Origin: Sediminibacterium sp.
GTDB lineage: Bacteria > Bacteroidota > Bacteroidia > Chitinophagales > Chitinophagaceae
NCBI RefSeq assembly: GCF_030695065.1
Contig: NZ_JAUYTR010000021.1
Location: forward strand, 124,001 to 188,000
Direction of reading: 5' to 3'
DNA: 64,000 nucleotides
The translations under genes and the position numbers were made by a program. A model generated the notes under the pieces. It was not told where the DNA came from, made no database searches, and saw only the letters and a program-made list of their open reading frames with translations. This document shows, piece after piece, positions 1-64,000 of the stretch (its first letter is position 1; each line of letters begins with the position of its first letter).

Positions 1-952
1 CTTACACAATACCATGTCTGAAGTGTTCGATACCATTCGTAAATATGCCAGAAACAGTGAAACCATTGATGTTATTTACGTAATTGATGAGAATGGTTTA
101 TTAATTGATGATGTTAGAATTAGAGATATTATTTTGGCATCGCCAGAAAAAAGGATTGAGGATGTAATAGATGGGCGGGTAGTTTCTTTGCAAGTAAATG
201 ATGACCAAGAAATTGCCAGTCAAGTATTTAAAATGAATAATCGCGTGGCATTGCCTGTTGTAGACGAAAACAATATTTTATTAGGAATTGTAACCATTGA
301 TGATATGTTATGGGTAGCTAATGAAGAGTTTAGTGAAGACATGCAGAAAATGGGAGGTACCGAAGCCTTGAATGAACCTTATTTAGATATTCCTTTATTG
401 AAACTATTTAGAAAACGAGTAGGCTGGTTAATCATTTTATTTATTGGAGAGTTACTAACAGCAACTGCAATGGGACATTTTGAAGACGAAATTGCAAAAG
501 CATTGATATTGGCATTATTTGTTCCCTTAATTATATCTAGTGGAGGCAATAGTGGATCTCAAGCTTCAACTTTGATTATTCAAGCTATGGCAGTTGGAGA
601 AATTTATATTTCAGATTGGTGGAGGGTATTAAAAAGAGAAATCATCAGTGGAGTTTTATTAGGATCGGTACTGGGTTTGTTGGGTTTTTTTAGAGTTGCA
701 ATATGGCATTCCATCATCCCTAATGTTTATGGCCCTCATTGGGCAATGATTGGAGCAACAGTTGGATTTTCGCTCATTGGGGTAGTATTGTGGGGCACAT
801 TAACAGGTTCTATGTTGCCCATCTTATTAAAGAAGTTAGGCGCTGACCCAGCAGTTTCTTCGGCTCCCTTTGTAGCTACATTGGTAGATGTTACTGGTTT
901 AATCATCTATTTTAGTTTTGCCTATCTTTTTTTAGAAGGATTGCTTTTGTAA
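1..952 (+). CDS. mgtE: MgtE-type magnesium transporter, 5'-truncated by window edge
   Basis: The reading frame is open to the left edge of the window, so the gene starts outside and only about 316 C-terminal residues are present. They hold most of a CBS pair (IYVIDENG and ALPVVDENN with GIVTIDDM) followed by the MgtE membrane domain of about five helices. Diagnostic MgtE stretches are [15 protein letters not shown] and DPAVSSAPF...DVTG. MgtE is an inner-membrane Mg2+ channel gated by Mg2+ binding to its N and CBS domains; the missing N domain is presumably upstream. The ATG at 14 lies inside the CBS region and is not a believable start. Confidence 0.9.
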
Positions 953-989
953 AAGTCTGCTTTGATTTTCCTAAGTTTAAGTATAATTA

Positions 990-2657
990 ATGCTTATGAA
1001 TCGCTTCTTTTTATTGTGTTGTCTTTGTTTTTCTATATCTATTCTAACTGCTCAAACAGTTTTAATTCCTGCTTATACTGGTTATGCTTTGCCTACTGAA
1101 AAAGAAGATATTCAATTGTTTTCTGCAAAAAATGGTTTGCAAAATTGGGTGGATACTAAACAGAGAATAAGCTGGTTTATTTATATAAAAAAACCGGGTG
1201 AGCTTCAATTGAGTTTGTTGTCTAATAAAATAAATACCGGATCTACCATTGAAGTTTCCCTTGCAGGTAAGTCCTTTCAAACTAAAATGATTTCAGGAGC
1301 AGCACAAAAAAAAACGGCTGTAGGAAAAGTGATGATAGTAGATACGGGTTTTTATTCAATCACCATTTCTAGTATTAAAAAAGTGGGTAAATCTATTGCT
1401 AATATTCAATCATTGGAGTTGAAAGGACCCGCTACAGAGGGAATGCATTTTAACCCAGTAGAAAGAAGAAATGCCGCTTCGGTTCATTTAAAATATCCAA
1501 TTGCAGATTCTGTAAAAGCAATGGCATTTTATAATGAAATCATAGTGCCTGAAGATGCAAATCATTTGTACAGCTATTATATGGCTTGTGGATTTAAGAG
1601 GGGATATTTTGGCATACAGGTAAATAGCCCAACAGAAAGAAGGGTTATTTTTTCGGTTTGGGATGCAGGCAATGAAGCAATTGATCGCAACAAAGTGCCC
1701 GATTCAAATAAAGTAAAACTATTGGCTAAAGGGTACAATGTAGTAGCGAATGATTTTGGGAATGAGGGAACAGGTGGACACAGTCATTTTGTATATCCTT
1801 GGAAAACTGGGGAGAAATACCAGTTTATGGTTTTTGCATTAACAGACAGTGCAAAAGCAAGTACTATTTATTCTGGATACTTTTTTATTCCAGAAACAGG
1901 GAAATGGAAATTGATTGCAAGCTTTCGAGCCCCAAAAGATGGAAACTATTTGCAAAATCTATATTCCTTTAGTGAAAATTTCTGGGGATTAAATGGTCAG
2001 TTAGAACGCAAAGCATATTTTGGAAACCAATGGATTCAAAAATCAAACGGACGTTGGGAAGAATTACTATCAAGTAAATTTTCTTATGATGCAACCGGTA
2101 AAGCGGGTCATCGAATTGATTATAGTGCTGGGGTAGAGGGGAAACAATTTTATTTAAGCCATGGTGGATTTAAGCCCGCTAATATTCAATTTGGACAAAG
2201 CTTATTCAGGCAACCAACTGGTCAAAGACCCAATGTAGATTTAAATAGAAATGCTGATTCTCTAGAGCAGGCTTTGGTAGACATAGAAACGATTAAGGCC
2301 GCAGTAGGTAAAGGGACCATTGATACAACTGGTAATGAGTCTTCGGTATACTACCATATTGTTAAACAAGGGGACGGGAAAGCAATTAAAGTAACCGATA
2401 CGGTTAGTGTTTACTACAAGGGCAAGTTACTGTCGGATGGAAGTATTTTTGATCAAACCAAAGAGAAGCCTGCTACTTTTCCTTTGAATCGGTTAATCAA
2501 AGGCTGGCAGTTGGCAGTTCCAAAAATTAATGTGGGCGGCATTATTACCGTCATCATTCCATCGGGGCAAGCTTATGGAATTAGAAGCAGGAGCAAAGAC
2601 ATCCCTGCCAATAGTGTGTTGGTGTTTGATATTGAAGTGTTGGATGCTCGGCAATAA
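990..2657 (+). CDS. Exported DUF5077/DUF3472 protein with C-terminal FKBP domain
   Basis: A 555-residue secreted protein with a signal peptide ending near LTAQ. Residues about 22-145 resemble DUF5077 and about 170-410 resemble DUF3472 (ANHLYSYYMACGF, GTGGHSHFVYPWKTGEKY), a pair found together in proteins thought to bind glycans. Residues about 450-555 are a complete FKBP-type peptidyl-prolyl isomerase domain (VYYKGKLLSDGSIFDQT, RLIKGWQLAVPKI, IIPSGQAYG, LVFDIEVLD). The fold assignments follow family patterns and the cellular role is unknown. A second ATG at 996 gives MNRFFLL and is an equally good start. The sequence TAAGTTTA at 972-979 is a near match to the Bacteroidota -7 element. The domain fusion is unusual. 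Confidence 0.8.
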   Translation: MLMNRFFLLCCLCFSISILTAQTVLIPAYTGYALPTEKEDIQLFSAKNGLQNWVDTKQRISWFIYIKKPGELQLSLLSNKINTGSTIEVSLAGKSFQTKMISGAAQKKTAVGKVMIVDTGFYSITISSIKKVGKSIANIQSLELKGPATEGMHFNPVERRNAASVHLKYPIADSVKAMAFYNEIIVPEDANHLYSYYMACGFKRGYFGIQVNSPTERRVIFSVWDAGNEAIDRNKVPDSNKVKLLAKGYNVVANDFGNEGTGGHSHFVYPWKTGEKYQFMVFALTDSAKASTIYSGYFFIPETGKWKLIASFRAPKDGNYLQNLYSFSENFWGLNGQLERKAYFGNQWIQKSNGRWEELLSSKFSYDATGKAGHRIDYSAGVEGKQFYLSHGGFKPANIQFGQSLFRQPTGQRPNVDLNRNADSLEQALVDIETIKAAVGKGTIDTTGNESSVYYHIVKQGDGKAIKVTDTVSVYYKGKLLSDGSIFDQTKEKPATFPLNRLIKGWQLAVPKINVGGIITVIIPSGQAYGIRSRSKDIPANSVLVFDIEVLDARQ

Positions 2658-2701
2658 ATTTTTTAACTTAACTTGAATTCGAATCCAATATTAATATTTA
2701 T

Positions 2702-4195
2702 ATGAAAAAGTATATTTTCTTTTTTATTTTATTAGCGCCCATTTCTTTTTTACTAGCGCAAAAGATTGCCCCTGTTATTGAACCTACACCTGCGGGTGTC
2801 TCTGTAGTAACAACAAAGAATAGTGTTACAATTGCGGGAAAAAAAGTGGATTATACTGCATACACAGGTTACCTGCATTTGAAAAATGATACAGGTAAGT
2901 TAATTGCAAAAATGTTCTTTACTTACTATAAAAAAGAAGGGGATGATGCCATAAAGCGACCTATTACATTCACTTTTAATGGTGGTCCAGGTTCATCTTC
3001 TGTTTGGTTGCATATGGGAGGATTAGGCCCAAAGAGAGTTCAATTTAACGACGAAGGGTTTTCTGAAGGTCCTCCATATTCTTTTATTAGCAATGAATAC
3101 AGTTGGTTAGATAAAACTGATTTAGTTTTTATTGATCCGGTTTCAACAGGTTTTAGTAGACCTGCTCCAGGTGAGAATCCTAAGCAGTTTCATGGGTTTA
3201 ACGAAGATGTAGCATCTATGGCATCATTCATCAGACATTTTTTATCTAGGTATGAAAGATGGGGTTCTCCAAAATACTTAGCTGGAGAAAGTTATGGTAC
3301 AACAAGAGCTGCTGGGTTATCCAAATATTTACAAGACAGACATAGAATTTATCTGAATGGAATTTTCATGATATCTGCTGTGCTAAATTTTGGCACTAAT
3401 GATTATTATGTAGGGAATGATTTGCCAAGGGCTTTATATATTCCGTCTTTCACTGCAGCTGCTTGGTATCATAAAAAATTAGCCCCTGCATTACAAGCTA
3501 ATTTACAAAACACACTCAAAGAAGCGGAGGCTTTTGCTATTGGACCATACGCGTCTGCGCTCATTAAAGGTGGTTGGTTATCAGAATCTGAAAAGAATGC
3601 GATAGCCGAGAAAATGAGCTACTATACCGGATTGTCTAAGGAATATTGTTTGCAAGCAAACTTAAGGGTAGAGGAAAGTAGATTTTACAAAGAGCTAAGA
3701 AGAAAAGATGGGTTAAGTATTGGCCGTTTAGATGCTAGATTTACTGGTAGAGATATTGACGATGCAGGGGAAGTGAACAGTTTTGATCCATCTTTTGCCA
3801 ATATTGATGGGCCTTTTACAGCAACTATTAATGATTATTTTCAAAGAGAACTGAACTTTAAAGAGGAAAATGGGTATAATATTTTTGGAGATGTGTATCC
3901 TTGGAATTACAATAATGTTCAAAATCAGTTCTTAAATGTTGCAGAAAGTTTAAGAGATGCAATGAGTAAGAACCCAGATTTAAAAGTATATATGGGAGCT
4001 GGATATTATGATTTTGCTACTCCATATTTTACGGCTAAGTATGATATTGAACATATGTTTTTAAGGCCCGAACAAAGAAAAAATGTACAATTCTATTTTT
4101 ATGAATCAGGTCATATGTACTATATTCACAAACCATCACTAGTGCAATTTAAAAAAGACGTAGATGCATTCTTCGAATTCAGTAGGGGGAAATGA
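2702..4195 (+). CDS. S10 family serine carboxypeptidase-like peptidase
   Basis: A 497-residue protein with a signal peptide (FFILLAPISFLLAQ) and the alpha/beta-hydrolase fold of peptidase family S10. The oxyanion-region motif GGPGSS is at residues 94-99, the nucleophile Ser197 lies in GESYG, and the likely triad partners are Asp437 (GYYDFATPY) and His471 (SGHMYY). Bacterial S10 members are exported and may act on C-terminal residues of peptides; the substrate is not known. The 3' end overlaps the start of the ECF sigma gene by 32 bases, so the two may be co-transcribed, though the functions do not obviously connect. Confidence 0.88.
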   Translation: MKKYIFFFILLAPISFLLAQKIAPVIEPTPAGVSVVTTKNSVTIAGKKVDYTAYTGYLHLKNDTGKLIAKMFFTYYKKEGDDAIKRPITFTFNGGPGSSSVWLHMGGLGPKRVQFNDEGFSEGPPYSFISNEYSWLDKTDLVFIDPVSTGFSRPAPGENPKQFHGFNEDVASMASFIRHFLSRYERWGSPKYLAGESYGTTRAAGLSKYLQDRHRIYLNGIFMISAVLNFGTNDYYVGNDLPRALYIPSFTAAAWYHKKLAPALQANLQNTLKEAEAFAIGPYASALIKGGWLSESEKNAIAEKMSYYTGLSKEYCLQANLRVEESRFYKELRRKDGLSIGRLDARFTGRDIDDAGEVNSFDPSFANIDGPFTATINDYFQRELNFKEENGYNIFGDVYPWNYNNVQNQFLNVAESLRDAMSKNPDLKVYMGAGYYDFATPYFTAKYDIEHMFLRPEQRKNVQFYFYESGHMYYIHKPSLVQFKKDVDAFFEFSRGK

Positions 4196-4772
4196 GGAAA
4201 TTAGAGATTTACTAGTTGCTATTGCTTATAACAATGATCAGTCGGCATATCGTGCACTATTTTTTCAATTGCACGGGAAATTAAAGCAATTCTCCTTTTC
4301 TATAGTTAGGTCAGAAGAAGAAGCAGAAGATATTGTATCGGAATTATTTGTATTAATCATACAGCGGAAAGAACAACTATGTCAGTTGGACTCTCCGCTG
4401 TACTACTTTTATGCTACAGTTCGAAATATGTCGTTGAATTTATTGAAAAAGCAAAAGCGAAGAGCTGGACTTTCAATGGATGAATGGCAGGTTCAATTAA
4501 ATAGTATTTATTTTAGGCCCGATTTATTGATGATTACAGAAGAAATGGTCTTGAAAATAAAAATGGCCATTAATAGCCTTCCAAACCGATGTAGATTAAT
4601 TTTTAAGCTAATTAAGGAGGATGGATTAAAATACAAAGAAGTTGCAGAGCTATTGAATATTTCAATCAAAACGGTAGAGGCTCAAATGGCCATTGCTATG
4701 CGTAGAATGGCCCAAAGTATGCAGGTTGACCTTCAAGCTAAAACGGTCTTAGAAAAAAAAGTAAAAAAATAA
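4164..4772 (+). CDS. ECF-type RNA polymerase sigma factor
   Basis: A 202-residue sigma-70 family protein. Region 2 is seen around AYRALFFQL...SEEEAEDIVSELFVLI and region 4, with its helix-turn-helix, around GLKYKEVAELLNISIKTVEAQ. It lies directly before a FecR-type anti-sigma gene and a SusC/SusD pair, the standard arrangement by which Bacteroidota couple outer-membrane substrate sensing to induction of a polysaccharide utilisation locus. The start is inside the 3' end of the preceding peptidase gene; no better in-frame start exists downstream before region 2. It probably drives transcription of the susC operon. Confidence 0.92.
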   Translation: MHSSNSVGGNEEIRDLLVAIAYNNDQSAYRALFFQLHGKLKQFSFSIVRSEEEAEDIVSELFVLIIQRKEQLCQLDSPLYYFYATVRNMSLNLLKKQKRRAGLSMDEWQVQLNSIYFRPDLLMITEEMVLKIKMAINSLPNRCRLIFKLIKEDGLKYKEVAELLNISIKTVEAQMAIAMRRMAQSMQVDLQAKTVLEKKVKK

Positions 4773-4816
4773 TTTAATTTGTTTAGGGGTAAATAGAATA
4801 CTCAGTTGTTATAGTA

Positions 4817-5914
4817 ATGGAACCAACTATAATAATGAGCCAGGAAAGATTTTGGTTACTAATTGCTAAGAAGATTGCCAAAGAAGCCAACGAGCAGGAA
4901 CTTGTTGAGCTAAATCAATATATTCAGGATCATCCCGAGTGGCAATTTGCCGTTCAAAATCTAGAGAATATCTGGCAAATACCTCTCCCTGCCAATAAAG
5001 CAGCAGCAGAAGATGCATTTATGCTTCACCTCAATAAAATTGCTGGGAGCAGTCCTAATGATTTTTTAGAAGAACAACACCATACTATAAATTCAATCTG
5101 GACCATCCCTAAATGGATTTATTATGCTGCAGCTTCTCTATTAATTGTTATAGGATTCACGTATTTCCTACTTAAACCATCATTTTCGCCTACATTGGTA
5201 AAAGTTCAACCAGAATCTAATGAAATTTCAACTCGGTTGGGTTCAAAAACACAAGTAAAGTTACCTGATGGGTCAATTGTTTGGTTAAATGGAGGGAGTA
5301 AACTTGTTTATCAAAAAGAATACGGCAAAACTTTACGAGAAGTTAGTTTAATAGGGGAAGGATATTTTGACGTGGTAAAAAATAAAGAAGTACCCTTTAT
5401 CATTAATACTAAGAGTATAAAAATAAAGGTTTTAGGTACTGTTTTTAATGTAAAAGCATATCCCGAAGACAAACAAACAGAAACCAGTCTTATAAGGGGT
5501 AAAATTGAAGTGACCATAAAAAATAGGCCAGATAATAAAATTATTTTATCTCCTAATGAGAAACTGATTGTAGAAAATGAACTAATTGAAGCGCAAAACA
5601 AGCGTAAATCCATTGAACTAATTCCAACTGTTTCCATTAACAAATTAAAATTCATTTCACCAGATAGTTCTGTTGCAGAAAATCAATGGGTAGAAAATAA
5701 ATTAGTTTTTAGAGATCAAACTTTTGAAGAGTTGGCATTGATGATGGAGAGATGGTATAATATCAAATTAGAAATTCAATCGGCTTCATTGAAGTCTACA
5801 AGAATGAATGGAAATTTTGAAAAAGAAACCATTGATCAGGCTATAGAGGCTTTGAAGTTAATTATACCATTTAAAACTTACCAAAAAGGGAATACGATTA
5901 TTATTTACCAATAA
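4817..5914 (+). CDS. FecR family anti-sigma factor
   Basis: A 365-residue single-pass inner-membrane regulator. A short cytoplasmic N-terminal part (about 1-95) should hold the sigma factor, one helix follows (IYYAAASLLIVIGFTYFLL), and the periplasmic FecR domain is seen at LPDGSIVWLNGGSKL and GEGYFDVVKN, with a DUF4974-like tail (LVFRDQTFEELALMMERWYNI). In the family, the tail contacts the STN domain of the cognate SusC transporter. The gene follows the ECF sigma gene by 44 bases. An alternative start, MSQERFW, lies six codons in. Confidence 0.92.
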   Translation: MEPTIIMSQERFWLLIAKKIAKEANEQELVELNQYIQDHPEWQFAVQNLENIWQIPLPANKAAAEDAFMLHLNKIAGSSPNDFLEEQHHTINSIWTIPKWIYYAAASLLIVIGFTYFLLKPSFSPTLVKVQPESNEISTRLGSKTQVKLPDGSIVWLNGGSKLVYQKEYGKTLREVSLIGEGYFDVVKNKEVPFIINTKSIKIKVLGTVFNVKAYPEDKQTETSLIRGKIEVTIKNRPDNKIILSPNEKLIVENELIEAQNKRKSIELIPTVSINKLKFISPDSSVAENQWVENKLVFRDQTFEELALMMERWYNIKLEIQSASLKSTRMNGNFEKETIDQAIEALKLIIPFKTYQKGNTIIIYQ

Positions 5915-5958
5915 AATTGCTGCCATATGAGATTAAGATTGAATTCAACATAAAATTG

Positions 5959-5988
5959 GGCGAAGTTCCGTTGGCGCGGAACCTCGCC
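5959..5988 (+). other. GC-rich RNA hairpin in the fecR-susC intergenic leader
   Basis: An inverted repeat with arms 5959-5970 and 5977-5988 pairs over 11 positions with one A/C mismatch, around the six-base loop TTGGCG. It is conspicuously GC-rich for this AT-rich DNA. No run of T follows, so it is not a standard intrinsic terminator. It sits about 62 bases before the susC start codon and could be a processing or stability element, an attenuator or a target for a small RNA. The pairing is seen; the role is inferred. Confidence 0.55.
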
Positions 5989-6050
5989 AGGTTTAGAAAA
6001 GACAAACTGTACAATCTGTAAGTAATTCATAACCCTTTCAATTTGAAAAT

Positions 6051-9000
6051 ATGAAAAATAATGAAACACCCGTTGTTTCACACAAAGATCTTTTTATACA
6101 AAAGCTTGCCCGAATTATGAAAATCACTACTGCTTTACTGCTACTTGTATCTATGCAAGTTTCTGCAATCGGTTTCTCGCAAAGCCGAATTACCATAAAG
6201 ATGGCTTCGCTTGACCTTAAAAAAGCATTATTTGAAGTGGAGAAGAAAACCGATTATCGGTTCCTTTTTGCTGAGGAAGTAGTAAAAGGTAAACCTAAAG
6301 TGACCATTAATATGGTAGATGCAACTTTAGATGAAATCTTAGGAAAGCTACTGGTGAATACCGGCATTAATTACAAGATACTCGGTACTAATTTAGTAGT
6401 GCTGAAAGAAACAAACAATGCTACCAAAGATCTTGCAGAAATTATAGTAAAGGGAAGAATAACTTCTGCTACTGGTGAGCCATTAGCTGGAGTATCTATT
6501 CAGGTAAAGGGAACTCAAGTTGGAACCACTTCAGACAACAATGGTGCATTCTCCATTACTGTTTTAGATGAGAATGCTAAATTGCTTATTTCATCTATTG
6601 GTTATGAACCACAAGAAATTGCTGTTGCAGGTAAACGAGATGTAAGTATTGCATTAATAACCGCTGTAAACAACCTAGAACAAGTTGTAGTAACAGGTTA
6701 TGGTACACAACGTAAAAGAGACCTTACAGGTTCTGTAACAACTATTAAAGGAGATGAGTTGGCAAAAATGCCCAATACCAATCCTATTAGCTCTTTACAG
6801 GGAAGAGTTGCAGGTTTAACTGTAGCAAATTCTGGTGTGGCAGGAGCAAGTCCGGTCGTTAGAATAAGAGGGGTGAATAGTACCAATAGCGCTAGCCCGG
6901 TTTATGTAGTGGATGGTATATTACAAGACAATATTGACTTCTTAAACCCTGCTGATATTGAAACCATCGACATATTAAGAGACCCTTCTTCTATTGCTAT
7001 TTATGGATTAAGAGGTGCAAATGGAGTAATAGCTATCACTTCCAAAAAAGCTACAAGAGGTCAAACCAGAATCAATTTTCAAAGCACCATAGGTTTTCAA
7101 AAAGTGACTGATAAAATTAAGGTGACCGATGCTGCTGGGTTTAAAAAATTGTATGATGCACAGTTAACCAATATTAATGCTGCTCCCTTTGATTATACCA
7201 ATTATACGGCAAATACAAATTGGCAAAATGAAATTTTGCAAAATGCGTTACTTACAACCAATAACTTAAGTGTTTCTAATAATTCAGAAAAAAGTAGTAC
7301 TTATTTAAACATTGGGTATAATAAACAGGATGGGGTAGTAAAATTTAATAGCTACGAAAAATACATGATTCGTTTGAATCAAGAAATTCGTTTTAATAGC
7401 AATATTAAAGTAGGAGGAGAAATTAATGCATTCCATTGGATTCAAAACCCTGCTGCTGTTAGTTTAACCAATGCGTTATGGGCTGCACCAATAGTTCCAA
7501 TTAAGCAAGATGCTACAACTTTTTATAGCATGCCTTCTTTTCAACGTGCACAAGTAGGTAATCCAATTGCTTCATTAAATAGAAACAATGGAACAGATAT
7601 TAATAAAGGGTTTCGATTTATTGGTTCTTTGTATGCCGAAGTGAAATTTTTAAAAGACTTCACATTTAAGTCTTCATTTTTTGCAGATTTAGGGTTTAAT
7701 AACTCTCGATCTTACACACCGTTGCCATTTACTTTCATCAATTTAGGAGAGGGTACAGCACCAACCAATAGTTTTTATGACAACACAATTAGAACGGGTG
7801 TAAGTCAAGAAATGGCAGAATTTAAACGCTACCAACAAGACCATACCTTAACTTATGACAAGCAATTAGGGAATGGACATAAATTAACTGCATTGGTAGG
7901 TTTCACTTCTATTTATAGTATTAGTACAAATATCAATGGTAATAGAAGAGATACTTCAGTGAACGTGCCTAATAATCCTGATTTCTGGTATCTCAGTACC
8001 ATCAATGCCAATAACCCGGGCCTTTATGGCGGCGGTGGAGGCGAAAGTGCCATCATGGGTATGTTTGGAAGATTAAGTTATGCATACCAAAATAAATATT
8101 TAGTAAATGCAACTTTAAGAAGAGATGGTAGTTCAAAATTTGCACCACAGAATCGTTGGGGTACTTTTGGATCTGTTGGTTTAGGATGGATTGCATCTGA
8201 AGAATCTTTCGTAAGAAAATTCAACTTCATCAATTTCTTGAAATTAAGAGCTGCTTGGGGTGAAACTGGAAATGCAAATGGGTTTGCGGATAATTTATTT
8301 AGGCCAGGTATTTCAAATGCTTCAACAGCCATTTTTGGTAACAATGTATATACTGCAATTCAAGCGGCGTATATACCTGATCCAAATTTGCGGTGGGAAG
8401 TAGTTAGAGGATTAGATCTTGGGTTCGACTTAAAAACTTTAAACAATCGTTTAAATGTTGAGTTTACTTTTTATAACAGAACCACTTCAGATATTTTAAC
8501 TGCAGTTACTTTACCCAATGAAACTAGAAGTTATTTTACCAATCTTGGCAAAATAACCAATCAAGGAATAGAGTTAAGTTTAAATTGGACCGATAAAATT
8601 GGTAAAGAAATCACCTATTCAATTGCACCAAATTTCAGTTATAATAAAAACACAGTAAATTCTATAGGTGATAAAATTAATTTTCAGCTATTTGGAAATG
8701 GCGGTGCTAATTTGACTGAAACAGGCCAATCAATTGGTTATTTCTTTGGATATAGGCAAATTGGAATATACCAGTCTACTGCAGAGTTAGGTAAAATGGC
8801 TCGTTTTGGTAATTCATTACCTGGTGATATTGCATATGCGGATATTAATGGAGATGGGTTGTTAACTCCTGCTGATCGTACTTACCTAGGAACACCATTT
8901 CCTCCGTTTAGCTATGGATTAAACATCAATGTAGCTTACAAAGGATTTGACTTCACCATTGAAGGACAAGGGGTGGCAGGTAATAAAATTTATACCCAAC

Positions 9001-9383
9001 GAAGAATTGCCAATTTTGCAACATTAAATTATGAAGCCAACAGATTGAATGCTTGGACTGGCGGTGGTACAACTAATGTTGAGCCCATATTAGATAATAC
9101 AAGAGGGAACAATTTCCTATTCAGTAGTTATTTTTTAGAGCCAGGTGATTATTTCAGATTGCGAACTTTGCAAGTTGGATATACTTTTTCTGATGGATTG
9201 CTAAAAAGAGTGGGCATTTCAAAAGCACGTGTTTTTGTTAATGGGCAAAACATTAAAAGCTGGAGTAAGGTAACTGGCTATTCTCCTGAAGCACAAATTG
9301 GAAGCATTTTAGGTGGAGGTGCCGATAACGGAACATTCCCTGTTCCAGCAATTTATTCAGTTGGTATCAATGTTACATTTTAA
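6051..9383 (+). CDS. susC: SusC/RagA family TonB-dependent transporter with STN domain
   Basis: A 1110-residue outer-membrane transporter. After a long N-terminal leader (hydrophobic core ITTALLLLVSMQVSA) comes an STN domain (about 45-120, LDLKKALFEVEKKTDYRFLF) for signalling to the FecR partner. A carboxypeptidase-like repeat (GEPLAGVSIQVKGT) follows, then the SusC signature VVVTGYGTQRKRDLTGSV, a plug (PVYVVDGI, INPADIETIDILRDPSS-like segment) and a beta-barrel ending in Phe. With the adjacent SusD lipoprotein it should import oligosaccharides released at the surface. An alternative start, MKITTALL, lies 22 codons in. The symbol denotes family only. Confidence 0.95.
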   Translation: MKNNETPVVSHKDLFIQKLARIMKITTALLLLVSMQVSAIGFSQSRITIKMASLDLKKALFEVEKKTDYRFLFAEEVVKGKPKVTINMVDATLDEILGKLLVNTGINYKILGTNLVVLKETNNATKDLAEIIVKGRITSATGEPLAGVSIQVKGTQVGTTSDNNGAFSITVLDENAKLLISSIGYEPQEIAVAGKRDVSIALITAVNNLEQVVVTGYGTQRKRDLTGSVTTIKGDELAKMPNTNPISSLQGRVAGLTVANSGVAGASPVVRIRGVNSTNSASPVYVVDGILQDNIDFLNPADIETIDILRDPSSIAIYGLRGANGVIAITSKKATRGQTRINFQSTIGFQKVTDKIKVTDAAGFKKLYDAQLTNINAAPFDYTNYTANTNWQNEILQNALLTTNNLSVSNNSEKSSTYLNIGYNKQDGVVKFNSYEKYMIRLNQEIRFNSNIKVGGEINAFHWIQNPAAVSLTNALWAAPIVPIKQDATTFYSMPSFQRAQVGNPIASLNRNNGTDINKGFRFIGSLYAEVKFLKDFTFKSSFFADLGFNNSRSYTPLPFTFINLGEGTAPTNSFYDNTIRTGVSQEMAEFKRYQQDHTLTYDKQLGNGHKLTALVGFTSIYSISTNINGNRRDTSVNVPNNPDFWYLSTINANNPGLYGGGGGESAIMGMFGRLSYAYQNKYLVNATLRRDGSSKFAPQNRWGTFGSVGLGWIASEESFVRKFNFINFLKLRAAWGETGNANGFADNLFRPGISNASTAIFGNNVYTAIQAAYIPDPNLRWEVVRGLDLGFDLKTLNNRLNVEFTFYNRTTSDILTAVTLPNETRSYFTNLGKITNQGIELSLNWTDKIGKEITYSIAPNFSYNKNTVNSIGDKINFQLFGNGGANLTETGQSIGYFFGYRQIGIYQSTAELGKMARFGNSLPGDIAYADINGDGLLTPADRTYLGTPFPPFSYGLNINVAYKGFDFTIEGQGVAGNKIYTQRRIANFATLNYEANRLNAWTGGGTTNVEPILDNTRGNNFLFSSYFLEPGDYFRLRTLQVGYTFSDGLLKRVGISKARVFVNGQNIKSWSKVTGYSPEAQIGSILGGGADNGTFPVPAIYSVGINVTF

Positions 9384-9407
9384 AAGAACGCTTAAAAATA
9401 TTCAACC

Positions 9408-10958
9408 ATGAATAATTTAATAAATAAAAAAAGCATCAGTAAATGGATGCTGCTACTATTAACCGTAACGGTTTTTACGGCTTGTAAAAAGAATTTTTTA
9501 GATACTGCAAGGCAAGGCGGGTATGACGAAGAAAATTACCCTTATCCTGGTGGCTCTGGTCCGTATGATCAATATATTTTTGGGGCATACAATAGTTTGC
9601 GTGACTACAATGTACATGTAGATGGATTCATCAATGCAACCAGTATCAGAAGTGATGATGCAGACAAAGGGAGTACGCCATCAGATGGCGGAGCCGATGT
9701 AATAAGCATGGATAATTTTCCAGTACTCCCTAATAGTGGAAGAGCAAATGCTTTATGGGTAGGTTATTATGGATTAATCAACAGATGTAATAATACATTG
9801 TTCCAAATTGGAACCAACAAACAAATTGTAGCTAATGATGCAGTTAAACTACAGTCTCAAGCTGAAGTGAAATTCATTCGTGGGTATTCTTATTTTATGT
9901 TGACTCGATTGTTTGGCAAAGTGCCCATTATTGATACACTATTTACTGATCCTGCTGCACAAAACAATGTGCCACAAAGTTCAGTTGATCAGGTTTACGC
10001 ATTTATAGAAAGAGACCTCAGCTTTGCTGCAGCTTACTTACCTGCATTTTGGGATGCGGTTAAATTTCCAGGAAGAATCACCAGTGGTGCTGCCAATGGA
10101 ATGTTGGCTAAGGTTTATTTAACACAGCAAAAATGGGCACAGGCAATGAATGTTGCCAATATGGTCATGAATTCGGGGCAATACAATTTAAGCACACCGT
10201 ACAATACCATTTTTTCTGAAGAAGGAGAGAATAGTAAAGAATCTATTTTTGAAGTTCAAGCTAGAGCAGATGCTATTAATACAACGTCTCAGGGTATTCA
10301 GTACACTAGTTTGCAAGGTGTAAGAGGTGCAGGCCCTTGGGATCTTGGATGGGGATGGAATTCTCCAAGTGCAAATCTTGCAGCTGCTTATGAGCCCAAT
10401 GACCCAAGAAGAGCAAGAACAATTTTATTCACGAGCACACCAACAACACCTGGCATAACCATTTTTGGAGAAGTAACTCCAGTAGGTTTGCCTAATCCCC
10501 GTTACAATCATAAAGTACATACCAATCCAGCAACAAGAGCTGCAGTTGGGAATAGGTTCGGTTGGTGGATGAATGTTCGCATTCTACGATATGCAGATGT
10601 TGTGTTAATGTATGCGGAAGCTGCCAATGAATTGGGTGGGGCAAATAATATTACCGCAGCTAAAGCAGCACTTAACAGTGTTCGTTTTAGAGCTAGGGCT
10701 GGAAATAATTCCATACTTCCAGATATCACTACCAATGATCAAGCAGTTCTTAGAGACGCTATTAGACAAGAAAGACGAGTAGAATTAGCTATGGAGCACG
10801 ATCGTTTCTTTGATATTGTTAGATGGGGTATTGCGCAAAATGTTATGAATGCTGCAGGTAAATCTAATTTCAATGCTACCCGAGATGTATTGTTACCAAT
10901 ACCACAAGCACAAATTGATTTAACCGGTGGGGTTTTAAAACAAAATCCTGGCTATTAA
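9408..10958 (+). CDS. susD: RagB/SusD family glycan-binding lipoprotein
   Basis: A 516-residue surface lipoprotein with lipobox TVFTAC. The SusD fold is indicated by the tetratricopeptide-like helices (VKFIRGYSYFMLTRLFGKVPI, shortened here) and the C-terminal family block (RQERRVELAMEHDRFFDIVRWG, ending LLPIPQAQIDL). It caps the SusC barrel and delivers bound oligosaccharide. It begins 24 bases after susC, in the same transcript. Ligand preference cannot be read from sequence. Confidence 0.95.
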   Translation: MNNLINKKSISKWMLLLLTVTVFTACKKNFLDTARQGGYDEENYPYPGGSGPYDQYIFGAYNSLRDYNVHVDGFINATSIRSDDADKGSTPSDGGADVISMDNFPVLPNSGRANALWVGYYGLINRCNNTLFQIGTNKQIVANDAVKLQSQAEVKFIRGYSYFMLTRLFGKVPIIDTLFTDPAAQNNVPQSSVDQVYAFIERDLSFAAAYLPAFWDAVKFPGRITSGAANGMLAKVYLTQQKWAQAMNVANMVMNSGQYNLSTPYNTIFSEEGENSKESIFEVQARADAINTTSQGIQYTSLQGVRGAGPWDLGWGWNSPSANLAAAYEPNDPRRARTILFTSTPTTPGITIFGEVTPVGLPNPRYNHKVHTNPATRAAVGNRFGWWMNVRILRYADVVLMYAEAANELGGANNITAAKAALNSVRFRARAGNNSILPDITTNDQAVLRDAIRQERRVELAMEHDRFFDIVRWGIAQNVMNAAGKSNFNATRDVLLPIPQAQIDLTGGVLKQNPGY

Positions 10959-10980
10959 TTGACTTTTTAAAAATATTGAT

Positions 10981-11907
10981 ATGCAATTATTAAATAATAA
11001 AATCAAGTATTCAATTCTAGGCTTGTTTACACTGAGCAGCTTAATGCTCTCTTGTAAAAAGGACGGGAATCCCAATAATTTACCGGCTGTTTCTACTGCA
11101 GACTATGTAGGTAAGATTGATGGATTTACATCTTCAGATGAAGTGTTTCCAGAGAGCTTAGTAGCATATTGGCCATTTGATAATACCAAAAATGAAACAA
11201 AGTCTAATACCGCTCCAGGAACTTCTTTAAATGATAGTTATGTGGCAACCGGCGTTAAAGGGCAAGCACTTAGATTAAATGGAGGGTTTTTATACTATCC
11301 TACTCAGTTCAATGCCTTCAAAACTGATGTGTTCAAAAGTTTTGCCATTAGCACTTGGATTCAAATTTCGAATAATGGTTCTAAAAGAACGATGTTATTT
11401 CAATTAACCAGACCAGGCGTATTTAACGGGAGTTTGAATTTCTCATTGAATACACAGTCTTTTCCTGCATCTAATACAACTGATCTAAAAGTTCAGCCCA
11501 CTTTCATCACTATAGGGGGTGGAACGCAAGACAATGTAAATACACTAAGAGATGCGCCAGGTTCTGCTAATTATATGCCATATATCACTCCTCCAATAGG
11601 TCCAGATAAATGGGTGCATTTAGCATTGAATTATAATGCAAGCAATGGCTTTTTTGATATTTGGATTAATGGAACAAGAGCTGGTGCATTCCCAAGTAGA
11701 GGAACTGGAAATAATAATTTTAAAGCTTATGAACCTAGTGAAGTAATTATTGGTGGTAACTATAATGTTATTCCTGGCAAATCAGTAAGTTCCGATGTAA
11801 GCTTTGGCGCAATGACTGGTGTAATAGATGAAATGAGAATTTATAATATTGCATTACCCGATGCACATATTAAAGCGCTTTACAACTTAGGTAAAGCGGG
11901 TAAATAA
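10981..11907 (+). CDS. LamG-domain lipoprotein, probable surface glycan-binding protein
   Basis: A 308-residue lipoprotein with lipobox SLMLSC. Residues about 80-305 have the features of a concanavalin A-like/LamG jelly roll (LVAYWPFDNTKNET, GVKGQALRLNGG, ISTWIQIS, WVHLALNYNASNGFFDIWINGT, GVIDEMRIYNIAL). It occupies the slot after SusD where SusE/SusF-like or SGBP proteins usually sit, so it probably helps hold polysaccharide at the cell surface. It has no recognisable catalytic motif. An intrinsic terminator follows 43 bases downstream. Confidence 0.85.
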   Translation: MQLLNNKIKYSILGLFTLSSLMLSCKKDGNPNNLPAVSTADYVGKIDGFTSSDEVFPESLVAYWPFDNTKNETKSNTAPGTSLNDSYVATGVKGQALRLNGGFLYYPTQFNAFKTDVFKSFAISTWIQISNNGSKRTMLFQLTRPGVFNGSLNFSLNTQSFPASNTTDLKVQPTFITIGGGTQDNVNTLRDAPGSANYMPYITPPIGPDKWVHLALNYNASNGFFDIWINGTRAGAFPSRGTGNNNFKAYEPSEVIIGGNYNVIPGKSVSSDVSFGAMTGVIDEMRIYNIALPDAHIKALYNLGKAGK

Positions 11908-11950
11908 TAATAAAAGTTCTTTTTGGGTTGAATACTGGTTTTTTTGATAA

Positions 11951-11976
11951 ATACCCGCCTTAGTGCGGGTATTTTT
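11951..11976 (+). terminator. Intrinsic terminator between LamG gene and GH144 gene
   Basis: The perfect 8-base arms ATACCCGC (11951-11958) and GCGGGTAT (11965-11972) flank the loop CTTAGT, and a T run follows. It lies only 22 bases before the glucanase start codon. It should end or attenuate the susCD-lamG transcript and shows that the upstream in-frame extension of the glucanase is not coding. Confidence 0.85.
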
Positions 11977-11994
11977 AATTCATTAAATTATTCT

Positions 11995-13341
11995 ATGAAA
12001 AAATATTTATTGCTGATTGTTTGTTTAATGGTGTCCACATTATTTGCACAAAAAAAACAAATGAATGCCAATTCTATTTCACCAAATGATACGGCTTTAT
12101 TTAGGAAGGTACAGGCTGCCACATTTCAATATTTTTGGACTGGCGCCGAGCCAAACAGCGGATTGGCAAGGGAACGTGTTCATATGGATAATATTTATCC
12201 GCAAAATGACCAAGATGTTGTAACAAGTGGGGGAGGTGGTTTTGGGGTCATGGCTATACTAGTAGGAATTGAAAGAAAATTCATTACTAAGGCTGAAGGA
12301 ATTCAACGACTTGAAACCATCTTACATTTTTTAGAAACTGCAGATCGATTTCATGGTGCATGGCCACATTGGTGGAATGGTAAAACTGGAAAAGTAAAAC
12401 CTTTCAGTAAATACGATGACGGTGGTGATTTAGTGGAGAGCTCCTTTATGTTGCAAGGATTGTTATGTGTTAGACAATATTTTAAGAACGGGAATAAACA
12501 AGAAAAAGCATTAGCTGCAAGAGCAGATAAACTTTGGAAAGAAGTTGATTTCAATTTTTATCGTAATAACCAAAATGTATTGTATTGGCATTGGAGTCCT
12601 AACCATGAATGGAAGATGAATTTCCCGGTAAAGGGATACAACGAATGTTTAATCATGTATATCCTGGCAGCATCTTCTCCCACTCATGCTGTACCTGCAG
12701 AAGTTTATCATGAGGGGTGGGCAATGAATGGGAAGATTAAGGATACCAAAATCTCCTATAATTTACCCCTAGATTTGAAGCACCAAGGTAATCCACCCAA
12801 TGGGGGGCCATTGTTTTGGGCACATTATTCATATTTGGGTTTAGATCCTAGAGGACTAAAAGACCAATATGCCGATTATTGGAATGAAACGGTAAATCAA
12901 GCTAAAATAAATTACGAGTGGTGTGTACAAAATACTGCGGGATATAAAGGCTATGGCCCCAATAATTGGGGATTAACTGCTAGTTATTCTATAAAGGGCT
13001 ATGCCGGACATGCACCTAGTAAAGAGAGAGACAAAGGGGTTATTTCACCTACCGCAGCACTCTCATCCTTTCCATATACCCCTAAAGAATCAATGCAAGC
13101 AATGAAATTTTGGTACAATGATTTGGGAGATAAGGTTTGGGGGAATTATGGTTTTTATGATGCATTCAGTATTCATCATAATTGGTTTGAGCCAAGGTAT
13201 TTGGCTATAGATCAAGGACCAATTGTAGTGATGATGGAAAACTATCGAACAGGTTTATTGTGGAAATTATTCATGAGTAGCCCTGAAATTAAACAAGGCT
13301 TAACTAAATTAGGATTCAAAAGCCCCTACATAAAAAAATAA
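11995..13341 (+). CDS. Exported GH144-type glucanase (glycoamylase-like domain)
   Basis: A 448-residue protein, MKKYLLLIV..STLFAQ signal peptide, then the (alpha/alpha)6 'glycoamylase-like' domain (PF10091 type). Family-typical segments are FQYFWTGAEPNSGLA, the acidic cluster YDDGGDLVESSF, GYNECLIMYILAASSP, NNWGLTASYS and DQGPIVVMMENYR. Family GH144 contains endo- and exo-acting beta-1,2-glucanases, including one from Chitinophaga pinensis, so a beta-1,2-glucan (sophoran) substrate is inferred. The start at 11995 was chosen over 11944 because the extension crosses the terminator and hides the signal peptide. It is followed after two bases by the EEP-family gene. Confidence 0.88.
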   Translation: MKKYLLLIVCLMVSTLFAQKKQMNANSISPNDTALFRKVQAATFQYFWTGAEPNSGLARERVHMDNIYPQNDQDVVTSGGGGFGVMAILVGIERKFITKAEGIQRLETILHFLETADRFHGAWPHWWNGKTGKVKPFSKYDDGGDLVESSFMLQGLLCVRQYFKNGNKQEKALAARADKLWKEVDFNFYRNNQNVLYWHWSPNHEWKMNFPVKGYNECLIMYILAASSPTHAVPAEVYHEGWAMNGKIKDTKISYNLPLDLKHQGNPPNGGPLFWAHYSYLGLDPRGLKDQYADYWNETVNQAKINYEWCVQNTAGYKGYGPNNWGLTASYSIKGYAGHAPSKERDKGVISPTAALSSFPYTPKESMQAMKFWYNDLGDKVWGNYGFYDAFSIHHNWFEPRYLAIDQGPIVVMMENYRTGLLWKLFMSSPEIKQGLTKLGFKSPYIKK

Positions 13342-13343
13342 AT

Positions 13344-14186
13344 ATGAGAAACTGTTTAATTTGGGTTGCTGTTTTTTTGTTTATTACTGATATTAATGCA
13401 CAGTCAACAGTTAAAGCAATGTCATTTAATATTCGTTTAGATGCTGCTTCTGATGGAGAAAACAGATGGGACCTGCGTAAAAATAGAGTGGCAGACCTCA
13501 TGCAATATTATGAACCAGATTTTATTGGTGCTCAAGAAGTATTGCATCACCAATTAGCCTATTTAGACAGTAGTTTGGTTCAATACAGTTATATAGGTGT
13601 AGGCAGAGACGATGGCAAAACGCTCGGAGAATACTCCTGTATTTTTTATAATCAAGATAAATATACTCCCATTAAACAATCTACTTTTTGGTTAGCGCCA
13701 AAATCAGATTCTGTTTGCATGGGTTGGGATGCGGTTTGCAATCGAGTTTGTACATATGGCTTGTTTAAAAACAAAAAAACCAATCAAGTGGTTTGGGTAT
13801 TCAATACCCATTTTGATCATGTTGGAAAAACAGCTAGAATAGAATCTGCAAAATTGATATTACAAAAAATTAAAGAACTGAATGTTAAGAATGATCCAGT
13901 AATTCTATTGGGCGACTTTAATTTAAGACCAACCGAAGAGCCGATTCAAAAAATTGCGAGTGATATGAACAATGCAAGAGCTATTAGTAAAATGGTTTAT
14001 GGCAATATAGATACTTGGAATGGGTTTAAATTTAAAGAAAAGCCCAATGGGGGAATTGATTATATATTTGTGAATAAGCATAAGCGAATAGTTGTTGAAA
14101 AATTTGCAACTATTACAGATTCTTATGATTTAAAATATCCAAGCGACCATTTTCCTGTAATGGCAACTATCACTCTATTAAAATAA
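13344..14186 (+). CDS. Exported endonuclease/exonuclease/phosphatase (EEP) family hydrolase
   Basis: A 280-residue protein with signal peptide (FLFITDINAQ). EEP-fold motifs: MSFNIRLD near the start, FIGAQEV with the metal-binding Glu, NTHFDH, ILLGDFNLRP, and the C-terminal IDYIFV and SDHFPVMA. Members are metal-dependent phosphodiesterases or phosphomonoesterases; exported versions are common in Bacteroidota carbohydrate loci, with unproven substrates. The 2-base gap to the glucanase and 6-base gap to the SGNH gene indicate one transcript. Confidence 0.88.
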   Translation: MRNCLIWVAVFLFITDINAQSTVKAMSFNIRLDAASDGENRWDLRKNRVADLMQYYEPDFIGAQEVLHHQLAYLDSSLVQYSYIGVGRDDGKTLGEYSCIFYNQDKYTPIKQSTFWLAPKSDSVCMGWDAVCNRVCTYGLFKNKKTNQVVWVFNTHFDHVGKTARIESAKLILQKIKELNVKNDPVILLGDFNLRPTEEPIQKIASDMNNARAISKMVYGNIDTWNGFKFKEKPNGGIDYIFVNKHKRIVVEKFATITDSYDLKYPSDHFPVMATITLLK

Positions 14187-14192
14187 TCATTA

Positions 14193-14861
14193 ATGAAATC
14201 GATTTTTAAAAGCCTATTTGTTTTTTTTATTCTATTACAATTTGGTTCTGGCAATTTTGCTACTGCTCAACCTTTTATTAAAGAAATCAAGGCATTTCAA
14301 ACTGCTGATAGTATATTAATGCCACCCTCAAGAGCAATTTTATTTGCAGGTAGCTCCTCATTCAGGTTATGGAAAAATATTGAATCAGATTTTCCAAGAC
14401 ATACCATTATTAATAGAGGGTTTGGTGGTTCTTCTTTACCTGATGTTATTCGCTACACCGAGGAGATTTTATTTCCGTACAATCCTAAACAAGTAGTTAT
14501 TTATTGTGGTGAAAATGATTTTGCGGCAGATCCAACACTTTCAAGTGATTCGGTAGTTGAAAGGTTTAAAACGCTTTTTCAAATGATTCGTAAGCGTAAT
14601 AAAACTACTCATATTGCATTTGTGAGCATGAAGCCAAGCCCATCTAGGTGGAAAATGAAAAATCAAATGATTGCAGCTAATGAGGGAATTAAACAGTATT
14701 TAAAATCACAAAGAAGAACGAATTATGTTGACGTGTGGACTCCTATGTTAGCTGAAAATGGAGAACCAATGAAAGACTTATTTCTTTCGGATAATCTACA
14801 TATGAACGCAAAAGGCTATGCTATTTGGCAAAAAGCAATAGAGCCTGTTTTAAAAAAATAA
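14193..14861 (+). CDS. SGNH/GDSL-type hydrolase
   Basis: A 222-residue exported hydrolase. Block I is FAGSSSFRLW with probable nucleophile Ser55, block II is NRGFGGSSL, block III is IYCGENDF, and block V is DNLHMNAKGY with the Asp/His pair. Such enzymes deacetylate or deacylate glycans and lipids. As the last gene of the glucanase group it may remove ester decorations from the substrate, which is an inference from context. Confidence 0.87.
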   Translation: MKSIFKSLFVFFILLQFGSGNFATAQPFIKEIKAFQTADSILMPPSRAILFAGSSSFRLWKNIESDFPRHTIINRGFGGSSLPDVIRYTEEILFPYNPKQVVIYCGENDFAADPTLSSDSVVERFKTLFQMIRKRNKTTHIAFVSMKPSPSRWKMKNQMIAANEGIKQYLKSQRRTNYVDVWTPMLAENGEPMKDLFLSDNLHMNAKGYAIWQKAIEPVLKK

Positions 14862-14927
14862 TTTAATCATTACTGACTGTTTTTTGTTTAACTTCAATAG
14901 GTTCTGTTTTTACATTAAACAGCCGAT

Positions 14928-15521
14928 ATGCATATTGACATTGATACATTGCTTGCTTATGGTGCTACACCTAAAGAATGGCGCAAGGGAGAACTAATCT
15001 TTAGTCAAGGAAACGAAGCCCGTTATTTCCACCAACTTGATGCTGGTATGGTAAAAATGACGAGTTTAACCAATGATGCAAAAGAGTTTATACAAGGTGT
15101 TTTTACCGATGGTAATAGTTTTGGAGAACCCGCATTAATGTTATCAAAACCTTATCCTGCAAGTGCATACGCAGTTAGTGATTCAATCATTTATCGATTA
15201 AATAAGGAAAAATTTCTATTGTTGCTCGATGATCATCCCGCTTTATTTAAAAAACTATTCAATATATTTTGTGAGCGATTGTATTGTAAAACTTTAACAG
15301 CTAATATTTTAGTAAACAATTCCCCTGAAGAGAAATTAATTGGTTTTTTTGATAAGATTAAATCTGAATGTAAGTTAAAAGGAACTGGTCTTGTGCCCTA
15401 TACAAGGCAACAATTGGCAGATTATACAGGTTTAAGAGTTGAAACTGTTATTCGAACTTTATCTAAATTGGCAGAAAGAAAAATTGTGGTCATTCAAGAT
15501 CATAAAGTATTTTATAAATGA
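14928..15521 (+). CDS. Crp/Fnr family transcriptional regulator, likely nos regulator
   Basis: A 197-residue protein with an N-terminal cyclic-nucleotide-binding-like beta-roll (about 15-105), a dimer helix and a C-terminal winged helix (YTRQQLADYTGLRVETVIRTL). Glu172 and Arg176 match the Glu/Arg pair of Crp and Fnr that reads TGA half-sites. The N-terminal cysteine set of oxygen-sensing FNR is absent (only Cys115, Cys120 and Cys148 are present), so a DNR/NnrR-like nitric oxide or other signal is more likely. It overlaps the next gene by ATGA and sits beside a nos cluster whose promoter carries a fitting palindrome. Confidence 0.9.
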   Translation: MHIDIDTLLAYGATPKEWRKGELIFSQGNEARYFHQLDAGMVKMTSLTNDAKEFIQGVFTDGNSFGEPALMLSKPYPASAYAVSDSIIYRLNKEKFLLLLDDHPALFKKLFNIFCERLYCKTLTANILVNNSPEEKLIGFFDKIKSECKLKGTGLVPYTRQQLADYTGLRVETVIRTLSKLAERKIVVIQDHKVFYK

Positions 15522-16723
15522 ATGTTACCCGCCTATTAAAAATTGCCATGCTAAATTTAGTTTTAGTAGCCTTGATAGGTGTTTTGATGCGGTATAAAAT
15601 TGGTTTTGAATTCACATGGGTTAATCAGAAGAATTTACAATTAGCTCATTCCGGATTTGCTTTTTCAGGGTTCATTTCATTTTTGTTAATGATTTTTATA
15701 GTTGATTCATTAAAAAAAATATTAGATGAAAGGCAGCTCGATTATTTTAGTAGTATTATTTATCTCAATCTACTATTTGCTTATACTACCTGTATATTGT
15801 TTTTCTTAACCGGTTATGGGGTATGGTCGGTATTATCTCAATTGGTTGGGTTGATTGTTGGAGGCTTATTTATTTATCGCTTATTGCGTGTTTTGCCTCT
15901 CTTTAAGCAACCTCATATTACTAATTGGTATAAAGCTGCTGGTATCTTTTATTTACTTTCGCTTTTAGCCAATATATGGCTTTTATACATGTTTGTTTCA
16001 GGTAAGAAAACCCAACATACTTATTTAGCAGCAACTTATTGGTTTCTTCATTTTCAATACAATGGTTGGTTCTTTTTTGGATGCATGGGATTATTTTTCA
16101 ATTGGCTTTTTACCAAAGATTTATTAACCAATTTTAATCAACGTACGTTTTGGCTTTTTGCCGCCAGTTGTTTCCCCGCTTACGGACTTTCTGTATTGTG
16201 GTTAGAACTTCCTTTATGGGTGTATATTATAATTGTGGTTTCAGCATTTATGCAATTAATTGGTGTAATTCAATTGACCAAATTGATATTAAGCAAACCA
16301 ATAATCAATTTAATAAAGCAGAACAAAACAGTATTAATGCTTTTCTTCATTTCACTAGGTGCTTTGTTGGTAAAAGTTTTTTTGCAAGGTGGATCAACCA
16401 TTCCTTTTATCAGTAAACTGGCCTTTGGCTTTAGACCTATTGTGATTGCTTACTTGCATTTAGTATTATTGGCTTTTACTGCTTTGTTTTTAATTGGATA
16501 CATTTATTTGAATGATTATTTTTCATTTAGTAAGCGCAATTTTTTGGCTACAAAATTATTTGCACTTTTTGTTGTGTTAAACGAAATTGTGTTGGGTATT
16601 CAAGGAATTGCTTCTTTGAGTTATACCGTGATTCCTTTCGTAAATGAAATTTTATTAATTATTGCTGCAGGGTTGTTATTATCTAGCATTTTGATGGTTC
16701 CGCAAAAGTCTTATAAGCAGTAG
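15518..16723 (+). CDS. 12-helix membrane protein with intramembrane histidines, unknown function
   Basis: A 401-residue polytopic protein with about twelve predicted helices across its full length. Histidines lie inside three of them: LQLAHSGFAFSGF (helix 2), YWFLHFQYNGWFFFG (helix 6) and IAYLHLVLLAF (helix 10). Intramembrane histidines and the helix count recall NnrS and heme-copper oxidase subunit I, but no such family is convincingly matched. The start codon overlaps the regulator's stop (ATGA), so the two are co-expressed beside a nitrous oxide reductase cluster. A heme-binding or NO/N2O-related role is a hypothesis. Confidence 0.72.
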   Translation: MNVTRLLKIAMLNLVLVALIGVLMRYKIGFEFTWVNQKNLQLAHSGFAFSGFISFLLMIFIVDSLKKILDERQLDYFSSIIYLNLLFAYTTCILFFLTGYGVWSVLSQLVGLIVGGLFIYRLLRVLPLFKQPHITNWYKAAGIFYLLSLLANIWLLYMFVSGKKTQHTYLAATYWFLHFQYNGWFFFGCMGLFFNWLFTKDLLTNFNQRTFWLFAASCFPAYGLSVLWLELPLWVYIIIVVSAFMQLIGVIQLTKLILSKPIINLIKQNKTVLMLFFISLGALLVKVFLQGGSTIPFISKLAFGFRPIVIAYLHLVLLAFTALFLIGYIYLNDYFSFSKRNFLATKLFALFVVLNEIVLGIQGIASLSYTVIPFVNEILLIIAAGLLLSSILMVPQKSYKQ

Positions 16724-16731
16724 CTTTATTT

Positions 16732-16745
16732 GTGATTACAATCAT
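16732..16745 (+). promoter_or_regulatory. Crp/Fnr-type palindrome upstream of the FAS1 gene
   Basis: GTGATTACAATCAT contains the perfect 5-2-5 inverted repeat TGATT-AC-AATCA. It closely resembles the site at 24071-24084 before the cytochrome c-nosZ operon. Its centre is about 58 bases before the FAS1 start codon. No clean -7 element is found at the spacing seen in the nos promoter, so the mode of action is uncertain. Confidence 0.55.
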
Positions 16746-16796
16746 AAAAAAAACTTTTGCTAAATAGGAACTTAGCCAAAACCATAAATCTCGGTT

Positions 16797-17357
16797 ATGA
16801 AAAAAAATGCACTTATCTTATCTTCCATGCTATTGGTATTTAGCATAGGATGTTCAAACGCCAATTCTTCAACTGAGCCCGAAAATTCAAGCTCGGCTAC
16901 CACATCAGAAACAGGGGCAGGTCAATCTGCAGTTAAAGATGAAATATCAAGCCCCAATATCGTTCAGGTAGCAGTCGGTAGTAAGGATCATAGTACCTTG
17001 GTAGCAGCTGTGAAAGCTGCAGAATTGGTGGATGCTTTAAGCAATGCTGGTCCCTTCACTGTTTTTGCTCCAACCAATGCTGCTTTTGAAAAGTTACCTG
17101 CTGGCACAGTAGAAGGTTTATTAAAACCAGAGAAGAAAGCTGATTTGAAAAATATTTTAGAGTACCATACCTATGTTGGCGTTCTAAAAGCAGAATACAT
17201 GCAGGATGGTCAAGAATTTGAACAAGTAAATGGGGGTAAGGTAAAAATTACTAAGAAAGATAATAAGTTATTTGTTAATGGTTCTGAAGTGGTAGCATCA
17301 ATTGTTACATCAAACGGTATTATTCATGTAATCAATGATGTATTATTGCCTAAATAG
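16797..17357 (+). CDS. Fasciclin (FAS1) domain lipoprotein
   Basis: A 186-residue lipoprotein with lipobox SIGC, a Ser/Thr/Glu-rich linker (about 20-50) and one FAS1 domain (about 52-185; DHSTLVAAVKAAELVDAL, PFTVFAPTNAAFEKLP, LKNILEYHTYVG, NGIIHVINDVLLP). FAS1 lipoproteins bind proteins or glycans at the surface, and their roles in bacteria are mostly unknown. The gene is convergent with the nos operon (5 bases between stops) and has its own Crp/Fnr-like box, so it may belong to the same regulon. Confidence 0.9.
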   Translation: MKKNALILSSMLLVFSIGCSNANSSTEPENSSSATTSETGAGQSAVKDEISSPNIVQVAVGSKDHSTLVAAVKAAELVDALSNAGPFTVFAPTNAAFEKLPAGTVEGLLKPEKKADLKNILEYHTYVGVLKAEYMQDGQEFEQVNGGKVKITKKDNKLFVNGSEVVASIVTSNGIIHVINDVLLPK

Positions 17358-17362
17358 TTGAT

Positions 17363-17734
17363 CTAGCTAAACATTTTGATTTGCATTACAGTTGCAATAC
17401 TCATTGCTCTTTGCTTAGCTAATTCTGCTTTTTCACCTTCAAACAATTCTTCAACTGTTTCGGTAAATAAACTAGTCCATCTTTGAAAATGCTCCATCTT
17501 CATGGGGCATTTTTGATGTATGTCTTTATGTTTTGCCATTGGATTACCCTCGTAAGTTCCGGAATAGAATAAAATATTTTCCCAGAATCCGTACATGACA
17601 GGCAAATGTGCTGCCCAATTTACGGGCACAATTTCTGTAAAAAAAAATGCTATTAACGGATCTTTTTTTACTTTTTCATAGAAGCTATTGATTAATAACT
17701 CTATATCAGCTCTATTAGTAATATCTTTTTTCAT
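17363..17734 (-). CDS. Group III truncated haemoglobin
   Basis: A 123-residue protein spanning a TrHb3 globin: LINSFYEKVKKDPLIAFFF, the WENILFYSGTYEGNPMAKH region, and MEHFQRWTSLFTETVEELF with the probable proximal His. Group III globins are small cytoplasmic haem proteins of uncertain function, with nitric oxide or oxygen handling often proposed. It lies 30 bases after nosY with no promoter or terminator evident between them, so it is probably the last gene of the nos maturation transcript. Confidence 0.88.
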   Translation of the reverse strand: MKKDITNRADIELLINSFYEKVKKDPLIAFFFTEIVPVNWAAHLPVMYGFWENILFYSGTYEGNPMAKHKDIHQKCPMKMEHFQRWTSLFTETVEELFEGEKAELAKQRAMSIATVMQIKMFS

Positions 17735-17764
17735 AGTAGTTTTTTAATAATTAAATAGTATTAA

Positions 17765-18532
17765 TTACAAATCTTTCTTTTTAAACTTTGATAAGGAATA
17801 TGCAAATGGCAAAACACCCCAAAGTATCAATAATCCAAGAGAGACGACCATTCCGATTGTAGTGCCAAAAAAATCCTTGAAAATCGCCCCAGTATATCCC
17901 ATGATAGCAGAAGTGTCTAATTGCAGTAAAATTAATATTCTTGATAGGTCTAATGGGCTTAAAGCAGTCATTAGCACCATTGGTTGTTCAATAGGGTAGT
18001 CGGCAAATTGAAAAAGCAGAAAAAGTAAAATTCCGTCAAAGAGTAATGCAAAATAGATCCATAAAACAATGGTTAGCCCAATCCCTTTTGCTTTGTCTTT
18101 ATATACAATGGTACAAAGCATTGCGATTGATACAAAAATGGTTGTAATCAGAATACCAATACCAATCATTAAAAATGATAAGGGAGGCTCTGCAAAAATG
18201 AGCAAAGGAATGCCTGCACCAATAATAAAAGCAGTAACTAGACTACTATTTAAGCCCCAGAATAAACTAAGCCAAATTTTTTTTCTTTTGATTGGATGAC
18301 TGATCAATAGTTCAATAAATTCAGCACTATTATAGATATATATTGCTGAGAATAATATGGAAACCAGCGGTACAGTTAATAAAATTAAATTTAATAAGGT
18401 TAAAATGCCTTTTGCGCTGCTATCTTCTAAAGTAAATGCAGACCATCCAATTAATACCAGGATGAATGTGTAAATCATCACAAACTTGTTCTTCATGATA
18501 TCTAGCATTACATATTTAAATATTCTTCCCAT
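17765..18532 (-). CDS. nosY: NosY-type ABC transporter permease
   Basis: A 255-residue inner-membrane permease with about six helices (IYTFILVLIGWSAFTL, LLILWGVLPFAYSL at the end) and the family's loop FIELLISHPIKRKKIW. With NosF it forms the ABC transporter that, together with periplasmic NosD, supplies sulfur or supports copper-sulfide cluster assembly in nitrous oxide reductase. It overlaps nosF by 17 bases. Identification rests on membrane pattern plus position in the cluster. Confidence 0.88.
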   Translation of the reverse strand: MGRIFKYVMLDIMKNKFVMIYTFILVLIGWSAFTLEDSSAKGILTLLNLILLTVPLVSILFSAIYIYNSAEFIELLISHPIKRKKIWLSLFWGLNSSLVTAFIIGAGIPLLIFAEPPLSFLMIGIGILITTIFVSIAMLCTIVYKDKAKGIGLTIVLWIYFALLFDGILLFLLFQFADYPIEQPMVLMTALSPLDLSRILILLQLDTSAIMGYTGAIFKDFFGTTIGMVVSLGLLILWGVLPFAYSLSKFKKKDL

Positions 18533-19238
18533 TTTTTCCAGCTTTTAAAATTTGTAAAATGGCTTTGGAGATTTTTTCTGTTTGGGTATATTTTTTTAAT
18601 GCTGAAACAGATTGATGAAAGATAATATCTCCTTCTTGCATAAAAATAAGTTCACTAACCATATCGTCTAATTCACTGAGTAGGTGAGAAGTGATTATAA
18701 TTAATTTCCCTTTTTGTTTTTCAGCAATTATTTTTTGTTTGAGTTTTTCAGCAGCAATTGGATCAAGGCCTGCCGTGGGTTCATCTAATATCAGAATTGC
18801 AGGGTTAAACATAAATGCCAATACGGCACTTACTTTTTGCATTGTTCCCCCACTTAGTGTGCTCATTTTTTTATCTAATAATGAATCAAGGTCATATGCC
18901 TTATATAAATCATAATCTAACTCAGCATCACTATTTCGAATGCCTTTGATCATCTTTATTATTTGACCGATGGTCATATTTTGAGGGTATCTACCTATTT
19001 GAGGCATGTAACCAATTTGCTTTTTGTATAATTCAGCTTTAAGAATGGATTCATTATTCACTAAGATATTTCCTGTATCAGGAATTACCATTCCAAGTAT
19101 TATTTTAATTAGAGTGGTTTTGCCACATCCATTCGGCCCAACTAATGCGATGCATTCACCTTTGTTTAAGAAGAGGTCAACGGAATTTAAAACGGAAAGT
19201 TTTCCAAATTTTTTCGATATTTTTTCAATCTGAATCAT
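18516..19238 (-). CDS. nosF: NosF-type ABC transporter ATP-binding protein
   Basis: A 240-residue cytoplasmic ATPase with Walker A GPNGCGKTT, Q-loop region YMPQIGRYPQNMT, signature LSGGTMQK, Walker B ILILDEPTAGLDP and switch His in ITSHLLSE. It powers the NosFY transporter needed to build the copper centre of NosZ. Its start overlaps the nosD stop by four bases (ATGA) and its end overlaps nosY, a pattern of translational coupling. Confidence 0.94.
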   Translation of the reverse strand: MIQIEKISKKFGKLSVLNSVDLFLNKGECIALVGPNGCGKTTLIKIILGMVIPDTGNILVNNESILKAELYKKQIGYMPQIGRYPQNMTIGQIIKMIKGIRNSDAELDYDLYKAYDLDSLLDKKMSTLSGGTMQKVSAVLAFMFNPAILILDEPTAGLDPIAAEKLKQKIIAEKQKGKLIIITSHLLSELDDMVSELIFMQEGDIIFHQSVSALKKYTQTEKISKAILQILKAGKNGKNI

Positions 19239-20470
19239 AATTTCAACAAGTTCATTAATGGTTTTTCATCAATAAAATTTTCTGGCGTAAGGCTTGGGAT
19301 TTTCTTCTCCGATTGATCAAGCAGTGTTACAATAAGACTTCTGTATAATAACATAGCTGTTGGATTATTCTCTACTATTACTGAATATAAACTCAATGGT
19401 CTATAAGGGACGTCTCCAATTTTGTCTTTATTTAAGTCGTATCCAGTGTATTTATCCCAATAGTTGTATTGAAACTTATTCAATAATAAAGTTCCATTAG
19501 TACTTACATCAAAAGTATTTTTTAAAAAATTGTTGCTTTGAATAGTATTATCCATACAGTTGGCTTGTATTTTTAGTCCCCATCCATTATTGCTAAAGGC
19601 ATTTTTTTCTACGATAGTTCTATTGCAGCCATCCATAAAAATAGCTGCCGTATTTTTATTAAATGTATTTCCAGACAAATGGCAGTCAGATATTTCTTTT
19701 AATAATATTCCATATGCAGCATCCCCCCAATTTTCATTGAAAGTGTTATTCATCATGGTAATTTTTTTTGAAAACATAACAGCCACACCTGCTCCATTTC
19801 TACTGAATATATTTGTGAAATAAGCATCGTTATTAGAATTCATAAAATGTAAACCATACCTAATATTATCAGTTACCGTATTTCTCCAGATTACTGAATT
19901 ATTTACAAATTCAAAATAGATTCCATCTCTGCATCCTTTCATACTATTGCCAATGATTTGTAAACTGTCGCTTTTCCAACAGTGTATTCCATTGCCTATA
20001 GTTTGTTCTTCTTTTCCAAATGCAACGATTTTATTGTTTTTGATTAAACAGTGGGTACTGAATTGGATGTATATGCCAAAAAAGTTATCGTATAATTCAT
20101 TATCAATGATGGTTACTCTTGTTGCATCATATACTTTAATGCCCCCCGGATCATCTAAGCTTGCATATCCAGAATGCTGAACTCTCAAGCCACGAATGGT
20201 AACATAACTAGATTTAACTGAAAGTACTTCGTATTTTTTATCTCCGTCTAAAATTGGTCTATCTATACCAAACAACGTAATTGATTTGTTAACAATAATA
20301 TTGCCTTCTTTGTACAGCCCTTTATGTATATAAACAGTATCCCCATTTTCTGTTTTTTCTAACGCTGCTTTAATCGTTTTAAAAGAATGATTTGATCCAA
20401 CGTGTAAGCTTTTGGCAATAAGCGCATATTTGCTAGTTAAGAGTAACAGCGTAATCAATATCCATTTCAT
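19235..20470 (-). CDS. nosD: NosD periplasmic copper-cluster maturation protein
   Basis: A 411-residue exported right-handed beta-helix protein. After the signal peptide (MKWILITLLLLTSKYALIA) come many short repeats with NN and N-D turns (GIKVYDATRVTIIDNELYDN, NNKIVAFG, GNSMKGCRDGIYFE, LSGNTFNKNTAAIFMDGC) typical of CASH/NosD domains. NosD is required for CuZ maturation of NosZ. The start was moved to 20470, two bases after the preceding stop, because the upstream extension (MGSNKQIR) lies inside that gene and hides the signal peptide. Confidence 0.93.
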   Translation of the reverse strand: MKWILITLLLLTSKYALIAKSLHVGSNHSFKTIKAALEKTENGDTVYIHKGLYKEGNIIVNKSITLFGIDRPILDGDKKYEVLSVKSSYVTIRGLRVQHSGYASLDDPGGIKVYDATRVTIIDNELYDNFFGIYIQFSTHCLIKNNKIVAFGKEEQTIGNGIHCWKSDSLQIIGNSMKGCRDGIYFEFVNNSVIWRNTVTDNIRYGLHFMNSNNDAYFTNIFSRNGAGVAVMFSKKITMMNNTFNENWGDAAYGILLKEISDCHLSGNTFNKNTAAIFMDGCNRTIVEKNAFSNNGWGLKIQANCMDNTIQSNNFLKNTFDVSTNGTLLLNKFQYNYWDKYTGYDLNKDKIGDVPYRPLSLYSVIVENNPTAMLLYRSLIVTLLDQSEKKIPSLTPENFIDEKPLMNLLKL

Positions 20471-20472
20471 CC

Positions 20473-21477
20473 TTATTTGTTTATTTGATCCCAAGAAACT
20501 GTTTCTACAGAAATTGATTTACCCTTATTCATTGCTAAATCTTTGTTTGAAAATGCAGCCGTATTGCTTCCCATTGGACTTTTAATTGTTTCATGACTGA
20601 TATACCAAGCAGTAGTTGCATCAATTAGTTGATTGTTTGCTTCATAGTCATTTACAAATAATTTGTTCATCATAATTTTTTCGTTCAATTTATTAAATGC
20701 AATCATACAGTTTAAGTCGTCAAACTTATAAATCCTTCCCTTAGTACTAATAGCTTCTGCGCCAAACCGAATATCTGCAACAGTCATTTTACAAAATGCA
20801 CACTGGTCTTTATTAACTACTAAAGCATCTGGTTTTACATTAGAGCAAGAGCTAAGTAGCATTACAAATAATATTGTAGCAGTTGTTTTTTGCTTAATCC
20901 ATTTTGTAAACCAGCCCGCTTCTAAGCCTACTGCTATTAAACATAATAATCCAGCTCCAATGAATAACCATCCCCCCATATCGGGTATGGAGTAAGCCCC
21001 AAAATTGAGTAACTGTTTAAATCCAATAAGTGGTGGTTGATAAGCCATTCCAGGTACAATAATTGCAGCATTGGGGTCTAGATTATGTCCATAATTGTAT
21101 TCCCATCTCCAAAAATCAATCATAGCGATTATTCCAAATACTACAAATGCAATGAAGGTACTGTACAACAATTTTCTGCCGCCTTTTAAACCAGCGAAAA
21201 GCATCAATAACGAATAGAAACCAATAATATAAGGTAAAATAGTAAACTCAATAAAATTCTCTTCATGTAATGTTTGCATTCCTATATAATGGTTTAATCC
21301 ATTTATGATTGCAACGTCTCCACCTAATTTATAAGAAAATATTTGCAAGCCCAATCCTTCAGGGTATTGTGGCGCGTCTAATTCAATTCGCCAAATAGGT
21401 ATAAAAATGGAGATTGCTAAAAATACAGCACTAATTACTAACAACCATTTCGATGTTGTAGCTATTTCTTTTCTCAT
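20473..21477 (-). CDS. nosL: NosB-like membrane module fused to NosL
   Basis: A 334-residue protein in two parts. Residues 1-195 hold about five helices and resemble the membrane protein that follows nosZ in clade II clusters (NosB-like; GDVAIINGLNHYIGM). From about 196 there is a complete NosL: a hydrophobic segment with lipobox-like LLSSC (Cys211), then DQCAFCKM (Cys226, Cys229, Met231), the copper-chaperone motif, and IYKFDDLNCMIAF. NosL delivers Cu(I) for NosZ. The frame is continuous with no sign of a stop or restart between parts. A terminator lies between it and nosZ. The NosB name is tentative. Confidence 0.85.
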   Translation of the reverse strand: MRKEIATTSKWLLVISAVFLAISIFIPIWRIELDAPQYPEGLGLQIFSYKLGGDVAIINGLNHYIGMQTLHEENFIEFTILPYIIGFYSLLMLFAGLKGGRKLLYSTFIAFVVFGIIAMIDFWRWEYNYGHNLDPNAAIIVPGMAYQPPLIGFKQLLNFGAYSIPDMGGWLFIGAGLLCLIAVGLEAGWFTKWIKQKTTATILFVMLLSSCSNVKPDALVVNKDQCAFCKMTVADIRFGAEAISTKGRIYKFDDLNCMIAFNKLNEKIMMNKLFVNDYEANNQLIDATTAWYISHETIKSPMGSNTAAFSNKDLAMNKGKSISVETVSWDQINK

Positions 21478-21486
21478 CTTAAAAAG

Positions 21487-21531
21487 TTTAAAAATAAAAA
21501 AGGAGCAGTGTTGGTCTGAACTGCTCCTTTT
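21487..21531 (-). terminator. Intrinsic terminator between nosZ and nosL
   Basis: The perfect 12-base arms 21498-21509 and 21520-21531 (AAAAGGAGCAGT and its complement) enclose a 10-base loop. On the minus strand the stem is followed by a long U-rich tail (21487-21497). It lies 11 bases past the nosZ stop codon and 9 bases before the nosL start, so it should end much of the cytochrome c-nosZ transcript. Confidence 0.88.
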
Positions 21532-21542
21532 GTTACAAACGA

Positions 21543-23519
21543 TTACTTAGTTTCTGGAACAGGTTTTCCTAAACTAAATGTAAGCGGTACATTACTACCA
21601 GCAGGGGAAACCCTAATATAACCCTGCATTTCTTGGTGTAATGCACTACAGAAATCTGTACAGTACATTGGAAACATACCAGGTTTTTTTGGAACCCATT
21701 TTAATGTGGTTGTTTCGCCAGGCATAATTAATAGTTCTGCATTATCTGCACCTTTAATAGCGAAGCCATGTGGCACATCCCAGTCTTGTTCTAAGTTGGT
21801 TACATGAAAATATACTTCGTCTCCAACTTTAATACCTTCAATATTGTCTGGTGCAAAGTGAGAACGAATTGATGTCATGTAAACATGTACTTTATTTCCA
21901 TCTCTAGTAACTTTTGCATTTGCTTCACCCATGGTTACATACGGATGCTTGTTTTCAGATAGTTTATATAATTTTAACTGACCATTGTTTCTTATAATGT
22001 CTGCCGGTGCAGACTGAGCATAGTGTGGCTCTCCAATAGTTGGGTAATCTAAAATCAATTGCATTTTATCGCCACTGATATCATACAATTGTGCACTCTG
22101 CGCCAATTCTGGACCAGTAGGTAAATAACGATCTTTGGTAATTTTATTATATGCCACTAAGTATTTAGGAGAAGGTTTTTTAGTATTTCCTCCAGGAATA
22201 CTTAAGTGTCCAACAGAATAATATGTTGGCACACGATCTACCACTGTTAAATCTTTGATATTCCATTTTACTACTTCAGAAGATACAAAGAAAGAAGTGT
22301 ATGCATATCCTTTACCATCAAATTCTGTGTGCAATGGTCCTAGACCTGGTTTCTTTACTTCGCCGTATAAAGCTGATTCATATTTGATTACAGGAATACC
22401 TTCGTAATCTCCATCATATGATTTTGATGCAATAGATTGTTGAATTTTATCAAAACTAAATACTGGGATTAAGGCTGCAAGTTTGCCAGAGCCTACAATA
22501 TATTCTCCGGTTGGATCCACATCACAACCATGTGGAGACTTAGGACAAGGGATGAAGTAAACGATGTCTTTAAACTCTTTCACATCTAATACCAATACTT
22601 CTTCTTCCATTTTTGAAGTAGCTGTTTGGGTAGATTCATTCCATGTATTATGGGCATATTTGGCTTTCACTTTTTTGCCTTTGCCTGCTTTAATATATTC
22701 TTCCGCTTTTTTCCAATTCACCGCCATGATAAAGTCTTTGTCTTTTTGAGAAGCATTCACTTCTAATAAAGTACTGGCTTGCTCGGTATTATAGCAGCTG
22801 AAGAAAAACCAACCATGAGATTTTCCTTTACCAGCTCTGGCCAAGTCAAAGTTTACACCAGGTGTTTTTAATTGGAAAGCAACTTTCATTTCACCTGTTT
22901 CTTTTGCAACACTCACAAAAGAGATATGACCTTTAAAATTCTTTTTGTATGAATTAATGGCAACATCACCATTGTCTTCATCAGACGGGACACTAAAACG
23001 GGTACCTGCTACAATGTATTCTGAGTTCTCTGTTCCAAATGGTGAACTGTGGTTGCCAGCACTATTTGGGAGTTCTAAAATTTCAGCAGTTCTAAATGTT
23101 TTTAGATCTATTCTTGCTAAACGGGGGGTATTGTTGCCATTGGCGAATACCCATTTACCATCTATTTCACCATTGGTTTGGCTCATTTCTGTATGGTGTA
23201 AATCGTCCCATGGCACAAATCCATGCGAAGTGTTTAACATTGGTTTGGTTTCTTCACTATAGCCCCATCCTTTTTCAGGATCTACAGAGAATACAGGAAT
23301 TACCCTTAATAAACGACCACTTGGTAACCCGTAAACACTCATTTGTCCGCTAAATCCACCTGAGACAAAATTGTAGTATTCATCGTATTTCCCAGGAGCT
23401 ACATAGGCTTTGGCAGCTGCATCGCCACTAACAGCACTTCCCGAGTTTTTGGGTTTACATGAATACAATGCAGAAATAGCAATTATAGCTGCAATAGAAG
23501 TTGATTGTATTATTTTCAT
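21543..23519 (-). CDS. nosZ: Clade II nitrous oxide reductase NosZ, lipoprotein-type
   Basis: A 658-residue enzyme reducing N2O to N2. A seven-bladed propeller carries candidate CuZ histidines in DDLHHTEM, GNHSSPFG, CPKSPHGCDV, LGPLHTEF, YYSVGHLS and GEPHYAQS. A C-terminal cupredoxin domain carries the CuA set CTDFCSALHQEM (Cys620, Cys624, His628, Met631) with the upstream His in DVPHGF. The leader MKIIQSTSIAAIIAISALYSC is a Sec/lipoprotein type, without the twin-arginine motif of clade I. The start at 23519 follows the cytochrome gene by 13 bases; the longer frame overlaps that gene. The length matches the family. Confidence 0.96.
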   Translation of the reverse strand: MKIIQSTSIAAIIAISALYSCKPKNSGSAVSGDAAAKAYVAPGKYDEYYNFVSGGFSGQMSVYGLPSGRLLRVIPVFSVDPEKGWGYSEETKPMLNTSHGFVPWDDLHHTEMSQTNGEIDGKWVFANGNNTPRLARIDLKTFRTAEILELPNSAGNHSSPFGTENSEYIVAGTRFSVPSDEDNGDVAINSYKKNFKGHISFVSVAKETGEMKVAFQLKTPGVNFDLARAGKGKSHGWFFFSCYNTEQASTLLEVNASQKDKDFIMAVNWKKAEEYIKAGKGKKVKAKYAHNTWNESTQTATSKMEEEVLVLDVKEFKDIVYFIPCPKSPHGCDVDPTGEYIVGSGKLAALIPVFSFDKIQQSIASKSYDGDYEGIPVIKYESALYGEVKKPGLGPLHTEFDGKGYAYTSFFVSSEVVKWNIKDLTVVDRVPTYYSVGHLSIPGGNTKKPSPKYLVAYNKITKDRYLPTGPELAQSAQLYDISGDKMQLILDYPTIGEPHYAQSAPADIIRNNGQLKLYKLSENKHPYVTMGEANAKVTRDGNKVHVYMTSIRSHFAPDNIEGIKVGDEVYFHVTNLEQDWDVPHGFAIKGADNAELLIMPGETTTLKWVPKKPGMFPMYCTDFCSALHQEMQGYIRVSPAGSNVPLTFSLGKPVPETK

Positions 23520-23532
23520 AATTATTGTTTGA

Positions 23533-24024
23533 TTATTTAGTTCCGTCATTTTTACGCATAAATTCTAAAATTTCCCTTGCATCGGTATCGCTTAAGCCTT
23601 GATTGGGCATTCTTACCAAACACAATTCAAGTTGTGCTTGAATTTTAGGATCTTTTTCAATCATTGGATCGGGGTTAGATATAAAGTTTAAAATCCAATA
23701 GGGAGTGTTTCTTGTGGTTACTCCTTTCCATCCCGGGCCAACCAGTCTTTCTTCGGTTAGTTTATGGCAAGAAGTACACTTAGTTGCAGAAATAGCTTCT
23801 CCTTTACTAGCCATTGTATTATCAAGTGCCCCCAATATTACATTGGACTCATTAAATTTTCCTTCTCCGCGTTTAGGATCATAGTCTGAAGGAGAGGCAT
23901 TTGTTGCAGCATTTACATCTGAAGCTGCTTCTGTAGATGCTGCTTTTTGACCTCCGCCACCACAAGCTATAATAGCCCAACATAGGGCTGTCATAAGTAC
24001 AAATACGATCGGTTTTTTATTCAT
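23533..24024 (-). CDS. Class I cytochrome c lipoprotein, probable NosZ electron donor
   Basis: A 163-residue lipoprotein (lipobox AIIAC, then a Gly/Ala/Ser linker) with one cytochrome c domain: heme motif CTSCH at 83-87 and probable axial Met139 in VRMPNQGL. It is the first gene of the nosZ transcript, 13 bases ahead of nosZ, and is likely to pass electrons to the CuA site of NosZ on the periplasmic side of the membrane. No NosR/NosX electron-transfer genes occur here, as expected for clade II systems. Confidence 0.92.
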   Translation of the reverse strand: MNKKPIVFVLMTALCWAIIACGGGGQKAASTEAASDVNAATNASPSDYDPKRGEGKFNESNVILGALDNTMASKGEAISATKCTSCHKLTEERLVGPGWKGVTTRNTPYWILNFISNPDPMIEKDPKIQAQLELCLVRMPNQGLSDTDAREILEFMRKNDGTK

Positions 24025-24040
24025 AACTGTAAGTTTTGTG

Positions 24041-24048
24041 TAAAGCTA
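24041..24048 (-). promoter_or_regulatory. -7 element of the cytochrome c-nosZ promoter
   Basis: Read on the minus strand, TAGCTTTA matches the Bacteroidota -7 consensus TAnnTTTG at 7 of 8 positions (counting the two free bases). Taking its first T as -12 places transcription start near 24036, giving a leader of about 12 bases before the cytochrome start codon. Confidence 0.55.
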
Positions 24049-24070
24049 GAAAAGGCAAAATCCAATGTTT

Positions 24071-24084
24071 ATGATTGCAGTCAT
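24071..24084 (-). promoter_or_regulatory. Crp/Fnr-type operator of the cytochrome c-nosZ operon
   Basis: ATGATTGCAGTCAT is a near-perfect 14-base palindrome with TGA...TCA half-sites. Its centre (24077.5) is 29.5 bases upstream of the first T of the -7 element, which equals -41.5 from the predicted start: the class II activator position of Crp/Fnr proteins. The helix of the regulator at 14928 has the Glu/Arg pair that reads TGA. A related box stands at 16732. Confidence 0.65.
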
Positions 24085-24128
24085 ACTTATAAAAAAGCTT
24101 AAACATTATAATCTTCTTATTTTGCAGT

Positions 24129-24767
24129 ATGATTCCACTATTAACGGTCTTATCTGGTTTGCTTGATTGGCTTATCAAGGCAGATCAAGAATTATTTTTA
24201 TTATTAAATACTGTATACACGCATCCCTTTTTAGATGCTGTTTATCCATGGTTTAGAGAAGGCAATACTTGGATGCCTTTGTATTTATTCATTATTGTAT
24301 TGGCCTTAGTGAATTTTAAACAAAAAGCTTTTGCCTTTATTTTATTTGCTGTACTTACAGTTGTGTTAACCGATCAAATAAGTAGTAGTTTAATAAAGCC
24401 TTTTTTTGAAAGGCCTAGACCTTGTAGAGATCCCTATTTGATGAATCAAATTCGACTATTATTAAATGCTTGTTCGGGTGGATATAGTTTTACCTCTTCT
24501 CATGCTACCAATCATTTTGGGTTTGCTATTTATATTATGTTCACATTAAGTAATATAATTGGGAAGTGGAAGTATGCTTTTTTAATTTGGGCTGCTGCAA
24601 TTGCTTATGGTCAAGTGTATGTTGGGGTTCATTACCCATTGGATATTTTTTTTGGCGCTTTGTTAGGTGCATTCATAGGATTTGTAACTGCCTATTTTCA
24701 CAACAAGACTGCTGGTATAATAACTTCAGCAGACATACAAAATAATTTGAGCCATGGTATCCAATAA
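24129..24767 (+). CDS. PAP2 superfamily membrane phosphatase
   Basis: A 212-residue membrane protein with about five helices and the PAP2 phosphatase motifs: KPFFERPRPC (motif 1), SFTSSHATNHFGFA (motif 2, His catalytic) and YVGVHYPLDIFFG (motif 3). Such enzymes dephosphorylate lipid or prenyl phosphates at the periplasmic face. The 3' end overlaps the next gene, an ArnT-like glycosyltransferase, by 14 bases, suggesting a shared role in undecaprenyl phosphate or lipid A metabolism. The exact substrate is not clear. Confidence 0.9.
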   Translation: MIPLLTVLSGLLDWLIKADQELFLLLNTVYTHPFLDAVYPWFREGNTWMPLYLFIIVLALVNFKQKAFAFILFAVLTVVLTDQISSSLIKPFFERPRPCRDPYLMNQIRLLLNACSGGYSFTSSHATNHFGFAIYIMFTLSNIIGKWKYAFLIWAAAIAYGQVYVGVHYPLDIFFGALLGAFIGFVTAYFHNKTAGIITSADIQNNLSHGIQ

Positions 24768-26424
24768 GTTTTTTTATACAGTTATTGGAAGTTGTATTAC
24801 TGTTTACATACTTGGAATGTTCAATATTCCATTAATGGATATTGATGCCTCCCAATATGCTTCTATTAGTAGAGAAATGATAGAGCGGAATAGTTTTTTG
24901 CAAATTTTTGATCAGGGGCAAGATTACTTAGATAAACCACCCTTGTTGTTTTGGTTATCTGCATTTAGTATGCAATTATTAGGTGTTTATGATTGGGCAT
25001 ACAGGCTTCCTTCTTTATTAGTATTATTAGCAGGCATTTATGCAACTTATCAGTTTGCTAAAATGCATTATGGCTCATCCATTGGTAAATTGAGTGCCAT
25101 GGTATTGGCCTCATCTCAAGCAGTTTTTTTAATAAGTCACGATGTAAGAACCGATACCATGCTCATGGGGTGGGTAATGCTTTCTATTTGGCAATTGTCT
25201 AAATGGTTTCAACAACAGCGCTGGAGTAATTTTATTTTAGCATTTATTTTTATTGGATGTGGAATGATGACCAAGGGGCCCATTGCATTGATGGTTCCGG
25301 GACTAGCTTTTGCGAGTCATTTTTTATTGCAAAGGAATTGGAAACAGTTTTATAGATGGGAGTATTTAGTTGGCATTTTAATTATTGCCATCATTTTATT
25401 GCCCATGTGTATGGGGCTCTACCAACAATATGATTTGCAGCCTGGAAAATTGATTAATGGCAGACCAATAGAATCAGGACTTCGCTTTTATTTTTGGACA
25501 CAAAGTTTTGGGAGGTATACAGGTGAAAATTTCTATCATGAAATGAGCCATTTCACTTTCTTGTTAGAAAATATGTTTTGGAGTTTTTTGCCTTGGATTT
25601 TTTTCTTTTTGCCTGCATTGTTTTTGACACTTAAAGAATTGCTTAAGCAAAAGTTGCGTATTTCTAACGAGCATGAATTTATAACTACTGGAGGGTTCTT
25701 ACTAACTTATTTAATATTAGCAAGAAGCCAAGCGCAACTACCTCACTATATATTTGTAGTATACCCACTGGCTGCGATAATTACAGCAAAATTTTTATAT
25801 GATTTGTTTTACTTAAGAAAAGGGGTGAAATGGGAAAAGCCATTGTACTATTTTCATCTATTTGTTATGGGCTTTCTATGGGTGGCCATCATTGCAATAA
25901 CTGGTTTAGTTTTTGTTGAAGTGCCGGTAGTATTTCCAATTTTGGCAATCGTTGGGTTTGGCCTATTTATTTGGGTTGCTGCTAAAAAAACGGCTCCAAT
26001 CCCCACACAGCTATTTATTGCACTAATTACGAGTATTGGAGTGAATTTTTTTCTGAGCACTTCTTTTTATCCCCATTTATTACAATACCAAATGGGTAAT
26101 GATGCCGCAAAAACCATAAAATTTAAGAAGCTGAATCCTGCTGAAATTAGTTTGTACGGAATTCACAATAGCAATGCCCTTCACTTTTACGCAAAACATA
26201 TATTCCCTTATAAATCCAATAAAGAATTGTTTAGGCTAAATGAAAAAGTACTTACCAGTAAAGACAGTATTGCAGTATTTAAAACCCTTTTTCCTTCAAC
26301 AACCATAGTGCATGAAGGAAATCAGTTTGCAGTTTCTCTATTAACATTGCCTTTTCTAAATCCAACAACTAGGCAAGCAGAGACCCCCCGATATGTTATT
26401 TTAGATTTAGATGGCAAGCCCTAG
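24754..26424 (+). CDS. ArnT-like family 39 glycosyltransferase
   Basis: A 556-residue inner-membrane protein with about twelve helices and a C-terminal periplasmic part. Family features are the first-loop block LMDIDASQYASISREM (the usual Asp-Glu is Asp-Ala here), YLDKPPLLFWLSA, and HDVRTDTMLMGW. GT39/PMT_2 enzymes move sugars from undecaprenyl phosphate to lipid A, proteins or other acceptors. It is coupled to the PAP2 gene. The altered acidic pair in loop 1 is notable because the Asp/Glu there usually takes part in catalysis. Confidence 0.88.
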   Translation: MVSNKFFYTVIGSCITVYILGMFNIPLMDIDASQYASISREMIERNSFLQIFDQGQDYLDKPPLLFWLSAFSMQLLGVYDWAYRLPSLLVLLAGIYATYQFAKMHYGSSIGKLSAMVLASSQAVFLISHDVRTDTMLMGWVMLSIWQLSKWFQQQRWSNFILAFIFIGCGMMTKGPIALMVPGLAFASHFLLQRNWKQFYRWEYLVGILIIAIILLPMCMGLYQQYDLQPGKLINGRPIESGLRFYFWTQSFGRYTGENFYHEMSHFTFLLENMFWSFLPWIFFFLPALFLTLKELLKQKLRISNEHEFITTGGFLLTYLILARSQAQLPHYIFVVYPLAAIITAKFLYDLFYLRKGVKWEKPLYYFHLFVMGFLWVAIIAITGLVFVEVPVVFPILAIVGFGLFIWVAAKKTAPIPTQLFIALITSIGVNFFLSTSFYPHLLQYQMGNDAAKTIKFKKLNPAEISLYGIHNSNALHFYAKHIFPYKSNKELFRLNEKVLTSKDSIAVFKTLFPSTTIVHEGNQFAVSLLTLPFLNPTTRQAETPRYVILDLDGKP

Positions 26425-26452
26425 CTGCTTATTTTTACTTATTTTTACCAAA

Positions 26453-27742
26453 ATGATGGAATTTTTTCTGATACTTTTTCTAATTATTGTCAATGGGCTT
26501 TTTTCCATGGCTGAAATTGCCTTGGTGTCTGCTAGAAAAGCACGTTTAGAAGCGCAAGCAGCAAAAGGAGATGAGGATGCGGCTAAAGCACTTAAATTAG
26601 CCAATCATCCGGATACTTTCTTGTCAACGGTTCAAATAGGCATTACATTAATTGGGGTTTTAACAGGTATTTTTTCTGGCGATAAATTCAAGGAACCGCT
26701 GGCTGCTTGGCTAGCTGGTTTTAGCGGCTTGGCTGAGTACAGTACTACTATTTCTACTACTATCATTGTAATTATTGTTACTTATTTATCACTGGTATTA
26801 GGCGAATTGGTGCCTAAGCGTATTGGATTAAGTAATCCAGAAGGGATTGCAAAATCGGTGGCAGGACCAATGCGTGTTGCAGGTTGGGTTACTTTTCCTT
26901 TTATTTGGTTATTGTCTAAGTCTTCACATTTAATAGTGAAACTGCTAAGGATTAAAGCCAACGATAATCAAGTTACCGAAGAAGAAATTAAAGCAATCAT
27001 AAGTGAAGGAACCGAGCAAGGGACCATTGAAGAAGCGGAGCAAGAAATTATAGAAAGGGTATTTCATTTAAGTGATCGTAATATCACTTCTTTAATGACA
27101 CATAGAAGTGATATTGAATGGTTAGATGGGGAAAAGAAAGTGGGAGAGGTAAGGGCTCAATTGCAAGATATGATTCACTCAGTATATCCAGTTTGTGAGG
27201 AAGATATTGATCATATTAAAGGAGTTGTTTCTATAAAAGACTTATTTACTGCAGATGAAAATGCAACCATTTTCTCTATCATGCGTGCGGCAATGTACGT
27301 ACCAGAAAACAATTCTGCCTATCAGGTATTAGAGAAATTTAAGCAGACCAAAATACACCAATGTTTTATTGTAGACGAATATGGAAGCGTACAAGGATTA
27401 ATGACCTTGAATGATATTTTGGAAGCGATAGTGGGCGATATTCCTCAAGAGGAAGATGAAGACTATGAAATTATAGAGCGAGCGGATGGTTCTTATTTAA
27501 TAGATGCGCAGATTCCATTTTACGATTTCTTGAGCAAATTTGATAAAACAGAATGGATGGAAAAATGGGAGCAAGACTTTAATACCCTTGCTGGCTTTAT
27601 TATACACCATCTAGAAAGAATACCCAAAACAGGAGAAACTTTAGAATGGGAATCTTTCACTTTTGAGATTATAGATATGGATAACCATCGAATAGACAAA
27701 GTATTGGTTACTACTACAGAAGCATTAGCCAGCGAAGACTAA
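26453..27742 (+). CDS. CorC/HlyC (CNNM) family membrane protein
   Basis: A 429-residue protein in three parts: a CNNM/DUF21 membrane domain of about four helices (1-190, VNGLFSMAEIALVSARKARLE, shortened), a CBS pair (LMTHRSDIEWLD to CFIVDEYGSVQGLMTLNDIL) and a CorC_HlyC C-terminal domain (YLIDAQIPFYDFLSKF). Members are linked to Mg2+/Co2+ or Na+ efflux. The start was placed at the ATG-ATG pair at 26453; a start at 26411 would overlap the glycosyltransferase gene and add a non-family leader. It converges on the next gene, the two stop codons sharing four bases. Confidence 0.92.
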   Translation: MMEFFLILFLIIVNGLFSMAEIALVSARKARLEAQAAKGDEDAAKALKLANHPDTFLSTVQIGITLIGVLTGIFSGDKFKEPLAAWLAGFSGLAEYSTTISTTIIVIIVTYLSLVLGELVPKRIGLSNPEGIAKSVAGPMRVAGWVTFPFIWLLSKSSHLIVKLLRIKANDNQVTEEEIKAIISEGTEQGTIEEAEQEIIERVFHLSDRNITSLMTHRSDIEWLDGEKKVGEVRAQLQDMIHSVYPVCEEDIDHIKGVVSIKDLFTADENATIFSIMRAAMYVPENNSAYQVLEKFKQTKIHQCFIVDEYGSVQGLMTLNDILEAIVGDIPQEEDEDYEIIERADGSYLIDAQIPFYDFLSKFDKTEWMEKWEQDFNTLAGFIIHHLERIPKTGETLEWESFTFEIIDMDNHRIDKVLVTTTEALASED

Positions 27743-28227
27743 AAACTAAAACTGGTCAATTTATTGGGATAATCTAATTTGTAGCTTTTTTGATTCCCTT
27801 TACTCTTCACATGAAATAAATTGATTTGGCTGGTTTCAAAATCGTGTAATATGGAGCAGTTGATGTCTACTGTATTCATTTCTTTAATATCCGTTACTTC
27901 AAAATAAGACCAAGTACTTTCCTTTATAATTTCGTATCCTATATAATTGAACTTAACAGGCTTCCCATTAACTTTTAATTGAAGATTTTTATTAATATAT
28001 TGACTGATTTTTTGGTCAATTAGTGCTTTGTTTGTTGGTTTGATGATATCAATGGTTCCTGTACTTTGTTTTTGAAGTGTTTTTTCCAAGTCATCAGTGA
28101 ATATTCTAACACTAATTTCTGCGGTTGCATCTGTAGGATTGTGATTAATTTCAATTATTGAAACAAAAAAAGGGTGCAAGATTGCTAAACTTGCGCTTAT
28201 TAACCATTGAGCGAATATAGTTGCCAT
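27739..28227 (-). CDS. DUF6702 family protein
   Basis: A 162-residue protein with a hydrophobic, signal-like N-terminus (WLISASLAILHPFFVS), then a small domain typical of DUF6702: VSIIEINHNPTDATAEISVRIF (shortened), LEKTLQ, YINKNLQLKVNGK and YEIIKESTWSYFEV. Function unknown. In Bacteroidota this family is commonly found near HupE/UreJ and M1 peptidase genes, as it is here. Its stop overlaps the convergent CorC stop. Confidence 0.85.
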   Translation of the reverse strand: MATIFAQWLISASLAILHPFFVSIIEINHNPTDATAEISVRIFTDDLEKTLQKQSTGTIDIIKPTNKALIDQKISQYINKNLQLKVNGKPVKFNYIGYEIIKESTWSYFEVTDIKEMNTVDINCSILHDFETSQINLFHVKSKGNQKSYKLDYPNKLTSFSF

Positions 28228-28276
28228 TAGAACAATTTAATTACCGCAAATGTCGGTTTTAATTTAAATTGCTCCA

Positions 28277-28861
28277 ATGAATGATTTTGGCCTTTTTTTT
28301 GAAATAGGTTACAAGCATATTGCTGACTTAAAAGGAATTGATCATATTCTATTTGTTGCGGCTTTATGTATTCGCTATCAGTTTGCCGATTGGAAAAAAC
28401 TGTTATGGTTGGTTACTGCATTTACCATTGGTCATTCCATTACCCTCGCTTTGAGTGTTTTTAATATTTTAAATTATTCTACAGATTGGATAGAGTTCTT
28501 AATTCCAATCACCATGTTAGTCACTGCCATCAGTAATGTCTTTGTTAAAAAGTTTGCTTTCAAGGCCAAATTCCCCATTATTTACTTTTTTGCCCTTTTC
28601 TTTGGACTAATTCATGGATTGGGCTTTAGCAATTACTTCAAAAGCATGTTAGGTAAGGGAGAAAATATTGTTCCAGAATTGTTGGCGTTTAATCTTGGGT
28701 TAGAAGCTGGGCAAATCTTGATTGTGCTATCCATTCTGTTTATTTCACTTATATTCGTTAACCTTTTTAAAGTTAATAGAAGAGAATACATTCTGTACAT
28801 TTCAGGGGGTATTTTTGCCATTGCCCTTCAAATGGCTTTAGAAAGAAATCCATTTTTATAA
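28277..28861 (+). CDS. HupE/UreJ family membrane protein
   Basis: A 194-residue protein with about six helices and family histidines in LKGIDHILFVAAL, FTIGHSITL and GLIHGLGFSNYF. HupE/UreJ proteins are nickel or cobalt permeases in some bacteria, but many Bacteroidota members have no proven role and no hydrogenase or urease genes are visible here. It precedes two M1 peptidase genes by 13 bases; because those are zinc enzymes, a metal-supply link is possible but unproven. Confidence 0.87.
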   Translation: MNDFGLFFEIGYKHIADLKGIDHILFVAALCIRYQFADWKKLLWLVTAFTIGHSITLALSVFNILNYSTDWIEFLIPITMLVTAISNVFVKKFAFKAKFPIIYFFALFFGLIHGLGFSNYFKSMLGKGENIVPELLAFNLGLEAGQILIVLSILFISLIFVNLFKVNRREYILYISGGIFAIALQMALERNPFL

Positions 28862-28874
28862 ATCAACTCTAATT

Positions 28875-31268
28875 ATGAAGAAAATTGCGGTGTTTTTAGT
28901 TGCATCTGTCTTTGCTTTAAGCAGTCAGGCGCAAAACATCATGAACAATCCCAGTTCCAATCACGGTAACAAGTTTGAGCAACTAGGTACCATTTTACCT
29001 ACGCCAAATGAATACAGAACTGCAAGTGGCGCCCCAGGTCCTAAGTATTGGCAGCAAAGAGCTGACTATGTAATTAAAGCAGAGTTAGATGAAGCCAATC
29101 TTAAATTAAAGGGAACAGAAACTGTTACTTATTTTAATAATTCTCCTGATGTGTTAACTTATTTGTGGTTGCAATTAGATGAGAATGAGCACAGCAGCAA
29201 AAACAATGCAAACTACCAAGACGCATCATCTATGCCTCGCCAATTAACCACAGCTGCGTTAGATAATATGGCTGCTGCAAAAACAGATAATGGAAATGGA
29301 CATATCATTTCTTCGTTAACTGATGCTGCTGGTAAAGCTTTAAAATATACCATTAACCGCACCATGATGCGTATTGATTTGCCAAGTCCATTAAAGCCTG
29401 GCCAAAAATTCGTATTCAATGTAGCATGGAGTTATAAAGTAACCAATCGTATGACTGTTGGTGGTAGAGGTGGATATGAAACCCTAGAAGATGGAAACAA
29501 TCTATTCACCATGGCACAGTGGTTCCCACGTTTATGTGTTTACAGCGATTTCCAAGGATGGCAAAACCAACAGTTTACTGGCAGAGGAGAATTTGCTTTG
29601 GCTTTTGGTAATTACGATGTAACCCTTACTGTTCCTGCCGACCATATTGTATTAAGCACAGGAGTTTGTCAAAACTATGCGCAAGTTTTAACACCAGCTC
29701 AAATGGCTAGATGGAATCAAGCACAAACTGCAAAAGAGCCTGTTGAAATTGCTACATTAGCTGAAGCCAATAGCAAAGAAAACACTAAGAGCACCCAGAA
29801 AAAAACTTGGGTATACAAAGCAGAAAATGTACGTGATTTTGCATGGACAACCAGCCGCAGGTATATCTGGGATGCAATGCCAGTTTATGTTGAAGGCAAG
29901 AAGATTATGTGTATGAGTGGCTATCCAAAAGAGGCGTATGGCTTGTATAGAAAATATTCAACTAAGGTAGTAGCACATACTATTAAATCTTATTCTAAGT
30001 TTTCTATTCCTTATCCTTATCCAGTGGCTCAAAGTATTGAAGCTTCAAATGGTATGGAATACCCAATGATTTGTTTCAATAATGGTAGAACCAACAAAGA
30101 TGGTTCTTACAGCGAGCAAACCAAAGTGGGAATGATTGGTGTAATTGTTCACGAAGTTGGGCATAATTTCTTCCCTATGATTGTGAATAGCGACGAGCGT
30201 CAGTGGAGTTGGATGGACGAGGGTATCAATAGCTTTGTTCAATACTTAACCGAAGAATTGTTCGACAATAAATATCCTTCTAGAGGAGGTCCAGCTTGGG
30301 GAATTGCAGGTTATATGCGTTTGCCAAAAGAGCAATTAGAGCCAATTATGACCAATAGTGAAAACATTGTACTCTTTGGACCCAATGCTTATACCAAGCC
30401 GGCAACAGGCTTAAATATACTTCGTGAAACCATCATGGGCCGCGAGTTATTTGACTATGCTTTTAAAGAATATGCTAGAAGATGGGCATTTAAACATCCA
30501 ACCCCTGCAGACCTGTTCCGTACTATGGAAGATGCAAGTGCAGAAGATTTGGATTGGTTCTGGAGAGGATGGTTCTATGGTATTGACCCAGTAGATATTG
30601 CCATTGATACAGTTAAACATGCAGTAATGAATCCTAATGCAGTTCCTACAGCACCTCTAGCTCCTACGCAAACCATGTCATTAGCAAAGCCACTATTTAG
30701 CGGTGCTGCAGCGTTTGATGATATTTCTAAACAAAGAAATAGAAACGATAAGCGCATTGTTTTCCAAACAGATGTAGATACCAGTTTAAGAGATTTTTAT
30801 TGGAGATATACTCGTGGAATAGAGCCTTACGATTCAACCGTTAAGTTTTCTTTCCCTGCTAATGTTGCACCAACTGCTTTAACAGAAGAAGAGAAAAGCA
30901 AATACAAGAATGTAAACTTATATGAAGTTACTTTCTCTAATAAGGGGGGATTGGTGATGCCGATTATTGTAGAGTTTACTTTTGAAGACGGAACCACTGA
31001 AACAGAAAGAATACCTGCACAAATTTGGAGAAAGAATGAACAAAAAGTAACCAAGCTCTTTATGACTACTAAAAAAGCCAAGTCAATAAAAGTAGATCCA
31101 ATGAGAGAAACAGCAGATATTAATGAAGGAAACAATAGCTGGCCTAAAAACGGTCTAGCACCAGAACCAAGCAAATTCAGCTTGTTCAAGGGTGCTGCTG
31201 GTAGAGCGCGTGGCGCATCATTTGGAGTGAATCCAATGCAGAACGCTATGCAGAAAGCCAATCAGTAA
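28875..31268 (+). CDS. M1 family metallopeptidase, first tandem copy
   Basis: A 797-residue secreted zinc aminopeptidase. After the signal peptide (VFALSSQAQ) comes an N-terminal beta domain. The substrate-binding variant NGMEYP replaces GAMEN. The catalytic site is HEVGH (His426, Glu427, His430) with Glu449 in MDEG, and Tyr is present in NAYTKPATGL. A C-terminal Ig-like region follows (GGLVMPIIVEFTFEDGT), ending in a basic Gly/Arg tail (GAAGRARG). It is nearly collinear with the following gene, so the two arose by tandem duplication. The presence of signal peptides argues for a periplasmic or outer-membrane location. Confidence 0.93.
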   Translation: MKKIAVFLVASVFALSSQAQNIMNNPSSNHGNKFEQLGTILPTPNEYRTASGAPGPKYWQQRADYVIKAELDEANLKLKGTETVTYFNNSPDVLTYLWLQLDENEHSSKNNANYQDASSMPRQLTTAALDNMAAAKTDNGNGHIISSLTDAAGKALKYTINRTMMRIDLPSPLKPGQKFVFNVAWSYKVTNRMTVGGRGGYETLEDGNNLFTMAQWFPRLCVYSDFQGWQNQQFTGRGEFALAFGNYDVTLTVPADHIVLSTGVCQNYAQVLTPAQMARWNQAQTAKEPVEIATLAEANSKENTKSTQKKTWVYKAENVRDFAWTTSRRYIWDAMPVYVEGKKIMCMSGYPKEAYGLYRKYSTKVVAHTIKSYSKFSIPYPYPVAQSIEASNGMEYPMICFNNGRTNKDGSYSEQTKVGMIGVIVHEVGHNFFPMIVNSDERQWSWMDEGINSFVQYLTEELFDNKYPSRGGPAWGIAGYMRLPKEQLEPIMTNSENIVLFGPNAYTKPATGLNILRETIMGRELFDYAFKEYARRWAFKHPTPADLFRTMEDASAEDLDWFWRGWFYGIDPVDIAIDTVKHAVMNPNAVPTAPLAPTQTMSLAKPLFSGAAAFDDISKQRNRNDKRIVFQTDVDTSLRDFYWRYTRGIEPYDSTVKFSFPANVAPTALTEEEKSKYKNVNLYEVTFSNKGGLVMPIIVEFTFEDGTTETERIPAQIWRKNEQKVTKLFMTTKKAKSIKVDPMRETADINEGNNSWPKNGLAPEPSKFSLFKGAAGRARGASFGVNPMQNAMQKANQ

Positions 31269-31287
31269 TTGAATAAATATATATATG

Positions 31288-31319
31288 AATGCCACCTGTT
31301 TAAATACGGGTGGCATTTT
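31288..31319 (+). terminator. Intrinsic terminator between the two M1 peptidase genes
   Basis: The perfect 9-base arms AATGCCACC (31288-31296) and GGTGGCATT (31309-31317) enclose a 12-base loop, and the right arm ends in a TTTT run. It stands 19 bases past the first M1 stop codon and 41 bases before the second start codon. It also rules out the in-frame extension of the second gene that begins at 31310. Confidence 0.82.
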
Positions 31320-31360
31320 GTATTTTAGCCATCCTTAAGATGCTGACTAAATATACTTTT

Positions 31361-33751
31361 ATGAAAAAAATTGTTTTCCTCCTTTATGCTTTAGTGATAG
31401 GCTTGGTTGCCCATGCGCAAAATATCATGAACAATCCAACTTCTAATCACGGGAATAAGTTTGAACAGCTAGGTACTATTCTACCTACGCCCAATGAATA
31501 CAGAACAGCAAGTGGCGCCCCCGGCCCAAAATACTGGCAACAAAGAGCCGATTATGTAATTAAAGCAGTATTGGATGAAGCCAAACTAGAACTAAAAGGA
31601 ACAGAAACCATCACTTATTATAATAATGCACCTGATGTATTAACTTATATATGGTTGCAGTTAGACGAGAACCAGCATAGTACCGTTAACAATGCCAATT
31701 ACCAAGATGCAACAACCCTTGAGAATGCGGTTGCAACCAATCAACTAGAAAAGTTAGCCGCTGCAAAATCGGATAATGGCTATGGCCATAAAATTGCCAA
31801 GTTAACAGATGCAATGGGTAAGCCTTTAAAGTATATCATCAATAAAACCATGATGCGCATAGATTTGCCAGCACCATTAAAGCCTGGCCAAAAATTTATT
31901 TTCAATGTAGCATGGAGCTATAAAATTGCAGATAGAATGACTTTTGCGGGCAGGGGTGGATACGAAATGTTAGAAGATGGGAATCATTTGTTTACGATGG
32001 CTCAGTGGTTCCCGCGTTTATGTGTGTACAGTGATTTTCAGGGCTGGCAGAATCAACAGTTTTCTGGAAGGGGAGAATTTGCGCTCACATTTGGCAACTA
32101 TGATGTTACATTAACGGTTCCATCCGATCATATTGTATTAAGTACAGGAGTTTGTCAAAATTATAGTCAGGTATTAAGTCCAGCACAAATGACTCGCTGG
32201 AATCAGGCACAAACAGCAAAAGAACCTATTGAAATTGCTACATTAGAAGAAGCTAATAAGCGAGCTGAAGGAAAAGCAACAAGCACTAAAACATGGGTGT
32301 ATAAAGCAGAGAATGTAAGAGATTTTGCATGGACTTCTAGTAGAAGATATATATGGGATGCAATGCCAGTTTATATTGAAGGAAAGAAAGTAATGTGCAT
32401 GAGCGGCTATCCAAAAGAAGCGTATGGATTGTATCGTAAGTTTTCTACCAAAGCGGTAGCACATACTATTAAAACCTATTCTAAATTCTCTATCCCTTAT
32501 CCATATCCAGTTGCACAAAGTATTGAAGCGTCTAATGGAATGGAGTATCCGATGATTTGTTTCAACAACGGAAGAACCAATAAAGATGGCTCTTATGCAG
32601 AAGCAACCAAGTATGGTATGATTGGAGTAATTATTCATGAAGTAGGTCATAATTTCTTCCCCATGATTGTGAACAGTGATGAGCGTCAGTGGAGCTGGAT
32701 GGACGAAGGCTTAAATACATTTGTTCAATTCTTAACAGAAGAATTATGGGATAATAAATACCCTACTAGAAGAGGTCCTGCCAGATTAATTACCGATTAC
32801 ATGCGCTTGCCTAAAGACCAGCTTGAACCAATTATGACCAATAGTGATAATATCATTCAATTTGGTCCTAATGCGTATGCCAAGCCTGCAACTGGATTGA
32901 ATATTTTGCGTGAAACCATCATGGGGCGCGAACTATTTGATTATGCATTTAAAGAGTATGCAAGACGATGGGCTTTTAAACATCCAACTCCTGCAGATTT
33001 GTTTAGAACAATGGAAGACGCCAGTGCAGAAGATTTAGATTGGTTTTGGAGAGGATGGTTTTACAGTATAGAGCCTTGTGATATTGCCATTGAAAACGTA
33101 AAGCATGCGGTGGTTAATAGTGCGCCTAGTACAGACGCCCCAAGAGCTTCTAATACAATGACGCGTGGTTTAGATAAGCCATTATTTAGTGGTGCTGCAG
33201 CTTTTGATGATATTGCTAAACAAAGAAACAGAAATGATAAGAGCATTGTTTTCCAAACAGATGTAGATACCAGTTTAAGAGATTTTTATTGGAGGTACAC
33301 AAGAGGATTGGAAGCTTATGATTCTTCATTTAAGTTTCAGGTTCAAGCAAATACGCCCCCTGCTGCATTAACTTCTGAAGAATTAGCCAAGTACCAAAAT
33401 ACCAACTTGTATGAAATTACTTTTGCCAATAAAGGTGGATTGGTTATGCCATTGATTGTAGAATTCACTTTTGAAGATGGAACAAAAGAAATGGAGAAAA
33501 TACCTGCTCAGGTTTGGAGAAAGAATGAAAATAAAGTCACTAAATTATTCATGACTAACAAAAAAGCGGTTTCGATTCAATTAGATCCATTAAAGGAAAC
33601 AGCAGATATTAATGAGTCAAATAACAAGTGGCCTAATGGTGCAGTAGCTGAGCCTTCTAAATTTAGTATTTTCAAAGCAGGAGCGGGTAGAGGCAGAGGT
33701 CAGTCATCTGGAGTTAATCCCATGCAACACACAATGCAAAAAGGACAATAA
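31361..33751 (+). CDS. M1 family metallopeptidase, second tandem copy
   Basis: A 796-residue paralogue of the preceding gene with the same order of domains and active site at identical residue numbers (HEVGH at 426-430, Glu449, NGMEYP, NAYAKPATGL). Differences cluster in the signal peptide (VIGLVAHAQ), after the active site (RRGPARLITDYM against RGGPAWGIAGYM), in the linker before LDKPLFSGAAAFDD, and in the C-terminal tail. The start at 31361 gives a normal signal peptide; the longer frame starts within a terminator stem. Its stop abuts the start codon of the next gene (TAAATG), so it is coupled to the esterase pair. Confidence 0.93.
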   Translation: MKKIVFLLYALVIGLVAHAQNIMNNPTSNHGNKFEQLGTILPTPNEYRTASGAPGPKYWQQRADYVIKAVLDEAKLELKGTETITYYNNAPDVLTYIWLQLDENQHSTVNNANYQDATTLENAVATNQLEKLAAAKSDNGYGHKIAKLTDAMGKPLKYIINKTMMRIDLPAPLKPGQKFIFNVAWSYKIADRMTFAGRGGYEMLEDGNHLFTMAQWFPRLCVYSDFQGWQNQQFSGRGEFALTFGNYDVTLTVPSDHIVLSTGVCQNYSQVLSPAQMTRWNQAQTAKEPIEIATLEEANKRAEGKATSTKTWVYKAENVRDFAWTSSRRYIWDAMPVYIEGKKVMCMSGYPKEAYGLYRKFSTKAVAHTIKTYSKFSIPYPYPVAQSIEASNGMEYPMICFNNGRTNKDGSYAEATKYGMIGVIIHEVGHNFFPMIVNSDERQWSWMDEGLNTFVQFLTEELWDNKYPTRRGPARLITDYMRLPKDQLEPIMTNSDNIIQFGPNAYAKPATGLNILRETIMGRELFDYAFKEYARRWAFKHPTPADLFRTMEDASAEDLDWFWRGWFYSIEPCDIAIENVKHAVVNSAPSTDAPRASNTMTRGLDKPLFSGAAAFDDIAKQRNRNDKSIVFQTDVDTSLRDFYWRYTRGLEAYDSSFKFQVQANTPPAALTSEELAKYQNTNLYEITFANKGGLVMPLIVEFTFEDGTKEMEKIPAQVWRKNENKVTKLFMTNKKAVSIQLDPLKETADINESNNKWPNGAVAEPSKFSIFKAGAGRGRGQSSGVNPMQHTMQKGQ

Positions 33752-34555
33752 ATGAGGAAGAAAGTTTTTTTGAGTTTTCTAATGGGATTCTTTTGTATGG
33801 TGCTTTTTGCAAAAACAGATACGATATCTGTATATAGCAAAAGCATGAATAAGCAAATTAAAGTGGCGGTTATTCAGCCTGATAATATAGTAAAGAATCA
33901 AAAGCTACCTGTTGTATACCTATTGCATGGACATGCTGGCAATCATCGCTCTTGGTTACAGTCTGCGCCTCAACTGGAAGCCAAGGCCAATCAGTTGAAT
34001 ATATTATTGGTTATGCCAGATGGCAGTAGAAATAGCTGGTACATGAATAGCCCAATCAATCCAGCTGTGCAATATGAAACCTTTATGATTAATGAATTGG
34101 TGCCATATATTGATTCAGCTTATGCTACTAATTTAAAAAGAGCCATCACTGGATTGAGTATGGGTGGACATGGTGCTTTTTATTTGTCTTTAAGAAATAA
34201 AGGAGTGTTTGGCGCAGCAGGTAGTATATGCGGAGGTGTTGATATTCGTCCCTTTCCTAAAAACTGGGAACTCAATCAGTTGTTAGGAGAAATTGCTGAA
34301 CAACCATCCAATTGGGAAGCTAATACAGTAATTAATATAGCAGACAATCTTAAACCTGGTGATTTACAGCTCATTTTTGATTGTGGATATGGAGATTTTT
34401 TTCTAAATGTGAATAGGGCTTTGCACCAAAAATTGTTACAGAAAAAAATTCCACATGACTACACAGAAAGGCCAGGTGCACATAGTTCGGCTTACTGGGG
34501 AAGTAGTATAGATGGACACCTTTTGTATTTCAGTAAATTTTTTAATGAAAAATAG
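33752..34555 (+). CDS. Exported esterase D/PHB depolymerase-like hydrolase, first copy
   Basis: A 267-residue alpha/beta hydrolase of the 'putative esterase' family (PF00756 type), with signal peptide (FFCMVLFAK). The oxyanion region is YLLHGHAGNHRSW, the nucleophile Ser136 lies in GLSMGGH, and acid and His candidates are FDCGYGDFF and GAHSSAYW. Exported relatives hydrolyse acyl or feruloyl esters on glycans; the substrate here is unknown. It follows the M1 gene with no gap and precedes a paralogue by six bases. Confidence 0.88.
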   Translation: MRKKVFLSFLMGFFCMVLFAKTDTISVYSKSMNKQIKVAVIQPDNIVKNQKLPVVYLLHGHAGNHRSWLQSAPQLEAKANQLNILLVMPDGSRNSWYMNSPINPAVQYETFMINELVPYIDSAYATNLKRAITGLSMGGHGAFYLSLRNKGVFGAAGSICGGVDIRPFPKNWELNQLLGEIAEQPSNWEANTVINIADNLKPGDLQLIFDCGYGDFFLNVNRALHQKLLQKKIPHDYTERPGAHSSAYWGSSIDGHLLYFSKFFNEK

Positions 34556-34561
34556 CAAACT

Positions 34562-35389
34562 ATGAAATCTTGGTCGCTGGTATTGGTAGGATTAATTTAC
34601 AGTGGGCTTTCATTTGGCGCACAAACAGATACTTTGGCTGTTCCAAGTGCTTCTATGAAGAAAAAAATTCCAACTGTTATTGTTTTACCTGAAGGGTATC
34701 AATCTGCTAAGCAATCATTTCCAGTAATTTATTTATTGCATGGGGCTGGTGGTAGTTATCGCAATTGGATTACTCGGGTACCACATATTCAACAATTAGC
34801 TGATGAAAATAAAGTGATTATTGTTTGCCCAGATGGTGCTGTTACCAGTTGGTATTTTGATAGCCCAATTGACAGTTCTATTCAATATGAAACATTCGTA
34901 GCAAAGGAATTGCCTGCTTATATTGACCAACAATATAAAACCATTGCTAATAGAAATGGCAGGGTTATAACAGGATTGAGTATGGGTGGGCATGGTTCTT
35001 TATTTTTAGGCTTTAGACATTCTGGTACTTTTAGTGGTGCGGGAAGTATGAGTGGCGCATTACATGTTACCGTTATTAGGCAAGGCTACGGGGTAGAAAA
35101 AATATTGGGTGATACAGCAATAAATCGAAAATATTGGAATGATTGGAGTGTTTTAAATGCCATTGAACAAAAGCCAACAGATTCTTTGTCAATTATAATA
35201 GACTGTGGGGTTGAAGATCGTGTTTTGCCAATGAATAGAGCCGTTCATGAAAAAATGCAAAAGCTGAATATTGCGCATGAATACACAGAGCGACCAGGAA
35301 ACCATGATTGGAAATACTGGTCAAATGCAATTGATTACCAAGTGCTTTACTTTAGTAAGCATTTTAAAAGAATGCTTAAACCTAGTTAG
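34562..35389 (+). CDS. Exported esterase D/PHB depolymerase-like hydrolase, second copy
   Basis: A 275-residue paralogue of the preceding esterase, with signal peptide (GLIYSGLSFGA). Ser140 is in GLSMGGHG, the oxyanion block is YLLHGAGGSYRNW, and the other triad candidates are IDCGVEDRV and GNHDWKYW. The two esterases share layout but are clearly more diverged from each other than the two M1 copies are. It is the last gene of the M1-esterase run and is convergent with a glycosyltransferase gene. Confidence 0.88.
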   Translation: MKSWSLVLVGLIYSGLSFGAQTDTLAVPSASMKKKIPTVIVLPEGYQSAKQSFPVIYLLHGAGGSYRNWITRVPHIQQLADENKVIIVCPDGAVTSWYFDSPIDSSIQYETFVAKELPAYIDQQYKTIANRNGRVITGLSMGGHGSLFLGFRHSGTFSGAGSMSGALHVTVIRQGYGVEKILGDTAINRKYWNDWSVLNAIEQKPTDSLSIIIDCGVEDRVLPMNRAVHEKMQKLNIAHEYTERPGNHDWKYWSNAIDYQVLYFSKHFKRMLKPS

Positions 35390-35413
35390 TTTTGTGTGGG
35401 CGATTTTTAAAAA

Positions 35414-36334
35414 TCAATAACCTAGTAATCCTTTTAGTGCATCTATTCTAAATTGAATAATAGGTTTCATTTTAGTAGGATATCCTTGAAATAAATAGCC
35501 CAATGCTAATATTATTGATGCCCCAAATTTAAAGAGGTATTCTAGAATTTTAAAGTAGTACGTGGTTTGGCTGATTGTTTGTGTTCTCACTTTTTCGCCT
35601 CTACCAATTCCGCTTGCAACTCGATACATGTATTCAGGAGTTAACTTATGGGTTTCAACTACGTGGTCTACAATAATCTCAGGGTGGTAATAAATGATTT
35701 TCCCCAATGCTTTAAGTTTTAAGAAAAACTCTTTGCCCTCACCACCAATTCTTAATGTGCCCTTAACCCCAGGTAATGCTGTATTAAATCCATTCACCAA
35801 ATTAAAATCATCCCTTTTAATAATCATATTCGATTCTAAAGGATACTTATTTGGGCTAAAGACACATATCTCCTTACTGTAGTTAAAGTTTCCAACTAAC
35901 GAAGAAACAAAATGGCTCATCCAAACTGGCTCAGAGGGGATATACTTGGGAATAATTCTTCCACCCAATCCTCCTGCATCTGCATGCGTTTTAAAAAAAT
36001 CAATAATTAATGATAAGTAATTCGGATGTGCAATTGCGTCATCATCCATAAAACAGAGTAGGGGAGATTGAGCAATAGCAGCCCCTGTATTTCTTGCAAA
36101 AGAAGCCCCTTGTTTGGGCTCATTTAAATAAATGAAATGGGCATTTGTATGCGAAGCTATAAAATTGTTACAAACGCTTTCAGTATTATCTGTGGAGTTG
36201 TTATTAACGACTATTACTTCATAGCAATCTTTATTGATTTGCTGATTATATAAACTTTCTAATGCAGCTGGTAAATAGACGGCTCTATTATAAGTACAGA
36301 TTACTACCGATATTTCTAGTTTGCATTGGTTCAT
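35414..36334 (-). CDS. Family 2 glycosyltransferase
   Basis: A 306-residue GT-A enzyme: SVVICTYNRAVYLPAALESL at the start, VVNNNSTDNTE, the metal-binding CFMDDDAIAHPNYL and a GGRIIP segment, followed by a basic C-terminal part with one hydrophobic helix (IILALGYLFQG). It is likely to transfer a sugar onto a lipid-linked glycan. The start overlaps the stop of the next-upstream glycosyltransferase by four bases, so the two act in the same pathway, probably surface polysaccharide assembly. Confidence 0.9.
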   Translation of the reverse strand: MNQCKLEISVVICTYNRAVYLPAALESLYNQQINKDCYEVIVVNNNSTDNTESVCNNFIASHTNAHFIYLNEPKQGASFARNTGAAIAQSPLLCFMDDDAIAHPNYLSLIIDFFKTHADAGGLGGRIIPKYIPSEPVWMSHFVSSLVGNFNYSKEICVFSPNKYPLESNMIIKRDDFNLVNGFNTALPGVKGTLRIGGEGKEFFLKLKALGKIIYYHPEIIVDHVVETHKLTPEYMYRVASGIGRGEKVRTQTISQTTYYFKILEYLFKFGASIILALGYLFQGYPTKMKPIIQFRIDALKGLLGY

Positions 36335-37467
36335 TTAGGCAAATATAAAATGGATTCTCGAACTATATAAGCCCAGTTAAATGCTTTATAAAAGGCTTTT
36401 GGGGTTTCATGCATTTCAATGATGGGTAATTGAATCATGGCCCTTGCAAATTCATCCCAATTGTAGTCTTCTACTACAATTAGTTGATTGTTTAGCATAT
36501 TTTGATTGAAGCCATCGCAACTTTTTTTGCATGCTATTACAATTAATCCACCAGCAACTGCATCTGTAATTTTGGTTTTAACACCAGTACCTAAAGTAAT
36601 GGGGCAAATAAAGCAGTGGGCACCTTGATTGTACAATTCAATATGTTCCACAAAGCCTTTAAATATAATAGTGGGGCAAGCTAATAGCTGTGCTTCCCAA
36701 TTGGGTTTAATTTGCACTCCACAAATTATGATTCGATAATTTAACCTAGCTTGATTAAGCCTTGGAACTAGTTCATTTAAAATGATATAAAGCGCATCTT
36801 CATTGGGTATATAATCTAGGGTTCCATTAAATAAAAACAGCTTCGTTTCAACTGAAAGTGAATGGTTGTTCAAAATAGAATTCCTGCTTTCATTTTTTTC
36901 AAATTGACTATATGGTTCTTCTATAAAAGTTCCATACGGTATAGTATAAGAAATGGTTGCATTAACTTTCCAATGTTCAATGGCATATAGTCGTTCTTCG
37001 TCGGAAATAAAAAAATTACGATCTGCATGTTGAAGTACCCATTTTTCATACACTTCATATAATTGCCATCCCCATCTACCCATATCTCTAAAACGGAATG
37101 CCTCTAAATTGGCAGATTTAATGATTAATTTTCTACCCGTTAAGAAACGGAGTAAAATACCCAGCCAGCCATAATAGCTGTGATCTATTATGATGATATC
37201 TATTTTTTCTTTTTTGATTATTTGAACCAATTTAAAACAATAAAATAGGTTCAGAAATCCATACCAATGATTAAATAAGAAAGGAAGCACGTTCAACTCC
37301 TTTTCAGATAAAACGGCTTCCTTGTTATCTTTTGAAACAGCTAAAACAACTTTTGTTTGTTTGGCTAGTTCCTTGTAATAGTCAACAATATATTTTTGTC
37401 CACCCATTAAAGCGGGGAACACTTTAAATGAAACTATTCCCAGCACGCTGGGCTTTTTAGGGAGCAT
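36331..37467 (-). CDS. GT4-type glycosyltransferase
   Basis: A 378-residue GT-B protein. The N-terminal half has the acceptor-side Rossmann pattern (IVSFKVFPALMGGQKYIVDYY). The C-terminal half has the nucleotide-sugar side: LFLFNGTLDYIPNEDAL, IIFKGFVEHIELYNQ and TLGTGVKTKITDAVAGG, matching the family 4 donor-site block. Start and stop overlap its neighbours by one and four bases respectively, so it is co-translated with the YfhO-like gene upstream and the GT2 gene downstream. Confidence 0.88.
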   Translation of the reverse strand: MLPKKPSVLGIVSFKVFPALMGGQKYIVDYYKELAKQTKVVLAVSKDNKEAVLSEKELNVLPFLFNHWYGFLNLFYCFKLVQIIKKEKIDIIIIDHSYYGWLGILLRFLTGRKLIIKSANLEAFRFRDMGRWGWQLYEVYEKWVLQHADRNFFISDEERLYAIEHWKVNATISYTIPYGTFIEEPYSQFEKNESRNSILNNHSLSVETKLFLFNGTLDYIPNEDALYIILNELVPRLNQARLNYRIIICGVQIKPNWEAQLLACPTIIFKGFVEHIELYNQGAHCFICPITLGTGVKTKITDAVAGGLIVIACKKSCDGFNQNMLNNQLIVVEDYNWDEFARAMIQLPIIEMHETPKAFYKAFNWAYIVRESILYLPK

Positions 37468-39959
37468 TATGCTGATTTCGTTTTTTTGAAACCGGTGATA
37501 ATTGCCCCTAATAATAGTAACCAGATAATAACAGATGATCCTACTGCTGCTTTAGAACCTATTGCATAAGAAGTAGGTTCAAACTTGAATTCGATGGTAT
37601 GTTCACCAGCAGGAATTTCCATTCCTCTTAATACATAGTTGGTTTGCAAAATGGCAGATTCTTTTCCATCAATAAATGCTTTCCATCCAGCATCATAAAA
37701 TACTTCACTAAAAACCGCAAACTGATTGGCACTAGATTTATACTGATAAGTTGCAGCGTCATTTTCGTTCTTTAATAATTGAATACTTGCTGTACTATCA
37801 TATTTAATGGCACCAATTCTAGTTTTGTCTTTTTGATCTAATAAAGCGGTTTCTGAAGGATTAAAATCGCTAATTGATTTCATAATAGCGGCAGGTCCTT
37901 CCTTAAATTCAACCGATTTTACCAACCATGCTGCACCCAGCGCATTGGGGTTTTGCTGAACGGTTGCTTGACCAGTTTGTGGATCAGGCATGATCAGGTA
38001 TTTGGTATTCAGCATATTCAAAGCAGGCATACAATTGGGAAACTTAAAAAATTGATTTTCTATTAAATCTTGGTAGATGCTCAATTTTGCTGGGTGGTAT
38101 CCACCCACCGATTTATGAAAATATGCAGTAAGTGCACCACCATTAAATGCAGCAGAAACTCCTTGGGTTAAGTTTAATACCCTATAATAGCCGGTATCTT
38201 TTAATATCTGCTGGTCAGCTGCAGATGGGGCAAAATTATTCTCATATTCTGCAGCATCTTGGTAATTATCAGCATTCAGGTATTTGCTATTAATCCCAAA
38301 TACATCAATCATTGCAAATATGCCTATGATAGCTGTGACGATGATTGGATTAATTTTTTGTTTGATGGCGGCAAACACCGCAGCTCCAGCCACTGCACAG
38401 AATAATAGGGTTCTTAATAAGTCTCCCAACACCAAACTTTTTCTATCTTCTCTTAACCCATCAACAAACGATTTCACTGGGGCTTCAATTTGAGCACGCT
38501 GCGTAGCATCGGGTATTTTGCTAATTTGATCCATTAACATTTTATCGCCTGAATTACTAAAGTCTGCAGTTAAATAAACCAATAAGGCAATTCCAAAAAC
38601 AGCAGCAACTGCCATTAATCCTTTCTTATATTTTTCCCAAAGCAAGGTTTTGTTTTCTTCGGTAATAATGGTATTTAGAGACAATGCGGCCAACATACAA
38701 AGCAAGAAAGTGGGAACAACCAAAATCATACTTGGAGCTCTAAACTTATCGTAAACAGGTAAGTATTTGAGCATGGCAATATTGAATCCCTCTAAATATT
38801 TGCCCCAACTCAGCATCAAGGTGAATACAATGGCAGCCCCCATCCAATAAGTATATTTTTTATCTACGATCACAAATCCAATCAATGCTAAAAAGCAAAT
38901 AATTGCGCCTGCATAAGGAGGGCCAGATGTACCAACACCATCAATCCCCCCCCAATAAAATTGGATATACCCTTGTATTTGCTGGGCCAACTCTTGTGGC
39001 ATTTGTTGCAATGCTGCAACGGCTTGAGACTTTTCTTGTGCCACTTCTAGTTGGTTACTGCTACCTCCATAAAATCGGGGGAACATCATCACCAATGGTT
39101 CTGTTTTATAAACACTATAGCTTAATGCATAATCTTTGCTAAGACCAGTCTTGGTTACATTGGTTGTACTGTCTGCTAATACACTTCCCCCTCTAATTGT
39201 TTTTTTTGCATATTCATAAGTGGTAAACAGTGTAACTGCATTCACCAAGATTCCTAATACTGCAGCCATAATTGCTAACCCTGCTGATTTACCTAAATGC
39301 TTCCAGTCTTTTGCTTTAATACAGGTAACTGCAAAAGCAACACTCATAAATAATATGATCAAAAACCCATAGTAAGTAATTTGTAAATGGTTTGCGCCTA
39401 GTAGGAGTGCAGTAAATAGTGCCGTCAAAGCCGTGCCCGCAATATATCTTTTATTGTAAATCAAAATCAATGATCCAATTACTGCTGGCAAATAGGCAAT
39501 GGCATTCATTTTAGTGTCATGCCCCGCTGCAAGTATTATTGGATTATAAGTTGCATAAGTGTATGCCAATGCGCTAAAAATGCCTATATATGCATTGATA
39601 CTTAACACTTGCGTTAAGAAGTAAAAACACAAACAAGCCAAAAAGAAAACACCAACGGGTTTGGGCAAACCTAATAAAATGATATCGCCTAAATACCCTA
39701 CAGAAACGGGGTTTTCACTTATGCCAGTTATTTGATAAGCGGGCATTCCTCCAAACATACCATTGGTCCAAAGAGGGAAATGACCAGTGCGCTCTTTTGC
39801 CTGAAATGAATTTTGAGCCATCCCTTTCCATTGGGTTACATCGTGTTGCTGCAATACTTTTCCTTCCAATGCTGGCTTACAATAAATAAGGGCAACTAAT
39901 AAGAAAATCACCACTGCAAGTGCGTGTGGCATTAAGGCTTTCCAATTGATCCTGTTCAT
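37467..39959 (-). CDS. YfhO-like large polytopic membrane protein
   Basis: An 830-residue membrane protein with at least twelve helices in the first 560 residues and a periplasmic C-terminal domain that ends with one more helix (VGSSVIIWLLLLGAIITGF). The segments LALYCKPAL-like loop 1 (ALIYCKPALEGKVLQQHDV), GMFGGMPAYQI, YAGAIICFLALIGF and NTKYLIMPD fit the Bacteroidota YfhO family, which is related to GT39-type lipid-linked sugar transferases. The start at 39959 (MNRINWKAL) is preferred over a frame seven codons longer. It is probably the lead gene of the glycosyltransferase operon. Confidence 0.85.
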   Translation of the reverse strand: MNRINWKALMPHALAVVIFLLVALIYCKPALEGKVLQQHDVTQWKGMAQNSFQAKERTGHFPLWTNGMFGGMPAYQITGISENPVSVGYLGDIILLGLPKPVGVFFLACLCFYFLTQVLSINAYIGIFSALAYTYATYNPIILAAGHDTKMNAIAYLPAVIGSLILIYNKRYIAGTALTALFTALLLGANHLQITYYGFLIILFMSVAFAVTCIKAKDWKHLGKSAGLAIMAAVLGILVNAVTLFTTYEYAKKTIRGGSVLADSTTNVTKTGLSKDYALSYSVYKTEPLVMMFPRFYGGSSNQLEVAQEKSQAVAALQQMPQELAQQIQGYIQFYWGGIDGVGTSGPPYAGAIICFLALIGFVIVDKKYTYWMGAAIVFTLMLSWGKYLEGFNIAMLKYLPVYDKFRAPSMILVVPTFLLCMLAALSLNTIITEENKTLLWEKYKKGLMAVAAVFGIALLVYLTADFSNSGDKMLMDQISKIPDATQRAQIEAPVKSFVDGLREDRKSLVLGDLLRTLLFCAVAGAAVFAAIKQKINPIIVTAIIGIFAMIDVFGINSKYLNADNYQDAAEYENNFAPSAADQQILKDTGYYRVLNLTQGVSAAFNGGALTAYFHKSVGGYHPAKLSIYQDLIENQFFKFPNCMPALNMLNTKYLIMPDPQTGQATVQQNPNALGAAWLVKSVEFKEGPAAIMKSISDFNPSETALLDQKDKTRIGAIKYDSTASIQLLKNENDAATYQYKSSANQFAVFSEVFYDAGWKAFIDGKESAILQTNYVLRGMEIPAGEHTIEFKFEPTSYAIGSKAAVGSSVIIWLLLLGAIITGFKKTKSA

Positions 39960-39977
39960 AGAATTTAAAATATGCAG

Positions 39978-39985
39978 CAAACCTA
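39978..39985 (-). promoter_or_regulatory. -7 promoter element of the YfhO-glycosyltransferase operon
   Basis: On the minus strand TAGGTTTG is a perfect match to TAnnTTTG. It lies 18 bases upstream of the YfhO start codon, predicting transcription start near 39971. No TTTG was found at the usual -33 spacing. Confidence 0.45.
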
Positions 39986-39998
39986 ATAACTTTATGGT

Positions 39999-40283
39999 AT
40001 GAGACCACTTTTATTTGCCACAAGAATGGCTTTTATCTGTAATATGCTATTTATTTTATGTTTAATCGTGCAAAGAACCTATGATTTTATACCCAATAAA
40101 GACCTTAGTGCTATGGTTGTATTATTGGGTTGGATTGTAGCCCCTATACAGAATTTGATTGCGAACATTTGGTATGGATTGGTGTTAGTCAGTAAATCAA
40201 CTATACGTTTGCCACTGTGGATAGCAGTGACTAATATGGTATTATTGATTATCCAATTTATTGTATTTATAATACTCCCTTAG
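39999..40283 (+). CDS. Small membrane protein, unknown function
   Basis: A 94-residue protein with three predicted helices (MAFICNMLFILCLIV, LSAMVVLLGWIVAPIQNLI, WIAVTNMVLLIIQFIVFII). No family recognised. Its stop codon TAG overlaps the GTG start of the queuosine-precursor transporter gene (TAGTG), which indicates coupled translation and supports that it is a real gene. Confidence 0.7.
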   Translation: MRPLLFATRMAFICNMLFILCLIVQRTYDFIPNKDLSAMVVLLGWIVAPIQNLIANIWYGLVLVSKSTIRLPLWIAVTNMVLLIIQFIVFIILP

Positions 40284-41065
40284 TGATAAGTAAAATATTA
40301 AATGATCGCCCAACTAAACTTTTCTTGGGTATAACCGCCTTCTTCGTAGCAAATGCTTTAATTGCGGAATGTATAGGCGGTAAAATTTTTTCTCTCGAAA
40401 AGTTATTGGGTATTGAACCCTTCAACTTTAGCCTTTTCGGCCAATCTGGGTTGGCATTTAATCTTACTTGTGGGGTGCTTTTATGGCCGCTGGAATTTGT
40501 AATCACCGATATCGTAAATGAATATTATGGCCCCAAGTCGGTAAAACGAATTAGCTATACTGCAGTAGTATTAATATTATATGCCTTTATTATGTTTTAT
40601 GCTGCTATGGAAATTCCACCCGCCGATTTTTGGGTAGGATCTGGATTAGACAAAGGGATACCCAATATGCAGTTGGCTTTTGGTGGCATTTTTGGTCAGG
40701 GTATGTGGATTATAGTAGGAAGTTTAACGGCCTTCTTAGTAAGTCAAATAGTAGATGTGACTGTTTTCCATAAAATCAAAAAAGCCACAGGAGAAAAATG
40801 GGTTTGGTTAAGGGCTACAGGGTCAACTTTGGTTTCTCAAATGGTAGACAGTTTTGTGGTTTTATTTATTGCTTTTAAAATTGGAAATGGTTGGAGCTGG
40901 CAATTGGTCTTGGCAATAGGGGTAGTGAATTATATGTATAAGTTTACTATGGCAATTTTATTGACCCCATTGATTTATTTTATTGAGAAAAAAATAGAGA
41001 ATTACGTTGGCAAAGAAACTGCTTATAAAATGAAAAGGGAAGCAATGGGATTGGCCAATGAATAA
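40283..41065 (+). CDS. yhhQ: Queuosine precursor transporter (YhhQ/VUT family)
   Basis: A 260-residue inner-membrane protein with about seven helices. Family blocks are ALIAECIGGKIF, LWPLEFVITDIVNEYYGPK, RISYTAVVLILYAFIM and TGSTLVSQMVDSFVVLFIAF. YhhQ-type proteins import queuine or pre-queuosine bases for tRNA modification. The start is GTG at 40283, overlapping the preceding stop; the family-conserved N-terminus makes a later start unlikely. It converges on a small membrane protein gene with seven bases between the coding ends. Confidence 0.9.
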   Translation: MISKILNDRPTKLFLGITAFFVANALIAECIGGKIFSLEKLLGIEPFNFSLFGQSGLAFNLTCGVLLWPLEFVITDIVNEYYGPKSVKRISYTAVVLILYAFIMFYAAMEIPPADFWVGSGLDKGIPNMQLAFGGIFGQGMWIIVGSLTAFLVSQIVDVTVFHKIKKATGEKWVWLRATGSTLVSQMVDSFVVLFIAFKIGNGWSWQLVLAIGVVNYMYKFTMAILLTPLIYFIEKKIENYVGKETAYKMKREAMGLANE

Positions 41066-41071
41066 AGGTGT

Positions 41072-41623
41072 TTACGCAACTGCACTTTTAGAAAGTGAAC
41101 CCGAATTGTTAGGGTCTAAATGATCAATAATATAATCATAGTGTTCTCTTTCCAATCTTTTTTGGTCTACTCTATGTTTTACTAAAACGCTCACCCCATA
41201 AATAAGATAAGCTGCTTGAATATATACAAGTAGTTGAAAAATGCCCAATGCCAGTGTGTTATAATAAGACCATTTTTTATATGCAGGCAATTCACCCATA
41301 TAGTATCTCCACTTAATATTTATGGGTAACGCATATGTATAAATAAAGAGTATAGTGGCTATTAATAAACAAGAAAAGAATACATGTGCCCAAGAAGCAA
41401 AAAAGCTTCTCTGTCCTAAGTCTCTTAAAACGGAATGCATCATAAAAGGGATAAGCATTACCAATAAACTGATACCAATTAGAGTGGGGAACGTTAAAAT
41501 ATAATAATTATCGTCTAAGTACAGCAATGCCACATCGCTGTAAGCAGCGTAGTTGGCCAATAGGCCAAATAGTATAGGTACCGCCCAGAGTAAGTTCTCT
41601 GCACGGATGAGTCTTGCTGTCAT
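41072..41623 (-). CDS. Four-helix membrane protein, unknown function
   Basis: A 183-residue protein with four predicted helices (LLWAVPILFGLLANYAAY, YILTFPTLIGISLLVMLIPF, WAHVFFSCLLIATILFIYTY, LALGIFQLLVYIQAAYLIYG) and a charged C-terminal tail (KHRVDQKRLEREHYDYI). No family recognised. It stands alone, facing trmH, and has a promoter-like TATTTTTG upstream. Length and the clear membrane pattern support a true gene. Confidence 0.75.
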   Translation of the reverse strand: MTARLIRAENLLWAVPILFGLLANYAAYSDVALLYLDDNYYILTFPTLIGISLLVMLIPFMMHSVLRDLGQRSFFASWAHVFFSCLLIATILFIYTYALPINIKWRYYMGELPAYKKWSYYNTLALGIFQLLVYIQAAYLIYGVSVLVKHRVDQKRLEREHYDYIIDHLDPNNSGSLSKSAVA

Positions 41624-41646
41624 AGGGTTGACGAACGGGTACAGTA

Positions 41647-41654
41647 CAAAAATA
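41647..41654 (-). promoter_or_regulatory. -7 promoter element for the four-helix membrane protein gene
   Basis: On the minus strand TATTTTTG matches TAnnTTTG exactly and lies 23 bases before the start codon. A TTTG at the -33 spacing was not found. Confidence 0.4.
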
Positions 41655-41734
41655 TATTAATAATTCAAGACTAAATTGCAATTTTGCTCTAATTCATCCC
41701 TATTTACCTTAAAATACCAACCTGTTTGTACCGA

Positions 41735-42325
41735 ATGACACCTGAAAGAGCTCGAAAATTAGACGAAGTAATTAATAAACGCCAGAATGGCCTTACTGTG
41801 GTTATGGAAAATGTGCATGATCCCCATAATATTTATGCGGTGATGAGAACTTGTGACGCAGTTGGCATTCAAGATATTTATGTCTTGAATACAGAATTGC
41901 CTAAGGATGGATATTTTGGAATTAAAAGCAGTAGTAGCGCCAATAAATGGCTGACCATTCATTCATTTAACAATGTTAAAGATTGCTTTGCCGAATTACG
42001 AACAAAATACCAATCCATTTATACTACCTACTTGGGGGAATCAAGTAAGTCGGTCTATGATATCAATTTCACTAATAGTATTGCCTTAGTTTTTGGCAAT
42101 GAACACAAAGGCGTTTCAAAAGAAGCCAGAGACTTGGCGGATGGCAATTTTATTATACCCCAAGTTGGAATGATTCCTAGTTTAAATATTTCTGTAGCCT
42201 GTGCAGTTGCTATCTATGAAGCTTTCAGGCAAAGAAAAGTAGCTGGATTATATGACCAAAATGCGCAGCCGCATCCAGCTGCTGCAGAAATAAAATCTTT
42301 ATGGGCAAGTTTCTCAGCTAGTTGA
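41735..42325 (+). CDS. trmH: TrmH/SpoU family RNA 2'-O-methyltransferase
   Basis: A 196-residue SPOUT methyltransferase. Motif 1 is NVHDPHNIYAVMRTCDAVGI, motif 2 ALVFGNEHKGVSKEA and motif 3 IPSLNISVACAVAIYEAFRQR (shortened), the trefoil-knot SAM site. The compact length and motif wording fit TrmH, which makes Gm18 in tRNA. The ATG at 41735 is used; a TTG three codons upstream also keeps frame. The 3' end overlaps the convergent yihY gene by 12 bases. Confidence 0.9.
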   Translation: MTPERARKLDEVINKRQNGLTVVMENVHDPHNIYAVMRTCDAVGIQDIYVLNTELPKDGYFGIKSSSSANKWLTIHSFNNVKDCFAELRTKYQSIYTTYLGESSKSVYDINFTNSIALVFGNEHKGVSKEARDLADGNFIIPQVGMIPSLNISVACAVAIYEAFRQRKVAGLYDQNAQPHPAAAEIKSLWASFSAS

Positions 42326-43264
42326 TTCTTGTAGTTTTTTCCTTTGTGCAGCATGTTGGGTTAAATAGGTAATGCTTACATTTAATTCAAACCCAATTAA
42401 TAGAATTAGAGAATTGATGTATGCAAGAATCATTAAGATCATAATAGTACCTATTGATCCGTACACCTTATTATAATTTCCAAAATTATTAACCCAATAC
42501 GAAAACAATAACGTAGTACTTAATATAAGTGCTGTAGCTAAAAGGGAACCAGGCGAAACCAGCTTCCACCTGATTTTTACGGATGGGGCATATTTATAAA
42601 TAAAAGCAATTCCATAAAAGAATAATCCAATAATCACTATCCATCTTATACTGTTTAGCCAAGCTAGATTTGATTTTTTAAGTCCTAGTAGTTTGCGTAG
42701 CAAATAGGTGAGTTGTTCTTGCCCTAATAAAATTAAGGTAGAAGCAATAAGTAGTAAAATGATTATTGTAGTTAGTTGTATGGCCTTCCAACGCTGGTGA
42801 AGAAAAAATCTTTTGTGCTCCATAATGGACCTGTCAAAAGTAATAATGAGAGACATCATTGCATTAGAAGCATAATAAACCACTAATAAAAATCCAAATG
42901 AAAATACCCCTAAACTTCTCTGCATTAGGTCGTCCATTAAATTGGCAATAATTTTATAGGTGTTCGAGTTGGGGCTTATGTCTTCAAATAACCCAAGCAT
43001 TTGTTGCTTAATATTTAGAAATTCAGGAAAATAGGGTAGAATTGAAAACAAGAATAATATGGTTGCTGGAAGCGCCATAATTAAATTGAAAGAAATAGCG
43101 GCAGCTCTTTCATTTAATCCAATTTTGTTTACTTGTTTTATAAAGAAAACAACTACATCGTAAAAAGGAATGCCTTGGAACCCCGGAATATACAATGCTT
43201 TGCTTTTTCGAATAACAAAAGCAATAGGAGGCCAATTCAGTATAATTCTTTCGAGTTTAGTCAT
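42314..43264 (-). CDS. YihY/BrkB family membrane protein
   Basis: A 316-residue inner-membrane protein with about six helices. The family pattern is seen at NERAAAISFNLIMALPATILF, LGVFSFGFLLVVYYASNAMMSL and YGSIGTIMILMILAYINSLILLIGFELN (each shortened). YihY/BrkB proteins were once called RNase BN by mistake; their function is not settled. It begins one base after the mltG stop, so the two are co-transcribed. Confidence 0.9.
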   Translation of the reverse strand: MTKLERIILNWPPIAFVIRKSKALYIPGFQGIPFYDVVVFFIKQVNKIGLNERAAAISFNLIMALPATILFLFSILPYFPEFLNIKQQMLGLFEDISPNSNTYKIIANLMDDLMQRSLGVFSFGFLLVVYYASNAMMSLIITFDRSIMEHKRFFLHQRWKAIQLTTIIILLLIASTLILLGQEQLTYLLRKLLGLKKSNLAWLNSIRWIVIIGLFFYGIAFIYKYAPSVKIRWKLVSPGSLLATALILSTTLLFSYWVNNFGNYNKVYGSIGTIMILMILAYINSLILLIGFELNVSITYLTQHAAQRKKLQESTS

Positions 43265-43265
43265 A

Positions 43266-44345
43266 CTATGGTTTTTCAGCCCTTTTTTTCAACATATAAT
43301 CATCTAATTTTTTCTGGTATTCTTTTGCTTTGGCATTGTGTTCTTCGTAATTATTGCTAAAATGGTGATAGCCACTAAAATCACTCTTTGCTACAAAATA
43401 AATATAGTCTGTTTGAGGCGCATCTAACACAATATCAATGGTTTTAGGTGAAGGGGTACATATAGGTCCCGGTGGTAAGCCTTTAACTTTGTAGGTGTTG
43501 TATGGGGAAGGGTTGGTTAAATACTTTTCATAAATACGCGTAATGGTAAAATCATTCATTGCATATTTGATGGTTGGACATGCTTGCAAAGGCATTTGTT
43601 TTTTTAATCGATTGAGATAAACACTCGCAATTTTGTATTTATCTGCATCATAGTTGGTTTCTTCATCTACAATAGAAGCAAGAATATACACTTGCTCGGG
43701 TGTCATTTTTATAGCTGCTGCTTTTTGAAGTCTATTATTTTTCTCCCAGAAATTTTTAGATCCGGTACTTAGTTTCTGAAGTATGGTCTTCATAGACGCA
43801 TCTGCAAAATAGTTATAAGTGTCGGGTATTATTTTGGTAAATAATAAAGTGGTGTCTGAATTAATTTCTGCTAATGAATCATTAGAGCTTAAATAGTCCA
43901 TAACTGTGCTAGAATCGGTCATAAACTGTTTGCTGATTAACTTAGCTAACTCTGCCTTGGTTCTAACTCTATTGATGACTAATTTAACTTCTGCCAGCCT
44001 GCCATTCTTAAGCATTCTAACAATATCTAAGATGCTTTGACCTTTCTTTATTTCGTACCTGCCTGGTTTCATTTTATCCCAAATATTAAAAGGGGCGCCA
44101 GCTATTCCTAAAAGACTATTAAATCTTAGAATACCTGCATCTTCAAAAACTTTTAAAACCGCAGATTTTTGGGTATTGTCCTTTTCAATAGTTACCATTC
44201 TGCTTTTTTCATTAAATGCCGTTGCAGATAAAGCAAAAAGCCAATAGGTAATAAAAGCAATTAAAACAATTGCTAAAGTAATAAAGAGGAAAGTTTTTTT
44301 AGACCTACTGGTTGCTTTGGGAGGTGATTGTTTTTTTCGAGCCAT
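43266..44345 (-). CDS. mltG: Endolytic peptidoglycan transglycosylase MltG
   Basis: A 359-residue protein: short basic N-terminus, one membrane anchor (FLFITLAIVLIAFITYWLFAL), a LysM-like region and the YceG/MltG catalytic domain. The catalytic Glu lies in VYILASIVDEETNYDADK, and the conserved substrate-site block is NTYKVKGLPPGPICTPS with APQTDYIYFVAK. MltG cuts nascent glycan strands and sets their length. It starts 18 bases past a terminator that ends the upstream secG transcript, so it may have its own promoter or depend on read-through. Confidence 0.94.
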   Translation of the reverse strand: MARKKQSPPKATSRSKKTFLFITLAIVLIAFITYWLFALSATAFNEKSRMVTIEKDNTQKSAVLKVFEDAGILRFNSLLGIAGAPFNIWDKMKPGRYEIKKGQSILDIVRMLKNGRLAEVKLVINRVRTKAELAKLISKQFMTDSSTVMDYLSSNDSLAEINSDTTLLFTKIIPDTYNYFADASMKTILQKLSTGSKNFWEKNNRLQKAAAIKMTPEQVYILASIVDEETNYDADKYKIASVYLNRLKKQMPLQACPTIKYAMNDFTITRIYEKYLTNPSPYNTYKVKGLPPGPICTPSPKTIDIVLDAPQTDYIYFVAKSDFSGYHHFSNNYEEHNAKAKEYQKKLDDYMLKKRAEKP

Positions 44346-44350
44346 AAAGT

Positions 44351-44392
44351 AAAATAAATAAAAAACCCTGTCTTTTTTACAAGGCAGGGTTT
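44351..44392 (-). terminator. Intrinsic terminator after secG
   Basis: The arms 44363-44374 and 44381-44392 pair over 12 positions (one G-U) around a six-base loop, and on the minus strand a U-rich stretch follows (44351-44362). It lies 20 bases beyond the secG stop codon and just before mltG. Confidence 0.82.
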
Positions 44393-44411
44393 AAAATAAG
44401 TGTAAATATCT

Positions 44412-44771
44412 TTATTTCTTAGATGTATCAGTTTTTGTTGGTACTGTAGCAGCAGGTGCTTGTTGAACACCAGAAGCAGCAGGAGCAGGGCTAGTGGTAG
44501 TGGTATTGATCTTCTGAAGAACTTCAGTGTCAACATCAGTTGAACCGCCTTTTAAAAACAAAGTAGAGAATAATGCCAATAGGGCTATGATAGCGGCAAA
44601 AATCCAAGTGCCTTTCTCTAAAACATCGGTTGTTTGCTTAACACCCATTAATTGATTGCTGATTCCACCCACATTACCGGCTAAACCACCACCTTTGGGA
44701 TTTTGAATCAATACCATAAAGGCCAAGCCCACAGCTGCAATCACAATTAGAACCAAGAACAGATAAATCAT
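44412..44771 (-). CDS. secG: Preprotein translocase subunit SecG
   Basis: A 119-residue protein with the two SecG helices (IYLFLVLIVIAAVGLAFMVLI shortened, and IFAAIIALLALFSTLFL) joined by the conserved loop QNPKGGGLAG. An Ala/Pro/Thr-rich tail follows, typical for Bacteroidota SecG. SecG assists SecYE/SecA in protein export. It begins one base after the preceding gene and ends at an intrinsic terminator. Confidence 0.93.
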   Translation of the reverse strand: MIYLFLVLIVIAAVGLAFMVLIQNPKGGGLAGNVGGISNQLMGVKQTTDVLEKGTWIFAAIIALLALFSTLFLKGGSTDVDTEVLQKINTTTTSPAPAASGVQQAPAATVPTKTDTSKK

Positions 44772-44772
44772 T

Positions 44773-45942
44773 TTAAATACCTTTTAATTGTTGAATTTTG
44801 TCTGCAAAATAAGCGGTTTTTTCAGGATTAGAGAAACTTAATTTGATATAAAGCTGAATTGCCTTATCAATTTGGCCTTGCTTTGCTAAAACTTCGGCCA
44901 TTGTTTCGGTCAAAATTTCTTTAGATTCGTTAGAAACCAAGGCTGTTTCAGCTACTTTTTTCTCCTGTTCAGGACTAGTACCAAGGTCTTCAGGGTTTGG
45001 ACTATGATTTTTCATGTCTTTTAACCAATCAGTAAACCTTCTCAATTTGGTAGTAAGTTTGTCTTGCGGAATCTTACTTAAATCAATTTGAATACCCTGA
45101 GAAGCGAAATAATCAATTGTATGTAATTTATCTTGAACAGGCTCAATGGCTAGTTCTGTTTCTTTCTCTATTGGTTTTCTAAATTCAGCCAACTGATTAG
45201 ACAAAATACTGGCAATTTTGGCATCGCTCTTATCTTGATCGGGGTGTGTAATTGTGCTACTCGTTTCTTCTTCACTGTATTCCTGTTCCGGCAATAGCGG
45301 CTCAAGAATAACTTGCTTGGCTTCAATTGGGGCAGGCATTTCGGTTGGTTCCGTGTCATTTAAAGCACTAAATACCGGATCGAAAGGTTCGCTATTTGGA
45401 ACTTCAGGCAGCGTATAATCCACAGGCGCAGAAGGGGTATTTTCTCTAATAACCGGAATGATTGTTCCAGGTTTATCAATAGGTTCAATGCCTTTCATTA
45501 ATTCTCTAACACTCTCTATAGTCGGTATAGAGATATCTGGATTAGGCAGTTCAGGAGCTTCAAAACTCTTTTCTGCAGATTCAATGGTTTCTTCAATTTT
45601 GGGCAAACTGATCATTTCATCCCACTCAATATCCTTTTGACGAATGGAGCGAAGCAACGCGGTATCCAATTCTTGTTTTGGAGCCTGATCAATACCTGGG
45701 TCTTTTAATGCTTCTAGTTGAAATTGAAGCCAATGCGGATTCGTAAAATACAGCGCCGTTTTCATGGCTTGTGAACCAACCAAAGGGTGATCTTCTTTTT
45801 TTAATTTTGCAGCAAATAAGTATTGTCCTGGCGAAAAGAAAGGATAATCGTGCACCAATTTTTCTATTGCTTCCATTTTAATGGAAGATAGGTCGGCACT
45901 GCCTGTTAAATGAACTAAAGCTTTTTCCTGCGTAAATTTCAT
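44773..45942 (-). CDS. TPR-like protein, unknown function
   Basis: A 389-residue protein without signal peptide or membrane helix. The N-terminal part (1-95) is helical (EAIEKLVHDYPFFSPGQYLFAAKL, shortened), the middle (95-270) is acidic and Pro/Glu-rich and probably disordered, and the C-terminus has one or two tetratricopeptide-like helices (EVLAKQGQIDKAIQLYIKLSFSNP). It sits in a fixed Bacteroidota gene string between lptE and secG, which suggests an envelope-related role; no function is assigned. Confidence 0.75.
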   Translation of the reverse strand: MKFTQEKALVHLTGSADLSSIKMEAIEKLVHDYPFFSPGQYLFAAKLKKEDHPLVGSQAMKTALYFTNPHWLQFQLEALKDPGIDQAPKQELDTALLRSIRQKDIEWDEMISLPKIEETIESAEKSFEAPELPNPDISIPTIESVRELMKGIEPIDKPGTIIPVIRENTPSAPVDYTLPEVPNSEPFDPVFSALNDTEPTEMPAPIEAKQVILEPLLPEQEYSEEETSSTITHPDQDKSDAKIASILSNQLAEFRKPIEKETELAIEPVQDKLHTIDYFASQGIQIDLSKIPQDKLTTKLRRFTDWLKDMKNHSPNPEDLGTSPEQEKKVAETALVSNESKEILTETMAEVLAKQGQIDKAIQLYIKLSFSNPEKTAYFADKIQQLKGI

Positions 45943-45964
45943 AAAAAATAAAGATACAACTCTC

Positions 45965-46468
45965 TTACCAGTTATTAAATATGCGATTGAATATTTCGTC
46001 TGTTAAGTTCCTAACAACTTCATCTAATAGCTGTCCCTCTGCTTGTTGCAAGGTTAAATTTGCGGAGAAGTCAAAACTTCTGGAAACATCAAATTCTTCT
46101 ACTTTGTTTTCTAATGTTTTTCGTAGTACAATATGAACTGTAACAGTTAATCGGTTGGTACTGGCCTGTTGAGCAGAAACACCTACTGTTTGACTTGGGT
46201 CGTAGTTGGTAATGGCCCCACTTATCACATAATCTGCATCATCATTATTTGTTCTGGTTAATTTGGTTTGCCCAGTAATTTTTGATTGTAACTTATCGGT
46301 TAATTTAGGACTCAATTGTGGGTTAACATACCTCGCCCTATTTTTAATAAATCCAATCTTAACTGTTTTTACATTTGTGGGTATAACAGCATCATTAAAT
46401 TTATATACAAAACAACCACTCAGTGAAAGCGATATCAATAGTAGCAATGTGGCAATTTTTTTAGGCAT
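45965..46468 (-). CDS. lptE: LptE-type LPS-assembly lipoprotein
   Basis: A 167-residue lipoprotein with leader MPKKIATLLLLISLSLSGC. The remainder matches the Bacteroidota LptE family (SGCFVYKFNDAVIPTNVKTV shortened, DADYVISGAITNYDPSQTVG, LLDEVVRNLTDEIFNRIF). In the family's role it plugs the LptD pore that inserts lipopolysaccharide. The start at 46468 follows the sigma-54 regulator's stop by four bases; two earlier in-frame ATGs (46489, 46480) lie inside that gene and cannot be excluded. Confidence 0.87.
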   Translation of the reverse strand: MPKKIATLLLLISLSLSGCFVYKFNDAVIPTNVKTVKIGFIKNRARYVNPQLSPKLTDKLQSKITGQTKLTRTNNDDADYVISGAITNYDPSQTVGVSAQQASTNRLTVTVHIVLRKTLENKVEEFDVSRSFDFSANLTLQQAEGQLLDEVVRNLTDEIFNRIFNNW

Positions 46469-46472
46469 CAAA

Positions 46473-47762
46473 TTATTCATCAATATCATATTCTTTCAAT
46501 TTGCGGTATAAAGTTCTTTCACTAATACCAAGATCTAATGAAGCATCTTTTCTTTTTCCTCTATGCTTTTTTAGGGCCTTGATGATTAATTCTTTTTCCT
46601 TGTCCATGATATTTAAAGACTCTTCAACTTCTTCGTGAACTTGAATATCCTCATTATTTAAAATCACTGGTAAAGATCCGTTGTTGCTATTTGCTGGAAG
46701 TAAATTATTTTGACCTGCATTTAATGAATTGACATTATTGTTCGAATTCATTACAGGCATTTCATTAGCATTTCCTGCATAATCGTTCAAAATAGACTCC
46801 TTAGTAAAATTTGCTGCTGTTCCTGCTAACGAAGGGTTTTGTAAAATTTCTACAAACATCTTTTTTAACTCGGTAACATCCTTTTTCATATCAAAAAAGA
46901 GCTTGTATAGAATTTCTCTTTCATTGGCAAATTCTCCAGTACTGCTTCCTGTTCCAGCTAACATGGGCATTCTGTTGTCTTTCTTTTCAGGAAGAAATAT
47001 GCGCATTTCTTTACCGCTAACTTGATTAGTAGGGCTAAGAACAGAAATTTGCTCTGCAATATTTTTGAGTTCTCTAATATTACCAGGCCATGGGTATTGA
47101 ATCAACATTTCTTTTGCCTCATCGTCTAATTGAACAGGGGTAGTTTTATAGCGTTCAGCAAAATCAACTACAAACTTTCTGAATAATAAAAGAATATCGT
47201 CTTTTCTATCTCTTAACGAAGAAACCCTTATTGGAACAGTACTTAATCGGTAATAAAGGTCTTCCCTAAATCTTCCTTTTTGAGTAAACTCTAATAATTC
47301 TCTATTGGTTGCAGCAATTACCCGAACATCTGTTTTCTGAACTTTAGAACTACCCACCCGAATAAATTCACCTGTTTCAAGCACCCTCAATAATCTGGCT
47401 TGGGTGCCCAATGGCATTTCCCCAATTTCATCCATGAAAAGGGTACCTCCATTCACTGTTTCAAAATATCCTTTTCTACTATCTACTGCACCGGTGAATG
47501 CACCTTTTTCATGACCAAATAATTCAGAGTCAATGGTACCTTCAGGTATAGCTCCGCAGTTAACTGCAATAAATGGGTTGTGTTTTCTAGATGATAATGC
47601 GTGGATGATTTGAGAAAAAACTTCTTTACCCACACCACTTTCACCTACAATCAAAACGGTTAAATCGGTAGCAGCAACTTGCACTGCAGTATTCAATGCA
47701 TGGTTTAAAGCGGGGGAGTTGCCAATAATTCCAAATCTATTTTTAATACTTTGTAAATCCAT
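46473..47762 (-). CDS. Sigma-54-dependent transcriptional activator without receiver domain
   Basis: A 429-residue AAA+ activator. The ATPase domain starts almost at the N-terminus: Walker A VGESGVGKE, the sigma-54 contact loop GAFTGA in HEKGAFTGAVDS, Walker B GTLFMDEIGEM and the R-finger region. A Ser/Asn-rich linker (about 240-380) follows, then a Fis-type helix-turn-helix (RKDASLDLGISERTLYRKL). It lacks an N-terminal receiver, GAF or PAS domain, so it is probably controlled by level or a partner. The start at 47762 avoids overlap with miaB. The gene lies between miaB and lptE. Confidence 0.92.
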   Translation of the reverse strand: MDLQSIKNRFGIIGNSPALNHALNTAVQVAATDLTVLIVGESGVGKEVFSQIIHALSSRKHNPFIAVNCGAIPEGTIDSELFGHEKGAFTGAVDSRKGYFETVNGGTLFMDEIGEMPLGTQARLLRVLETGEFIRVGSSKVQKTDVRVIAATNRELLEFTQKGRFREDLYYRLSTVPIRVSSLRDRKDDILLLFRKFVVDFAERYKTTPVQLDDEAKEMLIQYPWPGNIRELKNIAEQISVLSPTNQVSGKEMRIFLPEKKDNRMPMLAGTGSSTGEFANEREILYKLFFDMKKDVTELKKMFVEILQNPSLAGTAANFTKESILNDYAGNANEMPVMNSNNNVNSLNAGQNNLLPANSNNGSLPVILNNEDIQVHEEVEESLNIMDKEKELIIKALKKHRGKRKDASLDLGISERTLYRKLKEYDIDE

Positions 47763-47772
47763 AATAAATGGT

Positions 47773-49200
47773 TTAAGGATGATCCACAATTGTACCTAAA
47801 AGGGTAGCCCTAGTGCAATCGTGAATTTTTACCCAAACATAATCACCAGGTTGTTGGTTTTCATTTGATTTGGGGAATACGGTTATTTTATTTTGACTGG
47901 TTCTGCCTGTCCAATCATTGGCATCTCTTTTGGAGCGTGTTTCAATTAATATTTTAAACGTTTTACCAATATCATTTAAGTTGCTTCTGGTAGACAGTTC
48001 TCCTTGTTTGTCTACAATTTCTTGCAAGCGACGCTTTTTATCTTCTAATGAAATATCATCCTTGAATCTTCTTGCCGCCAATGTTCCAGGTCGCTCGCTG
48101 TAGAAATACATATAGCTCATATCGAAACTACAATAATCCATTAGGGTTAATGTGTCTTGGTGTTCTTCTTCGGTTTCTGTACAAAAACCAGCAATCATAT
48201 CAGATGTTAAACCACAATTCGGCAAGATTTCTCTAATGCGATCTACTTTAGCCAAATACCATTCTCTAGAATAAGTTCTATTCATTAGTTGCAATACCCT
48301 TGTGTTTCCACTTTGTACTGGAAGGTGAATGCACTTACAAATATTTTCATATTTAGCCATAGTATATAACACAACATCTGTGATATCTTTTGGATGAGAA
48401 GTGCTGAATCGAACCCTTAAGTCGGGGCTAACTAATGCAGCTTGTTCTAATAAATTGGCAAAAGTGACCGTTTCGTTGCCCGTTTCATTCACCCAATGAT
48501 AACTATCTACGTTTTGGCCTAGCAGGGTTATTTCTTTATAGCCTTGATTAACCAACAATTTGATTTCTTCAATAATTGAATTGGCAGATCTACTTCTTTC
48601 ACGCCCTCTGGTAAATGGAACCACACAAAAGCTGCACATATTATTACAACCTCTTGTGATTGAAACAAATGCGGTAATACCATTGCTATTTAATCTTACG
48701 GGAGCAATGTCGCCGTAGGTTTCGTCTCTACTTAATAATACATTTACCCCTTTTTGGCCACCAGAAGCTTCTTTAATTAAAGTTGGTAGAGACCTGTAAG
48801 CATCTGGACCAATTACCAAGTCAACCAATTTTTCTTGTTCTAGTAATTGAGCTTTTAATCTTTCGGCCATACAACCTAAAACGCCAATAAGCATTCCAGG
48901 TCTGGTTCTTTTTATTTTTCTAAATTCAGTTAATCGTTTCCGAATGGTTAGCTCTGCTTTTTCTCTTATAGAACAAGTATTAATTAAAATAAGATCAGCT
49001 GTTTCAAAATCGGGGGTTGCGCTAAATTCATTTTCTTGTAATATGGAAGCAACTACTTCACTGTCCGAAAAGTTCATAGCACAACCATAACTCTCTATAT
49101 AAAATTTCTTGCCATCCTGTATAGGGGCAACACTAGCTTTAAACGCTTCTCCTTGTCTTGCTTCGTCGTGTTTTTTATTCAGTAATTCAGCCAGTTCCAT
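47773..49200 (-). CDS. miaB: tRNA-2-methylthio-N6-dimethylallyladenosine synthase MiaB
   Basis: A 475-residue radical SAM methylthiotransferase. The N-terminal UPF0004 domain holds the three cluster cysteines ([27 protein letters not shown]), the radical SAM motif is CNNMCSFC, and a TRAM domain closes the protein ([18 protein letters not shown]). It thiomethylates i6A37 in tRNA. It is the first gene of the miaB, sigma-54 activator, lptE, TPR, secG run, with a -7 element about 19 bases upstream. Confidence 0.95.
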
Positions 49201-49218
49201 CCTTTGTTAATTAAGCTA

Positions 49219-49226
49219 CAAATGTA
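49219..49226 (-). promoter_or_regulatory. -7 promoter element of the miaB operon
   Basis: On the minus strand TACATTTG is a perfect TAnnTTTG match, 18 bases upstream of the miaB start codon, predicting transcription start near 49212. Confidence 0.5.
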
Positions 49227-49289
49227 CTGAATATCCTCAATTTATGCCAGTTTGTCAGCGATAATACAAGAAAAATTGCGTGGGTTTCC

Positions 49290-49297
49290 TATATTTG
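49290..49297 (+). promoter_or_regulatory. -7 promoter element of the DUF3078 gene
   Basis: TATATTTG is a perfect TAnnTTTG match, 17 bases ahead of the start codon chosen for the DUF3078 gene. Its position also argues that transcription begins downstream of the longer in-frame extension that starts at 49252. Confidence 0.5.
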
Positions 49298-49314
49298 ATT
49301 TGAAAAATGTATAC

Positions 49315-50265
49315 ATGAGTAGAATTTTCCTGTGGTTAACCCTAATGTTAACAACCGGATTTATTGTGAAAGGGCAGGACAATGTGGTGCAGGCATTGAA
49401 AAGAGAGATTAACCGAACAATAAAAAAGGACAATGATACAACAGGCTGGAACTGGAAACGGGGAGGGTTATTTAGTTTCAATCTAGCGCAGGGTTCGTTA
49501 AGTAACTGGGCGTCTGGGGGCGATAATTTTTCTCTAACCGCCAATGGATACATGAACTATTTTATATTATACAAATACAAGCGACATTTTTGGGATAATT
49601 CGGTAGATGTTAATTTAGGTTATATACAAAGCACTAGTTTAGGAAGCCGTAAAAACGATGATCGTTTAGATTACTTAAGTAAATACGGATACAAAATGGA
49701 CTCTTTGGGCAAATGGTATGTATCTACGCTAATAAATTTTAGGTCTCAATTTTTTGATGGGTACACTTTTAATAATAATCAACCCACTTTTACTTCTTCA
49801 TTGTTATCGCCTGCTTATATTATTTTATCTGCTGGTTTCGATTACAAGCCCGATCAGTATTTATCTATTTTCATTTCACCGCTAACGTCAAGGTGGATTG
49901 TTTTAGCCAATAAATCCTTATCAGATAAGGGAGGGTATGGGGTTCCGGCTGGCGCAGGAAATTTTAATCAAATAGGAGCTTTCATCACCCTAAATTATAG
50001 CAACACCATTGCTAAGAATATCACATATAAAGGCAAAATGGATTTATTCTCCAACTACCAAAGTAAGCCTCAAAATGTAGACTTGTTTATGACGAATTTA
50101 TTCTCTTTTAAAATTAATAAATTCTTCTCAGCAACCTATAGTTTAGACCTAATTTATGATGATGATGTAAGACTATTTGGACCTTCAAAAAATTCTCCCG
50201 GCCTTCAAACCAAAAGCTTAATAGGTATTGGTTTTTTAAAGCCATTGAATACCAAAAGAAGTTAA
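49315..50265 (+). CDS. DUF3078 family exported protein
   Basis: A 316-residue protein with signal peptide (MSRIFLWLTLMLTTGFIVKG). The body is rich in alternating hydrophobic strands and carries the DUF3078 hallmarks WKRGGLFSFNLAQGSLSNWA and GGDNFSLTANGYMNYF, then DDRLDYLSKYGYKM, suggesting an outer-membrane beta-barrel-like protein. Function unknown. The start at 49315 was preferred to 49252 because it begins the signal peptide and lies after a probable promoter. It converges on purK, the coding ends overlapping by four bases. Confidence 0.85.
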   Translation: MSRIFLWLTLMLTTGFIVKGQDNVVQALKREINRTIKKDNDTTGWNWKRGGLFSFNLAQGSLSNWASGGDNFSLTANGYMNYFILYKYKRHFWDNSVDVNLGYIQSTSLGSRKNDDRLDYLSKYGYKMDSLGKWYVSTLINFRSQFFDGYTFNNNQPTFTSSLLSPAYIILSAGFDYKPDQYLSIFISPLTSRWIVLANKSLSDKGGYGVPAGAGNFNQIGAFITLNYSNTIAKNITYKGKMDLFSNYQSKPQNVDLFMTNLFSFKINKFFSATYSLDLIYDDDVRLFGPSKNSPGLQTKSLIGIGFLKPLNTKRS

Positions 50266-51383
50266 TTGGCTTTTACTTTAAGTGTATTCTTTATTTTATT
50301 GGCTTTATGAGTCAGGTCTTGATAATCCTTATGCATGATGGTGACATGTCCCATTTTTCTACCTGGCTTTGTGGTAAGTTTGCCATATAAATGAACGAAA
50401 GCATTATCTGTTTTCAGTACTTCTTCTAAACCTTCATACACTGCATTCCCACTAAAACCCTCTTCACCAATAATATTTACAATTGCAGCGGGAAGAATTG
50501 GTTCTGTATTGCCCAATGGATATTGAAGCATAATTCTCCACAACATATCATATTGACTACAGTAATTGGCTTCAATGGTATGATGTCCGCTGTTGTGAAC
50601 TCGTGGTGCCGTTTCGTTAACCCATACTTCATCATTTTGGTCAATAAACATTTCAACAGCAAATAGCCCAGGGCTACTAAGTGCTTTAACCAATTTAATG
50701 GCAACTGCTTCCACAACCCAAAGCACTTTTTCTGGTATTAATGCAGGACTAATTTGGTAGTCTAATAAGTTTAATGCTGGGTTAACCATCATTTCAGATG
50801 CTGGAAATATTGCGGTCTCACCTTTATCATTCATTGCAACAATTAAGGCTATTTCTTTTTTAATTGTCACTTTTTTTTCTAACACACTTGCAGCACTAAA
50901 TGCCTTATCAAGATCAAATTCATTATTGATTATTTGAACCCCTTTGCCATCATATCCGCCTTCGCCAATTTTATGTACGGCAGGCAAAAAAGAAAGATGA
51001 TTGAGTAAATCTTCCTTAGACTCGGTTATTACAAATTCAGAGCTTGGAATGCCATTGTCTTTGTAAAATTGTTTTTGCGTGATTTTGTTCTTGATAATGC
51101 GAATGGCCGAAGGGTGGGGGTAAACTTTAACCCCTTCAGACTGCAATTTTTCTAATGCGTCAACATTTACAGACTCAATTTCAATGGTAATTGCATCTAA
51201 ATTTTTACCAAATTGATATACTGCATCAAAATCGGTAATATCCCCTTTAATGAAATTGTGACATAAATGCGCCGAAGGACAATTGGGGTCATTTTCTAAA
51301 ACATAGGTATCTACCGTATAATTAGCTGCTGCTTGAAGCAACATACGACCTAATTGACCACCTCCAAGAATTCCAATTTTCAT
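50262..51383 (-). CDS. purK: 5-(carboxyamino)imidazole ribonucleotide synthase PurK
   Basis: A 373-residue ATP-grasp enzyme of purine synthesis that carboxylates AIR to N5-CAIR. Seen are the N-terminal KIGILGGGQLGRMLLQAA, the ATP-grasp block PAVHKIGEGGYDGKGVQII, VEMFIDQNDEVWVNETAPRVHNSGHHTIEA (shortened) and GRKMGHVTIM at the end. No purE lies nearby. TATCTTTG at 51389-51396 on the minus strand is a promoter-like -7 element but lies only five bases before the start codon, which would give a leaderless message. Confidence 0.95.
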   Translation of the reverse strand: MKIGILGGGQLGRMLLQAAANYTVDTYVLENDPNCPSAHLCHNFIKGDITDFDAVYQFGKNLDAITIEIESVNVDALEKLQSEGVKVYPHPSAIRIIKNKITQKQFYKDNGIPSSEFVITESKEDLLNHLSFLPAVHKIGEGGYDGKGVQIINNEFDLDKAFSAASVLEKKVTIKKEIALIVAMNDKGETAIFPASEMMVNPALNLLDYQISPALIPEKVLWVVEAVAIKLVKALSSPGLFAVEMFIDQNDEVWVNETAPRVHNSGHHTIEANYCSQYDMLWRIMLQYPLGNTEPILPAAIVNIIGEEGFSGNAVYEGLEEVLKTDNAFVHLYGKLTTKPGRKMGHVTIMHKDYQDLTHKANKIKNTLKVKAN

Positions 51384-51551
51384 AAGGCCAAAGATAACTA
51401 AATTTGCTTCGATGCTACCTGATTATCCTCATAAACGATTTAGTGATAATAGAATTGAATATTATCTTTTGATTGAAGCATTGACCATTAGTCATTGACT
51501 ACTGGTTCTTTTCTGGATCTCATTATTTTTCAATTTTAATTTTCATTCTTT

Positions 51552-52685
51552 ATGAATACAATTTCTGCAATGCCATTAAATGCTTCATTAAAGCAAGGCG
51601 ATTTTTTACCTCTACAGGGAACCGATTATGTAGAGTTTTATGTAGGTAATGCTAAACAGGCAGCACATTTTTATAAAACAGCTTTTGGTTTTCAAAGCTT
51701 GGCTTATGCTGGCCCAGAAACAGGAATAAAAGATAGGGCTAGCTATGCAGTAAGACAGAATAAGCTCACTTTTGTTTTTACTACCCCTCTTAAGGCTAAC
51801 AATGAAATGGCAGATCATATATATAAACATGGGGATGGAGTTAAGCACCTTGCTTTAATGGTAGAAGACGCGGCAGATGCTTGGTTTCAAACAACCAGCC
51901 GCGGGGCGGTTTCCGTTATGGAGCCGGTAAAACTTACCGACGAAAATGGGGAAGCCGTAATAAGTGGTATTAAAACCTATGGCGATACCGTTCACTTATT
52001 TATTGAAAGAAAAAACTATAATGGTGTTTTTTTACCAGGATTCAAAAAATGGGAATCATCCTATAATCCAGTAAGTACTGGATTACTTTATGTAGACCAT
52101 TGTGTTGGGAATGTAGGTTGGAATCAAATGAATAAGTGGGTTGCTTTTTATGAAAATGTGCTTGGATTTAAAAATATCTTAAGTTTTGATGATAACGATA
52201 TTTCTACAGAGTATTCTGCTTTAATGAGTAAAGTAATGAGCAATGGCAATGGCTTTGTAAAATTCCCAATAAATGAACCCGCAGAAGGAAAGAAGAAGTC
52301 TCAAGTAGAGGAGTACCTAGATTTTTATGATGGAGAGGGATGTCAACACGTAGCTTTGGCTACGAATGATATTGTAGAAACCGTTTCCGAATTACAACAA
52401 CGCGGTATAGAGTTTTTGAAAGTGCCTAATTCATATTATGATGATTTAATTAGCAGAGTGGGTAAAATTGATGAAGATTTAGAGCCGTTGAAAGAATTGG
52501 GAATATTAGTTGATAGAGACGACGAGGGATATTTATTACAAATTTTTAGTAAACCAGTTGAAGACAGGCCAACGCTTTTCTTTGAAATTATACAACGTAA
52601 AGGAGCTAAAAGCTTTGGGAAAGGAAATTTCAAAGCGCTATTTGAAGCATTAGAAAGGGAACAAGATTTACGAGGCAATTTATAA
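51552..52685 (+). CDS. hppD: 4-hydroxyphenylpyruvate dioxygenase
   Basis: A 377-residue Fe(II) enzyme converting 4-hydroxyphenylpyruvate to homogentisate in tyrosine breakdown. It has two VOC/glyoxalase-fold halves. Likely iron ligands are His in LLYVDHCVGNV, His in EGCQHVALATNDI and Glu in LFFEIIQRKG; the C-terminal gate helix FGKGNFKALFEALEREQ is intact. It stands alone, with no homogentisate pathway gene beside it, and ends at a strong terminator. Paired TGAC/GTCA repeats lie upstream. Confidence 0.95.
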   Translation: MNTISAMPLNASLKQGDFLPLQGTDYVEFYVGNAKQAAHFYKTAFGFQSLAYAGPETGIKDRASYAVRQNKLTFVFTTPLKANNEMADHIYKHGDGVKHLALMVEDAADAWFQTTSRGAVSVMEPVKLTDENGEAVISGIKTYGDTVHLFIERKNYNGVFLPGFKKWESSYNPVSTGLLYVDHCVGNVGWNQMNKWVAFYENVLGFKNILSFDDNDISTEYSALMSKVMSNGNGFVKFPINEPAEGKKKSQVEEYLDFYDGEGCQHVALATNDIVETVSELQQRGIEFLKVPNSYYDDLISRVGKIDEDLEPLKELGILVDRDDEGYLLQIFSKPVEDRPTLFFEIIQRKGAKSFGKGNFKALFEALEREQDLRGNL

Positions 52686-52696
52686 GTGTCCATTTT

Positions 52697-52740
52697 TATC
52701 ATCGGCTCAATTAAATTAATTAATGAGCCGATGATATTTT
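52697..52740 (+). terminator. Intrinsic terminator after hppD
   Basis: The perfect 13-base arms TATCATCGGCTCA (52697-52709) and TGAGCCGATGATA (52724-52736) flank an AT-rich loop, followed by a T run on the plus strand. It lies between convergent hppD and the Na/Pi gene. The minus strand has no U run, so it mainly serves hppD. Confidence 0.88.
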
Positions 52741-54388
52741 ATTCTGGTTTGTCTTTGAAATCCTTTACTGCAAGTGCTATTGCTTTACAAGAAGAATATA
52801 ATTCTCTGTTCAAGTTAAATAAGGTAGAAATCTCTTTTTCTTTAAGAATGTTTTGACCTGCATGAAAATAAAAGTGATTAATCCTTTCGTCAAAATCAAT
52901 TTTATTTTTTTCTAATAATGCAGTAATGCGTTCTAGTCCATTATTGATTTCTTTGTTTGTAAACGATCCATATAAGACTTTGTAGAATTCACTTAATTCA
53001 GCCTGAAACTGATGATACATTTCATATTTCACTTCATTTATTGAATTGCTGAATTCTGTTTTGTCTTGGTAAACATCTTTCATTCCTTTGGCTGAGTACA
53101 TTGCATTCCTAAGAGCTTCTATTAATTTATTTATTCTGACAATTTCATCAGACTGCTTTATCTGTGAAATAACTTTTGAATAATAGGCTAAAATTTCTCC
53201 TTCTGATTCCTTTAATTGTTGATATTGATCAGGTAATTCTATAGTATCATTTTTGGCATATTGACTTTGATAAACCCCTTCAAATTCACTGTTAACAAGC
53301 CAATTGGGCTTTATATGGAAAGTAGTCAAATTAAATCGAATTACTCTTTCAATATAAAGTCCTACTTCTTTATTCATCATGTCAGTTATAGTTGAAGGAA
53401 CTTCTACGCTAGCATTCTGTAAAAATTGTAATACTGTTTTCTTGCTCTCTTTAAATTGTTTCTCTAAAAAATCTCCATATTTATTTAAGAAAAAATAAAT
53501 CAAAATAACTCCCGCCAGATTAATAAAAGTTTGAAACGCTACTAATACCAAAATGGGGTCTTTTATTAAAAATGTTTGGGTAATTAATTGAATAATGGGT
53601 TCAATTAAAATAAAGCCTGCTGCAGATGTTAAAACATTAAATAAGCTATTTCCTAGGGCCACTCTTTTTTTAGCAGCATTTCCTCCGATTGCTCCTAGAA
53701 TTAATTTAACTGTAGTGCCGAGTTCTGCACCTAATACAACTGCAATGGCTGTTTCAATGGGAATAACATGGGCATATAAGGCAGTTAATACAACTACTAC
53801 AGTGGCTGAACTAGTTTGAACAATTGAAGTGATGATAAACCCTATTAATAGGAAAACAATGCGCGGATAGGTTAAATAAGGAGAAAAATCAAATTGGGTC
53901 ATCATAGCATCCATGCTCTGCTTCATAAATTGAAGTCCTAAAAAGAGCATTCCCAAACCCATACAAAACAGACCTATCTGATAAATTGATTTTTTTTGTT
54001 TAAATACCACTAAGCAAATGCCAGCAATTCCAATTAAGGGTAGTGTAATACTATTTAGATCTACTTTAAATCCTAATAAAGCAACCAGCCAGCTATTAAA
54101 AGTTCCCCCAATATTAGCTCCTAAAACCACAGCTATAGCATTTCGCATAGACAGAATTCCTGCCCCTACAAAAGATAGTACCATTAAATTTACGATGGAA
54201 CTACTTTGTAAAACAGCAGTTACCATTGTGCCACTTAAGATGGCTTTGAATTTATTCTTGGTGTTTTTCTGTAGAAACAGTTTAAAGGAACGACCTTCCA
54301 TCTGTTTCATTGAGTCTTCCAAATGAAACATACCATATAGGAACAATCCAAGTCCGGCTATAAGCATCCATATGTCTGTAGCACTCAT
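52739..54388 (-). CDS. Na+/phosphate cotransporter family protein with PhoU-like tail
   Basis: A 549-residue inner-membrane protein. Two Na/Pi repeat units carry the paired QSS motifs (TAVLQSSSIVNLMVLSF and TSIVQTSSATVVVVLTAL) and GANIGGTFNSW/GAELGTTVKL. From about residue 330 a cytoplasmic helical region resembles PhoU (SEGEILAYYSKVISQIKQSDE, shortened). NptA-like members take up phosphate with Na+. It is the last gene of a run with the CLC, GNAT and PepSY genes, 9 bases after the PepSY gene. Confidence 0.92.
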   Translation of the reverse strand: MSATDIWMLIAGLGLFLYGMFHLEDSMKQMEGRSFKLFLQKNTKNKFKAILSGTMVTAVLQSSSIVNLMVLSFVGAGILSMRNAIAVVLGANIGGTFNSWLVALLGFKVDLNSITLPLIGIAGICLVVFKQKKSIYQIGLFCMGLGMLFLGLQFMKQSMDAMMTQFDFSPYLTYPRIVFLLIGFIITSIVQTSSATVVVVLTALYAHVIPIETAIAVVLGAELGTTVKLILGAIGGNAAKKRVALGNSLFNVLTSAAGFILIEPIIQLITQTFLIKDPILVLVAFQTFINLAGVILIYFFLNKYGDFLEKQFKESKKTVLQFLQNASVEVPSTITDMMNKEVGLYIERVIRFNLTTFHIKPNWLVNSEFEGVYQSQYAKNDTIELPDQYQQLKESEGEILAYYSKVISQIKQSDEIVRINKLIEALRNAMYSAKGMKDVYQDKTEFSNSINEVKYEMYHQFQAELSEFYKVLYGSFTNKEINNGLERITALLEKNKIDFDERINHFYFHAGQNILKEKEISTLFNLNRELYSSCKAIALAVKDFKDKPE

Positions 54389-54397
54389 AAGTTAAAT

Positions 54398-54964
54398 TTA
54401 AGCATGCTTTCTCATTCGTTTTGGTCCATACCAAAGCCAAAAACCAGTTATGGTAAATAGCATTAATGCAAGTCCCATTATACTGGTATAGATTAATTTA
54501 AAATATCCGTCCCAACCAAAATAAAAATCAATAATTGAACCGTCGTGAATTTTTTCAATATAATCTGCTCTTCTTTTTTCAATATGTAAAATTTGTCCGG
54601 TTGCTCCATCAACTTGCAATCCAGTAAAGTGATTGGTAAAAACAAATTTAACCATCCCTTTATCTTTTCTAATATCTATTCTGTCAACTTCAGTAGACAA
54701 ATCACTTGAAACAGAGTCTTTTAAATAATTGCAAGCATTTATGTATAAGCTGTCTATAGAAAGCCAATCTTTTAAATCAGTAGAACTACCTTTATATGAT
54801 TTTGCCATAATCATCCCTCCACTATTCTTTTTCCATCCCAGCAAAGAACCGGTAATGGCTACAATAAAAAAGAAAACAAACAGTAATGCCCCAGTGATTC
54901 TGTGTAACTTTCTAAAGTTTCTTAATATTTTGGCTTGAGCTGGCCTGTTATTGGGTTCTTTCAT
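54398..54964 (-). CDS. PepSY-associated membrane protein
   Basis: A 188-residue protein with an N-terminal helix (ITGALLFVFFFIVAITGSLLG) preceded by KLHRITG, a periplasmic PepSY-like segment (LQVDGATGQILHIEKR) and a C-terminal helix (LIYTSIMGLALMLFTITGFWL shortened) ending WYGPKRMRKH. Such proteins, related to the PepSY-TM family, are often linked to iron or siderophore reduction, but this short form has no proven role. It lies two bases after the GNAT gene. Confidence 0.85.
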   Translation of the reverse strand: MKEPNNRPAQAKILRNFRKLHRITGALLFVFFFIVAITGSLLGWKKNSGGMIMAKSYKGSSTDLKDWLSIDSLYINACNYLKDSVSSDLSTEVDRIDIRKDKGMVKFVFTNHFTGLQVDGATGQILHIEKRRADYIEKIHDGSIIDFYFGWDGYFKLIYTSIMGLALMLFTITGFWLWYGPKRMRKHA

Positions 54965-54966
54965 TA

Positions 54967-55515
54967 TTAATTTTCTGTTTTTAAGGAATTAGCTTCCCAT
55001 AAATTTCGGTCTATTTGGTATTGAAAATTCAATCTATCTGGTTCTCCATAATAAGGCATTAATACTTCGCCCAATTTAATTGCACCAAGCTTTTCCATTG
55101 CTTTTTGAGAACGGGTATTTTCGGCTCCAACAAAGAAATGAATTGTATTTACCTTTTCAAGGGCATAATTAATCATCAATTGTTTGGTAGATTTATTATA
55201 AGGTTTCCCCCAGCATTTTCTTGCATAAAATGTATAACCAATTTCAACCAATTTTTTTTCTGGGTTGTAATTGCAAAATCTACTACTGCCAATTGCTTCA
55301 TTGGTTTTGGCATCTACTATCAAAAATGCACCTTTCGATAAAAGCGCTCCTTCAAAAAAATTCTTAAAAACAGTAAGTTGATACCTGTTTTTATTGGGAT
55401 GTTGTTCCCAAATAAGTGGATCAGACGCAACTGTATAAAGCTGCTCAAAATGACCTTCAGTAAGTGGTACTAGCTTTACAAAATCATTTTCTAAAAAATT
55501 GGGTTGCCAGTTCAT
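54967..55515 (-). CDS. GNAT acetyltransferase, RimJ/RimL-like
   Basis: A 182-residue GNAT enzyme of the ribosomal-protein/small-molecule type: FLENDFVKLVPLTEGHFEQL at the N-terminus, AIGSSRFCNYNPEKKLVEIGYTF, the acetyl-CoA loop RKCWGKPYNKSTKQLM and the C-terminal GAENTRSQKAMEKLGAIKLGE. The acceptor is unknown. The start at 55515 is just past the CLC stop codon; a start 12 codons earlier would overlap that gene and lacks family similarity. Confidence 0.88.
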   Translation of the reverse strand: MNWQPNFLENDFVKLVPLTEGHFEQLYTVASDPLIWEQHPNKNRYQLTVFKNFFEGALLSKGAFLIVDAKTNEAIGSSRFCNYNPEKKLVEIGYTFYARKCWGKPYNKSTKQLMINYALEKVNTIHFFVGAENTRSQKAMEKLGAIKLGEVLMPYYGEPDRLNFQYQIDRNLWEANSLKTEN

Positions 55516-55519
55516 TTTG

Positions 55520-56698
55520 TTAGGATTGATAAATTGATTTTTTACCTGCAATAAAACTAGCTATTATGCAAATAGCAAGAGCATAAAAAAAATATTCTTT
55601 TCCAAAAAGCTCTAATGATAAAAAAGCAGCTGCAATTGGTGTTTTGGCTGCTGCTCCAAAAACAGCAATCATTCCCATGCCCGCTAAAAATGAAATGGGG
55701 AGTGGCAAAATCAGGGAAAGGGCACTTCCAAATGTTGCACCTATAAAAAATAAAGGAGTTACTTCACCCCCCTTGAAGCCAACGCCTAATGTTAAAATTG
55801 TTAGAAACATTTTAATTGCGAAATCAAAATAGTTTGCGGGCATATTAAAAGCACCAACAATAGATTTGATTCCTAATCCAATAAAGTCAAAACTATTGGT
55901 TGAAAATACAATTAAAGCAATGAGTATACCTCCAATTACAGATCTCCATAATTCATTTGGGAGATGATTTATACTCCATTGTTTAAAATAATGCAAAATA
56001 GATTTAAAAGTAAATGCAATAAAGCCAAATGCCAATGAAACAATTAAGACTGAGGAAATATTGGTAAGATTGGTTTGGGGTAATTGATTGATGTTATACT
56101 GCGTATGGGTCACTCCCCATGCCAAACAAATCCAGTGAGCTAAATAAGAACAAATTATTACTATTAGAACCGAAAAAGCAGGTAATATTTTTTTCTTACG
56201 AATAAACTCCAATGCAAAAACAGCTCCAGCTATAGGAGTGCCAAATACTGATCCAAAGCCAGCTGCAACTGAAGCCAATAGTAGCGTGTGCCTTTCTTTT
56301 TCGGTAAGTTTAAAGGGCTTTGTGAGTTGATCCGCTAAACCTACAGACATTTGTAAAGCCGTTCCTTCACGACCAGCTGAAGCCCCAAATAGATGTGAAA
56401 GTAGGGTAGTAATATAAATTAAAGGAGCCATCAATAAGGGTAAAATTGGCTTTGTGGGTTCAATGATATTTTCTACAATCAATTGATTGCCTCCTGAAGC
56501 TGATTTCCCAAGCGTCAGATAAATGAGCGCAGTAATAAATCCTGCAATTGGCAATAGCGCAATGAATAAAGTTTGCTTTTCTCTTGCTTGTGTAATATAG
56601 TCGAGCGAAACCAAGAATAATGCTGATCCAGAGCCTGCCAATATTGCAATAAAAACACAAATAATAATCCATGTTGTTACAGACCTGATATTAATCAT
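55520..56698 (-). CDS. CLC-family anion transporter with fluoride-type (CLC-F) motifs
   Basis: A 392-residue membrane protein with about ten to twelve helices. The selectivity segments differ from Cl- CLCs: SASGGNQLI replaces GSGIP, GREGT (109-113, gating Glu111) replaces GREGP, and KGGEVTPLFFIGATFG lies in the second half. Short length and GREGT are marks of the CLC-F fluoride/proton antiporters, so fluoride export is the favoured reading, with chloride transport as the alternative. No fluoride riboswitch was recognised in the 50-base upstream gap. It leads the GNAT-PepSY-Na/Pi operon. Confidence 0.8.
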   Translation of the reverse strand: MINIRSVTTWIIICVFIAILAGSGSALFLVSLDYITQAREKQTLFIALLPIAGFITALIYLTLGKSASGGNQLIVENIIEPTKPILPLLMAPLIYITTLLSHLFGASAGREGTALQMSVGLADQLTKPFKLTEKERHTLLLASVAAGFGSVFGTPIAGAVFALEFIRKKKILPAFSVLIVIICSYLAHWICLAWGVTHTQYNINQLPQTNLTNISSVLIVSLAFGFIAFTFKSILHYFKQWSINHLPNELWRSVIGGILIALIVFSTNSFDFIGLGIKSIVGAFNMPANYFDFAIKMFLTILTLGVGFKGGEVTPLFFIGATFGSALSLILPLPISFLAGMGMIAVFGAAAKTPIAAAFLSLELFGKEYFFYALAICIIASFIAGKKSIYQS

Positions 56699-56748
56699 TT
56701 TATTGAACTTGAAACTTAAATAACTTTAAAGTATAAAACTACAACAAA

Positions 56749-56979
56749 ATGGAAAAACACGACTTACACCATGAATTCCCCGAATTTGATTCAAAAATTT
56801 CTGAATTAAAAGTGTCTAATGCCCATTTTAAAAAACTGACCGATGAGTATGACGAAGTGAACCATGCAGTTCATCGAATTGAAACAGGCGTGGAAACACC
56901 TGCTGATGTAGTTTTAACAGAGTTAAGAAAAAAAAGATTGCTCCTCAAAGATGAATTATATGCTTTATTAACTCAATAG
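56749..56979 (+). CDS. DUF465/YdcH family small coiled-coil protein
   Basis: A 76-residue charged helical protein with the DUF465 pattern: DLHHEFPEFDSKISELKVSN (His-rich start), HFKKLTDEYDEVNHAVHRIE and LRKKRLLLKDELYALL. Function unknown, though the family is widespread. TAACTTTA at 56721-56728 is a near-consensus -7 element 20 bases upstream. It converges on the sensor kinase gene with two bases between stops. Confidence 0.88.
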   Translation: MEKHDLHHEFPEFDSKISELKVSNAHFKKLTDEYDEVNHAVHRIETGVETPADVVLTELRKKRLLLKDELYALLTQ

Positions 56980-56981
56980 CC

Positions 56982-59030
56982 TTAAGTTAAGGGTAGTTCT
57001 ACTGTAAAAGTGCTACCCTTTCCTTCTTGGCTTAGAACATTTATTGATCCATCATGCGCTTCAACAATTCTTTTGCAAATATTTAAGCCTAATCCATAAG
57101 ACTTTTCTCCATCTGTTCCTTTTCTTTTTCCAGATTTAGAAATATTAAATATTTCAGGGAGTATTTTTTCAGGAATTCCAATGCCATTATCTGAAACTTC
57201 AATAAATGCCTTATTGTTGATTATTTTAGCTGAAAGGGTAATAATTGTATCTCTTTTACTAAATTTAACAGAATTAGTCACTAGGTTAAAGACTACTCTT
57301 TTCATTTTCTCCGGATTCAACATTACTGTTGTGTCGGTAGTTGGTAATAGTACAACCAATTGTTGATTTTTCTCCTTTACTTTTAGCTCAAGAATGGCAG
57401 CGCAATCATTTATAAATTCATTGAGTAAGGTGGGCTCCTTTTCAATGTTTTTGTTACTAATATCTGCAGTAGCCATGATTTCTGCTATTAATGTTAGCGA
57501 ACTATTGCATGCAGATTTTATCATGTCTAGGTATTCTAGTTTTTGCGTTTCATCCTGTTCGGCAATGATTATTTCCACCATCGTTGGAATGGATGCAACT
57601 GGGGTTCTTAAATCGTGAGCAACCAGCTTTAAAATATTGTCTTTTTCAGAAATGGTCTTTTGCAAAGCACTCATCGCAATTTCTAGTTGATCATTTTGTG
57701 TGTTAACCGTTTCGTTTAATTCTTTAAGTGTGGCAATATGTTTCCTTGAATGCATCCAATTTCGGCCGAGTATGATACTTAAAAGTATAATAAGAAAAAG
57801 GATAACTGCAGTAGCAATTAGATAAGTTTTAGATACTTCATTTTCGTGATGTGCAATATGAAGCTGATTTTGTTGCTCTAAAAGTTCTAGTTGTTTATTG
57901 ATATCTACTTCGTAAATACGCTTATTTAGTTTATCGTCCTCTTCTTGTAATGCCTGAAATTTGGCCAAATGTAGGTATGCATTTTCTTTGTTGTTTAAAA
58001 AATCATGGTATTTCCATGAAAGTTTATTCCATTTTATTTCAGCTTTTGGGTTGGATTGTTCATCCATCGATTTTCTGATCTCCTCTAAGGCTATACCCAA
58101 TTTGCCTATTTTCTTTTGTTCTTCATACAATTCGGCCAATTTTAAATAACTGAATTGTGCATCAATGGTTTCTCTTCCAGAATGCAAATTGATATTGATG
58201 CTTTTCTGGTAGTTTTTTTCTGCATCTTTAATATTTCCAGCTTTCTTGTATAAATCTCCAATATTCCCATAAACCACTCCTTTGGCCATTTCATCGTAAA
58301 AAAAAGTGGTTGTATCTGCTTTTTGATGTGCCGAAATATAGTCAAGTGCTTTTTGATAGTAATTCAATGCACTGTCATTATAGCCTTGCATATAGAAACT
58401 TAGTGCAATATTATTTTGTAATTCTTGTTTTCTGTAATAGTTGGTAAATTGTTCTCCTTTTGCGCACAAGTTAGATTCAGCTAAACTTTGTTGAAAACTC
58501 TCAGCAGCATCTTTGAATTTTCGCTGCTTATATAAAATCATTCCAACCCTGTAACTATATTCTTTTAAAGAGCAATAATCTTTTATTTTAGAGTTGAATT
58601 GCCTTGCTTTGTAATAATAGGTGTATGCTTCATTAAATTGATTGTTGGCATACAATGCATCTCCATTGGTATAGTAGGCATAGGTAAATGCATTTGGAAA
58701 CTCCTGTGGATCTTTATCTTTTAATATATACAGCATTGAGTCTGCATACAATTTTGCTGAGTCTGGTTTTTGTAAATGGTAACAATAGATACCTGACTTG
58801 TGCGCATAAACCTGAATTTGTTGTTTCAGATTCAATTTTTTCCCATAAACAGTAGAATCAAGGAATACAAGTTCGCTTCTTTTATTTGTATTTTTTTGCT
58901 GACTAATTTTAATTATTGCAGAATCTAAAAAACTTTCTTTAGTATCCCAATCTGCATTGTTTTGATTGGTAGAACAACTATACCAACTAAAAATTAAAAA
59001 TAAAACTAAGAGATTCGCAATAGATTTCAT
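56982..59030 (-). CDS. TPR-domain sensor histidine kinase, orphan
   Basis: A 682-residue sensor. The leader MKSIANLLVLFLIFSWYSC looks like a lipoprotein or signal anchor. Residues about 30-390 form a periplasmic series of TPR-like repeats (YYYKARQFNSKIKDY, ALNYYQKALDYISAH, KDAEKNYQKSININ). One helix (YLIATAVILFLIILLSIIL) leads to a coiled coil and a kinase core: H-box LVAHDLRTPVAS, N-box NLVTNSVKFS, G1 VSDNGIGIPE and G2 YGLGLNICKRIVEAH. No response regulator gene lies beside it. The start at 59030 removes seven non-signal residues. Confidence 0.92.
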   Translation of the reverse strand: MKSIANLLVLFLIFSWYSCSTNQNNADWDTKESFLDSAIIKISQQKNTNKRSELVFLDSTVYGKKLNLKQQIQVYAHKSGIYCYHLQKPDSAKLYADSMLYILKDKDPQEFPNAFTYAYYTNGDALYANNQFNEAYTYYYKARQFNSKIKDYCSLKEYSYRVGMILYKQRKFKDAAESFQQSLAESNLCAKGEQFTNYYRKQELQNNIALSFYMQGYNDSALNYYQKALDYISAHQKADTTTFFYDEMAKGVVYGNIGDLYKKAGNIKDAEKNYQKSININLHSGRETIDAQFSYLKLAELYEEQKKIGKLGIALEEIRKSMDEQSNPKAEIKWNKLSWKYHDFLNNKENAYLHLAKFQALQEEDDKLNKRIYEVDINKQLELLEQQNQLHIAHHENEVSKTYLIATAVILFLIILLSIILGRNWMHSRKHIATLKELNETVNTQNDQLEIAMSALQKTISEKDNILKLVAHDLRTPVASIPTMVEIIIAEQDETQKLEYLDMIKSACNSSLTLIAEIMATADISNKNIEKEPTLLNEFINDCAAILELKVKEKNQQLVVLLPTTDTTVMLNPEKMKRVVFNLVTNSVKFSKRDTIITLSAKIINNKAFIEVSDNGIGIPEKILPEIFNISKSGKRKGTDGEKSYGLGLNICKRIVEAHDGSINVLSQEGKGSTFTVELPLT

Positions 59031-59148
59031 TGTGTTAAGATTACACTTCATTAAACAGAGGGGGAATTGTAATATTTTATAAATATATTAAAGGTTATGC
59101 TATTTAAAAAAATGAATATATAATAGGGCAAATAGTTGCTCTAAATAT

Positions 59149-59186
59149 AAAAAAAAGCAGCGCCTCGATTAAACCGAGGCGCTGCT
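59149..59186 (-). terminator. Intrinsic terminator of ahcY
   Basis: The perfect 12-base GC-rich arms 59156-59167 (AGCAGCGCCTCG) and 59175-59186 enclose a 7-base loop, followed on the minus strand by a U run (59149-59156). It lies 20 bases past the ahcY stop codon. It is the strongest stem in the window. Confidence 0.92.
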
Positions 59187-59205
59187 AAAAAAATAAATAT
59201 ATATA

Positions 59206-60531
59206 CTAGTAACGGTACATATCAGATTTGAAAGGACCGTTTTTACTGATGCCTAAATAAGTGGCTTGCTCATCAGTTAATTCATCTAATTGAGCGCCTA
59301 CTTTTGCAAGGTGTAAACGAGCTACTTTTTCATCTAAATGCTTAGGTAAAACGTACACTTTGTTTTCGTAGTTTTTGTGGTTCATCCACAATTCAATTTG
59401 AGCTAAAGTTTGGTTACTGAATGAGTTACTCATCACAAAAGATGGGTGACCAGTTGCACAACCTAGGTTCACTAATCGGCCTTCAGCTAATACAATAATA
59501 TCTTTACCATCTATATTATATAAGTCAACTTGTGGCTTAATGGTATCTTTTGTGTTACCATAATTAGCATTTAACCATGCCATATCAATTTCAATATCAA
59601 AGTGACCAATATTACAAACAATCGCTTTGTCTTTCATTAAACGGAAATGCTTCTCTGTAATCAAGTCTCTACAACCTGATGCAGTTACCACAATATCCGC
59701 TTCAGTAACAGCAATTGCCATTGGCTTAACTTCAAATCCATCCATTGCTGCTTGTAAAGCACAAATTGGATCAATTTCGGTAACAATTACTCTGCAACCT
59801 GCTCCACGAAGAGAAAGAGCAGATCCTTTACCAACGTCTCCGTATCCACCAACAACAGCAACTTTACCAGCCATCATTACGTCAGTAGCTCTACGGATAG
59901 CGTCTACTAGAGACTCTTGACAACCGTATTTGTTATCAAACTTAGATTTAGTTACAGAATCATTTACGTTAATAGCAGGAATAGGTAAAGTACCCTTAGC
60001 CATGCGCTCATATAAACGGTGAACACCTGTAGTAGTTTCTTCAGATAAACCTTTAATATGGGCAATTAACTCAGGATATTTATCAAATACCATATTGGTT
60101 AAATCTCCACCGTCGTCTAAAATCATATTTAATGGACGATCAGCACCACCAAAGAACAAAGTTTGCTCAATACACCAATCAGCTTCTTCTTGGGTTTGAC
60201 CTTTCCAAGCAAATACGCCAATTCCAGCAGCAGCTATTGCTGCAGCAGCCTGATCTTGAGTAGAGAATATATTACAAGAGCTCCATTTTACTTCAGCACC
60301 TAATGCTACTAATGTTTCAATTAAAACTGCAGTTTGAATGGTCATATGTAAACAACCTGCAACTCTTGCACCTTTCAAAGGTTGAGAAGCGCCATATTCA
60401 GCACGTAAAGCCATTAAACCAGGCATTTCCGCTTCAGCTAAACGAATTTCTTTGCGACCCCAATCGGCCAAGCTAATATCAGCCACTTTGTATGGCAAGC
60501 TGAAATCAATTGTTGATGTTAATGTAGACAT
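59206..60531 (-). CDS. ahcY: Adenosylhomocysteinase
   Basis: A 441-residue NAD-dependent enzyme that cleaves S-adenosylhomocysteine to adenosine and homocysteine, keeping methylation reactions going. Seen are [18 protein letters not shown], the substrate-site region [20 protein letters not shown], the NAD-binding [32 protein letters not shown] and the C-terminal [15 protein letters not shown] with the NAD-contacting KSDMYRY. The length is that of the bacterial form. It has a good promoter element and its own terminator, and faces an Lrp/AsnC gene. Confidence 0.97.
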
Positions 60532-60551
60532 AATAGTATTTTATTGTAGCG

Positions 60552-60559
60552 CAAAGTTA
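60552..60559 (-). promoter_or_regulatory. -7 promoter element of ahcY
   Basis: On the minus strand TAACTTTG is a perfect TAnnTTTG match, 20 bases before the ahcY start codon, predicting transcription start near 60548. A TATG rather than TTTG is present at about the -33 position. Confidence 0.5.
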
Positions 60560-60649
60560 ATTTTAAAGAATAAAAGCACATAATTATTTGTAAATAAAGA
60601 ATAAACATCTAATTTGTAGAATAATTGAAGAATAAAATAGCATAATGCA

Positions 60650-61147
60650 ATGTCCAAACCAACTAAAAAAGCCGAATCCACTGTTTCACTTTCTTTGGAT
60701 ACCAAAGACATAGCTATATTAAAAGTATTACAGCAAAATGCTAGGGCCACCGTAAAGGAAATTGCTGATCAAGTTCATTTAAGTACTACTCCAGTTCATG
60801 AGCGTATTAAAAGAATGGAAGAGTCAGGGGTGATTAAACAATATGCAACCTTGGTAGATCATACTAAAGTAAAAAAAGGCTTAATGGTTATTTGCTATGT
60901 TTCTTTAAAGCAACATGATAAAACCGCTGGAGGAAAATTTATTAAACGAATGCACGAATTAAATGAAGTAATAGAATGTTATAATATTTCAGGAGAGTTT
61001 GATTTTATGTTAAAAGTAGTAGCAGAGAGTATGGATGCCTATTACGATTTCCATGTAAATAAATTATCTCAAGCAGAAAATATAGGGCATGTTCAGTCGG
61101 TATTTGTAATGGGGGTAATTAAACAAACGCATGTGTTGGTTCATTGA
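60650..61147 (+). CDS. Lrp/AsnC family transcriptional regulator
   Basis: A 165-residue regulator: basic leader, AsnC-type helix-turn-helix (LKVLQQNARATVKEIADQVHLSTTPVHERIKRM, shortened), then a RAM domain for ligand binding and octamer assembly (VICYVSLKQHDKTAG, YNISGEFDFMLKVVAESM). Members respond to amino acids. It is divergent from ahcY across 118 bases, so control of ahcY or methionine metabolism is possible, and it may be followed by selO in the same transcript. Confidence 0.92.
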   Translation: MSKPTKKAESTVSLSLDTKDIAILKVLQQNARATVKEIADQVHLSTTPVHERIKRMEESGVIKQYATLVDHTKVKKGLMVICYVSLKQHDKTAGGKFIKRMHELNEVIECYNISGEFDFMLKVVAESMDAYYDFHVNKLSQAENIGHVQSVFVMGVIKQTHVLVH

Positions 61148-61177
61148 TTAAGTAATTTGCATTTTAAATAAGCAATT

Positions 61178-62644
61178 TTGTCTAACCATATTTTCAATTT
61201 CAATACATCTTACACATCTTTAGGAAATTCATTTTTTGAATTGGTTAATCCTACACATGTGAAGTTTCCCAATTTATTGCTGTTCAATCAAGCTTTGGCA
61301 AATGAACTGGGACTTCAGGTTGATCAATCAGATGAAAGCAATCAAACTTTTACTCAAATTTTGTGTGGCAATCAATTGGCCGAGGGGTCAGTGCCAATGG
61401 CACAGGCATATGCCGGTCATCAATTTGGTTATTTTACTATGCTCGGAGATGGTAGAGCCATTTTACTTGGGGAGCATATAGCCCCCAGTCAAAAACGATA
61501 CGATATTCAGCTAAAGGGATCAGGTCCTACGCCTTTTTCAAGAAGGGGAGACGGCAGGGCAACACTAAAAGCAATGTTGAGAGAATATTTAATCAGCGAG
61601 GCAATGCATGGATTGGGTATACCAACATCAAGAAGTTTGGCCGTAGTAACCACCGGCGAAAAAGTTTTTAGAGAAGAAATTCAAGATGGTGCAGTATTAA
61701 CAAGGGTTATGCAAAGTCATATTCGGGTAGGAAGCTTTGAATATGCTAATCATTATTTAACGAAGGAAGAATTAATTGATTATACCAATTATACATTAAA
61801 AAGACATTATCTATCTCAATTAGAATCGGATAACCAAGCATTATCCTTGTTAAAAGAAGTATTGATTAAACAGGTAAATTTAATAGTTCATTGGATGCGG
61901 GTAGGATTTATTCATGGAGTAATGAACACCGATAATATGTCAATAGCAGGAGAAACATTCGACTATGGACCATGTGCATTTATGAATGGATATGATCCTG
62001 CTAAAGTGTTTAGTTCTATTGACACCAACGGCAGATATGCATTCGCCAATCAACCAGGTATAGCACATTGGAACTTAAGTTGCCTAGCCAATGCATTGTT
62101 ACCTATTATTGATGAAGATCAAACAAAAGCAGTTGAATTAGCAAAAGAAGTATTGAATATATTTCCTAATTTATATACAGAGGAATATACTGCAATGATG
62201 GGAACAAAGATTGGTTTTACTAAAGATCAATTATCTGATGAAGTGGTTGAGTTAATCAAAGAATTACTGAATTGGATGAAAGAAAACCAAACCGATTACA
62301 CCAATACCTTTCTTCAAATTCAGTCGGTTCTTATTCCTGAAGGGATTTATGCCAGTTCATTTTTTGCAGAGTGGCGGCAAAAGCGAGAAGCATTATTGAA
62401 TAAGCAGGGCAGTACCATTGCCCAAGCTCAAGCAATCATGCAATTGCAAAATCCTTTAGTCATTCCAAGAAATCATTGGGTAGAAAAAGTGTTAGATTCA
62501 GTAGCATACACCAATGACTTAACACAGTTTAATAGCTTTTTAACTGCACTGCAATCGCCTTATTTTGCTTGTCCAAACATATCCTTATATCAAGATCCAC
62601 CTGTTAATGGGGATGGTTTTTATGCAACTTATTGTGGTACATAG
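61178..62644 (+). CDS. selO: Protein adenylyltransferase SelO (YdiU/UPF0061)
   Basis: A 488-residue pseudokinase-fold enzyme that transfers AMP to proteins. Family blocks are MAQAYAGHQFGYFTMLGDGRAILLGE (shortened), LKGSGPTPFSRRGDGRATL, MLREYLISEAMHGLGIPT, and HGVMNTDNMSIAGETFDYGPC, which carries the inverted Asn/Asp metal-binding motif; the C-terminal PLVIPRNHWVEKVL is intact. The predicted start is TTG at 61178, 30 bases after the Lrp gene; no ATG fits the conserved N-terminus. Confidence 0.93.
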   Translation: MSNHIFNFNTSYTSLGNSFFELVNPTHVKFPNLLLFNQALANELGLQVDQSDESNQTFTQILCGNQLAEGSVPMAQAYAGHQFGYFTMLGDGRAILLGEHIAPSQKRYDIQLKGSGPTPFSRRGDGRATLKAMLREYLISEAMHGLGIPTSRSLAVVTTGEKVFREEIQDGAVLTRVMQSHIRVGSFEYANHYLTKEELIDYTNYTLKRHYLSQLESDNQALSLLKEVLIKQVNLIVHWMRVGFIHGVMNTDNMSIAGETFDYGPCAFMNGYDPAKVFSSIDTNGRYAFANQPGIAHWNLSCLANALLPIIDEDQTKAVELAKEVLNIFPNLYTEEYTAMMGTKIGFTKDQLSDEVVELIKELLNWMKENQTDYTNTFLQIQSVLIPEGIYASSFFAEWRQKREALLNKQGSTIAQAQAIMQLQNPLVIPRNHWVEKVLDSVAYTNDLTQFNSFLTALQSPYFACPNISLYQDPPVNGDGFYATYCGT

Positions 62645-62657
62645 TTAATCCTAAAAA

Positions 62658-63335
62658 CTAGTATTTTAAGATGCTTACTTTGAAATCATTTAAATCGTAT
62701 CTGCTTGCCACTATCTGAAGTTGCTTATTGTCTATTTTTTCTTTTATTAAAGAAGATTGGGCACTAATTTGTTTACTTACATGAATAGTATTGGCAATTA
62801 CACTATGGTCTAGTCTATCTTTATCATTAATTGAGATTGCTTTTATTTCTGATTCTTTAGTAATACTGTCAATAATTTCTTTAATATGACCTGGTGCTTC
62901 ATCATGATCAATAAACGCTTTTATAGCGCCACAATTTTCATGACCTAACACAACAATTAGTTTACATTTAAAATGTTCAACAGCATATTCAATACTCCCT
63001 AATTCTAGCCCACCAATTATATTGCCAGCTGTTCTAATAACGAATAAGTCCCCAATTCCTTGATCAAAAATAAGTTCTGGAGCAACTCTTGAGTCTGAAC
63101 AGCAAACAACTACTGCAAAAGGATGCTGAGCTTTAGACTCCTCTAACATATGTTTTTGATCTTCGTTGGGATGGGTAGGTCTTAAACTAGCAAAGCGCTG
63201 ATTTCCCTTCATTAATTTATCTAATCCGGTTTCTTTTTTTATCTCCTGATGAGTGCATGCTACAAGCATTGCTGTTATTAATACAAGCAATGTTGATTTT
63301 ATAAAAAAATATTTATTGCAAGGGTGTAGGTGCAT
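62658..63335 (-). CDS. Beta-class carbonic anhydrase with lipoprotein signal
   Basis: A 225-residue zinc enzyme interconverting CO2 and bicarbonate. Zinc ligands lie in VVCCSDSRVAPE (Cys, Asp) and VVLGHENCGAIKA (His, Cys), and the core IRTAGNIIGGLELGSIEYAVE (shortened) is typical. Unusually for the beta class, it begins with a hydrophobic leader and lipobox-like MLVAC, so it is probably a periplasmic or outer-membrane lipoprotein. The stop is 13 bases from the convergent selO stop. Confidence 0.93.
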   Translation of the reverse strand: MHLHPCNKYFFIKSTLLVLITAMLVACTHQEIKKETGLDKLMKGNQRFASLRPTHPNEDQKHMLEESKAQHPFAVVVCCSDSRVAPELIFDQGIGDLFVIRTAGNIIGGLELGSIEYAVEHFKCKLIVVLGHENCGAIKAFIDHDEAPGHIKEIIDSITKESEIKAISINDKDRLDHSVIANTIHVSKQISAQSSLIKEKIDNKQLQIVASRYDLNDFKVSILKY

Positions 63336-63372
63336 AAAATGGAGTTTAAACTAATGGTAATATTACAATAGT

Positions 63373-63380
63373 CAAACCTA
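63373..63380 (-). promoter_or_regulatory. -7 promoter element of the carbonic anhydrase gene
   Basis: On the minus strand TAGGTTTG is a perfect TAnnTTTG match between the GNAT stop and the carbonic anhydrase start, predicting a leader of about 30 bases. Confidence 0.45.
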
Positions 63381-63401
63381 TTATTTTATGATTTATATCA
63401 G

Positions 63402-63902
63402 TTAAAGTTGAATGCCCATTATATAGTCGTCCATGACAAATCCTTTTTCTAACTCAAAAATATTTTCAGATAAAATACTTAACCCTTGTCTTTTATAAAA
63501 TTCAATAGCAGGGTTTTGTTTATTTACTTGAAGAATCAATTCTTTGCCCCCGTTTTGTATTGCATACCCTTTTACTGCAGACAATAGTGCTTTACCTGCT
63601 CCTGTTTTTTGCGCCGTAGGGACAATATAGAGTTTGTTTAATTTAAATACACCCGCGGATTCATTTGAAACTGAAGCAAATCCCAACACTTCATTTTCTG
63701 AGGTCGTAGGTTGCTCTTTTTCAAATAAATAAAATTGATGTCCTTTAGCCATTTGTTGTATCAATGATTCGGTACTATACATGAGGTCTAACATGTACTT
63801 GATTTGCGCTTCGGATATAATTCCTCCATAAGTTGAAGGCCAAGTATTATATGCAATCTGCTGAATTACTGGTATATCGTCTAGTGTAGCAATTCTGATC
63901 AT
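63402..63902 (-). CDS. GNAT family N-acetyltransferase
   Basis: A 166-residue acetyltransferase: IRIATLDDIPVIQQIAYNTW at the start, NEVLGFASVSNESAGVFKLNKLYIVP, shortened, for the core strands, the acetyl-CoA loop QKTGAGKALLSAVKGYA and the C-terminal VNKQNPAIEFYKRQGLSIL. The acceptor is unknown. Its ATG overlaps the valS stop codon by one base (TAATG), so it is translated from the valS message. Confidence 0.9.
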   Translation of the reverse strand: MIRIATLDDIPVIQQIAYNTWPSTYGGIISEAQIKYMLDLMYSTESLIQQMAKGHQFYLFEKEQPTTSENEVLGFASVSNESAGVFKLNKLYIVPTAQKTGAGKALLSAVKGYAIQNGGKELILQVNKQNPAIEFYKRQGLSILSENIFELEKGFVMDDYIMGIQL

Positions 63903-64000
63903 TACAATGATTTCAAACTTTCTTCAATGGTGTTAATTCTTGCCTCTGCATCTGCTTGTTTTTTTCTTTCTAGTGCAATAATTTCTGGTTTTGCATTTTG
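63902..64000 (-). CDS. valS: Valyl-tRNA synthetase, C-terminal end only
   Basis: The minus strand at the right edge carries an open frame of 32 residues and a TAA stop (63902-63904). It reads QNAKPEIIALERKKQADAEA and ends EESLKSL, matching the C-terminal arm of bacterial ValS, where the coiled-coil tail has the form 'PxxVxxxERKKxxDAExxI'. The rest of the gene lies outside the window. It is upstream of and coupled to the GNAT gene. Confidence 0.82.
   Translation of the reverse strand, partial: QNAKPEIIALERKKQADAEARINTIEESLKSL

Follow-up and report, generated by a model that had tools for sequence, protein, structure and literature searches.

The membrane protein studied here, which we call FAM, belongs to an undescribed family that has the predicted fold of heme-copper oxidase (HCO) subunit I minus its catalytic center and that is set in N-oxide respiration. 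Its expression appears to be induced along with that of nitrous oxide reductase, and FAM is therefore probably a helper in N2O breakdown in these bacteria. We encountered it in a stretch of 64,000 nucleotides from a Sediminibacterium sp. genome, here called the window, where it is linked to a Crp/Fnr-family regulator and faces a cluster of clade II nos genes (Table 1).

The gene and its surroundings

FAM is encoded by an open reading frame (ORF) for 401 amino acids that starts with ATG and has no internal stops. Its first bases overlap the end of the regulator gene by ATGA, exactly as an earlier sequence-only reading of this DNA had described. That reading also had the gene pointing into a nos island; the direction is correct, but the nos genes (17765-24024) lie on the opposite (minus) strand and are convergent with FAM. 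The order Crp-FAM-fasciclin is conserved among related loci. The LNHYIGM motif of the NosB-NosL fusion is the one named for NosB in the accessible part of PMC9697520.

The genome carries a single FAM copy. The query used for NO reductase picks up cNOR- or qNOR-like genes in 39/296 genomes, including one from the window's own genus, and detected none in this genome; we therefore read this organism as what looks like an N2O reducer without denitrification, judged on NO reductase. Among the matches listed, the best named FAM relatives belong to the metagenome-assembled genome "Sphingobacteriia bacterium 28-36-52" (98 % identity) and to Sediminibacterium salmoneum (52 %), and the nearest named relatives are Bacteroidota.

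Table 1. Features of the window discussed in the text, in order of position
Feature	Position	Strand	Basis or remark
Crp/Fnr-family regulator	14928..15521	+	one operon with FAM; Pfam cNMP_binding and HTH_Crp_2
FAM, 12-helix membrane protein with predicted HCO fold	15518..16723	+	ORF, structure model, alignments
H44 codon, helix 2	15647..15649	+	aligned with low-spin heme b His of CcoN
H178 codon, helix 6	16049..16051	+	aligned with CuB His; then N182-G-W
H314 codon, helix 10	16457..16459	+	aligned with second low-spin heme b His
Box TGTGATTACAATCATA	16731..16746	.	one mismatch to palindrome; upstream of fasciclin gene
Fasciclin-domain protein	16797..17357	+	Pfam Fasciclin; tblastn match in 62/80 related loci
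Truncated-globin-like protein	17363..17734	-	Pfam Bac_globin, 24.3 bits (cut-off 21); match in 46/80 loci
NosY-type ABC permease	17765..18532	-	Pfam ABC2_membrane_2; NosY by position; match in 51/80 loci
NosF-type ABC ATPase	18516..19238	-	by eye and position; match in 51/80 loci
NosD	19235..20494	-	TIGR04247 above cut-off
NosB-NosL fusion	20473..21477	-	Pfam NosL; LNHYIGM motif present
NosZ, Sec-dependent clade II	21543..23549	-	TIGR04246, 932 bits (cut-off 625)
Monoheme cytochrome c of nos operon	23533..24024	-	Pfam Cytochrom_C; one CxxCH
Box TATGATTGCAGTCATA	24070..24085	.	perfect palindrome; upstream of cytochrome c-nosZ operon

Predicted fold and ligand positions

The AlphaFold2 model of FAM, built from 60 sequences (the window protein and 59 of 80 related loci), has a mean pLDDT of 90.2, a pTM of 0.92, and the 12 transmembrane-length helices anticipated from the sequence. 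When it was compared with the pdb set by Foldseek, the first 47 rows were, by title, heme-copper oxidases or NO reductases, with CcoN the best (E 2.3e-6), and the same was true of all 50 rows returned by VIA. The VIA matches include CcoN of a cbb3 oxidase (8smr_E; Z 35.2, rmsd 3.1, 395 residues aligned) and NorB (Z 33.4 to 4xyd_A and 32.7 to 3o0r_B); these Z values are well beyond the range that the tool states for chance matches of helical models. Identity to CcoN in the structural alignments is 11-14 %. Because these alignments follow the chain from model residue 1 to 401, N to C terminus, the FAM helices are in register with those of CcoN. Thus, on the evidence of the model, FAM is a heme-copper oxidase subunit I fold over its whole chain, and the distant likeness to that subunit that the sequence-only reading had suggested is borne out by both programs. 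Sequence searches of the PDB with the protein and with its profile returned nothing meaningful.

Three of the five histidines in the window protein lie in the motifs AHSGFAF (H44), FLHFQYNGW (H178), and YLHLVLL (H314), all present as previously described. To label FAM positions we use the heme and CuB ligand roles that we take the CcoN residues to have. The full-length profile alignment (probability 15 %) places H44 on the helix-2 low-spin heme His of CcoN (HTN motif), H178 on the helix-6 CuB/FeB His, and H314 on the second low-spin heme His. It puts L224-S225 at the position of the helix-7 His-His pair and Y312 at that of the high-spin heme His on helix 10, and H178 alone remains of the CuB/FeB ligand set of helices 6 and 7.

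In resampling, MAFFT reproduced all of these assignments (H44, H178, L224-S225, Y312, and H314) in 8/8 runs. With hhalign, the assignment for helices 2, 6, and 10 was recovered in 3/25 runs, those that aligned the full length, of which one placed the helix-7 pair at L224-S225 and another at P232-L233. In the remaining 22/25 runs the best FAM-HCO alignment was partial and shifted, with FAM helix 2 on HCO helix 10, as it also was in local profile-profile comparisons with CcoN and NorB (probability 2 to 21 %). Such a shift is expected, because the HCO fold has an internal repeat; given its frequency, we base the ligand assignment on the full-length alignments together with the structure match. 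The register obtained from sequence by itself is weak and draws its support from concordance with the matched structures.

The three histidines are invariant in an alignment of 27 sequences (the window protein and 26 of 29 other loci found in genomes of the same family), in line with the conservation that a cofactor-binding role had led the earlier reading to expect. A wider alignment of 105 rows includes at least 12 repeats (11 genes fetched twice and the window protein again as L123), excludes proteins shorter than 380 aa (L130 and L160), and found no ORF match for L161, L164, and L167. In it, H44, H314, R25, and K286 occur in 105/105 rows and H178 in 101/105; in four distant members H178 is missing and residue 182 is E. 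Position 312 is Y in 84 rows, F in 20, and W in 1. Two further histidines common in relatives are absent from the window protein (LAHSGFAFSGF versus the consensus HAHSHFAFAGW), a loss that recurs in its close relatives L039-L043.

We infer that FAM keeps one predicted bis-His low-spin heme b site, formed by H44 and H314. Judged by the alignments, the O2/NO-reducing binuclear center has been lost, the helix-7 His pair and the high-spin heme His both being gone. The earlier impression that no catalytic set is evident therefore stands, whereas the copper binding proposed alongside it is not supported, the CuB pair of helix 7 being absent.

An undescribed family

A FAM relative is present in 72/147 genomes of the same family, the window's own included, as counted with a single query sequence that misses remote members such as G014, which was found only with a profile. 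At least 562 stretches in GTDB contigs encode a relative, and a search of plasmids returned a single remote relative, 27 % identical and labeled "hypothetical protein." The window protein has no Pfam match at E up to 1 and yields nothing beyond noise in NCBIfam, and the same scans of the 27 aligned sequences gave noise only, save a weak DUF2871 match in two. The Pfam COX1 profile (PF00115) is unmatched at E up to 1 by the window protein, the 27 members, and six members from other branches. A faulty profile is not the reason, since the qNOR and cNOR that adjoin sister members match it at 6.6e-62 and 1.4e-60. The NnrS profile (PF05940) likewise is unmatched by the window protein, the 27 members, and other-branch members. 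Thus no curated Pfam or NCBIfam family covers the protein, which agrees with its having been singled out as an undescribed component. A description of FAM was not found in the open-access literature, which does not prove its absence from print; the accessible part of a paper on Flavobacterium nos clusters (PMC9697520) discusses nosB, nosL, nosD, nosF, and nosY and no FAM-like gene.

Distribution relative to N-oxide genes

FAM is strongly associated with nosZ. Expressed as species counts rather than independent events, 65 of the 147 genomes of the same family have both FAM and a nosZ over the cut-off, 7 have FAM only, 11 nosZ only, and 64 neither (67/5/11/64 if two split nosZ genes are counted). 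FAM and nosZ lie on one contig in 59/67 genomes with both, their starts 2.0-10.7 kb apart. Across 296 genomes of the phylum, again as species counts, both occur in 48, FAM only in 11, nosZ only in 51, and neither in 186 (odds ratio, 15.9). The link of FAM to NO reductase alone is weaker (16/59; odds ratio, 3.5), and in 39/48 genomes with FAM and nosZ no NO reductase was detected. Homologues concentrated in genomes without denitrification genes would have spoken against the role suspected at the outset; instead, 55/59 FAM-bearing genomes of the phylum have nosZ or NO reductase.

The DNA around 80 related loci contains a Crp match in 69, a fasciclin match in 62, and nosZ in 49. Thirteen genomes were checked among the 31/80 loci without local nosZ, and 11 of them carry nosZ elsewhere; in the other two (L057 and L086), a cytochrome c gene still adjoins FAM. 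FAM is not required for N2O reduction generally, because 51/99 nosZ genomes in the phylum sample lack it and 48/99 carry it. We read 20 of these 51 genomes, and three show another possible electron-entry module: a Rieske-like protein recognized by a regular expression (L226 and L234) and, in L227, a Fer4 iron-sulfur protein of the membrane together with multiheme cytochromes. With substitutes in just 3/20 such loci, the idea that FAM cleanly replaces other electron-entry modules is unsupported. A different His-bearing membrane protein, of 351-368 aa, occurs in L220 and L224, which also have nosZ and no FAM.

Regulation

The Crp/Fnr regulator has FixK as its top NCBIfam match, well under the cut-off for that family. 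Its only cysteines are at 115, 120, and 148, and it therefore lacks an N-terminal Fe-S cysteine cluster. Wherever both ORFs are found (68 loci), Crp and FAM are on the same strand, and in 59/68 they overlap or lie no more than 60 nt apart; together with the joint occurrence of FAM and nosZ, this upholds the tie to both genes suspected from the window.

In 45/68 loci, the 250 nt that precede Crp contain a palindrome, ATGA-N6-TCAT (consensus, TATGAY-N4-RTCATA). Within the same distance it also precedes the nos-type cytochrome c gene in 47/51 loci, in most of which that gene heads the nosZ operon, and the fasciclin gene in 39/62; the palindrome was spotted by eye and then counted in the same loci, from related species, and one site may count twice where the Crp and cytochrome c genes are divergent. 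It is found upstream of two other genes in these loci in 0/49 and 0/45 cases, and shuffled sequences, which preserve single-base composition only, give a mean below 1 and a maximum of 3. In the window, boxes precede the fasciclin gene and the cytochrome c-nosZ operon, and there is no site with one mismatch or fewer directly before Crp. We infer that the Crp/Fnr protein binds this box and thereby controls cytochrome c-nosZ. None of the three upstream sets contains the FNR-type boxes TTGAT-N4-ATCAA or TTGA-N6-TCAA. Upstream of Crp, TTG-N8-CAA occurs in 8/68 loci, where 3.8 are expected and shuffles reach 8, and TTG-N10-CAA in 13/68, where 3.6 are expected and shuffles reach 7.

Other branches of the family

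Forty stretches around wider relatives were read, and the FAM ORF was recovered in 36 (not in L161, L164, L167, and L215). They contain the repair protein RIC (TIGR03652) in 23, nosZ in 19, qNOR or cNOR in 8, NirK in 6, Rrf2 regulators in 27, HemN in 4, CtaA in 3, and Crp in 1; in the nos branch, RIC occurs in 22 and NrdD in 16 of 80 loci. Among the examples checked, the qNOR (E 9e-247) and the cNOR (E 3e-112) have matches to NO reductases of solved structure, a NirK matches solved copper nitrite reductases (E 2e-190), and examples of the azurin-type protein, NrdD, CtaA, and HemN match their respective Pfam families. NCBIfam gave no match for the qNOR example and a weak ccoN match only for the cNOR example. 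The NO-reductase branch has beside it an azurin-type copper protein and a NirK that includes a cytochrome c domain. The genes of L153 run from Rrf2 through the azurin-type protein, qNOR, and RIC to FAM, with NirK beyond.

In L165 and L166, the FAM reading frame runs on into that of the nos cytochrome c, and nosZ follows immediately downstream of this fusion. The junction is a lipoprotein-like hydrophobic segment, which, as a 13th helix, would put the fused cytochrome outside. The fusion is limited to one sister genus.

Proposed function

We consider FAM to be an accessory protein devoted to N-oxide respiration, in the window's case to N2O reduction, and electron transfer through a single heme b to be its likeliest task, a tentative first choice held with somewhat less than even confidence. 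The co-transcribed Crp/Fnr regulator would drive both FAM and cytochrome c-nosZ. The single predicted heme b, in the membrane near the outer face, would receive electrons from the quinol pool by oxidizing quinol and would presumably pass them on to the adjoining small periplasmic carrier. That carrier would be the nos cytochrome c or, in the NO-reductase branch, the azurin-type protein or a cytochrome c, and it would in turn deliver them to NosZ or NirK. Transfer to the nos cytochrome c is favored because of the predicted heme b site, the carriers that gene context suggests are periplasmic, and the fusion. No quinol site was identified in FAM. Against electron transfer we also count that qNOR, a neighbor in the sister branch, accepts electrons from quinol directly, that 51/99 nosZ genomes manage without FAM and show no regular substitute in the loci read, and that a single genus has the fusion.

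Electron transfer ranks only just ahead of protection from NO in the manner of NnrS, in which a heme or metal sitting in the vacated catalytic pocket around H178 would bind or scavenge NO, shielding NosZ and iron proteins. We think this rather unlikely, and we are equally doubtful of the companion proposal that FAM is this phylum's NnrS counterpart, driven by Crp/Fnr as nnrS is by NnrR. Protection would suit the RIC, qNOR/cNOR, NirK, and Rrf2 genes that neighbor the wider family, the globin-like gene near FAM in the window, and the scarcity of NnrS itself, which is above its cut-off in 4/296 phylum genomes versus 59/296 for FAM. There is also a parallel with nnrS and dnrN, core members of NO regulons together with nor, nir, and nos in the accessible part of PMC1274295. 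However, NO reductase is undetected in most genomes with FAM and nosZ and in the window's own, which therefore need not make NO; RIC also occurs in 7/20 nos loci without FAM; and the residue at the high-spin heme ligand position is Y, F, or W. RIC beside FAM, in the wider stretches and the nos branch, suits a role in NO stress equally well.

Other functions fit less well. FAM might assist assembly or delivery, its fold handling heme or copper for NosZ, NO reductase, or cytochrome maturation; several maturation membrane proteins occur in nos clusters, and the wider family has the occasional CtaA or HemN neighbor. We find this improbable, as NosD, NosF, NosY, and NosL are already there, about half of the nosZ genomes do without FAM, and the strictly kept bis-His positions suit a redox cofactor. 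A membrane sensor of redox state or NO acting on the co-transcribed Crp/Fnr protein, as the sequence-only reading had entertained, would explain why the two genes adjoin so regularly and why the regulator has no cysteine cluster of its own for Fe-S sensing. Yet co-regulation through the common palindrome box accounts for this pairing, and outside the Crp branch other regulators lie near FAM, so that the family as a whole does not share this partnership; we give the sensor little chance. Least credible is catalysis of NO or O2 reduction at an unusual center of H178, N182, and Y312, for even though H178-x3-N182-G resembles the H-x3-E-G motif of the L154 cNOR and four distant members have E182, those four lack H178, and the helix-7 His pair and helix-10 high-spin His are both missing.

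To our knowledge, the electron route to NosZ in Bacteroidota is poorly worked out. FAM, conserved, co-regulated, with a predicted heme site, and found in nearly half of the nosZ genomes sampled, is a candidate for a missing component of it. Under a broader and more speculative extension of the electron-transfer reading, which we rate as unlikely, an oxidase scaffold would have been turned into a quinol-to-cytochrome c module for N2O and nitrite respiration in Bacteroidota, filling the gap before clade II NosZ. FAM would also exemplify an HCO fold that survives without its catalytic center while its low-spin heme ligands are strictly kept. The accessible parts of PMC9697520 and PMC11906303 treat bacteria with clade II NosZ, which in many cases have no other denitrification genes, as sinks for N2O.

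Comparison with known systems

DUF2871 (PF11070) is matched weakly by 2/27 FAM members (best E 0.0012) and not by the window protein, and a relation to it is unproven. NosB, like FAM, crosses the membrane several times and is encoded in clade II nos clusters; however, it is a separate gene here, fused to NosL, and FAM lacks its LNHYIGM motif. NnrS resembles FAM in crossing the membrane several times and in its association with N-oxide genes, with RIC, and with control by Crp/Fnr proteins (for NnrS, PMC1274295). In contrast, FAM has no match to the NnrS family in Pfam, and a profile comparison, a weak test with three NnrS sequences (a fourth locus, L189, was left out for an in-frame stop), detected no similarity, so the kinship with NnrS once suggested is not supported by sequence.

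The closer parallels are with the heme-copper oxidases. NorB shares with FAM the fold (Z 33), the helix-6 His followed by x3-(E/N)-G, a small cytochrome c alongside, and denitrification genes nearby, whereas FAM lacks the FeB and heme b3 ligands and, unlike the NO reductases of sister loci, does not match COX1. CcoN of the cbb3 oxidases differs from FAM in having the helix-7 His pair, the high-spin heme His, and the Pfam COX1 match, but FAM resembles it in the 12-helix fold over the whole chain, in the two low-spin heme b His positions, and in the helix-6 His.

Sequence motifs and recurrent neighbors of the family gene

The HxHSH motif in helix 2 of the family protein is retained by most relatives, whereas two of its three histidines are substituted in the clade of the window. 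Upstream of the Crp/Fnr regulator gene, TTG-N10-CAA is enriched, as it occurs at 13 of 68 loci (from the related set L039 to L118) versus 3.6 expected and a maximum of 7 in 50 shuffles. A conserved protein roughly 600 aa in length is matched in 30 of the 80 loci of this set and, in distant branches, is encoded repeatedly close to the family gene, the repair protein RIC, and NrdD/NrdG; one example, scanned against Pfam and NCBIfam, gave no meaningful match.

Other membrane proteins and a gene pair

The nos clusters at L220 and L224, which lack the family gene, encode a different His-bearing membrane protein (351 to 368 aa) with no Pfam match. Small CopD-domain membrane proteins lie inside or alongside the nos and NOR clusters of L222 and L154. 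At L167, a locus from a distant lineage, two membrane proteins, both short and bearing HxHxxxxG-type motifs, are encoded alongside the nos cluster; the first matches PF00115 (COX1) weakly (1.8e-5, from the scanned part of the protein). Elsewhere in the window, two neighboring ORFs, strongly alike and, judged by eye, with HExxH-type peptidase-like sequence, look like a tandem duplication.

Features in the window and at loci (L) from other genomes
Feature	Location	Strand
Family gene codon 46, helix-2 motif	window 15653-15655	
ORF, ~800 aa, first of similar pair	window 28875-31268	+
ORF, ~800 aa, second of similar pair	window 31310-33751	+
~600-aa conserved protein, example	L160:899-2704	-
~600-aa conserved protein, example	L154:5032-6855	+
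Unnamed His-bearing membrane protein	L224:14293-15399	+
Unnamed His-bearing membrane protein	L220:3472-4527	-
CopD-domain protein	L222:14416-14850	+
CopD-domain protein	L154:8393-8842	-
HxHxxxxG-type protein, first	L167:2319-3389	+
HxHxxxxG-type protein, second	L167:3702-4178	+
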